Positions 1 through 64,000 of a stretch of 64,000 nucleotides of DNA are shown piece after piece (the stretch's first letter is position 1; each line of letters opens with the position of its first letter). The DNA comes from Pascua guehoae (Eukaryota > Basidiomycota > Tremellomycetes > Trichosporonales > Trichosporonaceae), in the NCBI GenBank assembly GCA_001600415.1, contig BCJX01000002.1:3055165-3119164 (forward strand). Reading direction: 5' to 3'. The translations under genes were made by a program, and so were the position numbers. The notes under the pieces were generated by a model that was not told where the DNA came from, did not search any database, and saw only the letters and a program-made list of their open reading frames with translations.

Positions 1-1188
1 ATTGTCGCGTCGGACGCCGACCTTACTATCACCGCCAAGCGCATGCTGAGTATCAAGGTTCTGGGTTCGGGCCAGATGTGCGGTGAGTGTCAAATCGCAT
101 GCAGAGTATCCGCTAACCCCAGTGTGCCCCGACTACGTTCTCTGCGCCAAGGACCGCGTCGACGACCTTGTCGCCGAGTGCATTAAGACGTGCGTCACAT
201 TCCCCACTGTGCACATTTACTCCAGCTGACCTGTAGCCTCGACGCCTTCTTCCCCAAGAACTCTGACCGCTCCATCCTCGTCGACGGCCCCCAGTCGTGC
301 TCGCTGCGCAACTCCCGCGACTTTGACCGCCTCGCGAACGCGGTCGACGAGGCCGACATGAAGGGCAAGCTCATGTACCGCGGCGAGCAGGACCCCAAGA
401 AGCGCCGCATGGGCATCAACGTTGTGCGCCTCGACCGCAACGCCGAGGGCGACGAGAGTCTTGTTGTCAAGGAGGAGATTTTCGGCCCCATCCTGCCCAT
501 CATTCCTGTCGATGTAGGTTACACTTGATGTGCCAATTGCTAACCTGCGCAGGATGTCGACTCGGCCATCCGCTATGTCAACGCGCGCCCGACGCCGCTT
601 GCCCTCTACGTGTGCTCGGCGAGCCGTACCACGTTTGACAAGGGTAAGGTTGTTAATGGTACTCTGTCCTAGCTTACACCAGTCATCCACGAGACGGTCT
701 CGGGATCTGCCATCTGGAACGACTTTGGCATGGCCCCTGTTGCGCGCACGCTGCCATTCGGCGGTGTCGGCGAGAGTGGCTGGGGCTCGTACCACGGCGA
801 GAACGGCTTCCTCGCATTCTCGCACCGCAAGGGTAGGTGCACAGTGATGCCAGAGACCCGCTTTGCTGTGACCCACGACTAACGCGCAGCGGTCCTCGAG
901 GTCCCGTACTGGATGGAGCTGGCGCAAAAGGCGCGCTACCCGTCCAACGCAAAGGGCAACACGGAGCGCATGATGCGCCTCGTCATGACGGCCGGTATCC
1001 CCTTCCAGCGCCCCGTCAGCGTCGAGCACGAGCGCAAGCTCATTGAGCGCCGCAAGGCCCGCAAGCACCTGTACATTGGCGTCCTCATTGTACTCATCGG
1101 TGCGTTGATCGGCGTCGCCGCACGCACAGGCAACGCTCCGGGCGTCGCCACCTTCTTTGCGCAGGTCCGCGCCGCCGTCGGGTTCTAG
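1..1188 (+). CDS. Fatty aldehyde dehydrogenase, ALDH3/HFD1-like (5' end outside window)
   Basis: C-terminal part of a class 3 aldehyde dehydrogenase, oxidising long-chain aldehydes to fatty acids with NAD(P). Reading exons at about 1-82, 123-189, 237-513, 553-643, 683-832 and 890-1188 gives one frame with GT-AG junctions and CTAAC-type branch sites. It contains the GQMC segment with the catalytic Cys, CPDYVLC, EEIFGPILPI, PLALYV, the SGSAIWND segment and the PFGGVGESGWGSYHGENGFLAFSH block diagnostic of ALDH3. The tail ends in a hydrophobic segment (YIGVLIVLIGALIGVAA), so it is probably tail-anchored to ER, lipid-droplet or outer mitochondrial membrane, as in yeast Hfd1 and mammalian ALDH3A2. 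The catalytic Glu region and the start codon lie upstream of the window. Family is certain; substrate is inferred from the membrane anchor. Confidence 0.9.
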
Positions 1189-1785
1189 GCGACATGACAG
1201 AGCAGTGCCAGCCGCGATCTCTAGCCCCAGCAAGGTACGCCTCGAGCGGCGCGACTGCAGGCGTGCAGTCTAGGCATTATTCCGCCCTGTGCTAACGATC
1301 CAGGTGGTGCCGTGACGGCGTTGTCGCAAAAGGTGCTTCGGCCCACAGACCCATCCTCTTCCGCTCCCCTCCCAAAGTGACCCAGCGACGCCACACCGGA
1401 TCCCAGCCGTCCCAATACCCGGCCCTCAGTGAGAGCCACTACAGCAGTAGTGTGATTTTCGATGTGTAGTAGTTAGTTTTTGCCTTTTCTTTTATTCAGT
1501 AGCACCTCTTAGTTTTTATGGTGGACCTAGTTCGGTCCGTCGCAGCCGGGCCCCGCCTCGGTTGTCGAATGCAAGTGATCCATGCGTTTTACAGCGGTCA
1601 AAATGACGCTAGTCATGCGAGTCATGCTGGCTTGTCGGTCGTGTCTCTAGTAGGCTACTCTCTGGCTGCTGGTCACTGCCACGCTGGCGCGCCGTGTCAT
1701 GCTACTCCGGCGTGCTGAGCGGACGAGCCAACCAGCCACCACCACCACCACGTCTACCACCAATACTATCCACGCCCGATGGCGC
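1189..1785. other. Convergent intergenic / 3' UTR region
   Basis: About 600 bases between the ends of the aldehyde dehydrogenase and the GT69 gene, which face each other. A T-rich stretch near 1470-1500 (TTTTGCCTTTTCTTTTATT) could be processing signal. A GTACGC...CTAAC...CAG pattern at about 1235-1304 would permit a 3'-UTR intron. No coding signal was recognised. Confidence 0.4.
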
Positions 1786-4123
1786 TCAGAACCGAGGGGC
1801 GCCGGGAGCGCCTGGCGGAATCTCGAGCTTGGGTGGGTCCACCCAGCGCACAGTGTCCCATGCCCAGTAGCCCTGGATGTTAGTCGTGTCCACGGAGCGA
1901 TCAGGTAGATAAGACAGCAAGCACGTGTCATGGGCCATGTCGTGTTGCGTGGGATCGACGTGCCCAGGCCCACCTCTGGCTAAAGGCACACTCGCTACAC
2001 TGCCTCTCTTGCCCCTCGTGCACCTCAAACTCACCTTGCCAAGCTTATCGGGCCAGTCGTGACACCGGACCTTTTTGGGCGGCTCATCCAGCCATCCAAT
2101 CTTCTCCTTGTGCGCCTTGTCTGGGTGCGGAAAGTCGACCCAGCCACGTAGCCGCGCGTCGTCTTTGCCATACGTGAGATGGACGCCGGGGACGGTCTGG
2201 ATACGGCCAAAGCCATACTTCCAAAAGTCCCACGAGATGAACTGGCTCTCGCTCGCCTGGCACTCTTCCTCGCCCGGCTGCTGGTCGGGCCGGCGGGGCA
2301 CGCCGCGCCGGAAACGGACATTGTACGGCGGCAAAAAGGGCGTGGGGGACATGACGGCGATGCCGTTCCAGCCGCTGAAGACTTGGTAGGGCAGGTTGCG
2401 CACGTGGCGTTCGCGGGTGCCGGGCGAGTTGAGGAAGAGCTGTGGGTTAGCGTGGGGGTGGGGGAATGATGTGCGTGCGGTGTGTGGGGAAAGACGCGTC
2501 GGGGGGTGTTGGGGGGTGGTAGGCGATGTGGGCGTGGGGGCCGGGGCCTGGAAGAGATACAGTGCGGAGACCGAACAAGATGGGAAGCAAAGTGGGTGAG
2601 GGCTAGAGACTCCGACGGAAACACAACGTGACGGGTACGACGCCACCGTCATGTCCATGATCAGCGTCGTGTCGGGCCGGAGCCGCGACGCAGGCACTAT
2701 GTTGTGCGGACGCGTCTCCGCCCGCACTTTGGCTCTCTTCAACAGCATTCGGGCTCTCGTCGGGCACGTCGGTGCCGTCCACTGCCTTCGTGGACACGCC
2801 AGTCGTGTTGTGGACAACTGTCACTGTAGGGCAATGCCCGCGTGTGGAGCACTACCCTTTGACCCTCTCCAGCACGACCTCTTCCGAGGCTCTCCCGCAT
2901 CCGCAGAAACCCCTTTCGCTGCGACTCACCTTTTGGGGCAAGGGCTGGTCCTCCTCTGGTACCGGGAAGGGCGTGTAGAGATCGCCCGACATGTCGCGTC
3001 CGACCCAGCCGTCGTAAAACCACTTTCCTGCGTGGTCCCATCCGCACGTCATGTCTGCGTCCTGCCAAAAGTGCTGGTGGAGGAGCTCGAGAAAGTGGGT
3101 TGCGCTGAGATAGACGTCATTGTAGAAGACGACTGCCGACCAGGGGTGACCGTCTGGGGAGAGGTGTGGCGTGTCTGATGCAAAGATGGGTGCCATGGCA
3201 GCGTTGCGCATGTCGGCGAGGATTTCGATGCGGTGGCTGTGTTCCCAATCGACGGCGGGGAGATGGGTCTTGACAAAGATGTTTTCGGGCGGGACACCGA
3301 GGAAGAGGAGGTGGTCGCGCATGGCGCCTGCAATGAGTTCGCCCGCGCCGTCCTCAGAGGGACCTTCCATGAGACTAAAGACGAGTGTCTCGGGCCCCAA
3401 AAAGTCGGCGAGGACGGTCCATGCCGCAAACCAGTCTGCGAGCATGCCAGAGACCTGGCGACAGATGGTGACGAACAAGTAGCGCTTTTCGCCGCCCGCG
3501 ACCCACTCGCCAGTGTACTCGTCGACCTCGTCCTGGAGGTGTGCGTAGCGCTGCTGGAGCTCGGGGGTGAGGAAGGGGGGGAAGATGGGGCTGCCGAGCT
3601 TGTGTTCGCGGGGCACGGCCGGGGTGCGGTCCTTGATCTCGTTGAGCTGGGGGATGAGGCGGGCGAATGCCTCGTCGAGGCTGGGCAAGGGTCCCGTCTT
3701 GTACGTCTCGCCCCCGCTGTTTTGGGATGTGACGAGGCGCGACACGCCGCGCTGGTTGTACGTCCTGCCCGTGTCGTTTTGTGTCTTGAGCCGCGCGAGG
3801 TTGGGGCGGGGTACAGCCCCGCCCGACGCTCCCGCCCCCGACCCCGCGCCGCCGAGCCGACCGCGCGACGGCGCAGGCGCGTTGCGCGCAAGGTCAGACC
3901 ACCCGAACCGCGCCCGCCCACCGTCGCCAAAGATGGACCCAAACCACGACGGCTGCCCGTCACTCCCCGCCACGCCCGAGTCGCGCACCCCGCCACCCCC
4001 TCCTACCCGCCGCCCGCGCTCGCCCACCGTGCTCGCGTCCCATTGTCCGTCGTCGGCACCCCCCGCTCCCACCCAGAGCACGAGCGCGAACAGGCCGAGC
4101 GCGACGAGCGCAGCCCGCAGCAC
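1786..4123 (-). CDS. Alpha-1,3-mannosyltransferase-like protein, GT69 (CAP59/CMT1 family)
   Basis: Predicted type II Golgi glycosyltransferase of the CAP59/CMT1 family (GT69), which transfers mannose to capsule, wall or other surface glycans in tremellomycetes. Exons read as 2930-4123, 2035-2439 and 1786-1872 (minus strand), all phase 0, giving 561 aa. The N-terminus (MLRAALVALGLFALVLWVG) is a signal anchor followed by a low-complexity Gly/Ala/Arg stem. The family core follows: RYLFVTICRQVSGMLADW, SLMEGPSEDGA, VVFYNDVYLSATHFLELL, DMTCGWDHAGKWFYDGWVGRDMSGD and then, after the second junction, LPYQVFSGWNGIAVM with FISWDFW. The 490-nt second intron is long for this genome, but the join LPQK/LFLNSP matches the family without a missing block. 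A TATATA element lies about 95-105 bases upstream. Exact acceptor substrate cannot be told from sequence. Confidence 0.88.
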
Positions 4124-4227
4124 GGGGCGCGGTAGCCCGCCACCGCTGCCGCGCAGCCCGCGCGGGGAGACCGAGATGGAGGGAATGGTGGATGTAAGCG
4201 CCGGGGGCGGGGGGCGTAGGCCAGGCC

Positions 4228-4233
4228 TATATA
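4228..4233 (-). promoter_or_regulatory. TATA-like element upstream of the GT69 gene
   Basis: The sequence cctatataggg lies about 105 bases upstream of the ATG at 4123 on the minus strand. It is the only TATA-like element in that GC-rich stretch. This is a positional inference; the element is palindromic, so strand is assigned by context. Confidence 0.35.
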
Positions 4234-5916
4234 GGGGACGTGGGTGGGCGTATCGGTCGACCCACGGCGTTTGTGTCGAGGGTCAAAAGGTTGGGTCGGT
4301 GTTTGAGCAACCAAGCAACCAGGTGGGGTCGGGTTGGAGTTGGGAACGTGCCTGCCTGTGGCGATCGGGTATGGGCGGTGGAAAATCGAACAAGACAAAA
4401 GATAACCACTACTAGATTGAGAATGGATGTGTTGCAGTGTAATGGAGCATGTGTGGCCGTGTGGGATGATGGCGACGGCGAGGACGAGGACGAGGACGTG
4501 TCGAGTGGACAAATGAGGTGCAATGCGAAATGGCGACGAGGCGCAAGGGTGCCCGCCCACGCCGAGCGAGCGAGCCAAAGACAAGGCGACGGGGGTTCTG
4601 TGGCCTTGTGGCTCGTCCAAACGTAAAGGGGTGACGACTGCGACCGATGGAAAATCAACAATCACCTCCTTTGGTGCGTGGCGCAGCCCAGGCGCAGGCA
4701 GGCGCAGGCAGGCGCAGGTGCATTGCATTGCGCGCGCATGCGCAGGCGCGCAGGTACAGACAGGATGGCAGGATGCACCCCCTTCCCTCGTACTGGTAGC
4801 AGCAGTCTCTTACAAACTACTGCGCACTGGTGCACTTTTTTGTCCCTGGCCCCCTTCCTTTTTCCTGGGTACTGTAGACTTTTTTCCTCTCCCTTTCCCT
4901 TTGCGCCAGAGCCCTCGCCGCCGGGATCTCTGCGTCTGGCAATCGAAAAGTCGGAGTCGGAGGCGGGGGTTTGTTTCCAAAGCGTAATTGTATCAATTAC
5001 AAAGGTGCCTGGATTATTAATAGACAGGGCGCACAAGTGTTGCTGGCGGATTAGAACAGTCGCGAGCGATACCGCTACTGGTCCATGCCAAGCCAGTCTT
5101 GTGTGGTCACATGCATGTCGCAGCATGCCAGCACACTATGTCGCTCGTTCATTCCGAGATGCATGATGCACAGGTTTAAGGTATGCCTGCATCCAAAGTA
5201 GCGGCAGATGAATTGTGTGACCCCCTGCTAACATGCTAATCGCTTGGGGGTGCTTGTGTTTGCTGCGGCACGTGTCGGGTCGTCATGCGGCTGCGAGCTG
5301 CGCAGAGTAGAGTGTCGAGTGCCTGCCAGTCTCTGACGCTGCCAAGCGCATATCTCGTTCCTAGAACCCCCCCCCTTGCCCCTCTCCCCCTCGCGCGCTG
5401 CCCAGTTTGCTGGAAACAGTGCCATCCTCCGACCCAAAAGAGTCAGTTACCAGAACCGAGCCTGAAGATTAAACTCGCAGCTCGCATTGCCGCAGGCAGC
5501 AGGCTGCAGGCCGCAGGAGGCCAGGACTGTCGCCCACAGCAGCCCACTCCGCAGCGCAATGCGCAAAGCTCATGCATCACGCAGCCAGCACCCAGCAGGC
5601 AACCCGGATCTGCGGAATGCACAGCCAACGCACGTGGCCGCGGCCCCCGCAGCACACGACGTGCACAGCCCCCAGCTGGGTGCACACGCCCAGACGGGCC
5701 GAGCGCGCCGAGCGTGCCGAAGCTAGCGCGTGGTACAATTGTGCGGTGCAAGGTGTTTCGGACCGCATCGTAATGGCAGGGGCGCGGACAGGCCAAATGC
5801 TCGTGTCATGTCGGACCCTTTGGTGGTCGCCGCGTGCATGGGTCTGGGACGAGGCCGCCGTGGGCTGGTGGCGTGTGGCGTGTGGCGATTGGTATGTGGG
5901 GTGGGTAGTGGTTTGG

Positions 5917-5975
5917 GCAGTGGGTAGTGCCTAGTGGGTAGTGCCTAGTGGGTAGTGGCCAGTGGCCAGTGGATA
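5917..5975. repeat. Short tandem repeat (GTGGGTAGTGCCTA units)
   Basis: About four imperfect copies of a 14-15 base unit reading roughly GTGGGTAGTGCCTA, grading into GTGGCCAGTGG copies at the right end. It is non-coding and lies in the gene-poor stretch. Confidence 0.7.
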
Positions 5976-6654
5976 GCGAGCACTCACGACGACAGCCGAG
6001 AGGGTTCAACCAAGAGTACATGTGGGCAGGCCCGACCGCTCGAGGACGTCTGCATGTGGCACCGCCAACCGTTTAATACTCGGATGTCGGCGTCGGTCTG
6101 GCTGCTGGCTACGCTTGTCCAGAGGGTTCCGAGGACTTGGGTATAGACTGGCATTCTTAGGATATCCATGGTGGTCGCCTTGACCTCGCGGCGCCTCCAT
6201 GCCATGCGCGCTGGATCAGACATCCAAGAGCTGTGCGAGTGGTACGACTGGTGGCTGTGGCGGACAGGACTTATGCCAATGCGAACAGATGGACGGATAC
6301 ATTGCCGACGAGGCTAGCGGGGCAGGACACGATGGCACGGCCTTCATCAGCGCACATTTATTGGCGACCCTGGTGCCTCTGTTCCTCAGTTACAGGCCAC
6401 GGGCGTCGGTGACGACTCAAAGTGTCGCAGAAGGACGGGGACGCGTACGAGCTGATTGACCTGCCAGCACTCATGTCGACGCACGAACGCTGCCGAGCTC
6501 AGTGGTTCTGGCTTGCTGGACATGGTCGTGCTGACGTGCACGGCCAATGGTTTGGGTGCCATTTGATAGTGCCCGTTCACCTTGCGTTGGAGACGGATGG
6601 CTGCTCCTCCATGAACAACTGCACAACTGCAACCAGTCTATGACTGCACCACGC

Positions 6655-6785
6655 ACCACCACAGCACCACGCCGCACCACGCAGCACCACGCAGCACCAC
6701 GCAGCACCACGCAGCACCACGCAGCACCACAGCACCACCACAGCACCACACAGCACCACCACAGCACCACCACAGCGCCACGCAC
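6655..6785. repeat. CACCACGCAG / CACCACA low-complexity tandem array
   Basis: Dense array of CACCACGCAG and CACCACA units beginning about 20 bases after the end of FOL1. The first half has a clear 10-base period (GCAGCACCAC); the second half is irregular CAC-rich sequence. Translations of it (poly-His/Thr or poly-Gly/Val frames) are artefacts of the repeat. Confidence 0.8.
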
Positions 6786-6805
6786 AAGACCCATACATCC
6801 GCCCA

Positions 6806-9800
6806 CTAGGCATCCCGAATCGCACACGCCATGGCCACACTCTCCCTCCCGCCCCGCGCATCATGGACGCGGAGGACATCCACCACGCCCGTCGCGGCAC
6901 ACCAGGCATTGACGGCCGCGTCGGCCGCGCCCCGCTCGCGCGCGACGGGCACGCCGGCCGCCCGGCCTACGAAGCCCTTCCGGCTGGCCCCCACGAGAAG
7001 CGGATAACCCTTGACCTTGGCCGCGAGCTGGGGGAGACCTTTGAGTAGTTGAAGATTCTGGGCGTGGTTTTTCGCAAAGCCCAGCCCGGGGTCGAGGACG
7101 ATATCCCACCGCTTGACGCCTGCGGCCTGCGCGCGTTTGGCGGTGGCGACGAGCTCGGCAGCGACGTCCTCGACGACACCGGCTGGGTAGTTGTGCGCGT
7201 CGGGGTGGGTCATGGTGGTGCTGTCCCCGCGTGCGTGCATGAGGATGACGGGGAGGTCGGACTGGGCCATGGCCGCGAGCATGCCCGGCTCGGCGCCGCC
7301 GCGGACGTCGTTGATGCAGCTCGCGCCGGCGGCGGCGGCGGCGGCGGCCACGGACGCGCGGTATGTGTCGACGCTGAGGGGGAGGTGTGCGCAGGGGTTT
7401 TGGGGGCGGCGGAGGGCGGCGACGAGGGGGACGACGCGGGCCAGTTCGTCGGCCTCGGTGCACGGCTGCGAGTGGGGGCGCGTGCTCATGCCGCCGATAT
7501 CGAGCATGTCGGCGTGTCCGGCCTCTGCGAGCGCGGCGCACAGCGCGGCCGCGCGGGGCGTATCGGTGCGTTCGGGGGCGCCGTCTGAGAAGCTGTCGGG
7601 GGTCGCGTTGAAGATTGCCATGATGGCGGGCACGCCCGTGAGGCGCAGCGGCGCACAGGGCGCCGGGAAGGGGATGACGGGCACGAGACCCCGGTCGTCC
7701 ATCCCCGCCAGCATCGAGCCCACCGTCTGCCCGCTCGGGAGCGCTAGGTCGGGATCGATATCGGCCAGCGGGCGGAGGACGAACTCGCGCTCGCTAAGCC
7801 GCGGGTGCGGGCACTCGAGCCACCCCACACCGTCCGCGTCCGCCGCGTCCCCCACGCTCCCCACAGTCACCACCTCGGAGCCGTACAGCACCAGGTCGAG
7901 ATCGAGCACCCGCGGCCCGTTCGTGTACGTCTTGACGCGCCCCACCTCGGTCTCGGTCCGCTTCAGCACCCGCAACAGGTCCAAAGGCGACAGCGACGTC
8001 GTCATCTCAATCACACCATTCACAAACCGCGACTGGTCCTCGACGTACATTGGCTCGCTCTCGTACAGCCGCGACGTCGACACGAGCGCCACGCCAGCGT
8101 CCGCCAGCAGCCGCACCGCACGCCGGATGTGGCCCACGCGGTCGCCAATGTTGGACCCCACCGCGATGAACACGCGCGCGGGGTCAGAGCGAGTGGGCTC
8201 ACCGACTTCAGGCTGCGGTCCACTCGCCGCCGTGGCACCTCCCTCTCCGGCAGTCGCAGACATAGCCCCGGACCCAGCTCCAGCTCCAGCTCCAGCCCCA
8301 GCTCCAGCCCCAGCCCCAGCCCCAGCTCCAGCCCCAGCCCCAGCCCCAGCAGCAGCACTCCCACTCGCCCCCGACACAGCCGCATCCCGCGCACGCGCAC
8401 GCGCCGCAAACTCGCCCGCCGTCCGCGTCACACAGATGGACGGCGTCGCAAACGGCAGCGCCGACGGCTTGCGGATCGTCACGGATACACTCGGCGACGG
8501 CGACGGCGACGTAGATGTAGAAGTGGATATGGATGTAGACTGCGGGATGAGGGTCAAGACGTGCCGTGCAAACGTGTCTGCGAGCGACTCGACCGTGCCA
8601 AAGGACGACGCCGTGAGGTACTGATGTCAGCATGTGTTGGAATGCATGTTGTATGTTGTCGAAACTCTGGGGTTGTATAGCCTTTGGAGTCGCAGATGGA
8701 AGGTCATGGGGTCATTGTTCTTCGGTCACTGCTCTCGGGTCACTGCTCTTCGGCCACTGCTCTTCTGTCACTCTTCTGTCACTCCTCTGTCACTCCTCTT
8801 GGGTCGCCACCCTTTGGTCGCTGCTCATCTCGTTGCCTTCGGTTCGCGCCGACCCCGCCTCGCCTCAACGCCCGTCGATTCCAGTCCCGCCCTCACCGCG
8901 GCACCCTGCATCCCCTCCCACCCAACGTCCGTATCTCGTCTCAGAAAGTTCTCTACCCCCGCCTCTCTCCCCGTTCAAACCTCTACACCCCGCGCCACCG
9001 CGCATCCACCCACTTGGGCGACCCGGCCGATGCCACCGACGCCTGCCTCGCCCGCCTTGGCTGGAATCCAACCCACACATGCAATGTACCTTGCAGGACG
9101 ACTGGCGTTTCACCTCGAAGGGGTATCCTGATGTCCGCCTACGCCCCTCTGCCGCCTCACCGACGGGTACGATACCTCCATCGACGAGGTCCGGCGTACC
9201 TCTTATCCCGTGTTCTCGCCGTAGCCCTCACCCTCGCCCTCGCCCTCGCTTTGCCCCCTCATAGATCTCGATCTCCCACCAAAGCCCCCTCCCCGACACA
9301 GACACACAGCCGGGCCCCCACCTCCCCCAAACACCAACGCCCACCACCAACGCCCACCACCAACGCCCACAACCAAACAAACCCCAGCCCCAAAATCACA
9401 AAACAAAGACCCCCACCCACCCCCCACTCACCCCCACCCACCCCCCACGCAAAACTCACCTCATACGCCCCGTCTGCAAACGCCTTATGCCCCTGCGCCC
9501 CCCGCCACCCACACACGCTCACGTCGGCCTCGAGGCGCTGCCGCTCCGCGCGCTCGTGCGGGTGCAGCCCGATGACGGCGTGTGTGGCCAGATTGCGCGC
9601 GGTGAATGTGAGCGGGCCTTGGGGGTGGGCGTGGGTGTCGGCCTCGTTGGCTGCCGACTCGGGCTCGTTCGCTCCAGCATAGCCCTCGCGCGCTTGGCGC
9701 GCTTCGGACGCTCGCGTAAAGCGCTGCTCGTACACTGCCGCGTCGGCGTAGAGGAGTGCGCGGGGCAGGGTCGCGCGGACGTCTACTGCGGTAATGGGCG

Positions 9801-10092
9801 TCGTGGGGGGGCCGAACGCGGCAGACGCGGCGGCGCGCAGGAGTTCGGGGGCCGAGGAAAAGTGGCGCGCAGAGAGGGCCGCATAGACGGCCTTGGAGAC
9901 GGACGAGTAGTTTACGCCCAGGCCAGACATGGTGTCCTCGCCCACACTTGCGGGGACGACGTGCGGGGCGAGCTCGAGGTCAATGTCGAGCAGGAGCGGG
10001 CAGGGGGGGGGCGGGTCGAGGCCAAACGCAGAGGGACCCAGGCCAGAGGCGAGGTGCAGCGTTAGCTGGGTGAGGGATATCCGGTCGGGCAT
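6806..10092 (-). CDS. FOL1: Trifunctional folate synthesis protein (DHNA / HPPK / DHPS)
   Basis: Combines dihydroneopterin aldolase, 6-hydroxymethyl-7,8-dihydropterin pyrophosphokinase and dihydropteroate synthase. Two exons, 9460-10092 and 6806-8620, give about 815 aa, close to the usual fungal length. Order from the N-terminus: DHNA-like repeat 1 (from MPDRISLTQLTLHL), DHNA-like repeat 2 (LTFTARNLATHAVIGLHPHERAERQRL), HPPK (IAVGSNIGDRVGHIRRAV, ESEPMYVEDQ, RVLDLDLVLYG, ECPHPRLSEREFVLRPL), then DHPS (IFNATPDSFSDG, DIGGMSTRP, INDVRGG, DPGLGFAKN, LVGASRKGF). An AG-repeat linker sits between DHNA 2 and HPPK. The Thr-Arg-Pro pterin/sulfa-site motif is intact. The 839-nt intron cuts DHNA repeat 2, and about ten residues expected there are missing from this model, so a small exon may lie inside it. 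Likely cytosolic or mitochondrial. Confidence 0.92.
8281..8352. repeat. Coding microsatellite-like tract in FOL1 (Ala-Gly linker)
   Basis: CCAGCTCCAGCCCCAGCTCC-type hexamer repeats within FOL1, translating on the minus strand as a run of alternating Gly-Ala between the aldolase and pyrophosphokinase domains. Such a tract can vary in copy number in frame without disturbing either domain. Confidence 0.8.
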
Positions 10093-10472
10093 GGTTGCCC
10101 TGCGAGGATGAGTGGAGACGAGAGTGCGCGCGCGTGTAGGTTAGTGAATGCACGCCAGCACGCCTGGATGGGTCCACATGCCAACTTGTCCAACTTTGTC
10201 TTACCTCATTGCGCAATCAGGCACGGAAAGAGTCGATTGGTGGAGACAAAGTGGAGGCGGGGTGACATGTGACACAGCCTGGCAGCCGGCCCCATGGCTG
10301 GGGTGACGCAAGGCTCAAGTTGGAAGCAGAACTATCGCATGGACACAACTACGGCACATGTACAGGTTGGTATGTAGAGGAACGGTGTGCAAAGGGGTGC
10401 TGAGTGTCGCGGAGCTAGAGGCATGGGTCAATGCAGAGAGATGGGATGAAATGGACTTGAATCTTGGAGAGG
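10093..10472. other. Intergenic spacer, FOL1 promoter / DMC1 3' flank
   Basis: 380 bases between two minus-strand genes. It must include the FOL1 promoter and the DMC1 3' UTR. No TATA box, repeat or coding signal was recognised. Confidence 0.4.
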
Positions 10473-12343
10473 TTACGTGTCTGCAGTGTGAGTTGACTGC
10501 TCCCACGGCCCTCGCAACTCACCCTCCCAACCACTGGAGCGTCAGCACTGTATCATCATCATCAACAAGTACCACAACTTACCCAGACTTGAGGCAGTAG
10601 GTAGCCTCTCCCTCGGGCATGTCGGGCGAGTCCTGGAGCTTGGCGATGCGCTCCTCGCCGCGACCCTTGCGCAGCTGGATGCGGGTGGCAGAGCTGGCCG
10701 TCAGCTGATGGCGAGGACTTAGGCAGCTAGGGCTTACGCATGGGCGAGAATGTGGCCTTGAATGTTAGCACTCGTCAACCACTGCACTGTGACCCACCTC
10801 CGACGGGCTTGGCACTTGACGCGGCAGCGAACCTGTGAAGTGAGTATTACCATCTCCTGATCTTGCATACATGGCAGCAGCCTGTTGTCAGCGGTATCTT
10901 AGCGGGCAACCTACTCCAGGGTCGGCTTGGACCTGGTTGGTGAGGACGACGGCAACGTTGAACTCCTCGGAGAGCTTCTGGAGACGGGCGAGGAACTGGT
11001 TCAGTTTCTGTTGTCAGTTGAGGCCTGAATCAACAACATGATCCAAAAACACTCACCTGTTGACGCTCTGAGAGCTCGCCACGTCCCGAGTAGTCCTGGC
11101 CTGGGGTCAGGTCTGTTCAAGTACAACGCACCCACGGAAGAGGTTCATGATGCTGTCGACAATGATGAGCTTGTAGGTGCGGTCCTCCACAAAGCTGCCG
11201 CGTGGGTCAGCAGTTTACAGACACTCCCACCCACCGAACGGCCAGCTCCACCAGCAGCTCGCACTGCTGTTCCGAGCTCCAAGCACGGGCGCACAGCACA
11301 TTCTCCAGGGCCATCTGGCTGTCGACGCCAAAGCGGTCGGCAACCGCCTTGACACGGTCAGGACGGAAGGTTCCCCTGGCCGTCAGCGACACTTGGGGAA
11401 GCTGCATCCCACACTTACTCGGTGTCGATGTAAGCCACTTTGCCGCTGGCACCTCCGACGTCCTCGGGGAGCTGGGTCGTGACGCAGAGGGTGTGGCAGA
11501 GCTGGGTCTGGCGTGTAAGCTGTACGGCGTAGGAATGGGACCCACAGCTTACCTTTCCCGTACGAAACTCGCCATATACCTCGGTGATACTCTGCGTACA
11601 GATGCCTCCACCAAGCATGCCGTCAACTGCCTTGGAACCAGTGGTGATAGTTAATACGGTCTGGCGGCGGTCGGCAATCTCGACGCCAGTGGCAAATGTT
11701 GGGGGCTGAGGAAGCAAGGTCAGTCATGCATCAGAGAGTGGAGGAGCGACTAACCAGGAGTTTACCAGCTACTTCCTGTGGAACCAAGTGAGTAACCGCT
11801 CAATACAGGTCTGAGCCTTCGCACCTTTAGCTTCTCGATTTTGGCCTTCACTGTCAGCTTGCGGACCGTGCCCTGCTGTGTAGGTGCATACCTCGGAGAG
11901 ACCCTACGAGTGTCAGCGTAGCTCAACAGGAACTCGGAAAGTGCTCACCTTGATCTTGGCCAGGTTCTTGCGCGGTGTCTGGGCGACACCGAGGACGGTC
12001 ACGATGCCGGCGGCCTTGAGCTTGGTGATATCCGAGACGTTGATGCCCTATTCGGTGTCAGTGTGACCACGTGCGGCGCATAGGGAAGGAAGTACGAGGA
12101 AGTACGAGGAAGGAACGTTGTAGGGTGGAAGAAGAAAAATAACTTACATGGGCCTGGAGCTCATCGACTGACTGATTTGTGAGCTAGTCCGACCTCCGCG
12201 AAGCAGCTCACCTCGTAGCCGTATACCTCCTACGTTTGTTAGCTCCAGGGGGTGTGGGTGGGTGGCAAGTATGAGTCTGAGTAGCGGTTGCCACAATGGG
12301 GGAAGAAGGAAGCCAAGCTCACCTCGTCCCCGTTGTCAGACAT
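10473..12343 (-). CDS. DMC1: Meiotic recombinase Dmc1 (RecA/Rad51 family)
   Basis: RecA-family ATPase that pairs homologous chromosomes in meiosis. Starting MSDNGDE at 12343, the spliced protein reads [59 protein letters not shown], then the core [16 protein letters not shown], Walker [42 protein letters not shown] (Walker B), [21 protein letters not shown], and the basic [48 protein letters not shown] and ELQAHGIN point to Dmc1 rather than Rad51. The gene is cut into many small exons, including 12323-12343, 12212-12229, 12148-12171, 11892-11903, 11825-11845 and 11755-11775. The C-terminal end (…KSGGWE… to a stop at 10473) is less certain, because one optional intron could be spliced or retained there. 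Divergent from the aconitase gene. Confidence 0.9.
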
Positions 12344-12913
12344 GGTCGATGGTCTCTGGAGTGCGATCGGCGAGTGTCGGAGAAGACCACCCGAAGGGAT
12401 GAGGAACTTGCTTGAGAGGGGGTGAAGGAGGGAGAGGATGGATGGAAGGGTGAATGAATGGATGAAGGAGGAGAATGGAGAGAAAGGAAGAACAGAGATA
12501 CAAAACCATGGAGAAGTGGGGGGAAGGAAACGAAGGAAGGCGAACTTGGGACGCGCCCAAGCAAAACTGAGGAAGGTCTGTATCATGGCAACCAGAACGC
12601 GCACCCACCACCCAGTGTGGCACCATTTCGGTGGTGGACCACCTCCACCAGCAAAGCACCAGGGAATACTCACCACGGTGGCAAATCTGGCTTTTTGGTG
12701 CCTGAATCTATTCTGCAATCTGAATGGGTGCTGTGGGCCCCACTTGGGATTGCGCAATCGGCTGTAGCTGGCAGTTTGTCCGAATTTTGGAAGCAGGCGA
12801 GTGAACGACTCGATGGGCGCCGGCTGTCCAATGGCCCGCCTATCTTTTCAAGGCTCACAAGACTCGTACTTTGACACTACTCACCTCTCACCATCAAAAA
12901 AAGAGCACACACG
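12344..12913. other. Shared divergent promoter region of DMC1 and the aconitase
   Basis: 570 bases between divergent start codons. The DMC1-proximal half (about 12415-12500) is a purine-rich GGATGAAGGAG-like tract; the aconitase 5' UTR ends in CA-rich sequence (CACACACG) directly before its ATG. No coding signal. Confidence 0.45.
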
Positions 12914-15422
12914 ATGCTCGCTCCCCGGTCTCGATCAGCCCTCGGGCCCATGCTGGCACGCCGCGGTCTTGCTACGGCAGCTAAGCTCCCGGTCAAGGAC
13001 TGCACCTCTATCACCCCCCCTTATCCCCGCCTCCTGCAGACTCTCGATGAGGTCCGCCGCGTCCTCCCCTCGGAGCGCAAGCTTACCCTCGCCGAGAAGA
13101 TTCTCTATGCCCATCTCCGTAACCCGGAGGAGAGCATTGGCGGTGGTGGCCAGATCCGTGGCGAGCGCTACCTCAAGCTGCGCCCAGACCGCGTTGCTAT
13201 GCAGGTGAGTACCCGCTAAAACAGGGAAGGCCAGCGTCATCTAACAGCCAGGACGCCTCGGCGCAGATGGCCCTCCTCCAGTTTATGACCTGTGGTCTCG
13301 AGTCGTGCTCGGTCCCGGCGTCTATCCACTGCGACCACCTTATCCAGGCCCAGACCGGTGCCGAGGCCGACTTGCCGCGCTCGATTGAGCAGAACAAGGA
13401 GGTGTTCGACTTCCTCGAGTCTGCCGGCAAGAAGTACGGTATCGAGTTCTGGCGCCCCGGCTCGGGTATCATCCACCAGATTGTTCTCGAGAACTATGCC
13501 GCACCCGGTCTCCTCATGCTCGGCACCGACAGCCACACGCCAAACGCTGGTGGTCTCGGCATGCTCGCCATCGGTGTTGGTGGTGCTGATGCCGTCGACG
13601 CACTCACCGACACGCCCTGGGAGCTCAAGGCACCGCTCATCACGGGTGTCAAGCTCACTGGTCAGCTTGATGGCTGGGCCACGCCCAAGGACCTTATCCT
13701 CCACCTTGCTGGCAAGCTCACTGTCCGCGTGCGTCTGTCCAGGTTTCCATCTTGTCCGCCCAGCTGACCTCCCAGGGTGGTACCGGCCGTATCCTCGAGT
13801 ACTTTGGCCCTGGTGTTGAGGCTCAGTCTTGCACTGGTCTCGCGACCATTGCCAACATGGGTGCCGAAGTCGGCGCCACTACCTCGACCTTCCCGTACTC
13901 GTCCAACATGCGCGAGTACCTCCGTGCCACTGGCCGTGCGCCGGTCGCCGAGGCTGCCGACGCCGCGGCCAAGGCCGGCTACCTTGCGGCGGACGAGGGT
14001 GCCGAGTACGACGAGGTGATTGAGATCAACCTCTCGGAGCTTGAGCCCCACCTCAACGGCCCCTTCACTCCCGACCTTGCCACCCCGCTGTCCAAGTTTG
14101 GCTCGTTCCTCCAGGAGAACAAGTACCCCACCGTTTTGTCGTCGGCACTGATTGGTTCGTGCACCAACTCGTCTTACGAGGACATGTCTCGTGTCGCCTC
14201 GATTGCCGAGCAGGCCAAGGCTGCGGGTCTTACATCCAAGGTGCCATTCCTTGTTACACCCGGCTCGGAGATGATTCGTGCGACTGTCGAGCGCGACGGC
14301 CTCCAGGGCAAGCTTGAGAGCGTTGGTGCCACCGTTCTTGCCAACGCGTGCGGCCCCTGTATTGGCCAGTGGAAGCGTGATGAGCACAAGGGCGAGGACA
14401 ATGCCATCCTCACCTCGTTCAACCGCAACTTCAAGGCCAGGAACGACGGAAACCTCAAGACGATGAACTTCCTCGCGTCTCCCGAGATTGTCACCGCCAT
14501 GGCCTTCAGCGGCGACCTCAACTTCAACCCCATGACCGACTCGATTGAGACCCCCAACGGTCCGTTCAAGTTCCAGCCCCCCCAGGGCGACCGCCTCCCT
14601 CCCCAGGGCTACACCCCAGGTGACCTTGCGTTCTCGCCTTCGCCTTCGCCCCAGCCCCAGCCCGAGACCGAGATTGCCATTTCGCCATCGTCGACCCGTC
14701 TGGAGATCCTCGAGCCATTTGGCACCGAGTTTGCCAACGGTCCTGCCGAGCTTCCCGAGCTCACCTGTCTCCTTCGTGTCCGTGGCAAGTGCACCACCGA
14801 CCACATCTCAGCCGCTGGCCCATGGCTCAAGTACAAGGGACATCTCAGCAACATCTCTGAGAACACACTCATGACGGCCGTCAACGACGAGGGTGGCCAG
14901 ATCAACGTTGCCCGCGACGCCGAGGGCGAGGACACCATCCCTCACATTATGCAGCGCTACAAGGCCCGTAACGAGCCTTGGATGCTCGTCGTCGACGACA
15001 ACTGTGAGTCACATTTTTCCTGATTTCGCCAAGTTCAGGCTGACCTTTCAGACGGCGAGGGTTCTGCCCGTGAACACGCTGCGCTCCAGCCCCGCTTCTA
15101 TGGCGGTGCGATGATCGTGGCTCGCTCTTTTGCGCGTATCCACGAGACCAACCTCAAGAAGCAAGGTATTCTGCCATTGTGGTTTGCCGACAAGAGCGAC
15201 TACTCGAAGATCTCGGCTGGCGACAAGGTGCAGACCGAGGGCCTCAAGGAGCTCCTCGAGGGCAAGGACGGCCAGATCCGCCTCAAGGTCACCAAGCCCT
15301 CTGGCGAGGTCGTCTACGTTGAGACCAAGCACACCATGAGTGCCGACCAGCTCAACTGGTTGCGCGCCGGCTCGGCCCTCAACTATATTGGCGAGCAGGC
15401 CCGCGCCGCTGGCACCGCATAA
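12914..15422 (+). CDS. Aconitase family hydratase, mitochondrial (fungal ACO2/AcoB-like)
   Basis: 4Fe-4S hydro-lyase of 788 aa in four exons (12914-13204, 13252-13728, 13776-15003, 15052-15422), all junctions in phase. An Arg/Ala-rich presequence ([20 protein letters not shown]) indicates mitochondrial import. Seen motifs: [51 protein letters not shown], cluster Cys in [12 protein letters not shown] and [13 protein letters not shown], swivel-domain [20 protein letters not shown] and [20 protein letters not shown], and [14 protein letters not shown]. The spacing around [28 protein letters not shown] and the FKARNDGN segment look more like the second fungal aconitase paralogue than canonical Aco1. 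In some fungi that paralogue serves lysine biosynthesis. Housekeeping Aco1 cannot be excluded without a paralogue comparison. Confidence 0.9.
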
Positions 15423-16047
15423 GCCTTCTCCGGGCAGTGGAGCAGACTGGCTTTTGTTGTAGTGCCCCGTTAAAGACTGTATAGGATTGCGGGGTTTGTA
15501 GGTAGCATCATCATGCACATTGCATATGTCATAGAGCAGGACTGTATCCCGAGCATGATATGCTTTGAGCTGTGTCGGAGCCGGAGGAGTTTTTATCGCT
15601 ATCTTAGCGCTTAGCGCTTGACGGTTGTCACCCAAACGAAATCTCCGCAGCACCAGCCCTGGGCGCGCGCACCATGGTCCCATGACGGGCGGAACCAAAT
15701 TGAGGGATGCTGCGCAGCTGGGAGAGTGGGTTCAGGCTCATGTGGCTGAGGGTCGCTTGCAAAGGCTTGGCTTGGCTCTGATGCACCACCCAGCCTGCAG
15801 CCTGGAGCCTGGGATGGCGTACTGGCGTCATGAAACTGAGCAAAGAGTACCTACTACCCAACCCACATCCAACTGCTCATCTCACATTCGGTCAACTCTT
15901 TGCTCAACACATCAACATTGACCAACCCCTTCTCCCCAACTCTCTAATCGGCACACCAGACTCAGCTCCGGTGACACAATCCAGGCCCACGCCACCCCTC
16001 GAGCGACTCCCGCGCCCCAGCCGTCACGGTACTGCCGCGATTCCATC
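15423..16047. other. Intergenic: aconitase 3' flank and RMD1-family promoter
   Basis: 625 bases between two plus-strand genes. It contains the aconitase 3' UTR (T/G-rich TGTTGTAGTG, TGTATAGGATTG near 15458-15490) and the upstream region of the next gene. Nothing coding was recognised. Confidence 0.4.
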
Positions 16048-18018
16048 ATGCCGCCTGCCGCAACAAATAGTCTGCCGCTGCCATATTCCCAGGTTCCTCG
16101 CCGCGAGCAGCGTCAGCCCATGAGGTGAGATCAGCTGGCTTTAGGTGTTTTTGCTCCAGCTGACTCGTCTTCAGAACGTCCAAACTGGCCACTAGTGTGT
16201 AACGCGTCGAGACCCACGAGCAAGTCACTGACCATCTTCCTTCATCTCCCTGCTTTGCACACTCCCGGTATACACTGTAGAGCTCAAGGTTCTCCCCATA
16301 CAACCCGAGCACCCGACAATTCCCGAAGAGGACGACGAAGATGAGGAGGGTATCCAGCGCGCGGCTCAGGCCGAGGAAGGCGAGGGCGTCGAGGTGGGTG
16401 CTGCTATGCCCGTATGGTGAGGCCATCATCGCTAACACCACAGTTCTACACTCCCCTCTACCAAATTCCGGCGGGCTCGGCGCGCCGCGATGCGCTCAAG
16501 CTCACAAAGTCCGAAAAGGCCAAGCTTCCCCGTGTGACGGCCTACTGCACTGCTGCGTGTGTACTAGTTGCTGTGTGACTTGCGTTGAACCCACACTGAC
16601 ACCCAACCAGGTCGTACAACCTCCCCAACCTGCAGGCGTACCTCGCCGCGCGCCCGGCATCATATCGCACGCACCCGCGCCTCTTTGACACCGAATGCCT
16701 GCATACCCCATATCTTCCCCCGCCGAGCTCGAGCTCGGGTTTCGGCTCTGTCTCGAGCCTCCCGCGGAGCCCCAAGCCGCCGCCCCAGGCGGCGCCAAAT
16801 CCTGTCCCCGAGGGCGTCCTCGTCAACATTGAGGAAGATGGGAACGCGGGCCCAAATACTGCCCCCATGAATTCTACCGCTCTGGCCGAGTACAAGCGCC
16901 GCACTGGCTTCGCCAAGCGGCCCGGCGGCAGTCGCAGGCGCGCTGCCGCAGACACAGATGCCGCTGGGGGAGGCGCAGATTCGGAAAATGAGGATGACTG
17001 GGAAGAGGAGGAGTGGGTCCCCGACGTCTTCCTTTTCGAGTACGGCACGGTCGTCATCTGGGGCATGACGGAGAAGGAGGAGAAGGCGTTCCTTCGCAGC
17101 TTGTGAGTTCGCTATTCCAGTGTATCCGCTAACTCTGCAGGAAAAAGTTCGAGATTGAGCGCCTGAGTGCCGAGGACATTGAGATGGAAGACCTCAACTT
17201 TTACTATGCCGACTACTCTCGGTAAGCGTATGAGATGTGGTGGAGTGCTGATCGGCCAGCATTTACAACGATGTCATTACCCTCCGCAAGGGCTCGTCCT
17301 ATATGTGAGTGTTTTAGTCGCATCAGTCAGTCTAACCCTACAGGACCAAACTTGCGCTCTCGCATGCCCTCTCGCAGTCTGTCAAGATTTCGCTCTTTGA
17401 GGAGCTCATCAGCGCCAGTATTGAGCAGACAAAGGACATTCCCAAGAGCCTGAGCGAGACGGGAAAGATTGGTGTGAGTGCATTGACCCAATGTGTGATC
17501 GCCGCTCTAACGGCCAGCTTCCCAAGAGTGAGATTATGAAGCAGATCGGTAACCTCTTCATTCTGCGCATCAACATCAATCTCGTTGGCTCGGTTCTTGA
17601 CTCTCCGGTGAGTTACCTTTAAGCCGTGCATACGGGCTTTAGCTGACACCCCAGGAATTCTTCTGGTACGTGCTCCCACGACTCTGCCGCACTGCTGACA
17701 TCTAGGTCATTCCCGGATCTCGAGCCTCTGTATAATGCGTGCCGGTCCTATTTGGAGATCGGGCAGCGCATTGATCTGCTCAACGCTCGCGTCGATGTGG
17801 GTGCCCACATCTCCGTCAGCTTTGCTCACTCGCCAGGTCTTGCAGGACATGCTGAGGCTCCTGAAGGAGTCGGTCAACAGCGCGCACGGCGAGCACCTGG
17901 AAGCTATTGTCATTGTCCTGATGTAAGTCCGTCGGGTAGGGCTGTTGGCTGACTTATCAGTGGTCTCGAGATTGTTCTTGGCGTGGTCACCATTCTGGTC
18001 GACCTCAGTGTGTCGTAG
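16048..18018 (+). CDS. RMD1-family (DUF155/RMND1) membrane protein
   Basis: Member of the Rmd1/Rmd8/RMND1 family. Spliced reading starts MPPAATNSLPLPYSQVPRRE, then RTSKLATKLKVLPIQPEHP, FYTPLYQIPAGSARRDALKL, SYNLPNLQAYLAARP, and the conserved DUF155 core: VPDVFLFEYGTVVIWGMTEKEEKAFL, FYYADYSRIYNDVITL, TKLALSHALSQSVKISLFEEL, IPKSLSETGKIGL, LFILRININLVGSVLDSPEFFW, PLYNACRSYLEIGQRIDLLNARVDV, VLQDMLRLLKESVNSAHGEHLEAIVIVLIGLEIVLGVVTILVDL with a C-terminal transmembrane segment. At least ten exons, several under 60 nt. Fungal members are linked to sporulation and vacuole or mitochondrial membranes; the human homologue supports mitochondrial translation. Which of these applies cannot be told here, as no clear mitochondrial presequence is visible. 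Confidence 0.88.
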
Positions 18019-18538
18019 TGCGAGAGAGCCCCCTCCCCCTTGTGTTTGTAGTCGTGCAACATCCATGTGCAGCCTGTCACCAATATACACCCGGAATACT
18101 ACCATATCCATAAGCACTGTGACTACCCAATTGCAGATTTGTATTTGCAGCCCAAAGTCTCGAATATTCGTGCCTCGTGTGGCCTGTTGTGGCATGGGTT
18201 TTCATAAAAGTCGGCCCCCGGTTGGCTCAGCGCATCGGACGGTGGCGTCCGAGGCGTCGGCGATCGCCCCCCAGAGGGGGTCCCGGTCGTCGCGGACTAT
18301 CGCGGCCGGCCGGTTACGACGCAAATGTTACCGGCGGCGGGTGCAGGTTCTTGTCTGACCAGTTCTTGGCTAGGCCGGCTGCACGCTCCATGCCGGCATA
18401 TGTAAGCATCTCGCATCTCGTTGGCATCTCTTTCACCATCTCAAAGCTCTTGTCTCTGCTAAAAACATCGAGTGGCAAACACACACACCCCATTGCTCCA
18501 TCTCTCTACCGTTTCACCAAGTGTATTTCTTTTCCACA
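18019..18538. other. Intergenic: cytochrome c peroxidase promoter region
   Basis: 520 bases. GC-rich left part with GCGATCGC and CGGCCGGCCGG segments around 18255-18315; the T/C-rich run up to the ATG at 18539 (TTTCACCAAG…TTTTCCACA) looks like a 5' UTR. No coding signal. Confidence 0.4.
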
Positions 18539-20704
18539 ATGTCTGCTGTTCCCAAGGGCGACTACGACGGTACGTCCCTCCTCACCTCCACAGTGCCCAC
18601 AGATCCACACGCTGACAAACAACAGGCATCCGCAACGAGGTGCGCAAGATCCTCAAGCAGCCCGGCTACGACGACGGCAGCGCCGGCCCCGTGCTTGTCC
18701 GGTACGTCCCGAGCACACACCTCCGGATCGTGCAAGTGTGTTGTGTTTGCTGATAGCAGTCTTGCCTGGCACGCGAGTGGCACCTACGACCAGAAGCGCG
18801 TGAGTAACACTGTAGATGCACATACATCTGCCGATCCGAGACGCGTATACTGACGTGGCGTAGAACAACGGCGGTTCCAACGGGTAAGCAGACCATCCCA
18901 CCTTTTTTTTTTCCTCGGCTAGCCGTGCCAACTGTGCCTTTTTGCTCTGGTGTCGATCACATGTCCCACATGTCCACACCCGCTTCCCACATTCCTGAGC
19001 TTGTTGGACATGTGTCCAGGTCTCGGCATGCGCGGTCTCGTTACGCCCCCGAGGTATCAAGCGCGCTGTTACACGCCGCGGGGAGAGGCACTAGTAACGT
19101 CGTTGGAGTTGCTGCTCGCCGCGACGATGTCGTGCGGGCTGTGGGTGGCGACGAGGCCGTGTTGGCGCGGTGCTGTGGTGGCGATAAAGCGGTGTTTTGG
19201 CAGTGGGCCAGAGTTTGATGCTGACATCCAGTGCCGGTATGCGTTTCGGCCCCGAGGTGAGTGTCGGGTCCAGAGTTGCGCGGTGGTGCTAGTGGAGCGT
19301 GTGACGAGACGAGAGGGCGAGAGGGGGAGATGGCAAGAGGGCGAGTGCGAGGACATACTCGTTGCTCGCCATCAGCTGTCTCTGTAGCCCCCAACTCCGC
19401 CTCACAAGGCCACTCAGCCACATCCTAACTCCCCGAAACCGAGCTTACACACAGTCCGTCGACGGTGCCAACGCCGGCCTCGAGCACGCCCGCGCGCTCC
19501 TCGACCCCATTCACGCTGCCAACCCCTGGATCTCGTACGCCGACCTGTGGAGTGAGTCTCTATTCTATGGCGGCAGTGTACCAAGGCTGGCGTGGTTTGG
19601 GCGGTGCCAACCCCGGTCCATGATCCCCATGTCAGCCCAGTTCAAGCAGGTGGCCCCCCGTCCCCGACAATTCTCTCCCCTATCCTGCCTGCAACGCCCT
19701 CATCCCTTCTCCTTTGCACTACTAACTCCCCAGCGCTCGCGGGCATCACTGCCCTCGAGGCAATGGGCGGACCCAAGATCCCCTGGAAGCCCGGACGCAG
19801 CGACTTTGCCTCGCAGGCCGCGGCGGCAGAGTACCACGGCGACGTCTCGGGCCGTCTTCCCGATGCCTCGCAGGGTGCCCAACACATTCGTGACATCTTC
19901 TACCGCATGGGCTTCAACGACCAGGTAAGTTGAGCGTTGAGAGAAATGAAGGAGGTAGCTGTCTGAGCAAAGTGTTCTGTGACGGGGCACACGTGATGGT
20001 CTGTCTCGAGGAGAACTAGATGGTGGCAGACGCTGGGTGGGACAGTGACGATGCACAATAATGACAGACACTAACTCGTAACAGGAGATTGTCGCCCTCT
20101 CGGGTGCGCACAACCTTGGACGATGCCACACGGACCGCAGTGGTTTCGACGGGTGAGTTGACGGGGAGCGCGTCTAGGACGTGCATCCTCGGCGTGTACC
20201 ACTGTGCACGCTGCGGCCTGCTCTCCCCGCATATGACTTGCGTCGCTAACTCTTCAGCCAATGGGTCGTCAACCCCACGCGCTTCTCGAACCAGTTCTTC
20301 AAGCTCCTCCTCACCCGCAAGTGGGAGCCCCGCAAGTGGGACGGCCCCTTCCAGTACGAGGCGACTGTTGTCGGCAAGAAGCTTATGATGCTTCCCACTG
20401 ACGTGAGTGATCTGCACCATTGGCCCAGGCACTACGTCAAACAGCACGTCCAATGCCTGCAAACAACCACGCTAGCGATCTTTCGGCTAACAATGTGCAG
20501 ATGGCACTCGTGCAGGACCCCGCGTTCCGCCCCTGGGTTGAGAAGTACGCTGCCGACCAGAAGCTCTTCTTCGACGACTTCTCTGTGGCGTTTGGCAAGC
20601 TCCTCGACCTCGGCGTCAACCGCAATGCTGCTGGCATTGCTGCCCTCACCCCCGGTGGCGGCTGCCCGTTCGCGGCTGCTGCTCGCACTGGCGCCAAGCT
20701 CTGA
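18539..20704 (+). CDS. Cytochrome c peroxidase-like class I heme peroxidase
   Basis: Reduces hydrogen peroxide with electrons from cytochrome c (or ascorbate-like donors). Starts [11 protein letters not shown] at 18539. Exons give [38 protein letters not shown] (distal Arg-Trp-His), [104 protein letters not shown] (proximal His), [17 protein letters not shown] (Trp radical-site region), [40 protein letters not shown]. There is no mitochondrial presequence, so this is the cytosolic class I peroxidase form, distinct from the longer targeted Ccp1. The tail ([12 protein letters not shown]) is Ala-rich. One intron (about 18884-19231) is 350 nt, long for this genome. Confidence 0.9.
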
Positions 20705-21123
20705 GTGCGGTGTGGGCCCGCTTGCGAGCACCCGAGTGGACAGCGCTTCAACGCTTAGAACTAGACTTTGTATAACCGGCCAGGCGGCGTATGCATCCAT
20801 CTGTAGGGAGAGTGGTCAAATGTGGCGCAAGCCAAGAGATGGAGATCGGGCAAGGGCAAATTGGCTATACTGTATTGTCGTGTCATTTTTGCGCCAGGAT
20901 GCCACGTGGTAGTGATAGCCCCCGCCGAGTCGGTTGTGGCAGTCGGGGTTTGTCTGCAGGCTGTCGCCCTGCCCTGGCCGCAACGCAACTTGGCTAGCTA
21001 CCTGTTGCGTCGTCGTCTTGCACGCGCACTCACTCATCCATACCCCACCTCCTTTCCTCGCACACCGTCACCTGTAACTTCGTTCAGCAACATCCATCTC
21101 TTCTGGTCCACACCAACAACATC
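20705..21123. other. Intergenic between the peroxidase and the proline-rich protein gene
   Basis: About 420 bases. The right-hand 100 bases are C/T-rich (CCTCCTTTCCTCGCACACC…CACACCAACAACATC), typical of a highly expressed tremellomycete 5' UTR ending directly at the next ATG. No coding signal. Confidence 0.4.
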
Positions 21124-24100
21124 ATGAACAAGCGGCCCCATCCAGGCGGTCCAGGCGGGCCCGGTCTCCCGGCAAAGCCATACACGCCAGGTGCCCAGCC
21201 GCCCCTCCCTTCCGGCCCCGCTCCGCAGTACTCGCAGGACCAGCAGCAAGCCCATGCCGCTGCCTGGGCTGCATACTACCAGGTAAGTTGATATTGTCGG
21301 TACAGTGGGGCGATGGAAGTAGCGTGCTGTGCTCTACACCTGCTCATTCTGTGTTGATGGGTTGATGTCTCGCCCGTCTTCCCGAACATGTGTTTTGCTC
21401 CACCTTCTTGCCTGCAACCTCGTATTGTTCCCGTCTCCTACCCTCCTTTCCGTTCTCTCTGCTCACACCACAGTCGCAGGGCGCTGCTGCGGGTGCCGGA
21501 TACACCCAAGCACAGGGTGCCAACCCTCCCGCCGCTGGTCCCGCCGCGACGGCTGCCGCGCCCAACCCTTACGCCAACTATGGCTACGGCGCGGGCGCGT
21601 CGCACGCGCAGCAGCAGCCGCAGCCACAACAGCCCCAGCAACCCCAGCAGCCCCAGCAACAGCAGCAGTACCAGGGATATGACTATTCGCAGTATGGATA
21701 CGGCGGTGCTGGCGGTGCCGGTTACACGCCCCCCGCCGCGCGCCCCCAGCCCCCGGCTCCGGCGCAAGCGCAACAGCCGTACGGCGGGTGGAACGCCGGC
21801 AGTGGCGGCGGCCACCAGTCTCCCCAGGCGCAGGGGTACAACCAGCAGCCCCACCAGCCATACTTCCAGCAGGGAGGAGCATACCCCATGTCACCTTCTG
21901 CCGGGCCTGCCGCTCCTGCAGGACCTGGTGGGAACAACTACCGACCGCCGCCCAACAGGCCGTACACGCCGCAGCCTCGTGGACCTGGAGGGCCGCCTCG
22001 TCCGCCGACCCCCGGCCATGCTGGTCCTCCCGGACCCGGCGGGCCTGGTGGTCCTGGTCCTGGTGGCCCCGGCGGTCCTGGTGGGCCTGGTGGACCCGGA
22101 GGACCTGGGTTCCCCCCCGCCAAGCGTCCTCGGTTTGACGGTCCCGGCGGACCAGGCCCGACAGGTATCCCGCCCCGTCCTCCCGTCGCCCGTCCGCCGC
22201 CGCAGAGCTTTACGGGCATGGCACGCCCGATGGGCGGTGGGCGTGGTTCGGCGCCCATGGCCTCGCCCTCGTCCATCCCCCGCATCGGGTTCAACTCGTC
22301 CCGCGGCGGTCCTCCCATGGGCCGCGGCGGCATGCGCGGCGGTGGCCCGATGCGCGGCGGCATGATGGACCGCCGCAACGGCCCGCCCATGCGCCGCGAC
22401 CACCGCGACCGTGATCACCGCGACCGCGACCACCGCGACATGCGTAATGTGTCGGCGCGCAGGGCGCCAGAAGCCCCGCGCGACCAGCAGCGCGACCGCA
22501 AGCGCAAGGATGCCGCAAAGGAAGCCAAGACGACCATGACCGACTTCCGCATCGTCGGCATCGAGGTCAAGGAACTGGCCTGGTCGTGGGGACTCGTCGG
22601 CGAGCATGTCGTCGAGGATGAAAAGGACGACAAGGAAAAGGCAGACGACGAGAACAAGGACGCAAACGCCGAGGTAAAGGACGAGTCTGCAGATGTCAAG
22701 ATCGAGACCGCAGACGAGACCAAGGTGGAAGTCAAGGCCGAAGAGGACAAGCCCGAGGCGGAAGCGACCGAGACCACCGAGGAAGCCCCCGCCGCCGAGG
22801 CCGCTGTCAAGACTGAAGAGGTCGCCGAGCCCGTTGACGAGAAGCGCGGCGAGAAGCGCAAGGCCAAGCCTTCCAGCGTGGATGGTGGTGAGTTGTGTAC
22901 CTGGCCCCGTTCTCAACTCACACTACAGACGCCGAGAGCCAGTCGCCCAAGAAGCGCTCTGCCTTTGCGCTCACTCACAACAAGGCCAACGCTCCCGAGC
23001 CTCCGACATCGTCGCCCGAGTCCAACCAGAACCGTTTCCGCATCTACTTTGAGTCGCCGCCCGAGCTCGACCGCGTCCCCAAGGCCGCTCGCAAGAACCC
23101 CAACAAGCGTGGACGGCGCGAGTCGAGCAGTGTCGCCCCTGGCCGGGAACAGGAAGAGGAGCACGCGGCCGAGCCCGCAGCCGGAACGACCGAGGCAGCG
23201 CAGGCCGCACCCGAGGCGGCTGCTGAGAACGCTGCGAAGCCGGAGGCTGAGGCATCAGCCAACGGCACGAACGCGCCAGAGAAGACCGAGGACGCACCCG
23301 CTGTCCCCGCAGCAGAGGCCGAATCGAGTGCTGCCGAGACTGTTCCAGAAGCGCCGGCAGCGGAGCCTGAAGCCCCTGAGAAGACTGAAGAGCAAGAAGA
23401 CAACGCGGGTGATGTCTCGATGGTGACTGACCCTGGAGTGGAAGGAGACGCCGCGGCCGAAGCAGCTGCGCCCGAGCCTGCCGCCGCCACCGACGCTGAG
23501 AAGCCTACGGAGGGCCACGTCTCCACGGACGGCCTCACTGGCGCCGAGGCATCAGCGGCCGATCTGCAAATTGCGCTCGCAAAATCGGCAGAGAATGCTG
23601 CGTCTGCCTACGGCTCGCGCCACCCCGGCGCCAAGGCGCGGACGAGGCGGTGGTCGACGAGCAGCATCGACAGTCAGGATGAGAACGAAGCCGCCGCGCT
23701 TGCCGGCGACGTTACCCAGCCATCCGTCAACCGCGTGTCGGTGCTCTACGAGGACAGCTCCCGCCGGCTCGTGTTTGACGCCAGCGTCGTGCACAAGATT
23801 CGCATCTTCCGCGCCGAGGGCCGGATCGAGGTCGACGTCCTGCCGCAGCCGCCAAAGGCGAAGAAGGACACCAAGAACAGCAAGGCCGACAAGGACAACG
23901 AGGCCAAGGAAGGTGACGCCAAGGAGGACAGCAAGGACGACGTCAAGGAGGACTCGAAGGATGCCGTCGAACTGCCCAAGGGCGTTCTGGTGGGTACTGT
24001 GCCTATTGTGGTTGTTGACCCAGCAGGTCGAGGCCTACGATGCCTCGGAGCAGCGCTTTATTGCCGTGACGCGTGAACGGCTCGACCTGGTGGCCGAGAC

Positions 24101-24783
24101 TGACGCGACTCTGCCGCCACTGCACCGCGCATTCAGTGCGGCCTCGCCAGAGCCGATCACACTCACCGTATTCCTCAACAAGAAGAAGCCGCTGAGCGAG
24201 CCCAAGTGGTGCCGCACCAACCAGGCCGACGAGTGGCTGTATGAGCAGTTTGGCCGTCGTGCCAATGCCGAAAACGGCTGGCGCGGCAAGCTCGAGATTA
24301 TGGACCCTGATGCTGTGAGTTACATTCCCCTCCTACGTGGATCTCGCTGACAGATAGCCGCCAACACTCGCGTCCATCCTCGACGCCTGGAAGACGGGCG
24401 CAACGACCGGCTCGCCCGCGGACCGTGGCGACTTCACGTCGTCGCTCCTGGCGTCACCCAACGACCTTCTCGAGATCCTCCTGCGCCTCACGCGCGGCGA
24501 GCGCAACCCCACCGCATCGATCGGGACTGGTCCGTCGTCGGCGTACGGTCCGCTCGCGACGGCGATCCGCTCTGACTCGCCCTACGCCAGCCACCAGACG
24601 CACGTCTCGCTCGCAATCCTGGCCATGTACCGCCTCACGACCGACTATGCCGAGCAGGCCGGTGTCAAGACCGAAGTCCTCAACGACAAGATTGCAGACA
24701 TCATCAAGAGTCTTCCCACCCACATGATCCACAAGAGCCTCGACGGGCTGTACAAGGAGTGGCTCGCGGAGCGCAAGGCGTGA
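21124..24783 (+). CDS. Large proline/glycine-rich, RGG-containing protein of unknown function
   Basis: Not recognised. Six exons (21124-21282, 21474-22887, 22929-23989, 24027-24314, 24358-24783, in phase throughout) give about 1115 aa. Residues 1-330 are Gln/Pro/Gly/Tyr-rich with a PGGPGG run and two nuclear-localisation-like stretches (AKRPRFD; KRKAKPS). RGG-like and MRGG motifs and an HRDRDHRDRDHRD repeat follow, then a short folded-looking block (TMTDFRIVGIEVKELAWSWG), a long acidic Glu/Ala/Lys region, and a conserved-looking core with RFRIYFESPPELDRVPK, VSVLYEDSSRRLVFDASVVHKIRIFRAEGRIEV and an all-helical C-terminus (DLLEILLRLTRGE … SHQTHVSLAILAMYRLTTDYAEQAG). Composition suggests a nuclear RNA- or chromatin-associated protein; this is inference. 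The 23990-24026 intron is only 37 nt. Confidence 0.8.
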
Positions 24784-26771
24784 GCGTGAGCTGCCTCTGG
24801 CAGCGAGCACGCCGTGCCGTGCCGACGCGAGTGAGGTAGGGGCACCGCCACATATGGGCATTCCGCCTCGTGGCGGGTAAGGTGATGGCGACCGCAGACA
24901 CGCACGGGCGAGCTGCGAACGCAACGGGGAGTGAGCGAGGGGGGATCACGTCACGACCAAAGAAAAAAAAACAGTTTGGAAGGGTTCGGTGTAAAGCGAG
25001 GAGAGTGATAGAGGGGCGGGGGAGATAGAGGAGAATGGCGACATCGAGAAAGAGCCAGATTTGCGGGGAGCGCCGGGGGTAGTAGAGGTTGGGGGGATGT
25101 CTACCTGTTCTGTTTCTGATTCGCTTTTCTTTCTTGTTCGCAGGACGGCGTGCCAACGCCTCTGGGCCTGCGGGCCGCGTCTCTCCCTGGCCCGCTCTTC
25201 ATGGCGGGCTTGGCTTGTCATGCAAAGACCTGATCTTGCGGGGTGGGCGATGGGGTGCAGGTGGAGCAGGTTGAAGGGTTACACGTGTGCAGGTGTGTCG
25301 GTGTGCAGGTGTGCAGGCGTGCAGGTGTGTGGAGCAGGCCGAGCAAGTGCTGGTGTAGCACGTGTATAAACACGACGGTTGCTGTCGCTGCTCCCATGCT
25401 GCCGTCGAAAGGGGCGGAGCACGGGTAAGGCGGAACGGGAACGATGTGCTGCAGCGGCCGAGTTGACACAGTCTGACTCACCCACCGAGCCAGCCGAGAG
25501 CAAGGCTGGGAGTGCAGTGTAGTTTGTGCAGCGATCGCCGAGCAGCAGCAGCAGCGCACAGCAGAGAAGCAGAGCCGAGCCGGAAAGAGCGGCGACCAAG
25601 AGCAGTCTGCAATGATCAACGTCGGCCACTCCCCCGCGTGACCTACAACTCCGGTGTACGGCGCAGACCCGCATTGCCATCCACCCCCGATGATTCTGAC
25701 AACTCCGGTCTACGGCCTACCTTCCAAACTCCTCCACAGTTTCCATCCCAGGCGCCCCACCATGCCGTCCCCCGCGATTGCCCCCACACTCGTACCCCCT
25801 TCTTATAATCTCTCCCGAAAACACTCTTCTTCCCCTGCCAGCTCTCGTCCGCTCCCTCTCGGCACGGAAGCACTGTGCTCGCTGCAATACTCTGCCCAGC
25901 CAGCCCACAGCCGACGAGAGGGACGACGAGGTATTCCACACAACTACCCCCCAAGCCATGACCCACAGGTGTAGCCCCCACGCGCCGCCATCACCACGGA
26001 CACACCCAAAGGCTAGAATAACCACAGCCAACAGTCACAGCAAGCATCCAGTGCCGACAGCCACAACCACTACAACAAACACCGATTAGCCCAAAAGCCG
26101 TGATCGTTAAGCCACAACAACATCCACCCCCACAGCCGACAGCTCAACTGACCTGAACCAAAACCCCAACTCAACCCCAACCAACAGCCCATCAACGTGC
26201 GCCGCCAAGGCCACCCACACTCACAGCACACACCACAGCAGCACAATACCACAAAGACAATACACCATCACAGTACTACCCACTGGGCCAACCGCGACCG
26301 CAGCTGCTTCAACTCACTCGTCCCGCCCAGTCTCAAGCCGAACAATCCTGCAATAGGGCTGGCCGCCAATGCAGCTGGAATCAATCCAGAAGATCACGTC
26401 GAGTGCGACATTCTGACCAGGAGCAAGGACCGTAGGTGCGACTCGTACTGATGCAACCATGTAACCCTGTACCTCCGCCTGTGCACATGCTCATGACGCC
26501 ACCCCTCATTCTCATGCCACCCAAGCCAACTTTCCTCCTGGCCACGCGCACATAGCCGCACCGCTGCTCTCAGCCCATGCATGCATCTTCTAGTTCGTGC
26601 TACCGTCCCGGTGCTACCATCCCGGTCGCACGCGGAACACAGACTGGACACGTACTGCGCCTGTACTGTGACTACTGCAACTACTGCAACTCCCATCCCC
26701 TATGGGATCCTGCGCGGCGAGGAGCACACGACGGAGCGTTATGCATTCGCCCTTTCCCTGTTGGTTCCGGC
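24784..26771. other. Gene-poor region, about 2 kb
   Basis: No family was recognised on either strand. Contains an A-run (24960-24970), a GTGTGCAGGTGTGCAGG tandem tract at 25283-25335 and a C/A-rich tract (about 25970-26290) with CACAGC/CCACAA bias. Reading frames up to about 130 codons here have biased composition and no detectable domain. Confidence 0.5.
25283..25335. repeat. GTGCAGGTGT tandem tract
   Basis: About five imperfect copies of a 10-base GCAGGTGTGT/GCAGGCGTGT unit in the gene-poor region. Confidence 0.65.
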
Positions 26772-29265
<2,494 letters not shown>

Positions 29266-29542
29266 GGTGAACGTGAACTGCCTGGGAAGAGAAATGGACA
29301 AGAACAAGAACAAGGACAAGGACAAGACGAAAGAGAAGAGCCAGATGCTGATGGGCGGTTCGTGGCCGACTGATAAAGTCGTCCCGTAGGCTAGGACAGG
29401 TCGGTTTGCCCACTCGTATCCGGCCACGGCGGGCCCACGACCGAAACCGATCCAGTCCGTGGGCCGTGGAATCGTGTCACTCAACTCACATTCCTGTGGG
29501 GGCCAGACGGCCAGACGGCAAACCCACACACAATCATCCTAC

Positions 29543-29550
29543 TTACGTAA
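29543..29550. promoter_or_regulatory. TTACGTAA site 1 (Yap1/bZIP-type)
   Basis: Perfect TTACGTAA palindrome followed by TGAAACG. Known as a high-affinity site for fungal AP-1-like bZIP factors (Yap1 class). The second copy 153 bases downstream has nearly the same flank (TTACGTAATGGAACG). Regulation of the transporter or of CBR1 is inferred from position. Confidence 0.5.
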
Positions 29551-29573
29551 TGAAACGTGTTACCTGGAACCCC

Positions 29574-29676
29574 AGTCGTTTCTCGTGTCAGGTGTCTGTC
29601 TGAATTGATCCCGCTCTAGTGCTGTCGATGATCGCCGGCCGATGTTTCCACGATTGCCAAGACGAGTCTCGACGCT
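29574..29676 (+). repeat. Direct repeat, left copy, flanking the transporter gene
   Basis: Diverged copy of the segment at 32744-32863. Shared blocks in the same order: AGTCGTTTCT, GTGTCTGTCTGAATTGATCC, CGCTCT, TTGATCG/TCGATGATCG, GGCCGATGTT, TTGCCAAG and TCGACGC. The two copies bracket the transporter gene in the same orientation. Confidence 0.8.
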
Positions 29677-29695
29677 AAACCAAAGACACTCATGA

Positions 29696-29703
29696 TTACG
29701 TAA
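29696..29703. promoter_or_regulatory. TTACGTAA site 2 (Yap1/bZIP-type)
   Basis: Second perfect TTACGTAA, followed by TGGAACG, matching site 1 over about 14 of 15 bases. It lies about 490 bases upstream of the transporter ATG. Confidence 0.5.
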
Positions 29704-30134
29704 TGGAACGGACGTCAATCAACTTCCACACGAGGGGCCAGACAGATACATATATATATAGGTGCGGATTGAGTGAGTTACCCAAGCAACCATTAGTCAC
29801 TGGCCTCTCTCTACCTCGAACAGTCCCGACAAACAACGGCCCCCATGAAATGCAGCTCCACACTGCTCATTTCGCACAAATGTGCAACATCCAGCATGCC
29901 CCGCCATTTCATTCCCCGGGACCGTCCCAGAACATGAAGCCGAAAACCGCATCATTGACAAATGCCCATCAGATCCCTGCCACCGTTCCGCTGTTTCTCT
30001 CCACAACTTGCTGCCTGTAGCACAGTGACGAGTAACCCTTACCTCGGGACGTTGTATTCAGGCGTCCTTGCCGCCCATTCCATTCAGGTGTACGCACACC
30101 TGGATGCCGTTTGCGAACATTGATGGAATGGGCA

Positions 30135-30140
30135 TATAAA
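30135..30140 (+). promoter_or_regulatory. TATA box of the MFS transporter gene
   Basis: TATAAA in GGGCATATAAACTG, about 50 bases upstream of the chosen ATG at 30189. It supports this start over the in-frame upstream ATG at 30111, which lies before the box. Confidence 0.5.
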
Positions 30141-30188
30141 CTGACATGTTGGGCTGACTTGCTCGCCACGATCTTGACAAACCCAAAC

Positions 30189-32204
30189 ATGAAGACTGCC
30201 GCAGGAACACTCCATTCGGGCCCGAGTGAGCTCGCGACTCTGCGCAACAACACGGCCACCTGGTGGTTCCTCGACGCCGGTTTGAGGAGGCTCGCGATCG
30301 CGATATCTGTGGGACCCCCCCGTTCTACCAGTATGGGTAGGTTTTGTCGCTTCCAAACCTCACTCTGTCCCCCCCCCCCCTTCCCCCCCCCCCTCCCCCT
30401 GCTCCCCACCCCTGCNNNNNNNNNNNNNNNNNNNNNNNNNNNNNNNNNNNNNNNNNNNNNNNNNNNNNNNNNNNNNNNNNNNNNNNNNNNNNNNNNNNNN
30501 NNNNNNNNNNNNNNNCCCCCTCCCCCTGCTCCCCACCCCTGCTCTGCTTTCTGATTGCCACCCGAACAGTCTCACTCGCTTCTTGTTATTTTTTATTTAT
30601 TTTTTATAACTAACATCAGGATTCGATGGCTCGCTCATGACTGGCCTCATGGCCAACCCGCTGTTCATGGCGGCGATCGACCACCCTTCTCCAATCAAGC
30701 TTGCGCTCATCGTCTGCGGGATGCCCTTCGGGGGACTTTTGAGCGTGCTACCAGCCTCCTGGGTGTCGGACAAGTATGGACGCCGCATCGCCCTGGCGAT
30801 AGGCTACTCGTTTGTCATTGCAGGCACGTTTGTCGAGACGTTTGTGACCGGCGGATGGGCGCTCATGGGCGGCCGCGTCATTGTCGGCTTTGGTGCGTGC
30901 GCGGTCACCGTCCCCGGCCCAGCGTATACGGCGGAAATCGCCCATCCTCGTAATCGCCCCCAGGCGACGGGGCTGCTTCAGTCGGGTTTCTTTGCTGGCG
31001 CAGCCATCGCGGCGTGGGTCGACTTTGGCGGCCTGTACATTCCCGGCGACTGGAGCTGGCGCATGTGCCTCCTGTTGCAGATTGTTATTCCGCTCTACGT
31101 CCTCATCGTGCTTCCGTTCCTCCCCGACAGCCCCCGTTGGCTTATTGCCAAGGGCCGGGACGCAGAGGCCCACGCCATGCTAGCGCGATACCATGCGAAT
31201 GGGGACATGGACGATGAACTCGTCCTCTTTGAACTGTCCGAGATCAAGCAGGCCATCGCTCAGGAGCAGGCCGCAAAAGCCACGAGCTGGATGACATTCT
31301 TCGAGACAAAGGGCAACCGTCACCGTTTGGTCATTGTCATTGTGAGTCGCAGTGCGGAGGTCCTCTGTTGAGTCTGCAGCTAACGCCAGATTGTCGCATT
31401 CTCCTCGCAGTGGTGTGGAAATGGCATCCTCACCTACTACCTCATTCCGATTCTGATCACCATTGGTGTGGTCAATCCAGCTCAGCAAGCGGGTTTCAAC
31501 GGAGGCCTGCAGATCTGGAACTACTTGATCGCCGTTATGGGTACGTATACCTCGTATTGCAACCGTTCAAACCGGGGGGAAAGCTTTGCTCACTTTGCGC
31601 AGGTGCACTGGTTATCAACCGCTTGGGCCGCAGGAAGTCGTGGCTCATCGCCGCCAGCGGCATGTTCGTTTCGTACGTGGTGATTACCGCATGTTCAGCC
31701 GTCTACGCCGAAAAGGGAGATACGAAAGCAGGTCCCGCCGTTCTTACATTCATCTTTGTCTTCTTTGGATTCTACAATGCCGGTGTTAGTCTTTCTTCTT
31801 CTTTGGCTCTCATCCTTGTTTTTTTCCAACGCTGACGGCAGTTTACACCACTCTACCTCGCGTATCCGCTCGAGATTCTTCCCTACTCTCTTCGCGCCAA
31901 AGGTGTCGCCATTCTCGCCTTTCTGGGCATTTTCGCAGGCGCTTTCAACGCACTCGTCAACCCCGTGGCCCTCGCGGCCATTTCGTGGAAATTCTACTTT
32001 GTCTACCTCGGCTGCCTACTAGCTACCATCCTGGCCATCATTTTCCTCTACCCAGAGACCAACGGTTTCCTCCTCGAAGAAGTCGCAGTCATTTTCGACG
32101 GCGACGACGCCAGGCTCGCTGTGCAGGATGACCTCCACAAGGACGAGGCGACAAAGGTTTCGGTCGACCATGTCGAATATGCTCAGAGGCAGTCGTCGGC
32201 CTAA
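30189..32204 (+). CDS. MFS sugar transporter (lactose permease/hexose-like)
   Basis: Twelve-helix plasma-membrane sugar:proton symporter family. Five exons (30189-30336, 30620-31341, 31390-31540, 31603-31784, 31842-32204) are in phase and give 521 aa. Motifs: GFDGSLMTGLMANP, the sugar-porter signature SDKYGRRIALAIGY between TM2 and TM3, ETFVTGGWALMGGRVIVGFG, PRNRPQATGLLQSGFFAGA, the PDSPRWLIAKGR loop motif, WCGNGILTYYL, NRLGRRKSWLIAASG, FTPLYLAYPLEILPYSLRAKG, and PETNGFLLEEV after TM12. These fit the fungal lactose permease-like subgroup with a long soluble tail. Intron 1 contains the first assembly gap. The first helix is short and odd (RRLAIAISVGPPRSTSMG), so the exon 1 end may be mis-assembled at the poly-C tract. 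Confidence 0.88.
30416..30515. other. Assembly gap (100 N) in intron 1 of the transporter
   Basis: Fixed-length 100-N gap. The bases directly left of it and directly right of it carry the same CTCCCCCTGCTCCCCACCCC string, which suggests a duplicated contig edge rather than truly missing sequence. Confidence 0.9.
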
Positions 32205-33132
32205 AGGGTATGTACGTTGTAGGTGAATAAACCAAAAAGAAGGCTTCCGGGTTATGTATTCGTGTGCAACAAGTGTGTGCGAAATGATTGCAGCGGACGG
32301 TTCATGTGGGCAGGTATTCTCATCTCCTTATCATGCCCTGCCCCTCTTCAGTCGGTGGCTCCCCATCTCCCGCTTACATCTGGGTGAGGAGCAGCGAGGC
32401 GGAGAAAGTGCTCACGCAAGGTTGTATTTAAAGTTCAGGCTGAAGCTACCACACCATGAACCAGATGCATGCAAGCATGTGTGATACGGGCATTTGGCAA
32501 GTATAGAGATATTGAGACTGCCACTTGGAGCTGGGGTTGACGCGAGGCTGAGCATGGGCGGCCTCTGGATCAACCCAATCGGGGATGCGCGCGCCGGGAA
32601 CCGTCACCGGGGACCGTGTCGGGCGTCGTCGGGGGGAGGGAGAGGATGGGGGCAAAGTCGGCGCTGCGCTGGCGGCTTGGCTTTGGCCTTGGAGAGCATT
32701 GCGACTGGCGCTAGTTTGCCAACATGGGGAGGAAACGACCCAAAGTCGTTTCTGGTGTCTGTCTGTCTGAATTGATCCCGCTCTGCCGTTGATCGTCGGC
32801 CGATGTTGCCGTGCGTGTGATGGGATGGGATTTGCCAAGCCCAGTCTAATTTCGACGCCGACCGTGGACAAGGGGCCTAGGGCTACGGGGTCACAAGACG
32901 ACTGACCGGCGGATCGCCCGGTTGAATTGGCAGAAATGGGGGGCAATCAGTCGTCAATCAAATGCGCCATGTGGGTGCTAATCAAAGACCCCCGCATGCC
33001 CTCCCCCCTCCCCCGCAGTCACCGTGCCCATGTGCTCGTTGGTCGTCCGGCTATCCTGCTCGTTGTGCTCGCAGCTCTTCGCTCGTGTGCTCGCACGCAC
33101 CCACTTGACTCAACTCTCTCCATCGACACACG
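32205..33132. other. Intergenic: transporter 3' flank and LCCL gene promoter
   Basis: About 930 bases. Holds the right copy of the direct repeat. The stretch from 33000 to the ATG is C/T-rich leader-like sequence. No gene recognised. Confidence 0.5.
32744..32863 (+). repeat. Direct repeat, right copy, flanking the transporter gene
   Basis: Partner of 29574-29676, with the same ordered blocks (AGTCGTTTCT, GTCTGTCTGAATTGATCC, CGCTCT, GGCCGATGTTG, TTTGCCAAG, TTTCGACGCCG). It carries a small insertion relative to the left copy. Not a recognised LTR or terminal inverted repeat. Confidence 0.8.
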
Positions 33133-35904
33133 ATGGGCACCGCGAAATACGACACATCGCCGCCGGCGTCGACGACGGTCCTGCCCGTCCACATGCACGC
33201 TGGACCGAGCCGCAGCGCATGCCCGAGCCGGAGCCATACGCCGGAATCAGCGAGGTACCCTCGCTCACACCTGGAGGGGGACGTCGAGGCATGCCCGTCG
33301 TACGGGTACGCCCCGCGCGACGGCGACCGGCTCTCGCCCCTCTCGCGCCTGGCGCTGCGGGCGCGGCGCATCCCCTTGGTCGCGCGGGCGTGGGACCGGG
33401 TCGACTGGGTGCTCGGCCCCCGCGTGCCGACCGACAGTGGGCGGTCGCCGCCCTCGTCCCCCGCGCTCGAGTTTGCCCTCACCCTCCCGGGTTTACATGT
33501 CGCCCCCCGCCCAGTGGACGCGGCGGCGACGCGCATCACGAAGCGGTACCGTCTGCATTATTTGTGGTTGCCGTATTTGCTCGTTTGGGCCGCGGGGCTC
33601 GTCCTCCTCACACGCGCGGCGTACTATCTCCCCGAGTCGCCTGTTATGCTCGGATGCACGAGCTCGTACTGGGAGGACTGGCCGCCAGATGCCTGCGGCC
33701 TCGACGGCCAGGACTGCGCGCCCGCCCTCGAGCCGGGCACGTATCGGTGTCCTGCGGGGTGCCAGGCGACTCCCCTGGGTAATCCGCGCTGGGTCGGCGG
33801 GAATACGACGAATGGCGTGCCCTTGATCGTTGGCGGAGGGGATGGGGTATATAGGTGAGTGCGAGGCGAGGGGGCGAGTGTGAGGCAAGTGTGAGGCGAG
33901 TGCGAGGAAAGTGTAGGGCGAGTGCGAGGAGTCGAGGCGAGTGCTGAGGGAGACAAGAGACGAGTACTTGGGTGCAAGACGGGTCAACGGGTGAACAAGG
34001 GGGTCGAGTAGTCGAGCAGACCACGAGACACGAGTGGCCCCAAGCAGCGCCGAGTTACGAGTGAGGTCGTGTGCAGCCTCCAGCACTTGAGACTGTGGCC
34101 CTCGTTGCTGGACGAGCGTTATGCTGGGCAAGTGCGAGCCGCGCTGAAGTGGTGCTGGGGAGTGCAAGTTGTGCTCTGCCATGGGTGCACGAGTACACGC
34201 CGCACGCACTGCACTGTGCGTCGTCCCGACCAAGGGCAGTGCTTGAAGCTGCTGGTCAGCAGTGCCGCTCAGACGCACCCCGGCGGCTGCGGGAGTCTTG
34301 ACTATCGTGCACTGCACGATTGTGCCATGCCTTTCGTCGGCAGGGTGATTGTTGACGGTCGGTGTGGGGTTGCAGACGCACGCTGCATCCTCCCTCCTCG
34401 TTGCATGAAAACATGCAGGCGTCATGGCACCAGAGGCCGTACCCAAACAGACATGGGCAGTGCGACTGTGCCATGGCTAGCCCAGGGGTGCTAGTTCGCC
34501 TCACCCAAGCCCGTCGTGCTAGCGGCGGAGGTTGTCCTCCACAGCGTCTATTCTGCGAGTGTTTGTGCAGCCAAACACCACAGTAGCTGGTACTATCCTG
34601 GCAACCTCACACACCTCTCGCCTTTGCGGAGCGCTTCCTCCCCCCTTCCCACACACCCCGCGCTGGTACCGAAACTTACCCGCAGGGCCGACTCGTGGAT
34701 CTGTCCCGCGGCGGTACACGCGCGCGCCATCTCGCCCACGTTTGGCGGATGCATCACGCTATCGCCTCTACCATATCCCTCCGGTGCGTCAAACTACGTG
34801 GGCGTGCGCGGGGGCTCGGGGCTGCGCTCGATGTCGTTTGCCCCCCACTTCCCCGCCGCATTCACGTTGGCGGGTGCGGGGTCATCCGCGTCGTGCATCG
34901 ACTACCACTGGCCCATGACGGCGTACAATGTCATTATGCTGTTTGTCTTTACGGCCCTGTTCGCGCCCGCGGCCGTGGTGCAGGCGGCCGTGCTCGTCGT
35001 GCTGGGATACCTCCACATTGTGCTGGCGGGGGACCCGCGTATGCGCCCGCCCGACTGGAGCTACATTCTCGGCGGCGCCGTCCCCGTCCTCCTCGCAGGC
35101 TACTGGATGTGGAAGGTGAGCCTGCGCCGGACCCTCTCGGCGTTTGTCGCACAGGGCCTCCCGCTCGAAATGGCCATTTGGCAGGGATTCGGCTTCTGGG
35201 TCGGCGAGGAGAGCAGTACCCTCTTTGCCCGCATTCCCATCTCGCGTCTCGGCTATGGCGCCCTGTCCCCGGGCGGCATCGTGGCACTCACCCTCATCGT
35301 GGTGCTCGTGACCGCCGTCGTGGTCGTGCAGGCCCTCGAGATGCGGCGCGCGGGCCTGCTCCGGTACTATCTCAAGCGCTACATCTGGCTCGTGCCCATT
35401 CTCATCGTCCTCGCCAATCTCGGAAACGGGTACTATCTCCGCCTGCACCACTATCTCATCTCCCTCGCGGGCATGCCGGTCGTCTCGCTCCCCAACCGCA
35501 TCAGCCTCTTTGGACAGGCATTCCTCCTCGCGTGGTTCATGGACGGCGTCGGCAGGTGGGGGTGGGCGAGCATTGTCGAGAGCGCGGCCACACTCCTCGG
35601 CGACGCAAATCTCGGCACAGCACTCCCTGCCCTCGTGGCAGCCACGGCAAACTCACTCTCGTGGCCGCCCGCAAACGCCACTCTTGTCGATGCGGGCTTT
35701 TCCGCCGTCCGCGTCATGCTCGACGACGTGCTCGTCCGCACCAACTTCACTGGCACCTTCTTCAACATTACAGACGTGACGACAGACCTCGCCGTAGACC
35801 ACTATTTCCGCATTGCCTACGTCGCCAATGGCACCAGCCTCGACTACTCGCATCCCGTGACGTGGTTTGCGTCAAACCAGTCCTGGGGCTCGGTGGACAT
35901 TTAG
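33133..35904 (+). CDS. LCCL-domain polytopic membrane protein
   Basis: 646 aa from two exons (33133-33854, 34686-35904; junction in phase as V-Y-R-A-D-S). The cytosolic N-terminus is Ser/Pro/Arg-rich. A first transmembrane segment (LPYLLVWAAGLVLLTRAAYYL) is followed by an extracellular LCCL domain with its Cys pairs: CGLDGQDC, YRCPAGCQ, then after the intron YRADSWICPAAVHARAISPTFGGCITL. The remaining ~370 residues form about seven more hydrophobic segments (NVIMLFVFTALFAPAAVVQAAVLVVLGYL, GGIVALTLIVVLVTAVVVVQAL, WLVPILIVLANLG, FGQAFLLAWFMDGV) and a luminal or extracellular tail with many N-glycosylation sequons (NATL, NFTG, NITD, NGTS, NQS). The domain pairing is known in basidiomycetes; function is unknown. 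The domain is split by an 831-nt intron. Confidence 0.85.
33856..33960. repeat. GTGAGGCGAGTGCGAGG tandem tract inside the LCCL gene intron
   Basis: Directly after the donor site, roughly ten imperfect copies of a 10-base GCGAGTGTGA/GCGAGTGCGA unit. Because GTGAG recurs, the tract supplies several alternative donor-like sites. Confidence 0.7.
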
Positions 35905-36173
35905 ACGAGGCCACAGTCGACAAAGTGGCTTTCAAAAAGGAAAAGGACCTTGCCGCCTACCATCTTGGGCATCATCGACGCCTGCATCCTTTACATCTTA
36001 GACATGTTCAATTGTACCGTTGTATTGTACAGAGTATACGTAGAGCACATGCACACACGCTCATTCTCGTTTCCGCAGTGGTTGCTGGGGCTAGAGCCCG
36101 CTCCCGAGTGGATCGCTCTGCGCTGCAATCGTCAGCACTGCACTGCTGTCCTTGGCCACACGCCCGCCTGTCC

Positions 36174-39100
36174 TCAGGCACACTCCCTCCTGTCCTCGGC
36201 CACACTTATCTCTCTGCACTTACACATAAACGCGACATCCCCGTCATCACACACAAAACTGCCCAGCTCATACTCGTTGTCGCTGCTCCGCTCATCGTCA
36301 GACACGAGAACAGCCTGGCGTGCCTTTGCCAAAAATGCCGTACGCCGGTCCACCCCAGTCGTGCCAAACGCAAGTCCAGCACGAGCCCCCGCCTGCGTCG
36401 ACAAGCCCGCTGCATACACTGCGCGCTGGTTGTAGCCCTTGGGCGCCTGCGTAGCGGCAAAGTCGCCCGCGAACCGGCGGTCAGACTCGGACTCGGTCCC
36501 TGAAGACTCGTCGCTCGACTCGGAACCAGACACGCCAGCGTCCAGGTCAAGCTAGGTTGTTAGTTGATCATCTTCCAAAGATGCACACGGGACGCACCAT
36601 TTCCGCGACATTGGGTCGTGGGCGCCGACGCACCGCGGGGCTGTCGGGGTCACGCCTCCGGCGTAGGCGTTGAAGGGGCGCAGGAGAGGCAGGGCTGTCC
36701 TCACTCGTCGCCGGCACAGCGATGCGACGTCCACGGTGACGCACAGGAAACGGAGTCGGCTCGGTGGTTGCCGTCAGCGGAGACTGGGGTGGGCGGGACG
36801 GTGTGTCGAACACGCCGGTGCGACGTGGCGAGCTTGGTACAAGAGGCGGCGGCATGGATGCAGCGGCGGACGCTGAGGTACGGCCTGACGGACGCAGTGG
36901 GCGTGACAAACCCAAACGGCGGGGTTCGGCTGCCGGAGGAGGAGACGGAGACTGTGGGACAGCGGATGCGACCATGTCGTCATCATCGTCATCCTCCCAG
37001 CTCAGGTCGATTACCTGGCTGAACCCAGCAGCCGCAGCCGTGCGAGGGGTAAGCTTGTTTGACGGGGGGCGCGTGCACATTGGCGAGTCAAAAAGGCTCT
37101 TCGATGGCGAGAGCTCCGAGTTGACCAAAGCCGATACCTTCACTCGGGGACTTCTGGGTGGTGAACTCTTCATTGGCGAGCTCAGTTGCGAGCTTACACC
37201 AAGGAACAGCGGCTCTGGCGTGCGTTCACGCACAATGCCCTCGGTGTTGAAGAAGTCCATCGCCATGCGGTTTAATGTGAGGCTGCGATGTTCGGCTTCC
37301 TTCTCCGAGTCTTCTTCTGGAGGCGTCGTGGCGCGACGGCTAGACACTGAAGAAGACTTGGCGGAGGACTTGGACTTTGCGGACGAATTGGCCTTCGCTT
37401 TAGTCGCGTGCTTGCTTGATTTGGCCTTCTTCGCGCCCCTCGCACTCGCCGTCTTCTTCTTCGGCTTGGGTCCAACGCGTCCACTCGCAACCTTTCCGTA
37501 CAGCAACTCCTCATCTCCCCCTTCCAGTTCCTCCCCTTCCTCCTCCTCGTCCTCCTCGTCCTCCTCGTCCTCCTCATCATCACTGTTGGCACGCCCACGC
37601 TTCTTCCCCTTCTGCTTCTGCTCACGCAGCAGTTCTGCCACGGATTTGAACCCCGTGGGTGCATCGTCTGGAATCTCGAACCCGCGCTTCCGCTTCGCTG
37701 GTGGGGCTTTCGACTTTGCCTTCTCCGACGCAGCAGCGAGCTTGCGCTTCTTCTTCTGGTCCGCAGGATCCCAAGGGTCGACGTCCATCATGTCCTCGAC
37801 GCACTTCGGTAACGGGCCGGGCGGTAGGAGACGCTCGACATCCTCAAACAGCTCGAGATTGCGGCTGTGAAGAATCTCTTCTTGGATGTCGCGGTGGGTT
37901 CGTTGCGCCGTGTCCCAGTTCGAGTCCTCGCGGTCCTCAGACATTAGGACATGGACGTATCCGTCGCGCTTGCGGCCTGTACGACCAATTCGTTGAAGCT
38001 GGTCATGTCAGCTATTGACTGACGATGCCAGCTCACAAGCTTGATCGATTGCTTCGGCATGTCATAGATGACAACAAAGTCTACCTCGCCAATGTCAAGG
38101 CCTTCCTCGCCGATAGACGTTGCTACGAGAATGTTAAACTTGCCCTCCTTGAACTCGTTGATTGTCTGTGGTCAGCCAAGGGTTGACAAGCTGTGCCCAC
38201 CCTTTTCTGCTCCTTTTGGTTGAAGCCCTTATCCCGTTCCTGCTTGCCTTGGGATTGACCGACAAACTTGGTCGCTCGGAGGAGACCAGGATGCTCGTTG
38301 AGCATGTCCTGAGTGGGTTAGTAACGTGGACGGACTTGACCACCCACGACAACATCCAAAACACAATCCCGGTACGAGCAGAAGACCATTGCGCGTGTGT
38401 CATTCTTGACGCCGTGGACTTTCTCGTCCTCTTCTGCCTGAGCAAAGTACCCCAGGAGCTGAGACGTTAGTCATGTGTGACCAGGATCGAACATGGCCGA
38501 ACCAGCGCACCAGTTCAAGGGCTTTATGCATCTTTGGGTGCTTGTCCGCCTTTGTCTTTCCATTTCGTCCCAAGTCGATGTCGCGCAGCTCCCCCCCAAC
38601 GTCACCCAGGAGACGCTGAAACTCGATGTTGTTGCGGATAGATCCAGCCGCGGCGCGCGAGTTGCCCTTTTTGCCGTCCTTCGTTGTACCGCCTGCAATC
38701 TCCAAGAGGGTCGTGTGGAACATGCCAAGAGAGAACTCGAGCTAGGGGTCAGCGTTCGCATTGCACGGCACCCACCAAGTTGAGCATCGCACGTGCCATC
38801 TTCTCAAGATTATTCAGCGGGCCAAATGCCCATCCCATTCCCGAGCTGCGGTCACGCCCAAGTTCCATGCGCTTCGCAGTCAGACGGAATGGGCGAAGGC
38901 GCTTCGCATCCAAATCGCGTTCCGTGAGAATGTTCCTCTCGACTAGCTTTTGGATATATGGCTGGATGTTAATGAACGGCCAGACAGTGGTAACTCACCC
39001 GCATCAGCATTGCCCAACGATCTCGCAACTCTTCAATCACTTGCCCCATTCGAACAATGTGTTTCTCCGTCCGCTGAAGTGTCAGCTTGGCAGGCGCCGG

Positions 39101-40638
39101 ACGAAAGAAAGGATAGCTGCACACCTTTTCGTTCATGTACTTCCGAATCTCAGGCGCTTCTGCTTCTCGGATTTCGATACGGCTGATGTGCAGAGCGTCA
39201 ACAACACCTTGAACTTTTGGGACATCGCCTCCGGGAGTCGCAGTCAGGGCGAGAACGCGGAAGTAGGGGTGATGCGCGGTGATGTAAGCAAGAATGGTCG
39301 TGTAAGCATATGATCCCGAGGCTTTGTGAGCCTCATCTGCGTGTCAGCTGCGATCCTCATTTATCCAGCTCACCAAACACAGCAAGAACAATGTCCTGTG
39401 GGTCCACTGCTCCACGCTTCAGGTCATTGTCGAGAGTCTGAGGCGTGCAGTAGAACACGCGGCGTTCATCCCACTACAACGTCAGCAGGATCTCATAGGT
39501 GTACGCAAGACTCACAAGCTTTTCACGCTCCTTGGCGGACACGTTAGCCCCTGTCATGACGGCAGCATCGGCACTTGGAATGCCACATGTGAGCTGACAC
39601 GCCTCGATCTGCTGATTGACGAGTGGCCGCGTCGGTGCAAGAAAGACAATCTTGCCAGTCGGAAACCAACGATAGACTGTGTGGGTTAACGAGACCCAGG
39701 GTGAAGAACCCACAGTTGAGCATCACAACGCCTGCGATGAAGGTCTTCCCCAGACCGGTCGGGAGCGCTACCAGACAGTTGTCCGTGAAGCACGATCGGA
39801 TGATGTCATACTGGTAGTCACGCTTGGGGTGGTTGATGGGATAGAGGTAGTCTCCGATGGTCGTATTGCTGTAATTGTGCCGTTGTGGGCCATATGCTTT
39901 TGCTGATGAGATATCAGTAACGGGGCACATGCTGATTCACATCCCCAACTCACAAGTGTCGACAAGTGGCTTGGGATCGGGCGCTAGCGGTTCGCCCCAG
40001 TCATCCTCCTCATCCTCGTCGTCTTCATCGTCTCTGGCTTTTCCCTTCCCCTTCTTCTTATTCTTGTCGGCGCTCATTCTCCGTCCACTTTGTGCAAACG
40101 CAGTTCGGTCCCACCGTTTTCCCTTGGTGTACTGAGGTTCGCGCCGAAAGCCCAAATGGGTTTGTAATAAGATCTGCCCGCTGGGTGTCCTGCCCCATCC
40201 GCCCGACGCCTTGGCGGCCTTGCCGCTGGTCGTTCGTTGGAGAGTGCGCCCGACTCCCGATGAGGGAATCACATATCGGTTGGGGGAAGGGGGTTTACGT
40301 GCCACTGCGTCGATTTGTTCCAAGCTTTCGGCCGTGAATGACATGTCTCCAAAGTCGTCAGAGCTGGGGTGCGGCATCGGTGGACGCGGGAGCCGTACGC
40401 CGAGCGCGGCAGCTCGGCGCGAAGGGCCGGCATTGGAGTCGGCTCGGCTGAATGGTCGTGGATGATGGTTGGAGGATCTGGAGAGCTGCAATGGTCGGTG
40501 GGAGGGGGCGGTGGGCGCAGCCGTTGTTCGAGTTGGTGCGATGTGAGCAGCGCGCGCCTCGATGTCTTCGACGGCGCGGAGGAAGGATTCGTCGACGGCG
40601 AACGCGTCAAAGTCGTCGTCGTAGTCGGACATTTTCAA
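36174..40638 (-). CDS. MPH1: ATP-dependent 3'-5' DNA helicase, FANCM/Mph1 family
   Basis: DNA repair helicase that remodels stalled forks and D-loops. Starts [28 protein letters not shown] at 40638 (a second Met two codons later is equally possible). Spliced core: [40 protein letters not shown] (Q motif and Walker A), [50 protein letters not shown] (DEAH box), [16 protein letters not shown], then the Mph1/FANCM insertion ([57 protein letters not shown]), helicase C ([82 protein letters not shown]). The C-terminal ~560 residues are Lys/Glu/Ser-rich and disordered, ending in an acidic [11 protein letters not shown] segment typical of the Mph1 tail. About a dozen exons. Confidence 0.9.
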
Positions 40639-41264
40639 GACTCAAAAGGCATAATGGGTTGAGGGGAGTATAGGGTGTATAATGTGATGAGAAGAGGCGA
40701 TGGAAGACTGGCAAGGTGTCGGGTTCAAGATTGTTGACGCACAACAACTGTCTTGGTTGAGGTGGACGCGCCATGTTTTTACCTCCACCTCAGCCACGTG
40801 GACCACGTGGGTGACTACTGTACTGTGAGTAGGCACCCCTGAGATTAGATTTGTTGTAATGCTTGTAAATGATTTGCTTGAAATTCAAATGGTGATCGGT
40901 CGTTGCACCGAAGTCGGCCAACCCACCGTGCGCAAGAGTCGGCGTTCGCCGATCGTGCCGATAGTGGGCGCAGAGGCAAGGCAGTGCTCGATACGGAGCT
41001 GTGTAGCGGAACTTGACATCCAACGCGTTGGGACCCGCGCGCATGCAATGCGAGTCGACTTGGGTATTCTTAGTACTCGACTCGGAACATCACATCGCGC
41101 ATCTCTAAATCTCGAGGCCGTGCTACTGGACAATCCATCACGATCATTTGTCAGCAGAACATGCAGCTACCCGCGTCCGACTCCACCTCTGACCCGACTC
41201 TGTACATAAACATGTGAGCTCTCCGGCAGCCACACCACCACGGCAACCAACTGACTGAAGTACC
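40639..41264. other. Shared divergent promoter of the helicase and fusion genes
   Basis: 626 bases between divergent ATGs. Contains two CACGTG boxes (40795, 40804). The fusion-gene-proximal 300 bases show nothing recognisable. Confidence 0.5.
40795..40809. promoter_or_regulatory. Pair of CACGTG E-boxes, starts 9 bases apart
   Basis: GCCACGTGGACCACGTGGG: two perfect CACGTG palindromes at 40795-40800 and 40804-40809, each followed by GG or G. CACGTG is the site for fungal bHLH factors such as Cbf1, which in yeast regulates sulfur amino-acid genes. It lies about 160 bases upstream of the helicase ATG and 455 bases upstream of the fusion gene. Which gene it serves is unknown. Confidence 0.45.
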
Positions 41265-44200
41265 ATGCCGAGCGACGACAATCCCAGCCCCACCTTTGAC
41301 TGTTAGTCGCCGATAGAGGGAGGAGCCGTGCGCCACCATGGCACCCCACGGACATTGTCGCTGACCGCAGTGTTCGTCTATGGTACCCTAATGGTCCCAG
41401 CCATCCTCCTGAGGGTGGTGGGCCATGACGGTGCGAGTCTCAAGTTCCAGGATGCGTTGCTTTCGGTGAGTGATGGTGTGTTTGAGCGGGAGGGATGAGT
41501 GGTGTGATATGGATTGGCTGATGTGGTGGTGCGGCGTGGTGCTGATAAGGAACTCTGGTGAGGTTGTATTCTTCTGACACGCAGGACTTTACGCGTCATC
41601 ACGTCAAGGATGAGGACTACCCCGCCATTATCGGCAAAGAGCAACTAGGCGTTCTCCTCGGCGAGTCTGCGGTGTAAGTTTGAATGAAACGGCTCGTAGA
41701 ACCAGACGGACGCTACAGGTAGGCATTTACTGATAACAGCAAACTCACCCCTGACGAGTTGTCGACGCGCGGCACCCTCGTTTCCGGCCTTACCGCCATG
41801 GATATGAAACTCATCGACGTTTTCGAGTCGACTGTGAGTTATTCTGGATCCAATAGGCAGTCGTGTCTCCACCGTACAGCAACTAATGCATCAGGAATAC
41901 GCCCGAAAGGAGGTGACGGTGCAGACATTCAGCCAGCCCGCACCTCTCAGCGACCTGCCTCCTGAACTCCTGGACCCCGCAAAGCGCACCGCCAACCCCA
42001 AGGCGACAGGCAAGGCGAATGCCATCGTCTATCTCTGGACCGACCCTGTGGAGAGGCTCACCCCTGGCGTGTGGAGGTGAGTTATCTTCTGACGGGTGTG
42101 GGGTCTGCATCGTGCAGGCGGAATCGTCCGTTGCCATGGGTAATCGTGTGCAAGTTTGAGGGGCACAAGGGCTAAGTGCTTAAGATGTGGTGCACGGCAG
42201 TGGTCGATAATGATAACTAGACGAACGGAACATGTCGATAATCCAGAGAAAGGTTGGATAACTAACCTGTCCCAGCTTTGCAGAGTTCCTTCGCGACAAG
42301 GCGGCGGACTGGGCAGGCGCGTCCAACGAATACGCAGAGGTTGACGCTGCGCGCGAATCGACTCGGTTTGGTGTGGACGACGATGGTGTCGTCGGCCGCC
42401 GTGTTGAAGGGTTCCCCGACTTTGGACACAACATGAAGAAGTACTGGGGCTTTGGGGATGACTGTGAGCGGCTCATCAAACTTGTCGTATGACACAAGCT
42501 AATGCAATCCCAGGGGTCTGCACCAACCATGGTTAGTGTTTGGAAGCGTGCACTCGGACATTCACATCTACTACCTCGAACCTACTGCCTGGAGCAATGT
42601 CGCCGGTGCCCCCCTACATGTATTCGATCGAACGCCAACTGACACACACAGGCTCATACGGTTCGCCACCTCTTCCTGTCGTCGAGGCGCGGGAGAAGCT
42701 CGCACGCGAGATTGACCAGCGCGTAGACGTCTGGATGCGTCGTAAGATTGAGCCCATGCTGGACCAGGTGCGCGCCGACCTTGCCCCGATTGTGAATGCA
42801 GACCGCGACGAGGTCGTCATTGTGCCCAACGCGACGCATGGGATCAACACCATTGCGACCAACATTGACTTTAACGATGGGGACATTATCGTTGTCTGTG
42901 AGTAGGTTGGGGCCTGTGTGCAGAAGGTTGAGGGTAGTGTCTAGTTGTGTGCGGAGGGTGGTTGCGGCGAGCTGGGTGTGAGGCAGAGTGCTCCAACTTT
43001 CTTCGGCGGATCCCCAGCTGACCTCAGACGCGTCAACCTACGGCGCCGTCTCGCAAACGATGAAGTACCTGTGCGACCGACACCCGCGTATCCGCCTCGA
43101 GGTGGTCCTCGTGACCTTCCCGTGCCTGCATGCGGACATTGTCAAGGCGACCGAGGCCGTGTTGGCAAAGTACAACCAGCCGACGGGGCGGGTGCGCGGC
43201 GGTGACGCTCCTGCGTCGCCGACGGGCGTCACGGCCGACGAGCGCGTGCGCCTGCTCGTCATTGACTCGATCGCGTCCACCCCAGGCGTCATCTATCCGT
43301 GGGAGCAGGTCGTGGGCCTGTGCCACCAATACGGCGTGCTTTCGCTCGTCGACGCGGCCCACTCGATCGGCCAGCACCATGTGGACCTGCACAAGACGGA
43401 CCCAGACTTTTTCGTCACAAACTGCCACAAGTGGCTCACGTCGTGCGTTTGGCTTACTACTCACTCCCCCTTCGCTGCCCACCTGCTGACAACGCAGACA
43501 CCGAGGCGCGGCCCTCATGTACGTGCCCTTCCGGAACCAGCGGCTCGTCCGCTCGTCCTTCCCCACGGGCCACTTTTACGAGTCGGAGCGATACCCCACC
43601 GAGGGCGGTAACCACCCGTGGACGTTTGCGCGCCAGGTGAGTTTGGCGAGCACGTACCCGGCCATCGCATAGCAAACGGAGCATCGGAAAAGGCGCGTAG
43701 CAAGTCGTCCGTGTCGAAAGAAACGGAGTGACGCGGCGCCTAGTGGCCTTCCCCCACGCTACCATCCTCTGTCTATCGTTGCCCAAACGCACACGCCGAC
43801 CTTCCCCAACCCCACTTGCATTCAGCAACTCAACCAATCCCCTCCACAACCAACACAACCACTCCGCCGACGATTGCTAACCACCCTAGTACTCGTGGAA
43901 CGGGACGGCCGACTTTACATCCTTCCTGACAGTATCGGACGCGATCCGTTTCCGCCAGCGCATCGGCGGCGAGGACCGCATCATTGCATACAACCACTCG
44001 CTGGCGGTCGCGGGCGCCAAGCGCGTCGCCAAGCGCTGGGGCTCGCGCTGGATGGAGAATGACAAGTGCGAGCTGACGGCGTGTATGGTGAGTTGGAGTT
44101 GGGTGGGGTTTGTGGGCATAGTGACAGATCGCACTGGGGAGGGGGGACTTTCCTGACATTGAATACCTCTCCCTTCGAGCAGTGTACCACAAAGTGGGGT

Positions 44201-44755
44201 GCAAGGACCAGATTGCCTCCCACCGCATCCAGTCTCCCACACCAGACCCTGGTTTGGACAACCTGCCTCGCGTAGCCACAATCATCTCCCTCTCCCGTCT
44301 CCCACCGCCACAATCCCTCTCCCTTTCCCCTCTCTCCCCCTCCCTCTCCTTCCTTGCCCCCNNNNNNNNNNNNNNNNNNNNNNNNNNNNNNNNNNNNNNN
44401 NNNNNNNNNNNNNNNNNNNNNNNNNNNNNNNNNNNNNNNNNNNNNNNNNNNNNNNNNNNNNCCCCCCCCCCAACCTCTTCCCCACTAACAAGCCCAGTTC
44501 AACATCCAGCTCCCGCGCGTCCCCGTCCCAACGGACACGTACGAGCTCGCCCAGCTCCAGCGCTTCATGGAAGACACTCTGATGTACGAGTACTCTACCT
44601 TTGCGTCGCCGTACATCCACAACGGCAGCTGGTGGGTCCGGTTCAGCGCCCAGGTGTGGGTCGAGCTCGGCGACTTCGACTATGTCGCCGACGCCTACCT
44701 CGACATTATCGAGCGTGTCGCAAAGGGAGAGTATCGGAATGCCGTGCCGTTGTAG
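41265..44755 (+). CDS. Fusion protein: AIG2-like (GGACT/GGCT-type) domain + class V PLP enzyme (isopenicillin N epimerase-like)
   Basis: Twelve exons (41265-41301, 41371-41465, 41585-41673, 41740-41833, 41895-42076, 42276-42463, 42514-42531, 42652-42897, 43028-43442, 43498-43636, 43890-44087, 44498-44755) join with every phase consistent into 652 aa. Residues 1-200: AIG2-like cyclotransferase fold (LFVYGTLMVPAILLRV, YPAIIGKEQ, RGTLVSGLTAMDMKLIDVFES, EYARKEVTV, AIVYLW, FAEFLRDKAADW). Residues 220-650: fold-type I class V aminotransferase of the isopenicillin N epimerase / cysteine desulfurase type (FGHNMKKYWGFGDDW, CTNHGSYGSPPLPVVEARE, PNATHGINTIATNI, STYGAVSQTMKYL, LLVIDSIASTPGVIYPW, LVDAAHSIGQHHVDL, PLP Lys in TNCHKWLTS, HRGAALMYVPF, SWNGTADFTSFLTV). 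The last intron holds the second assembly gap. In known families AIG2 domains act on gamma-glutamyl amines, and relatives of the PLP part include C-S lyases. The joint reaction is unknown. Confidence 0.85.
44362..44461. other. Assembly gap (100 N) in an intron of the fusion gene
   Basis: Fixed-length gap between CCTTGCCCCC on the left and a CCCCCCCCCC run on the right. It falls in the last intron (44088-44497), so it does not interrupt coding sequence in this model. Confidence 0.9.
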
Positions 44756-45083
44756 ACTGGATGGTAGACTGCAGGGTTAGAAAGGTTCAGATGGAAATGC
44801 AGCTTGGATACGTGATGCCTATTTCGACGTGGGGGAGAGCACGCGTTGGGTGTGGGAGGGGCGGGTTGTGCGTACCACCCGCTAACGCATGGTCTCGGGG
44901 GTTTGCTGTAGAAAACCCCAGGTAACCCAGCCAAGTACAGCGACGGCAAGAGCAGGTCATATGTCAGCTGCGGACGGGCCGAGACGGATCGAAATTGATA
45001 AAGTGACATTATAACACCAATTACGTCCTGGCCCAGCAACCCAGGATAGCATCTATGATCTATGGAAGCGGGATGCACGTCGG
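44756..45083. other. Convergent intergenic region
   Basis: 328 bases between the ends of the fusion gene and ARL2, which face each other. Nothing recognisable beyond presumed 3' UTRs. Confidence 0.4.
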
Positions 45084-46837
45084 CTAGTGCGCGGGAGCAG
45101 GCGGCGCAGGCGGTGCAGCCGCCGCGACCGCGGGGGCGGAGGAGGAGGGTGCGACTGTGGTTGTGCCCGGCACGGTCGACGTCCCGGCCAATGCGACATC
45201 GCCATCACCGACGGCGGCGGCGGTATCTGCTCCAGCTCCGGCTCCGGCTCCAGCCCCTGCCTCCCGCCGTCCGCTCCAGTACAGCCTGCCCGCAACCTCA
45301 CCCACGACCCAGTCGAGGCCGTCGTCGAGACCCGCGCCCGTGATGGCCGAGCAGGGGACGATGCGCCACTTGTGCGAGTCGATCGTGTCGAGTCCCAGGG
45401 CCTGGTGTTAGTGGCGGTAAACTGATTGTTGACAGGAGAAAGGAATAGCAGTGTCTCTAGCAGTGTCTCTCTCTCTTCACCCCGCACACCAAATACACCT
45501 TCCCGGTTAACACGCCTATCCCCCCCCCCCGCTGACCCGACCAACTCACATCCCGAATCTCATCCACACCAAGGGACCCTTCCAAGTCCTGCTTGTTTGC
45601 AAACACGAGCAGCGTCGCGCCCGCCAGGCGCTCCTCGCTCAGCAGGACGCGGAGCTCGGCGGCGCCGTCGCCCATGCGCAGCGCGTCCGAGCTGTCGACG
45701 ACCCAGACGACGGCGTCGGTCGACTCGAAATAGTTGCGCCAGTACGGGCGGAGCGTGCGTTGGCCGCCGACGTCCCCTGATGTCAGCCGTGTTGGGGGCG
45801 AGGGGAAGGGTTTGTGTTGGCGGGGGCAATGAGGTGAGAATGGGGAGGTGGGAAGGGGACGCCAGAAGCAGGGATGAGGGAGGAAGCAGGTTAGATGAGC
45901 AGCAGAGGGATAGAGAGTGGACCAGGGCGGGGAAGTAGGGAAAGAGTGGAGGGGTGGGAGATGGCGGGCTGATGAAGGCGAGCCCATGTAGCCATAAGGA
46001 CTAACGCTGAGGAGGTTGGGGGGATGAGAAGAACCAGGAGGGTCCCAGAGCGATGTCAACCTTCGACGAGTGCCCGGGTCGACAGCAAGCCCCAACATGA
46101 ACACAGTCAATACACATCGATGTCGCTCTAGCCGTCCAGGGCCTTCCTCAACCCAGCTCATCCCAACCCCTTCTCCAGACTCATCCCCAACCCAGCCCAA
46201 TACCCAGCCCAATACCCAGCCCAACCCCAGCCTCAAACCCCATCCTAAGAGACACATTGACGCACAGACATTGAGTGTGTACTCGCCGCGCACGAGGCTC
46301 ATAATATTAAACCCGAGTGTAGGAGAGACCGACTTGATGTCGCCGCCCGTCACGCGTTTGAGAATCGTCGTCTTGCCCGCGTTGTCGAGGCCGCTGTTGG
46401 CGACGTAGATATGTCCCGGGGGGCGGGTTCAGAGGGAGAGTCGGCAAGTAGGGAAGTGGAGTTTGGTAGAGGGACGAGGGGCAAGGACGAGCCCGGGTTA
46501 GGCGAGAGGAGCACATGCAAATGGGTTCGAACGTTGCGGGCAGTATTGGCGAGAGTAACATGACGAATATGACGCGCGATGGGATGGTGGCGATAACAAG
46601 TACAGCGTCAGCGATGGCCCAGGGCCTGAACTGTCCTCTGACCAACGTCGACTCACAGGAAAAGGACGCGCATCTCACGCGCCTTGGCCTTGTTCTTCCG
46701 GATGATTGTGAGGAGGCCTGCGTGTGAGCGCGTGCGTGAGGGCGCTAAGAGGGAGGTGCAAGTGGAAGGGAGGCGGCGCCAGCTGATGCAGGTCGAGGTG
46801 TAAGGGGCTGATATGTGTGTAATTTCGACGTACCCAT
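45084..46837 (-). CDS. ARL2: ARF-like GTPase Arl2 with low-complexity C-terminal extension
   Basis: Small GTPase that works with tubulin-folding cofactors in microtubule biogenesis. Exons on the minus strand: 46834-46837 (only ATGG), 46657-46717, 46266-46393, 45550-45776, 45084-45401; all phases agree, 245 aa. It reads [35 protein letters not shown] (no myristoylation-type start context beyond Gly2, typical of Arl2; P-loop GLDNAGKT), [11 protein letters not shown] (switch I), [30 protein letters not shown] (switch II), [22 protein letters not shown] (NKQD), and [33 protein letters not shown]. Normal Arl2 ends at this point (about 185 aa). Here about 60 more residues of Ala/Gly/Thr/Pro follow ([11 protein letters not shown] … PPAPPAPAH). 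Intron 3 is about 490 nt. Start is set by the 4-nt first coding exon. Confidence 0.9.
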
Positions 46838-47602
46838 GCTTTACAATTGTGAGCGCGTGAACCAAGAGTTTGCAAGAGTGTGCAAACGTTGTAAGAGGTG
46901 CAAAGAGTTGCTGCAAACACAGTCGTTGCCTCTGCGTTCGAGTTCTGTGCGTCACTGTGCCTGTGTGACCTCCACACAAACCACGCGCCATGCACGCGAC
47001 GGTTGAAGGTCACGTGCGCGTGCTAATGGTAGCAGCCAGATTGGCGCGTCCATCTGGTGCTCGGCCGGTCTGCTGCTCGGCCCCCTTGTTCCCATGACCC
47101 CCGGCCACGGCTACGGCCCCCGATCGCCACTCGACACGCGCCGCCTGCCAGCTGCCGGGCCCAAACGTGTGCGCCTGCGCCCCACCCCACCGCCCCACGC
47201 CCGGGGACGCCGCCACACCCCGGTGGGATGGAAAAAGTCTGTTCTGGTGACCACCACCCCAACTTCTCACACCAGTCAGTCACGTTTGCAAAGTGACGTA
47301 GCCTTCAACCTACCCACCTTGCACCCCAACAGCACCTACCCAACACCCAGGCCGGCGGTCACGTTTGCAGCACTGCACAAACCAAAACATCTCGCCACTG
47401 CTTGCTCGCTACTTGTTCGTCTTATACTTGATAAACTACAAGGCTCGACGCGACGACACTGGACACTACATCGACGCCACTCGCACTCGAATCATTTGGG
47501 CACCCGAACATTGTCGCAGATTACGGACCTTGCGACCTCTGAGCACTTGACGCTTGACACCCAACTCCGACTCGGACGAGCACTCTCTGCCCCGATCTCC
47601 CC
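46838..47602. other. Divergent intergenic region, ARL2 / DUF1279 gene
   Basis: 765 bases. The ARL2 side carries TTGCAAGAGTGTGCAAACGTTG-like repeats of TGCAA (46868-46920). The other side is C/A-rich with an ACTCGACGCGACGACAC leader. Poorly conserved frames only. Confidence 0.4.
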
Positions 47603-49083
47603 ATGTCGCTCCGGCTCACCCTCACCCGTCCCCTGGCCATGGTACGCGGCGCTGCGCGCGCGGCGCGTCCGGCGCCAGCGCCATCGCTCCGCCTGCAAGG
47701 GCGGAATGTACACAGTGTGGGGCTGCGGTCCCGCCTGACGCCGTTGCGCTCCCTGCGCTCGATGCGCGCCCCGCACGCCCGCTTCTCTTCGTCTTCTACG
47801 ACGACGGCGCCGCCCGAGGCAAAGTCGGCGTACCAGCGGTTCAAGGAGCTGACCAAGACGTACGGCTCGTACGCGGTCATCATGTACCTCGCGCTCTCGA
47901 CAGTCGACTACACCCTGACATTCATGGTCGTGCACAGCGTGGGCGTGCAGCGGATCGAGCCGTATGTCGCGCACGTGCGCCGGTGGTACCGCGAGCTCCG
48001 GCACGGGGTGGCGGGCGCCGACGCGCTGGATGCGGCCGACGCGGCGCAAAGGGCCGCCGACGAGGCGCAGGCGCGCGCCGATGATGCGATTTCGGGCAGG
48101 AAAGCGGGCGACCAGGTGGCCGAGCACTGGTGGAAGAGCAAGGCGCTCTGGGCCGAGGTGGCCCTCGCGTACGCGATTCACAAGACGGCTCTCCTCCCCG
48201 TCCGCGCGGGACTGACGGTCGCGTGGACGCCGCGCGTGGTCGAGTGGTTGAGGGTGCGCGGGTGGATTGGAGCGGTGAGTGCGACTCGGGTTTGATCGTG
48301 CCGTGAGAGTCGGGGGGCGGGGATTTGTGTTTGGGGTTGGGGCACGGCTTGCGTGTGGGGCGTGGTTGGGAATGGCGGTGGTCGATGGGGTCAAGGTTGG
48401 ACGAGTACGCGGGGTTGGAGTGTAGTCGAGACGTGGTGTGGGTAATAGCTGCGTTCGTCACCTGTCTTCACGCCGGTACAGGCAAGTGGCGAGTGGGACG
48501 GGTGGCATGGTGGTGCTTGTTGCTCGTCTTGGTCAAACAGCACGTCAGCCTCTTCGAGTTCACCTCGTCGAGGCCTGGTCTACCCAGACAATCGACCCAG
48601 ACAGTCTCGAAAGAGGCCACTCGACCAAAACTCGTAAAGACTCGTCAGACTGCTCGAGGTTTGCGACGTGTCTGGACATGCCGAGAGGGAACCAACCCCG
48701 CGACCCGTCTGAGATCCTGGCATCGAACGTCGCTAGCCCCGCGCGTCCAAAGTCGCTCTGCGATACTCTTGTCGTCGGGAGCGCACCTGGCCAGTTGGTC
48801 TCTGCTCTACCTCATGGCCAGCCCCGCGTCAACACCACATCCACCCCCCCCCCCCCCACCCCCTCCCCAGCATTCCTGCTCTCAACCCCATCCAGACTCT
48901 CAACCCCATCCAGACTCTCAACCCCATCCAGACTCTCAACCCCATCCAGACTCTCAACCCCACTTGACATGTGCTGACGTACAGTCTGGCGCCAAGCGCG
49001 CGGCAAAGCACGGCGCCGACCGTGTCCGCGACGGCATGCGGGATGCGGGGCAGCGCGTCGTGTCTGCCACGCGCAAGCCCTAG
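47603..49083 (+). CDS. Mitochondrial DUF1279 (FAM210 / yeast NAT2-like) protein
   Basis: Two exons (47603-48274, 48985-49083; phase 0) give 256 aa. The N-terminal ~65 residues are Arg/Ser/Ala-rich with almost no acidic residues (MSLRLTLTRPLAMVRGAARAAR … RSMRAPHARFSSSS), a strong mitochondrial presequence. The DUF1279 core follows: SAYQRFKELTKTYGSYAVIMYLALSTVDYTLTFMVVHSVGVQRIE with one hydrophobic helix, then an Ala/Asp-rich loop and a second hydrophobic region (KALWAEVALAYAIHKTALLPVRAGLTVAWTPRVVEWL) near the C-terminus. FAM210 proteins act in mitochondrial membrane proteostasis and translation; yeast NAT2 is annotated as an acetyltransferase on weak evidence. The last exon encodes a basic tail (SGAKRAAKHGADRVRDGMRDAGQRV). 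If the intron is retained, the protein instead ends VSATRV. Confidence 0.85.
48881..48962 (+). repeat. 18-base minisatellite, about 4.5 copies, in the DUF1279 gene intron
   Basis: Unit CTCAACCCCATCCAGACT at 48881-48898, 48899-48916, 48917-48934 and 48935-48952, plus a partial copy to 48962. The copies are identical. It sits 22 bases before the acceptor of the 710-nt intron, after a poly-C run (48845-48858). Confidence 0.95.
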
Positions 49084-49668
49084 GCGTGGGGTCCCAGCCC
49101 GCACTCACGGGTTGTTGTGTGGTGGCTCACTGAGCTCGCGACGTGTCGGCCACACGCGACTCCAGACCCCACCCAGCGCGACTCATACCCCCCTCCCACC
49201 GCCCTCTCGCCACCCAACACCCCACTCATAACACCCCACACCCACCACCCAATGCGAATCGACACCGATCGTCAACTCCGGATCCAGCTGCACGCAGCAG
49301 AGGCTCAACACCTCGCTGACCACTCAAAAACACACCCTCTCCCCAACCCCCACTCCCTCTCCCCAACCCCATCCCCAACCCAACCCCAGCCCCTATGCAC
49401 GCTGGATAGACTAGCACCATTCCATTCTATAAGAGACAATACAACTTGTGCATGCCAGCCGATTGCAGGCATCCACATACGCACTGCAGCACTGTCCTCG
49501 TGCCATCTATCTGTCTGTTGTTGAGCTGGCCGTGATTCTCCGCGCGGACTATGCGAGGAAACGTGCACGGACACATGGATTGGGCGGCTGCTGGCTGCCG
49601 GGTCGCGGGGGTGAGCAGACCATGTTGACCCGACCAACACCGGCTGGCCGCGCTTGGAAAGACCATCT
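49084..49668. other. Convergent intergenic region
   Basis: 585 bases between the ends of the DUF1279 gene and RAC1. C/A-rich (CACCCCCTC, CCCAACCCC runs at about 49195-49395). No coding signal. Confidence 0.4.
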
Positions 49669-51409
<1,741 letters not shown>

Positions 51410-53987
51410 GGGCTGATTCACGTAGGCCATGTTGGCAGCGTGTCGCAGCGGCGACAAGGGAGAAGCAGGAATAATGAGGGTAGTGGGTGGCGACTAGGTG
51501 CACGCGTTGGATGTTGTTGTTGTTGCCTGTTTAAAAGATCGGCGGCGGNGGGGGGGGGGGGCGGCGCAGATCGACGGGCGACGGGACAACCCAAAGTGGA
51601 AACGGTAAAGAGGGGAGCGGGGTGAGGGGGGTAGCGAGTGTGGTTGCACTAGGGAGTGGGGGCGGGGGTTGGGCTAATCGTCACGTCGTGGTGAGTCGTG
51701 AGGGCGGGGTTGTGTCGAGCTAGTTATAGATCCAGGCTTATATGCACAAACGAGACGGACAATGGCAAGATGGATGGATGAAAGATAATTGACAGAAAGA
51801 GTCGAGAGAGGGAAACGAGCAAAGGAACAATCGTTGGGCGGCGGTGGGTGGTGTCGGCCGGCTTGGTACGAGGGCAGCAGAAAGACCCTTTGTCCTGGAT
51901 GTTGTTGCCTGGGTCGCCTGGGTACAGAGTGGCGCTGCCTGGACGAGGGGGTACGGGGCGAGGGGGACGTTGGGTTGCCTGGAGATGAACCACAGGGACG
52001 CAAGCAGGCCCAGAGCCGAGCGGGGTTCAGGCAGGCAGGCAAGCATGCAGGCAAGCAAGCAGCAGGGCCGCAAAGGTTGAGGGTGGTCTTGTACCTGATG
52101 ATGATGGTCCGTCGGGGCCAAGAGAGTCCAGTCAGTCAACAGCGGCCTACGGCATGGTGTCGGACAAACAGCAAGTGAATGCAACCAAATAATGGTGCAA
52201 ACAGTAAGCTTGGGCCTGACCCAGTCTGCCCCCCCAGGTGCAAGCCAGGTGGCCAGGTGGCCAGGTGCAAGAGCCGCACAGTTGACCAAAACAACACCCA
52301 CGATGAAAGCGTCCCTCCCCAGGCACCGGGCCAAGGCAAATAAACGCTAAACACCCATCCATTTGCCTACTGTACTCGGCCACTCGGCCTCTTGACCAGC
52401 GTTTGAACATTGTGGAAAAAGCGCCACGCTGGCTTGTGGGTGGGTACACTCACTACTGTAGGCGCCCACGATATAACATGCAAACAAGCACAAAACTGGG
52501 CAACGCACAGACCCAGATGGCATCATTACCGCACAGACAATAAGGACACACACGCTGTACACAGCCAAGACCGTGCACCGCATGTACAGCCAGTGCAACC
52601 TTGCTCATCCACCCCGTGCACCGCGTGCACCGCATGCACCGCACACAGCACACCGCATGACACCCACCAGGCCACCACGCCACCACAGGCGGGCAAGCCA
52701 TGGAGGCCAGCAGCGAGCAAAAGGCCGTCAGGCTCCCAGGCTGCGGGGATGGATGCCGGTACGCCGAGCATGATGGCAAAGGTGAGCAAAGGTGCACGCC
52801 TTGAATTCTTGGCGCCCATTGGTCGAAATGCGCCCCCAGGGTTCTCAGGGAGAACGCAAGTTGTTTAGACCCTGGACCGTTTTGGGGGCAAAGAGCAGAG
52901 CAGAGCGAGGTTGCACCCTCTCGGACCACGCGCCGCGGGGGCAAAGACGGCCGATACTGGGTGATCGTCGCTGCATCATGACGCTTAATTGCTTCCGCTA
53001 ATGAATGGGGTTGCTACCCATTAAGGCATTACCAAACCCGCCGTTCCTAACCGTCGACTTACAGTTTCACAGCCACCCACACCGCCGTCTGTGACACTGC
53101 CTCTGGGCAGTGGTTCAAGGTCGACGACGATGGATGGATGGGTGGATGGGTGGCGGGATGCGGTGCATGACCGTTTTGACTCTGTCTCACCGTGTCGCCG
53201 ACACAGCTACCTGCATTGCCCCGCGTCCTCTACACGGACTCGCCCATGCCCTTCCAATGGCCACACCGGGGGCGGCGATGCGTTCCTGCAAACACTACCA
53301 GACACCGACCAAACCTTTTTCCCAGTCTACATTCCGCAAACTGCCCTCAGCCGCTCGTGTGTGCGGGGTCTGCTGGGACCCGCGGCGTGTCGGGAATCTC
53401 GACGGGATTAGTGGGAACGCATGGGTAGAGTTGGTGCTCACACAGCTTCGAGTTACTAGGTTTGCGGCGGCCGCGACATTCCGTCAAGACGGCGTCTTGT
53501 TGACGGCACACCACACTGCCCCTTCGTGCCGCCCGGCCACTGCTGGGTGAACGAGCAGGTCAGACTTTGACCGTGCCGAGCGCGGCAACCCATGCCCTCG
53601 CAAAGCGGGACCGATCGACGAACGCTTGCTCGTGTGAGTCGAACAACAACACTAACACTCAACATCACTCAACATCAACAATGACGTCATGTCATCTTTC
53701 TCAACCTCGAGACCGTTGTGACACAAAAAAACAATGATCACACGATGTCTTGCAAGATTAAGAGGCGCGAGAACGGGCGCGACGACTCGCACGACAACAA
53801 GCATGAACGCACGTCAGGATGAGGCTTGGCACACACATTCCAGCACAATTGTTTCAGTCGTGGCGTTCTTCACATGCTCTACGTCACAGGTCCCGATCTA
53901 GAAAATACTTTAAGAGACTGCAGAATACGCCACCTGCCGCCACCATGAACACTGCCCAACCCATCTCTACTCGAAACTTGCTCCTCG
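51410..53987. other. Gene-poor region, about 2.6 kb
   Basis: No gene recognised. Contains a G-run with a single N (51549), CAGGCAGGCAAG tandem tracts (52026-52063), a GGCCAGGT triplet (52248-52268) and GCACCGC/GTGCACCGC repeats (52612-52660). The left edge must hold the RAC1 promoter and the right edge that of the monooxygenase. Confidence 0.5.
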
Positions 53988-55433
53988 ATGACCTCGCTGC
54001 CGACATTACAAGTCGATGTCCTGATCGTCGGCGCGGGCCCGACGGGCCTTCTCCTGGCGGGCGACGTCGCGGAGACTGGCGCGCGCGTGGTGCTGTTGGA
54101 GAAACGCGGTGCCGAGTCCAACCTGACGCGGGCGTTTGCGGTACACCCGGGGACGCTGGAGCACTTGGACCGGCGGGGGCTTGCGACACGGCTGATTGCA
54201 ACGGGCAAGGTGGTGGACCACATGCGTGTGCTGGGCGGTACGACTGTCGACTATACGACTGTCCCGTCGCGGTTTCCGTTTGGGCTCATTGTGCCGCAGT
54301 ACAAGGTGGAAAAGCTGCTGCTGGAGCGGGCCGAGGGGCTTGGCGTGCGGATCCTGCGGGGCGCCGAGCTGACCGACCTCATGGACCATGGGAGCGGGGT
54401 GGACGTCGAGTTTCGGTACGGGTCCGTGGAACCGGGGAGCGGGGTGGGGCATGCGCATGCGTCGTACGTTGTGGGCACCGACGGGCATGACTCGACGGTA
54501 CGCCGCTTGCTCGATCTCGAGTTTCCGGGACGTACGGTCCTGACCTCGATGATGCTGGCCGACGTCCATCTCTCCGAGCCGCCCGACGACCTCACCATCG
54601 AGGCAAACGAGAATGGCTTCTTCTTCTGCGCACCCTACGGCGACGGGTGGTTCCGCATCATGGCGTGGGACCCGGCACACGCCGACGAGAGCGACGCGGC
54701 GCCCCTCACGCTCGACGACATACGTACCGCCACACGCAACATTCTCGGCACCGACCTGGGCATGCACGACGACGCGTGGATCTCGCGCTTGCACTGCGAC
54801 GAGCGCCAGGTCGAGACGTACAGCCGCGGCCGCGTCTTCCTCGCCGGCGACGCGGCGCACGTCCACTCCCCCGCCGGCGGCCTCGGCATGAACACGGGCC
54901 TCCAGGACGCCGCCAACCTGGGCTGGAAGCTCGGCGCCGTCGTCCGCGGCACCGCCGACCCGACCCTGCTCGAGACGTACAATGCCGAACGGCACCCCGT
55001 CGGCGCAGACGTCGTGAGCCTCAGCGGCGGCCTGCTCCGCGGCGCCACCATCTCGTCCTGGCCCCTCGTCCGCCTCCGCGACTTGTTTGTCCGCACCGCC
55101 CTCCGGTTCACATCACTCGCCACCAACGGCGCCCTGCGAATGAGCGGAATCGGTATTCGATACCCCCCGCCCCAAGGAGCACACCCCGACGTCGGCCGCC
55201 GCGCCGCCGACCTCGTGGGCGACAACGAGCGCGCCCAGCAGCTCAGCGACGCATTGGTCGGCGGACGCCACGCCGTCATTCTCCCCCAGGACCATGGCGT
55301 CGGCCCCGCCCTGCCCACTCTGCGCATGCCGGTCGAGCAGCCCATTCTCGTACGCCCAGACGGCTATGTCGCGTACATTGGCCCCGTGGGCGACGAGATG
55401 GACAAGGTCATAAAGACCAACGGCGCAGCGTGA
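53988..55433 (+). CDS. FAD-dependent aromatic/antibiotic-type monooxygenase, single exon
   Basis: 481-aa flavoprotein hydroxylase of the PheA/TfdB/rifampicin-monooxygenase type. The start MTSLPTLQVDVLIVGAGPTGLLLAG places the Rossmann GxGxxG at residues 14-19. Further motifs: LEKR, NLTRAFAVHPGTLEHLDRRGL, the DG motif YVVGTDGHDSTVRRLL, the second FAD motif GRVFLAGDAAHVHSPAGGLGMNTGLQDAANLGWKL, and YNAERHPVGADVV. Such enzymes use NAD(P)H and O2 to hydroxylate phenolic or polyketide rings. There is not one intron in 1.45 kb, whereas almost every neighbour has several, and the protein ends where short bacterial forms end, lacking the fungal phenol-hydroxylase C-terminal domain. This suggests acquisition from bacteria, as inference. 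An overlapping upstream frame (ATG 53945) is a shadow. Substrate unknown. Confidence 0.9.
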   Translation: MTSLPTLQVDVLIVGAGPTGLLLAGDVAETGARVVLLEKRGAESNLTRAFAVHPGTLEHLDRRGLATRLIATGKVVDHMRVLGGTTVDYTTVPSRFPFGLIVPQYKVEKLLLERAEGLGVRILRGAELTDLMDHGSGVDVEFRYGSVEPGSGVGHAHASYVVGTDGHDSTVRRLLDLEFPGRTVLTSMMLADVHLSEPPDDLTIEANENGFFFCAPYGDGWFRIMAWDPAHADESDAAPLTLDDIRTATRNILGTDLGMHDDAWISRLHCDERQVETYSRGRVFLAGDAAHVHSPAGGLGMNTGLQDAANLGWKLGAVVRGTADPTLLETYNAERHPVGADVVSLSGGLLRGATISSWPLVRLRDLFVRTALRFTSLATNGALRMSGIGIRYPPPQGAHPDVGRRAADLVGDNERAQQLSDALVGGRHAVILPQDHGVGPALPTLRMPVEQPILVRPDGYVAYIGPVGDEMDKVIKTNGAA

Positions 55434-55839
55434 GCATTGGTACGCGGTGAAGTCATGTATGTTCCGCACGTGCGGCTTGTGTACGTCTATGTCATCACAC
55501 TGGCAACCAAGTGAGCAAGTGGTCGTGAGTGACGCATACCGCACATTCTCCATGCCTCTTCTCATGAAGCCGTCAACGAGGACACAACGAGGACCATGCC
55601 ACTCGTATCAGGTCCGAGAGCCCCCGTGAACAGGACGCTGACACACTAACACACTCACGTCACTTGACACCTGAACTAGCAAAGAAATGTTGCTCGTTGG
55701 CGGCAACTGACAAACCCCAAGACCCCACGTCCACGGCGTCTCCACTCGTCCCTACTCATCCTCCCCCACGACCAGCAAGCACTGCAGCCCGTGCCGCGAC
55801 GGCAGTCCCCACGCGGCACCAGCGCGCAGCCCACGTCCA

Positions 55840-55923
55840 GGAGACATAGCTCAGCTGGGAGAGCGCACGACTGAAGCCATAGGCCCAATCGTGCGGTCGG
55901 GCGTTCGACCCGCCCTGGCTCCA
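55840..55923 (+). tRNA. tRNA-Phe (GAA) with 11-nt intron
   Basis: Folds by eye as: acceptor GGAGACA/TGGCTCC (one A-G mismatch at the fifth pair), TA, D stem GCTC/GAGC with loop AGCTGGGA, G26, anticodon stem CACGA/TCGTG, loop CTGAAGA with anticodon GAA, variable CGGTC, T arm GGGCG-TTCGACC-CGCCC, discriminator A. The 11-nt intron CCATAGGCCCA (55877-55887) lies one base 3' of the anticodon, the canonical place. The B box GGTTCGANNCC-like sequence is GCGTTCGACCC. A T5 run at 55958 can serve as Pol III terminator. Confidence 0.88.
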
Positions 55924-56379
55924 GACGCGCGGCGTGCTGCATCTGATCTGCGTGGTCTTTTTAGGCCTGGCGATGGAGGGGGGAGACGGGTGGTTGAGAT
56001 TGGAGTTCGTGGGGAGGGGGCAAGGGGGCAAGGGGATAGATAGGTTGGGCGGAGCGAGTGAGGGAGGGGCGGAGGGTTCGACCGTCCTTCCATCACCACA
56101 CCGTCGTGCTCATTGTTTATCCACGACATCCGCGCTGCTTGCTGGTATATACAGAGTCCGAGGCGATTCCACACGGGTCCAGTGGCCAGCCGAGCGTTCG
56201 CTTCCAATGTCCTCCACCACTCCACGTGATTGCCCTTCCCGGGGAGTTGCTGTAGGACAGCGCCTTGTCGTCACGACCTGCCATGGCATGCGACCTCTGC
56301 CCGTCTCGCTGCCCACTCTGAGACCAGGATAAAAGCATGCCAGCCGCGACGGGGGCAAGAGCTCGTACCCCTTCGGGCC

Positions 56380-56458
56380 TCTCTGTTCGTATATCGGTTT
56401 AGTATGCTCGCTTGTCATTTGTGCGCGGGAGAGCGGAGTTCGACTCTCCGACAGAGAG
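56380..56458 (+). tRNA. tRNA-Asp (GTC) with apparent 6-nt intron
   Basis: Acceptor TCTCTGT/ACAGAGA (perfect), TC, D stem GTAT with pairing GTAT, anticodon stem CTCGC/GCGGG, T arm CGGAG-TTCGACT-CTCCG, discriminator G, as in eukaryotic tRNA-Asp. Anticodon GTC at 56414-56416. Between A37 (56417) and C38 (56424) there are six extra bases, TTTGTG, at the canonical intron position. Length is 79, or 73 after removing them. TTTT at 56470 would terminate Pol III. Confidence 0.85.
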
Positions 56459-56996
56459 ATAAGATATCCTTTTGCCAACCCCGCTGTCGTGTGGGGACAG
56501 ATCGAGGTCGAGTGGGCCGACTTGAGGCAATACCAAGCAGCCCACGTCCCAGACGTTTGTTGCCCTGTCGTCGACGGAACACCGCTACTGTACAAGTGGA
56601 GTGGGTTGTCCACCTGCGTAAACCAGGTCGCGCGCCTGTGCACGCCAATGGTGTCGGCAGTCGACAAGATCGGACTCAGCGAGCGCACGCTGTAGCACCT
56701 ACAATCCACGGGCTCGTCGGGTTCGTCCCGTTCTCGTTGTCTGCCCAAGACCGGGTACCCTCGATCGAGCGTTGTCGACGTCCTGTGCAGCTGCCGGCCA
56801 GCGGGTCCCTCCGCGCGTCCGCTGTCCCACACTCCAACCTTGAGGCCTGAGAGTTAAACTGGTTTCAGACAAGGGTGACTATGTGGATTGTTATCTGCCC
56901 GGACTGGCGGGTGGAAGATGAACACGCTTGCAATGCACAGCGCGGTGGATGCCTGGTTGTCGTTGGGGGAGGTAGGCATGAGGCATGAGGGAGTCA

Positions 56997-57070
56997 GTAG
57001 GTGGCAGAAGAGAGCAGTCGGTAGGCAGCAGTCGGTAGGCAGCGGTCAGTAGGCAGCGGCCAGTCGGCCC
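56997..57070. repeat. GTAGGCAGCGGTCA tandem tract
   Basis: About four to five imperfect copies of a 14-base GTAGGCAGCRGTCG/A unit between the tRNA genes and the luciferase-family gene. Confidence 0.65.
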
Positions 57071-57527
57071 CCGTTAGTAGGCCCCAGTAGTCAACTTGAG
57101 AGGTAATTGGAGCCACCGAGCCGCCGAGACGGGTAGGGTACGCACTACCCCGCCTGCGCGGTGCGTTCTGCATGCGGCGCACGACCCCGGTATGCTGGCC
57201 GATGCTCGATCCCAGTGTGTGTCGCCGCCAGACGCGGCCGTGCGCGTCCTCGCCAACAAGGCGCTGACGATGTGCTTTGGGTGTGACGCCCAAGGCCATC
57301 GTTTGGCATAGGCGTGCCTAGTCTACTCTTGTGTCACGACTGCATGCTAGTATCATGTACCAAATTCCAAGTGTGTATGGGGACCCGCGGGGGGTGAATC
57401 GTTGTGGTCGGGTATACGCGACACGCGCCTCCGGGGAGCTAGCGCGCGTCACCGTGGTGGCCTCGTTGCCTCGTCACCTCGTCGCCTCGTCACCGTCGTG
57501 GCCTGCTCGAGCGTGAGACCCCGTCGC

Positions 57528-58304
57528 CTACTCGAGCGTGACCTCGCCCAACCCGGCGGTCGCGAACCGCACTGCGGCCTTTACAATCTCCCTCCACGCC
57601 TCCATCTCGCGGTCGTCGCGTGGTGCGTAGACGAGGACGTACGTGAGGGGCAGCTTTGCGACGCTGCTGCCGCTGAGGGGGTGGCGGACGCCCCACCCGC
57701 CCGAGACGACGGTATCGGCGTCGCGGAGGCTGAGGACGACATGGCTGGATCCCTCGGGGTGGACGTGGGCAATCTCGCCCTTTGTAGTGATGTACGCGTG
57801 GGGGTGGGTGAGGTAGAGTGCTGGTTCGTCTGGGCTCTCGAGCCCGCTGGGGCGGATGGCGAGGAGGGACCGTGTGCCCGCGTTGGCTTCAGAGGACGCG
57901 GCGGCAATGGACGCGAGGTACGTGTTCATCTCGCGCACGCGTCCGGGCGCCGTGTCCGTCGTCTGGCGCTGCGGCGCAACGTACCCGGGCACAGTGGGGC
58001 GGTTGCCCCGCCGCGGGTCCAGAGTCGACGGGAGGTACGCATAGCGCCCATAGTAGCCTGCGCCGATGGATGGGTCGCGGAACACGCGCGCGTCCGTCAC
58101 GTCGCGCGCCGCAAAGGGCCGCGCCACGAGCTGTAGCAACCACCCCAACGCATTGTGCGGGAGCCCGCCACGCCCCAGCGCTAGGTAGCCCCGGTACGAC
58201 GCGAGGAGCTTTGGCAGCAGCAGTGGGAGGAGCGCGATGAGCGCCGTGAGCGCGGGCCGCGCGCGCGCAGTGGCCACCAGCGACGTCAGGTTTAGTGCTG
58301 CCAT
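57528..58304 (-). CDS. Fungal luciferase-family (Luz-like) membrane protein
   Basis: 258 aa, single exon. The N-terminus has one hydrophobic helix (ALTALIALLPLLLPKLLASYRGYLAL), then GPGGLPHN-like LGRGGLPHNALGWLLQLVARPF. The C-terminal ~85 residues (GEIAHVHPEGSSHVVLSL, GWGVRHPLSG, LTYVLVYAPRDDREMEAWREIVKAAVRF) match the conserved block of the fungal luciferase domain family: EIAH-H, GWG-RHPL and YAPR-E motifs. Overall size and the single N-terminal membrane helix also match the ~267-aa enzyme that oxidises 3-hydroxyhispidin in luminous mushrooms. Many non-luminous fungi carry relatives of unknown function. Light emission is not implied: none of the other luciferin-pathway genes is in the window. 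Start chosen at the first Met of the frame, directly before the hydrophobic segment. Confidence 0.82.
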   Translation of the reverse strand: MAALNLTSLVATARARPALTALIALLPLLLPKLLASYRGYLALGRGGLPHNALGWLLQLVARPFAARDVTDARVFRDPSIGAGYYGRYAYLPSTLDPRRGNRPTVPGYVAPQRQTTDTAPGRVREMNTYLASIAAASSEANAGTRSLLAIRPSGLESPDEPALYLTHPHAYITTKGEIAHVHPEGSSHVVLSLRDADTVVSGGWGVRHPLSGSSVAKLPLTYVLVYAPRDDREMEAWREIVKAAVRFATAGLGEVTLE

Positions 58305-59341
58305 GGTGGTCGTGAGTGGAGAGGACGGTCGGTGGAAATGTTCAAGTGTGAGAACGGTCGCACGTATGTTGGCTCGCGTGCTGGCAACGGTTCACAGGAC
58401 GGTGCTACGGTAACTATCTCTCCGTAGTTCCGTGGGGTCAAGATCTGAAGAATTGCATCCATCCATCCGTGTGGTGCTACTCTGTCTGTGCTGGTGACGC
58501 CACTCATGTCATGCCCCTCCCACGGGCCGTCCAACGCCTCCGGTCTTCTCGGCCAGTCCTGCTCCAGCGCCGCCTCGGCCTCCACTTAGCTAATCGTCGG
58601 CGGGCGCGCCCGCAACCAGCGCCATAACCGCGTTGTGCAGCGTGTTTGCAGCCTGCAGCCTGCAGCCTGCACCATGCTTAATCCTTGACATGCTTAGCGA
58701 GTGACAAACTTGGGCTTGGCGACATTGCCAGTGCGACTGTCACCACTCGAGGACCCCGCGGTTCTCATCTCCGTACAGTCGGCGTCAGCCAAAGCATCGC
58801 TCAATGCGGAATCGTACAAACCATCTGGACAGCACCTTCTTGGCGTAACGGGGCACAACGGAGACCCCGAGAGAACGGGGCGTCTCCGATACACACGCGC
58901 AGAAGCATGGTCATTACCGTATTCAATATGCGAAGCTGGCGGGGTAAACCGAGTGACCAAGAGGAGGGGTGGGGTGTGTGATGCGCTGGGTCCTCTGGTG
59001 GCCACGGTCTGTGCGTCTTCTCACCCCCCCCGCGCTGCTAGCACATGGCATGGCACAGGCATCCAGCGCCGCCGCCAAGCGCCATGACCATGGCCTGGCC
59101 ACAAGTACATGAGTACAACTCACCAGCTCACCACAAAACTTGACAACAAACCTCTCACATCGACCGCCACTCACCCACCCTCACCAGCTCGATTCACACC
59201 ACGATCCGCATCGCCCGCGACGTCGGTAACGTGATCTGGCGCGCCGAGCATCACCGCACGAGGAGGAGAGGCGCGGACCCGCGGGCCCTTTTCGGTCGCC
59301 TCGCCACGAGCCCAGTGACCGCCCAGCGGCCATATGCTACG
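58305..59341. other. Divergent intergenic region
   Basis: About 1 kb between divergent starts. No coding signal. A small CAGCCTGCAGCCTGCAGCCTGCA triplication is seen at 58649-58674. Confidence 0.45.
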
Positions 59342-62300
59342 ATGCGCGACATGCGCAGCGCCCACATCGACAGCACCCCTACGACCTCCTCCCGAAGAAG
59401 AGCCCTCGCTTTCGCTCTCACGCTCGCAGCCCTATGCCGCCCCGCGGCATGCGCGGCAGCGTATACGCGCCCAGATACAGATCCCGCACAGTGGGCCATC
59501 TACCGGACGGGCGGGGGCGCAAACGTCCTCGGTGTCGATGTTGGCGTGCCGCCGCAGCGCGTCAACTTGACCATTGGTGAGTGGCAAGGGGCGTGCGAGT
59601 CCAACTCCAAGCCCACGTTCAACTGCACTGGTGTGGGATCCCGTGGCTGACAGCAGCAACGGGCGTTGACGGACTGGCGCTCGTGTCCCCCGTCTGCAAC
59701 AAGTGTACAGAGCACGCCAAATCGTGAGTCGCACGTGGGGCGGGGCTGACGGGAGATATGAGGCGTCGGCGTCACAGACCTTTGAGGTGAGTGGAGCAGA
59801 ACCTGGGAGAGATATTTGGACACCTTGGGTGGGAGGAGGATGTCGGCGGGGGAGTGCGGTCGGCTTGCCATTGAGCGCAGAACGACGGGCGAACTGCACC
59901 GGCTCATAGAATAGCATCGGGGCAAAGCTCACCCCCCCCCCCCCCGCCCCCGCTCCCCTCGGCTGGCAAGGAATGATGGACACTGTGCCATGTGGCCGTG
60001 AAGACATTGTTGTTGCCTTCTTCGCAGAGGAACTCAGGGCGGCCTTTGGCAGAAATCAGTCGCGTCGGGGCTGCAGAAGTGGCACCGTGCGCCAGCCCGA
60101 CGTAGTACACACGCTTACATCCACAAGACACTCTCGCTAACTCTCAGAGTCTCTCGACCACTGCAGACCTGAGGTTCACCTACCCCTGGCAGCGTGGCGA
60201 CACGCTACGCCTCTCGGGCGCCTGGGCGAAGGACACGGTGTGGGGCGTCGGCCCGACGGCGCTCGCGACCGTGTCGGCAGTGCGCGGCAGGGACGGCGGC
60301 GATGCCATGCTGAGCGACGGGACGAGCGGGTTCTGGGGACTGGGTACAGAGGTGCGTCTATGGATGGAGGGACAGGGGCAAAGCTGGGGGTGCTTCTTCC
60401 AGCGCCTCCTCCTCTGTCAACTGGATAGGACTCGACTGACACGACCACAGAATGGGGTCAAGTCTCTCCTCGCCGTCGCGGCCAACGGGCGGTCTTCGGG
60501 GTTCACTGTCGGGTTTGACATGCGCAACTATACCACCAAGGAAGGACACGACGCGGGTATCATGAACTGGGGGAGTATACCCGATGACGCATTCATTGGC
60601 TACGTGTGAGTTTGATAGTAAGGCGGCCACTGTTGGGTTGGTAAGCAATTGCACTAGTGTCGGTGTCTTGGCACCGTTGCCACCGAGCCGAGGTATTTAT
60701 GCGCTGAGTAACGACTGCTTACATGTCGCAGCAACTGGCTGCCTGCCAACGATTCGTGGGCGACCCAGATCGACAGTTTGCGGCTGGGAAAGACATCTGT
60801 CGATGCATCGGGCTACCATGTGAGTCTTGAATGGGCCAGTCATGGGAACAGTGATGGGATGGAACCCCGCTTCCGTGCGACCTTGCTCCAACGACGTTGT
60901 TTGCGCCGTCCCGCCACGAACACTGACACCAGGCGGTACTCGACCCGGGTCTCGACCCGATCTTTGTACCCACGTCCGTCGCAGAGGCGCTCTTCGCAAA
61001 CGTCCCCGATGCAGAACGAGATCGGCACTATACCGCACGCTGGGTGAGCAAGTGGTACCGATATCGACCTCAAGTCGTACCCTGGCTTGGTTGCATCTAA
61101 ACATGCTGATCCGCTGACTCCAGAACGTACCATGTGACACTTCACTCTCGATGACTGTCACGCTCGCGCGCGCCACCTACCGCGTGACTCCAAGCACCTT
61201 GGTCGTTGCGCGAGACGTTGGCGGCAAGTCGTGCTGGGCCAACATTGTCGCATGGCAGAATGGGTCAGCAGCAGAGGTTGCCGGGGAGATTCGGTTGGGA
61301 AGCGCGTTTCTCAGTGGTGTGTATGCGTGAGTACTGGCGGTGCCATATCGTTTTGCCATGGGGGAGCGAAAGGCGGTACTGTGCCGCTCGCGGTGTGTGG
61401 ACGTTGCCAACGTCACCATGGGTGGACGGCGCAATATGAGTTGTGTGTGCTGTGAAGAATCATTGTCTTCCGCCACGTTGAGTTGGGTTGGTTCTTGCGT
61501 TCTGTACACACACACAATGTGCCACATTTTACCCTACCGCCCGAAGGAAGTCCACAACTTTAACCCACCGCCCGAGAGAAGTCCTCAACCTGACCTCACC
61601 CACTGACTATAGGATGCTCTCGTATACTCCTGAGGGCAACAGTGTCGGGCTTGCTGGGAAACCCAACAGTGTCAACGCACAAGGTGTCCGCCCAGCCGTG
61701 CAGCGGGACGGACGGCTCATAGGACTCGGTGAGTCCCTTGGGTGTTGACCCCCCACCTGTTTTTACACGCGACGCCGGCCATCCCCAAAGCTAACTCCAG
61801 TCATCGGCCTTGTCATCCCTGCACTGCTCATTCTGTGCGCCGTGTGCTACATCCGCAACAAGAATTCGTTCGAGTCACGCTTCTCGCGCTGGCGCTGGCA
61901 TGCCGACGAGGCGCAGCGGATGGGATTGCCCGCGCCCGTCTTAGTTTCACCACCCGCGGCATCGTACGCGCCGTCGGTCATGACCATGGCTCCCTCTGTA
62001 CCGCTCGGACCCAGCGTTGTGCCAATGGCACCGGCAGTCCCGATCGCACCAGTGGGCACAATGGGCCCCGTGACCCCCATTGTCCCCGTACCGACGGGCC
62101 CCATTGTCCCGGTCCCAACGGGCCCAGTGGGCCACAGGCACGTCCCTCCATTAACCCCAATGAGACAACCCCAGTTCCTCTCCCCACAACCCCCGCCCCC
62201 ACAGCAGTACCTCCAAGTACCCCAGCTCTACCACGCCCACACCGGGAGCGGTTACGCCGGCACGCCCATGCCGTCCACCCCGCACTCGCCCATGGCACCC

Positions 62301-62420
62301 CTCGTCCACCCCGTGCCCGTCCACCCCGTCCAGCCCGAGCAGCTTATGCCGCGCCATCTCTTTCCGCCGAGTAGCGAGTACGCGTCGCGTCGCTCGTCCC
62401 GCCGCTTGTCCATGCAGTAG
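59342..62420 (+). CDS. Pepsin-fold (A1-like) single-pass membrane protein, probably catalytically inactive
   Basis: Signal peptide (RRRALAFALTLAALCRPAACAAA) after MRDMRSAHID, then an aspartic-protease-like ectodomain in several exons: GGGANVLGVDVGVPPQRVNLTI, ATGVDGLALVSPVCNKC, YEASASQTFE, LRFTYPWQRGDTLRLSGAWAKDTVWG, DGTSGFWGLGTE, SGFTVGFDMRNYTT, GIMNWGSIPDDAFIG, LRLGKTSVDASGYHAVLDPGLDPIFVPTSVAEALF, a Cys pair and GEIRLGSAFLSGVYA. A transmembrane helix (VIGLVIPALLILCAVCYI) and a ~175-residue Pro/Val-rich cytosolic tail follow, with repeats such as PIVPVPTGP and a basic end (SRRSSRRLSMQ). Active A1 enzymes have D-T/S-G twice; here the first reads A-T-G and the second D-P-G. The architecture resembles yapsin-like or sensor-type membrane proteins. 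Intron placement in the first third is provisional. Confidence 0.72.
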
Positions 62421-62982
62421 AGCGGCCCCGCTCCCAGATGGAGGGGGGGTTCTTAGCTATATTACCCAGCCACCCATCTATCTATGGAGAGAAATGTGGA
62501 TATATCGAGTTGAGACGTGTATGCTATGCCATGTATGTATCATGACCACATGGATGTTATGGACAATGACCTTTTGAATTGACAAACATTGTGCTTGTCG
62601 TTGATGAGTTGGGCCTGCACTTACCACCGCACAATGGGCCTTCCAAACCTTGTACGAAACGGACCGGGGCACAGGATTAGTTGTACCAGCGATATATGTG
62701 CACAACCGCTATGTTTCTGTTGTGGGAATCGTCCACTCGTGGTGTCGGTCGGTCCGTTGTCGTCAATCTTGATTCAACTTTGGCTTTGTACTCTCTCTAA
62801 CTCGTTCGCCTCGCTTCGACAACAATTCCAAAAGGACAGTACAGCCGTCAGTAGTTGGCACGACAGCAGCCAAATATTGGGGGCTCTTGGGCCAGAATCT
62901 AATCGCCCACCACCACAGGTGGGTTCTGATGTTGTGTTGTCAAGGTGCGCTGTTGTCTTGTTCTTAATCTTACAGCTTGATC

Positions 62983-63075
62983 ATGTTGACAAGCGACTAC
63001 TTGAGCCACCAATTAGGCTACGTCGACGGCGCCTGCCCGAATAACCCAGACGACATCAAGTGCTGCGGAGGGTAA
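62983..63075 (+). other. Short frame ending GACPNNPDDIKCCGG, possible gene fragment
   Basis: A 30-codon frame (MLTSDYLSHQLGYVDGACPNN…) ending with a stop. The G-x-C-P-x-x-P-x-D-I-K-C-C pattern resembles the Cys motif found in some fungal secreted lysozyme- and cell-wall-associated proteins. It is preceded by a splice-acceptor-like TTAATCTTACAG at 62964-62975. No matching upstream exon could be identified, so it may be a relic or coincidence. Confidence 0.22.
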
Positions 63076-63966
63076 CGGTGCTTGTGGGTTGAGGATGGTC
63101 GCTGTCCAGGTGGTGAAAATATTAAATGCATCCTAATGGGAGGATGCTCAGACTTCGGGCGGCTCGCGTAGAAGTTATGCCAACGAATAAATGTGCAACG
63201 GGTGATAAGGGGATGGACTTGTCCATCCGATGTATGAGCAAGGGGAGGTCGGATCCGCTCTGGCAACGAGGGCGTTGACAGGCTCGTCGGGGCTCCGTGG
63301 GTTAGCACAAGCTGCGTTCAAAGATTCGATAATCAAGGCGATGGAGCAGGTATCGAGGTCATTGAGGTTGAGAGGATTCTGAGGCATGGCAATGCATTCT
63401 GGTTTCTTGGACACATGTGGAGACTGCAGACAGCCGAGCAGCCGGTACTTATTGAACGTTTGAGCCGCCGATCCGCCGATCGAGCGATCGGCCGCACACA
63501 TGGGCCCACGTGTGCGCCAAGAAGATTCCGACTGTATAAAGCCATATGACCTCAGCACTCGATGTTGTTGGTACAGCTTTCGTGAACACCAAAAGGTCGC
63601 AGGTCGGTGATGGTTGCTGCGACCAGTACCGAGGTCGGAGTCGAGGTGCAAGCCGAAGCCGAGGCCAAGGCCGAGGTCACGTATCCTCACTGGTTTGCAT
63701 TGCCACCATGGACGGAGATGTAGACGCCTTCCGTTTGGTGGCGTTGAGGGGTTTGAAACCGGCTCAAGAGCCGAACGTGCTGTCCCGCTGATGCGGACGA
63801 GTTTATCCCTTTATCCCTTTATCCATGAACACCCATACGCGCGCTGGGCGGCCTTGATGGGCGTGCGGGGCGGGCATGGGGTGCCTGGCTCACATGACGC
63901 CAATATCCGCTGCCCTGAGAGCACGCTGAGAAATCACCGCGCGACCTGGGCTCGTATGCCTTCCCA

Positions 63967-64000
63967 AGACATGCGCGACATGCGCGACATGCGCGACGGG
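63967..64000. repeat. ATGCGCGAC tandem repeat at window edge
   Basis: At least three copies of the 9-base unit GACATGCGC run to the window end and may continue beyond it. In one frame it encodes a repeating Asp-Met-Arg. Confidence 0.75.

Follow-up and report, generated by a model that had tools for sequence, protein, structure and literature searches.

The stretch of DNA analysed here (the window, 64,000 nucleotides from a basidiomycete yeast) contains at positions 41265-44755 a gene that appears to join an AIG2-like domain to a PLP enzyme. This raises the question whether the two parts are made as one polypeptide and, if so, what a gamma-glutamyl-removing enzyme would do in front of a PLP enzyme. 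Rebuilt from the DNA, the gene has 12 exons on the + strand and a coding sequence of 1959 nt (652 codons and the stop), interrupted by 11 GT..AG introns with all phases compatible. Both Pfam domains were found in one in-frame protein, in agreement with the preliminary description, which had claimed a single polypeptide with eleven phase-consistent junctions over 652 codons.

Translation of the fusion protein starts in exon 1 (41265..41301) with MPSD..; the Vanrija protein P0001 has an identical start. The AIG2 domain runs through exon 2 (41371..41465) with the YGTL loop (residues 16-19), exon 3 (41585..41673) with TRHHV..YPA (Y56, P57), exon 4 (41740..41833) with Glu103 in DVFES, and exon 5 (41895..42076) with EYARKEV (Y107, R109), a variable insert and the YLW strand. 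Exon 6 (42276..42463) is the bridge: it encodes the last AIG2 helices (W178), the linker EVDAAR.. and the N-terminus of the PLP enzyme (GFPDFGHNMKKYWGF). The micro-exon 7 (42514..42531, 18 nt, VCTNHG) completes the NHGSYG motif; the shared exon and the micro-exon had both been predicted and were both recovered in the rebuilt gene. The PLP enzyme continues in exon 8 (42652..42897) and in exon 9 (43028..43442), which is open in frame from 43028, contains the motif -STYGA- and provides Tyr321, Asp425 and Lys451. It ends via exon 10 (43498..43636) and exon 11 (43890..44087) in exon 12 (44498..44755), which encodes the C-terminus (Arg615 in WVRFSAQVW) and the stop codon. A 100-N gap (44362-44461) lies inside intron 11, outside the coding sequence.

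From this reconstruction we regard the fusion as practically certain. It would vanish if there were two overlapping or separate transcripts, one for the AIG2 part that ends at the stop in intron 6 or intron 7 and one for the PLP part that starts from Met219. Introns 6 and 7, when retained, indeed give in-frame stops, and the TAG (42534-42536) and the ATG of Met219 (42433), which is near the start of the PLP part, are located where they had been reported. However, the end of the AIG2 part and the conserved N-terminus of the PLP part are both in exon 6, a start at Met219 would lose the FGHN motif (F215 kept in 38/40 and G216 in 40/40 fused PLP rows), and the same domain order, which the preliminary description had wanted sought among relatives, is present in homologues annotated in many separate genomes. 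We consider two transcripts highly improbable.

The PLP half is recognized by Aminotran_5 (PF00266, 78.4 bits, cut-off 21.5) and by Aminotran_1_2 (24.2 bits, cut-off 19.7) and is 65% identical over 440 aa to the Cutaneotrichosporon protein P0007. Its closest solved relative, with the window sequence and also with a fold model of the homologue P0007, is Egt2, followed by LolT (32% versus 28% identity and 244 versus 184 bits, in partial sequences). The earlier label "isopenicillin N epimerase-type" is thus not the best one, whereas the C-S lyases, which had been mentioned as relatives, proved to include the closest one. CefD was absent from the profile, solved-structure and best-50 fold matches, which by itself does not exclude it. 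LolT (8dl5, 9aza, 9azb) is a PLP-dependent Mannich cyclase and differs in its chemistry from a C-S lyase. With fungal Egt2 (PDB 5uts, 5v12, 5v1x; from Neurospora crassa) the PLP half shares the fold, the N-terminal NHGS(Y/F)G motif and the catalytic Lys and Tyr, namely K451 (Egt2 Lys247; kept in 39/40 fused rows) and Y321 (Egt2 Tyr134; 40/40). A Y134F mutant of Egt2 is named in PDB titles. In a tree of PLP domains, calculated without the sequences of shiitake Lecsl2 and Grifola Egt2, the window protein belongs to a group of 73 rows (100/99), with Egt2 and LolT on the opposite side. The model of bacterial EgtE (NCBIfam TIGR04343) gave 40.6 bits with the window protein, below its curated cut-off of 400. 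The PLP half is probably an Egt2-type C-S lyase, a role predicted here from sequence; fungal Egt2 differs in being without an AIG2 domain.

The AIG2 half matches Pfam GGACT (PF06094) over residues 13-153 with 33 bits (cut-off 22.8) and carries both the YGTL loop and the presumed catalytic Glu of the AIG2/GGACT family, so that the assignment as an AIG2-like cyclotransferase stands. It is 53% identical over 197 aa to Vanrija P0001 and has a GGCT-type fold, the solved folds matched including that of human GGACT. Glu103, which we assume to act in catalysis as in other AIG2/GGACT proteins, is kept in 73/74 fused proteins, and Tyr107 and Arg109 are kept in 74/74. His49 was found in all of the first 41 fused proteins and in 48/74 after the Microbotryomycetes had been added; the classes thus do not all retain this residue and differ in part of the AIG2 pocket. 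Judged by these residues, the AIG2 half is very probably catalytically active. The Arabidopsis proteins At5g39720 and At3g28950 and human GGACT share PF06094, the YGTL loop, the presumed catalytic Glu and the fold with it, but are single-domain proteins. Unlike these, the fungal unit has an additional C-terminal helical tail leading into the linker (EVDRRR.M.G or similar), which is also present in the free-standing fungal AIG2 copies P0149, P0153, P0156 and P0157. The PDB contains human GGACT with bound 5-oxoproline (3juc) and a GGACT E82Q mutant, whose altered Glu may correspond to Glu103.

The preliminary description had known of no enzyme of this composition, which could have made the gene a single-genome curiosity. 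Instead, the fusion is an architecture that recurs in several basidiomycete classes, judging by homologous sequences annotated in tens of public genomes. Both domains are present in 73 of 162 retrieved database proteins, three of which have the PLP part only partially. Fused proteins occur in Tremellomycetes, in Rhizoctonia/Ceratobasidium and Ramaria/Hysterangium, in Microbotryomycetes (e.g., Rhodotorula toruloides) and, likewise in frame, in Mixia. When residues 1-200 served as query against proteins 0.55-1.75 times as long as the complete protein, all 6 matches had the PLP enzyme C-terminal of the AIG2 domain. Many other retrieved Agaricomycetes have a solo PLP enzyme and a few Agaricomycetes have AIG2 as a separate gene. 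The single named Ustilago protein retrieved (P0116) is a solo PLP enzyme without AIG2. Separate genes had been named as an argument against the fusion; separate AIG2 genes were found among those other Agaricomycetes, but the proteins closest to that of the window are fused. On the PLP tree the label "fused" switches at least 9 times; the solo PLP enzymes P0018 and P0028 are nested among the closest relatives, and their species also have the fused proteins P0005 and P0007. The idea that specificity-determining columns set fused PLP domains apart from solo ones was rejected, no alignment column separating the two at the 70% level. The fused, split and AIG2-less lineages constitute a natural experiment on the role of the extra domain.

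What else does the genome offer? Profile searches found Egt1-type domains on contig C23; the sulfoxide-synthase piece scored 128.1 bits with OvoA, 122.3 bits with SenA and 107.8 bits with EgtB. The phmmer matches of an Egt1 query to 6o6l and 4x8b were restricted to the later part of the query. A second Egt2-like gene was not found, the four Egt2-type queries matching only this locus among the best candidates scored, and other Aminotran_5 loci are present. The EgtC model TIGR03442 has no match in the window protein, which may therefore work like EgtC but is not EgtC; elsewhere in the genome one match was found, below the cut-off, and it belongs to a different protein, a class II amidotransferase on contig C9. 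The genome also has a match to ChaC and several to gamma-glutamyl transpeptidases. A six-frame profile search of the genome with PF06094 gave no match and missed the fusion gene itself, because introns divide the domain into several pieces; it is thus uninformative on other AIG2 genes.

We tentatively propose, at somewhat less than an even chance, that the gene encodes a bifunctional enzyme of the ergothioneine pathway, in which the AIG2 part unmasks the substrate of the lyase. Egt1 would use gamma-glutamylcysteine; the AIG2 half would then, as part of the main route or to repair a side product, take the gamma-glutamyl group off the cysteinyl substrate (or off the precursor gamma-glutamylcysteine) as 5-oxoproline, freeing the alpha-amine that the PLP lyase needs. 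The Egt2 half would form an aldimine with hercynylcysteine sulfoxide at its free alpha-amine and convert this substrate to ergothioneine, pyruvate and ammonia. A gamma-glutamyl group would block this amine, and the order given in the preliminary description, in which the gamma-glutamyl group goes first and the released sulfur amino acid is then acted upon, is reasonable as a matter of logic. The same order, gamma-glutamyl removal followed by a PLP C-S lyase, is reported for mycobacterial EgtC and EgtE, of which EgtC is described as an Ntn hydrolase/class II amidotransferase that releases glutamate and is separate from EgtE. The fusion differs in having a GGCT-type fold, 5-oxoproline as expected product and a lyase joined to it, so that an unrelated fold, physically joined to the following enzyme, would take over the job of EgtC, with channelling. 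We infer both activities, a shared substrate and channelling from the fusion, its recurrence, the kept residues, the Egt1-like pieces and the lack of a second Egt2-like gene among the matches; that the AIG2 half acts on the lyase substrate in gamma-glutamylated form is, by analogy, somewhat less likely than not. The domain pairing suggests a two-step reaction previously thought unneeded in fungi. In its boldest and rather unlikely form, basidiomycete Egt1 could use gamma-glutamylcysteine and the tethered enzyme would convert gamma-glutamyl-hercynylcysteine sulfoxide to 5-oxoproline and ergothioneine, the EgtC analogue having been overlooked because of its unrelated fold and its fusion to Egt2. 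If so, the view of a universal bypass of gamma-glutamylcysteine in fungi would be mistaken for a large part of one phylum, in which the syntheses of ergothioneine and glutathione would compete or be in cross-talk.

Several observations count against this proposal. A preference for cysteine is reported for fungal Egt1; for NcEgt1 it is stated as 62-fold, apparently for cysteine over gamma-glutamylcysteine, the review's compound numbers being inconsistent at this point (PMC9103826). As an OvoA is also described there as strongly preferring cysteine (PMC9103826), the higher score of the genome's own sulfoxide synthase with OvoA than with EgtB speaks against a gamma-glutamylcysteine route. The class of Ustilago includes strong ergothioneine producers, so that, given the solo P0116, the fused AIG2 domain is apparently dispensable. 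In yeast, ergothioneine is reported to have dropped when an Egt2 homologue from Aspergillus fumigatus was co-expressed (PMC9502471). The lack of a separating column and the variable His49 weigh against the AIG2-lyase reading, too.

The AIG2/GGCT fold frees amino compounds. The AIG2 half could split gamma-glutamylcysteine that stems from glutathione turnover, giving 5-oxoproline and providing Egt1 with cysteine, the PLP half being an ordinary Egt2 that acts on hercynylcysteine sulfoxide; the fusion would then tie the pathway to its sulfur supply and not catalyze two successive steps. The reported activity of NcEgt1 on cysteine fits, but a tether to Egt2 and not to Egt1 is hard to explain if the purpose is to provide cysteine, and ChaC and the gamma-glutamyl transpeptidases could serve glutathione turnover; we consider this reading unlikely. 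It is also doubtful whether the AIG2 half acts on an unrelated substrate (gamma-glutamylamines, gamma-glutamyl-lysine) or is mainly structural or oligomerising, the fusion being an ancient accident that some lineages have retained. The label switches and the free-standing Agaricomycete AIG2 genes do indicate that the AIG2 part can function on its own or disappear, and the match to human GGACT and the variability of His49 are in line with it; against it are the conservation of Glu103, Tyr107 and Arg109 and the in-frame halves kept across Microbotryomycetes and Mixia, Tremellomycetes and some Agaricomycetes.

In shiitake odorant formation a gamma-glutamyl transpeptidase step precedes a C-S lyase, and GliI of gliotoxin synthesis is a PLP C-S lyase. 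By analogy, gamma-glutamyl S-substituted cysteine sulfoxides of the lentinic acid type or glutathione conjugates could lose the gamma-glutamyl group and then be cleaved at the C-S bond, outside ergothioneine synthesis. To our knowledge there is no sulfur-volatile biology in these yeasts, and Egt1-like pieces without a second Egt2-like gene found make ergothioneine the simplest job, which leaves a lentinic-acid-type function improbable. In its favour, both shiitake enzymes are reported to be responsible for sulfur odorants, and Lecsl2, a shiitake C-S lyase similar to fungal Egt2, also to form a little ergothioneine in vitro (PMC11677154). GliK is described as removing the gamma-glutamyl group before GliJ and then GliI, termed ACC-synthase-like, act (PMC12472470); a gamma-glutamyl cyclotransferase named in PMC5066259 is this GliK. 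Like the fusion, both pairs combine a gamma-glutamyl-removing and a PLP-type enzyme in one fungal pathway, but as separate proteins with other substrates, in gliotoxin synthesis with GliJ in between.

Returning to the bifunctional Egt2, the proposal is directly testable in Rhodotorula and Tremellomycetes with one protein and two substrates. The fusion is present in Rhodotorula species known as ergothioneine makers, and RtEGT2 of R. toruloides (RHTO_04309; candidate P0140) may well be this two-domain protein. The fusion matters in practice because engineers pick Egt2 genes by homology. The AIG2-Egt2 combination was not described in the papers found by literature searches, though it is annotated in databases. 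In the databases the fused proteins are often labelled "hypothetical protein" or "PLP-dependent transferase".

The fusion gene at 41265-44755, on the forward strand, yields a 652-residue protein from 12 joined exons; 11/11 introns are GT..AG and all phases are compatible. According to the preliminary description eleven junctions keep phase over 652 codons, and the rebuilt exon set agrees with it at every junction, exon 9 starting at 43028, the acceptor that fits the frame. The exon at 42276-42463, described as bridging both domains, indeed encodes (as exon 6) the last AIG2 helices, then a linker, then the conserved PLP N-terminus, and the 18-nt micro-exon is found again as exon 7. The internal methionine reported at 42433 is likewise present: Met219, the sole Met near the PLP start, lies within the conserved FGHNM motif. 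A 100-N gap (44362-44461) falls within a C/T-rich stretch of intron 11. Downstream of the fusion gene and convergent to it, a piece of an Arf-family small GTPase gene (PF00025, 133 bits) occupies 45460-46428 on the minus strand.

By sequence, the best solved relative of the PLP half is Egt2 (229.8 bits), followed by LolT (8dl5/9aza/9azb), and the predicted structure of the fused homologue P0007 (664 aa, pLDDT 91.1, pTM 0.82) gives Egt2 then LolT by fold too. In the alignment Lys247, Tyr134, Asp221 and Arg438 of Egt2 correspond to Lys451, Tyr321, Asp425 and Arg615 of the window protein, columns conserved in no fewer than 39 of the 40 fused rows and 31 of the 33 rows with a solo PLP enzyme (without AIG2). 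Since no column separates fused from solo PLP domains at 70% in these 40 and 33 rows, both forms probably catalyze the same reaction. The NCBIfam model of bacterial EgtE scored 40.6 bits on the window protein versus a cut-off of 400, and 0/20 NCBIfam models matched at cut-off, the top one being SufS (59.6 bits versus 475.1). In the AIG2 half, most Rhodotorula, Sporobolomyces and Rhodosporidiobolus domains (P0124-P0152) have Leu, Phe or Val in place of His49; they keep the presumed catalytic Glu and possibly act on another gamma-glutamyl substrate. This variation leaves the odds of the readings discussed below unchanged, since that Glu and the YGTL loop are retained.

The fusion is more than a gene model. 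The two-domain order proposed for the window gene recurs in relatives: an AIG2 query (residues 1-200; candidates of 0.55-1.75 times full length) retrieved six proteins, all six with a PLP enzyme behind AIG2. With the PLP half 278 proteins matched; the nearest relatives are from Cutaneotrichosporon and Vanrija (among the matches listed, the best 120 of 278), and with HMMs from seven sequences, 40 proteins of the first set of 120 were found to carry both domains. A third query, the AIG2 region of a Leucosporidium protein run with size limits admitting shorter and fused proteins, matched 43, among them fused ones from Rhodotorula (toruloides, mucilaginosa and others), Sporobolomyces, Rhodosporidiobolus, Microbotryum, Mixia and others, AIG2-only ones from Melanogaster, Plicaturopsis and further contigs, and one Astraeus AIG2 fused to a phosphatase domain. 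Overall, 162 database proteins (165 rows with the window protein and two PDB rows) comprise at least 73 with both domains, at least 80 with PLP only and at least 9 with AIG2 only; these are lower bounds from word-based searches and the matches listed, not a census, and a lineage without a fusion here may still have one. The PLP part is partial in 3 of the 73 fused proteins (P0146, P0147, P0160). Three of the nine AIG2-only proteins (P0143, P0161, P0162) look like gene models interrupted in an intron, which leaves about six credible single AIG2 genes. Run-on gene models probably explain P0158 (Astraeus odoratus, 585 aa; AIG2 plus a metallophosphatase domain) and P0100 (Rhizoctonia, 835 aa; fusion plus a PITH domain); P0030 (Tetrapyrgos nigripes, 916 aa), with tandem PLP domains at 22-446 and 469-908, is either duplicated or a product of gene-model merging.

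The AIG2-Egt2 architecture is already visible in public annotation, mostly under neutral names; the fused P0025 is annotated as hercynylcysteine S-oxide lyase (among the best 120 of 278 listed). No description of the combination was found in the literature searched, which lay mostly outside subscription journals. RtEGT2 (RHTO_04309), over-expressed in R. toruloides, is likely, we presume, the fusion protein of that yeast. Two species with the fusion, R. toruloides and R. mucilaginosa, are reported to make ergothioneine.

Like the architecture and the kept residues, the genome context was directly observed, in searches of the 33.6-Mb P. guehoae assembly (28 contigs). Contig 23 carries collinear, unspliced Egt1-type pieces: histidine methyltransferase (PF10017), then DinB_2 and FGE-sulfatase. 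The sulfoxide-synthase piece scores 128.1 bits with OvoA, 122.3 with SenA and 107.8 with EgtB, all below cut-off, and among solved structures it matches EgtB-IV and a 5-histidylcysteine sulfoxide synthase best; because OvoA and SenA outscore EgtB and because of these matches, we lean towards cysteine as its donor. The Egt1-type gene (C23:110500-120400, ORFs 3685-5100 and 5552-6646) has a long Ser/Thr/Gln-rich low-complexity insert in the methyltransferase part; Ustilago maydis is reported to have long inserts there as well (PMC4020840). Four Egt2-type queries, in a search scoring the best candidates, found no second Egt2-like gene in the genome, returning the window gene alone; the Aminotran_5 family matches other loci, none of them recovered by these queries. 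There are also gamma-glutamylcysteine synthetase matches, one ChaC and several gamma-glutamyl transpeptidase matches. A class II amidotransferase on contig 9 (C9:488500-491000, ORF 631-1368, minus strand), a weak EgtC match (68.9 bits versus a cut-off of 218.65) that we take to be probably a Dug3-type enzyme, could be a further enzyme able to remove gamma-glutamyl groups.

A PLP-dependent C-S lyase requires a cysteinyl substrate whose alpha-amine is free, and a gamma-glutamyl group there is a block. In shiitake the transpeptidase acts first and the C-S lyase second. Published work places both shiitake enzymes in one pathway (PMC11677154), gives the gliotoxin order as GliK, then GliJ, then GliI (PMC12472470) and lets mycobacterial EgtC remove gamma-glutamate ahead of EgtE. 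In EgtC/EgtE, GliK/GliI and the shiitake pair a gamma-glutamyl remover precedes a lyase-type step, and the fusion unites one enzyme of each kind. Since known pathways take the gamma-glutamyl group off first and the fusion pairs both kinds, we propose that the AIG2 half would cleave it, as 5-oxoproline, off gamma-glutamyl-hercynylcysteine sulfoxide or an equivalent, and that the Egt2 half would then complete conversion of the unblocked substrate. Both reactions, the shared substrate and channelling are what we infer, and the claim is sharply testable. Against it, the Egt1 of N. crassa is reported to favour cysteine by a factor of 62 (PMC9103826, a review whose compound numbers are inconsistent in the passage), the fungi studied are stated to be without EgtC and to use cysteine, and the Ustilago relative retrieved is a solo PLP enzyme, in a class reported to include strong ergothioneine producers. 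On these grounds the AIG2 half would be at most a helper (repair, or a second donor) where present, unless a separate AIG2 gene substitutes. Also against the proposal, ergothioneine fell in yeast on co-expression of an Aspergillus fumigatus Egt2 homologue (PMC9502471).

A tree of 75 PLP domains selected from 156 (40 fused, 33 solo, two PDB outgroups) mostly agrees with accepted classes. Microbotryomycetes with Mixia are fused, Ustilago with one relative solo, Tremellomycetes 21 fused and 4 solo, Calocera and Botryobasidium solo, Rhizoctonia/Ceratobasidium and kin 4 fused and 1 solo, Ramaria/Hysterangium and kin 3 fused with Gautieria solo, and Sistotremastrum with the 19 remaining Agaricomycetes solo. 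Two metagenome proteins fit poorly: P0112 (solo) lies outside all others and P0099 (fused) is basal to the Agaricomycete part. The fused/solo label changes at least nine times, six of these forced by well-supported branches, and gain and loss of AIG2 are not separable from this tree alone. The midpoint-rooted AIG2 tree (44 rows: 38 fused and six AIG2-only; P0005 and P0024 excluded for damaged N-termini) gives similar blocks, namely Tremellomycetes (100/98), most Pucciniomycotina (Mixia separate) and Agaricomycetes, and the solo Cutaneotrichosporon paralogues P0018 and P0028 fall within the fused clade, sister to the fused P0002 (100/100), P0028 still having the linker-like stretch of the fused form and P0018 a more worn version. 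An old fusion, later lost or split, is therefore the favoured reading of the sequences. Of the six AIG2-only proteins, five neighbour fused proteins of Agaricomycetes (97/92); P0159, the exception, sits on a very long branch and is placed elsewhere. The AIG2-only P0149, P0153, P0156 and P0157 stop just past the linker motif EVDRRR.M.G, which precedes the PLP enzyme in many fused proteins. P0018 (C. cavernicola) and P0028 (C. spelunceum) are second, AIG2-less paralogues, and P0018 reads NHGSLGF in place of the NHGSYG of most relatives.
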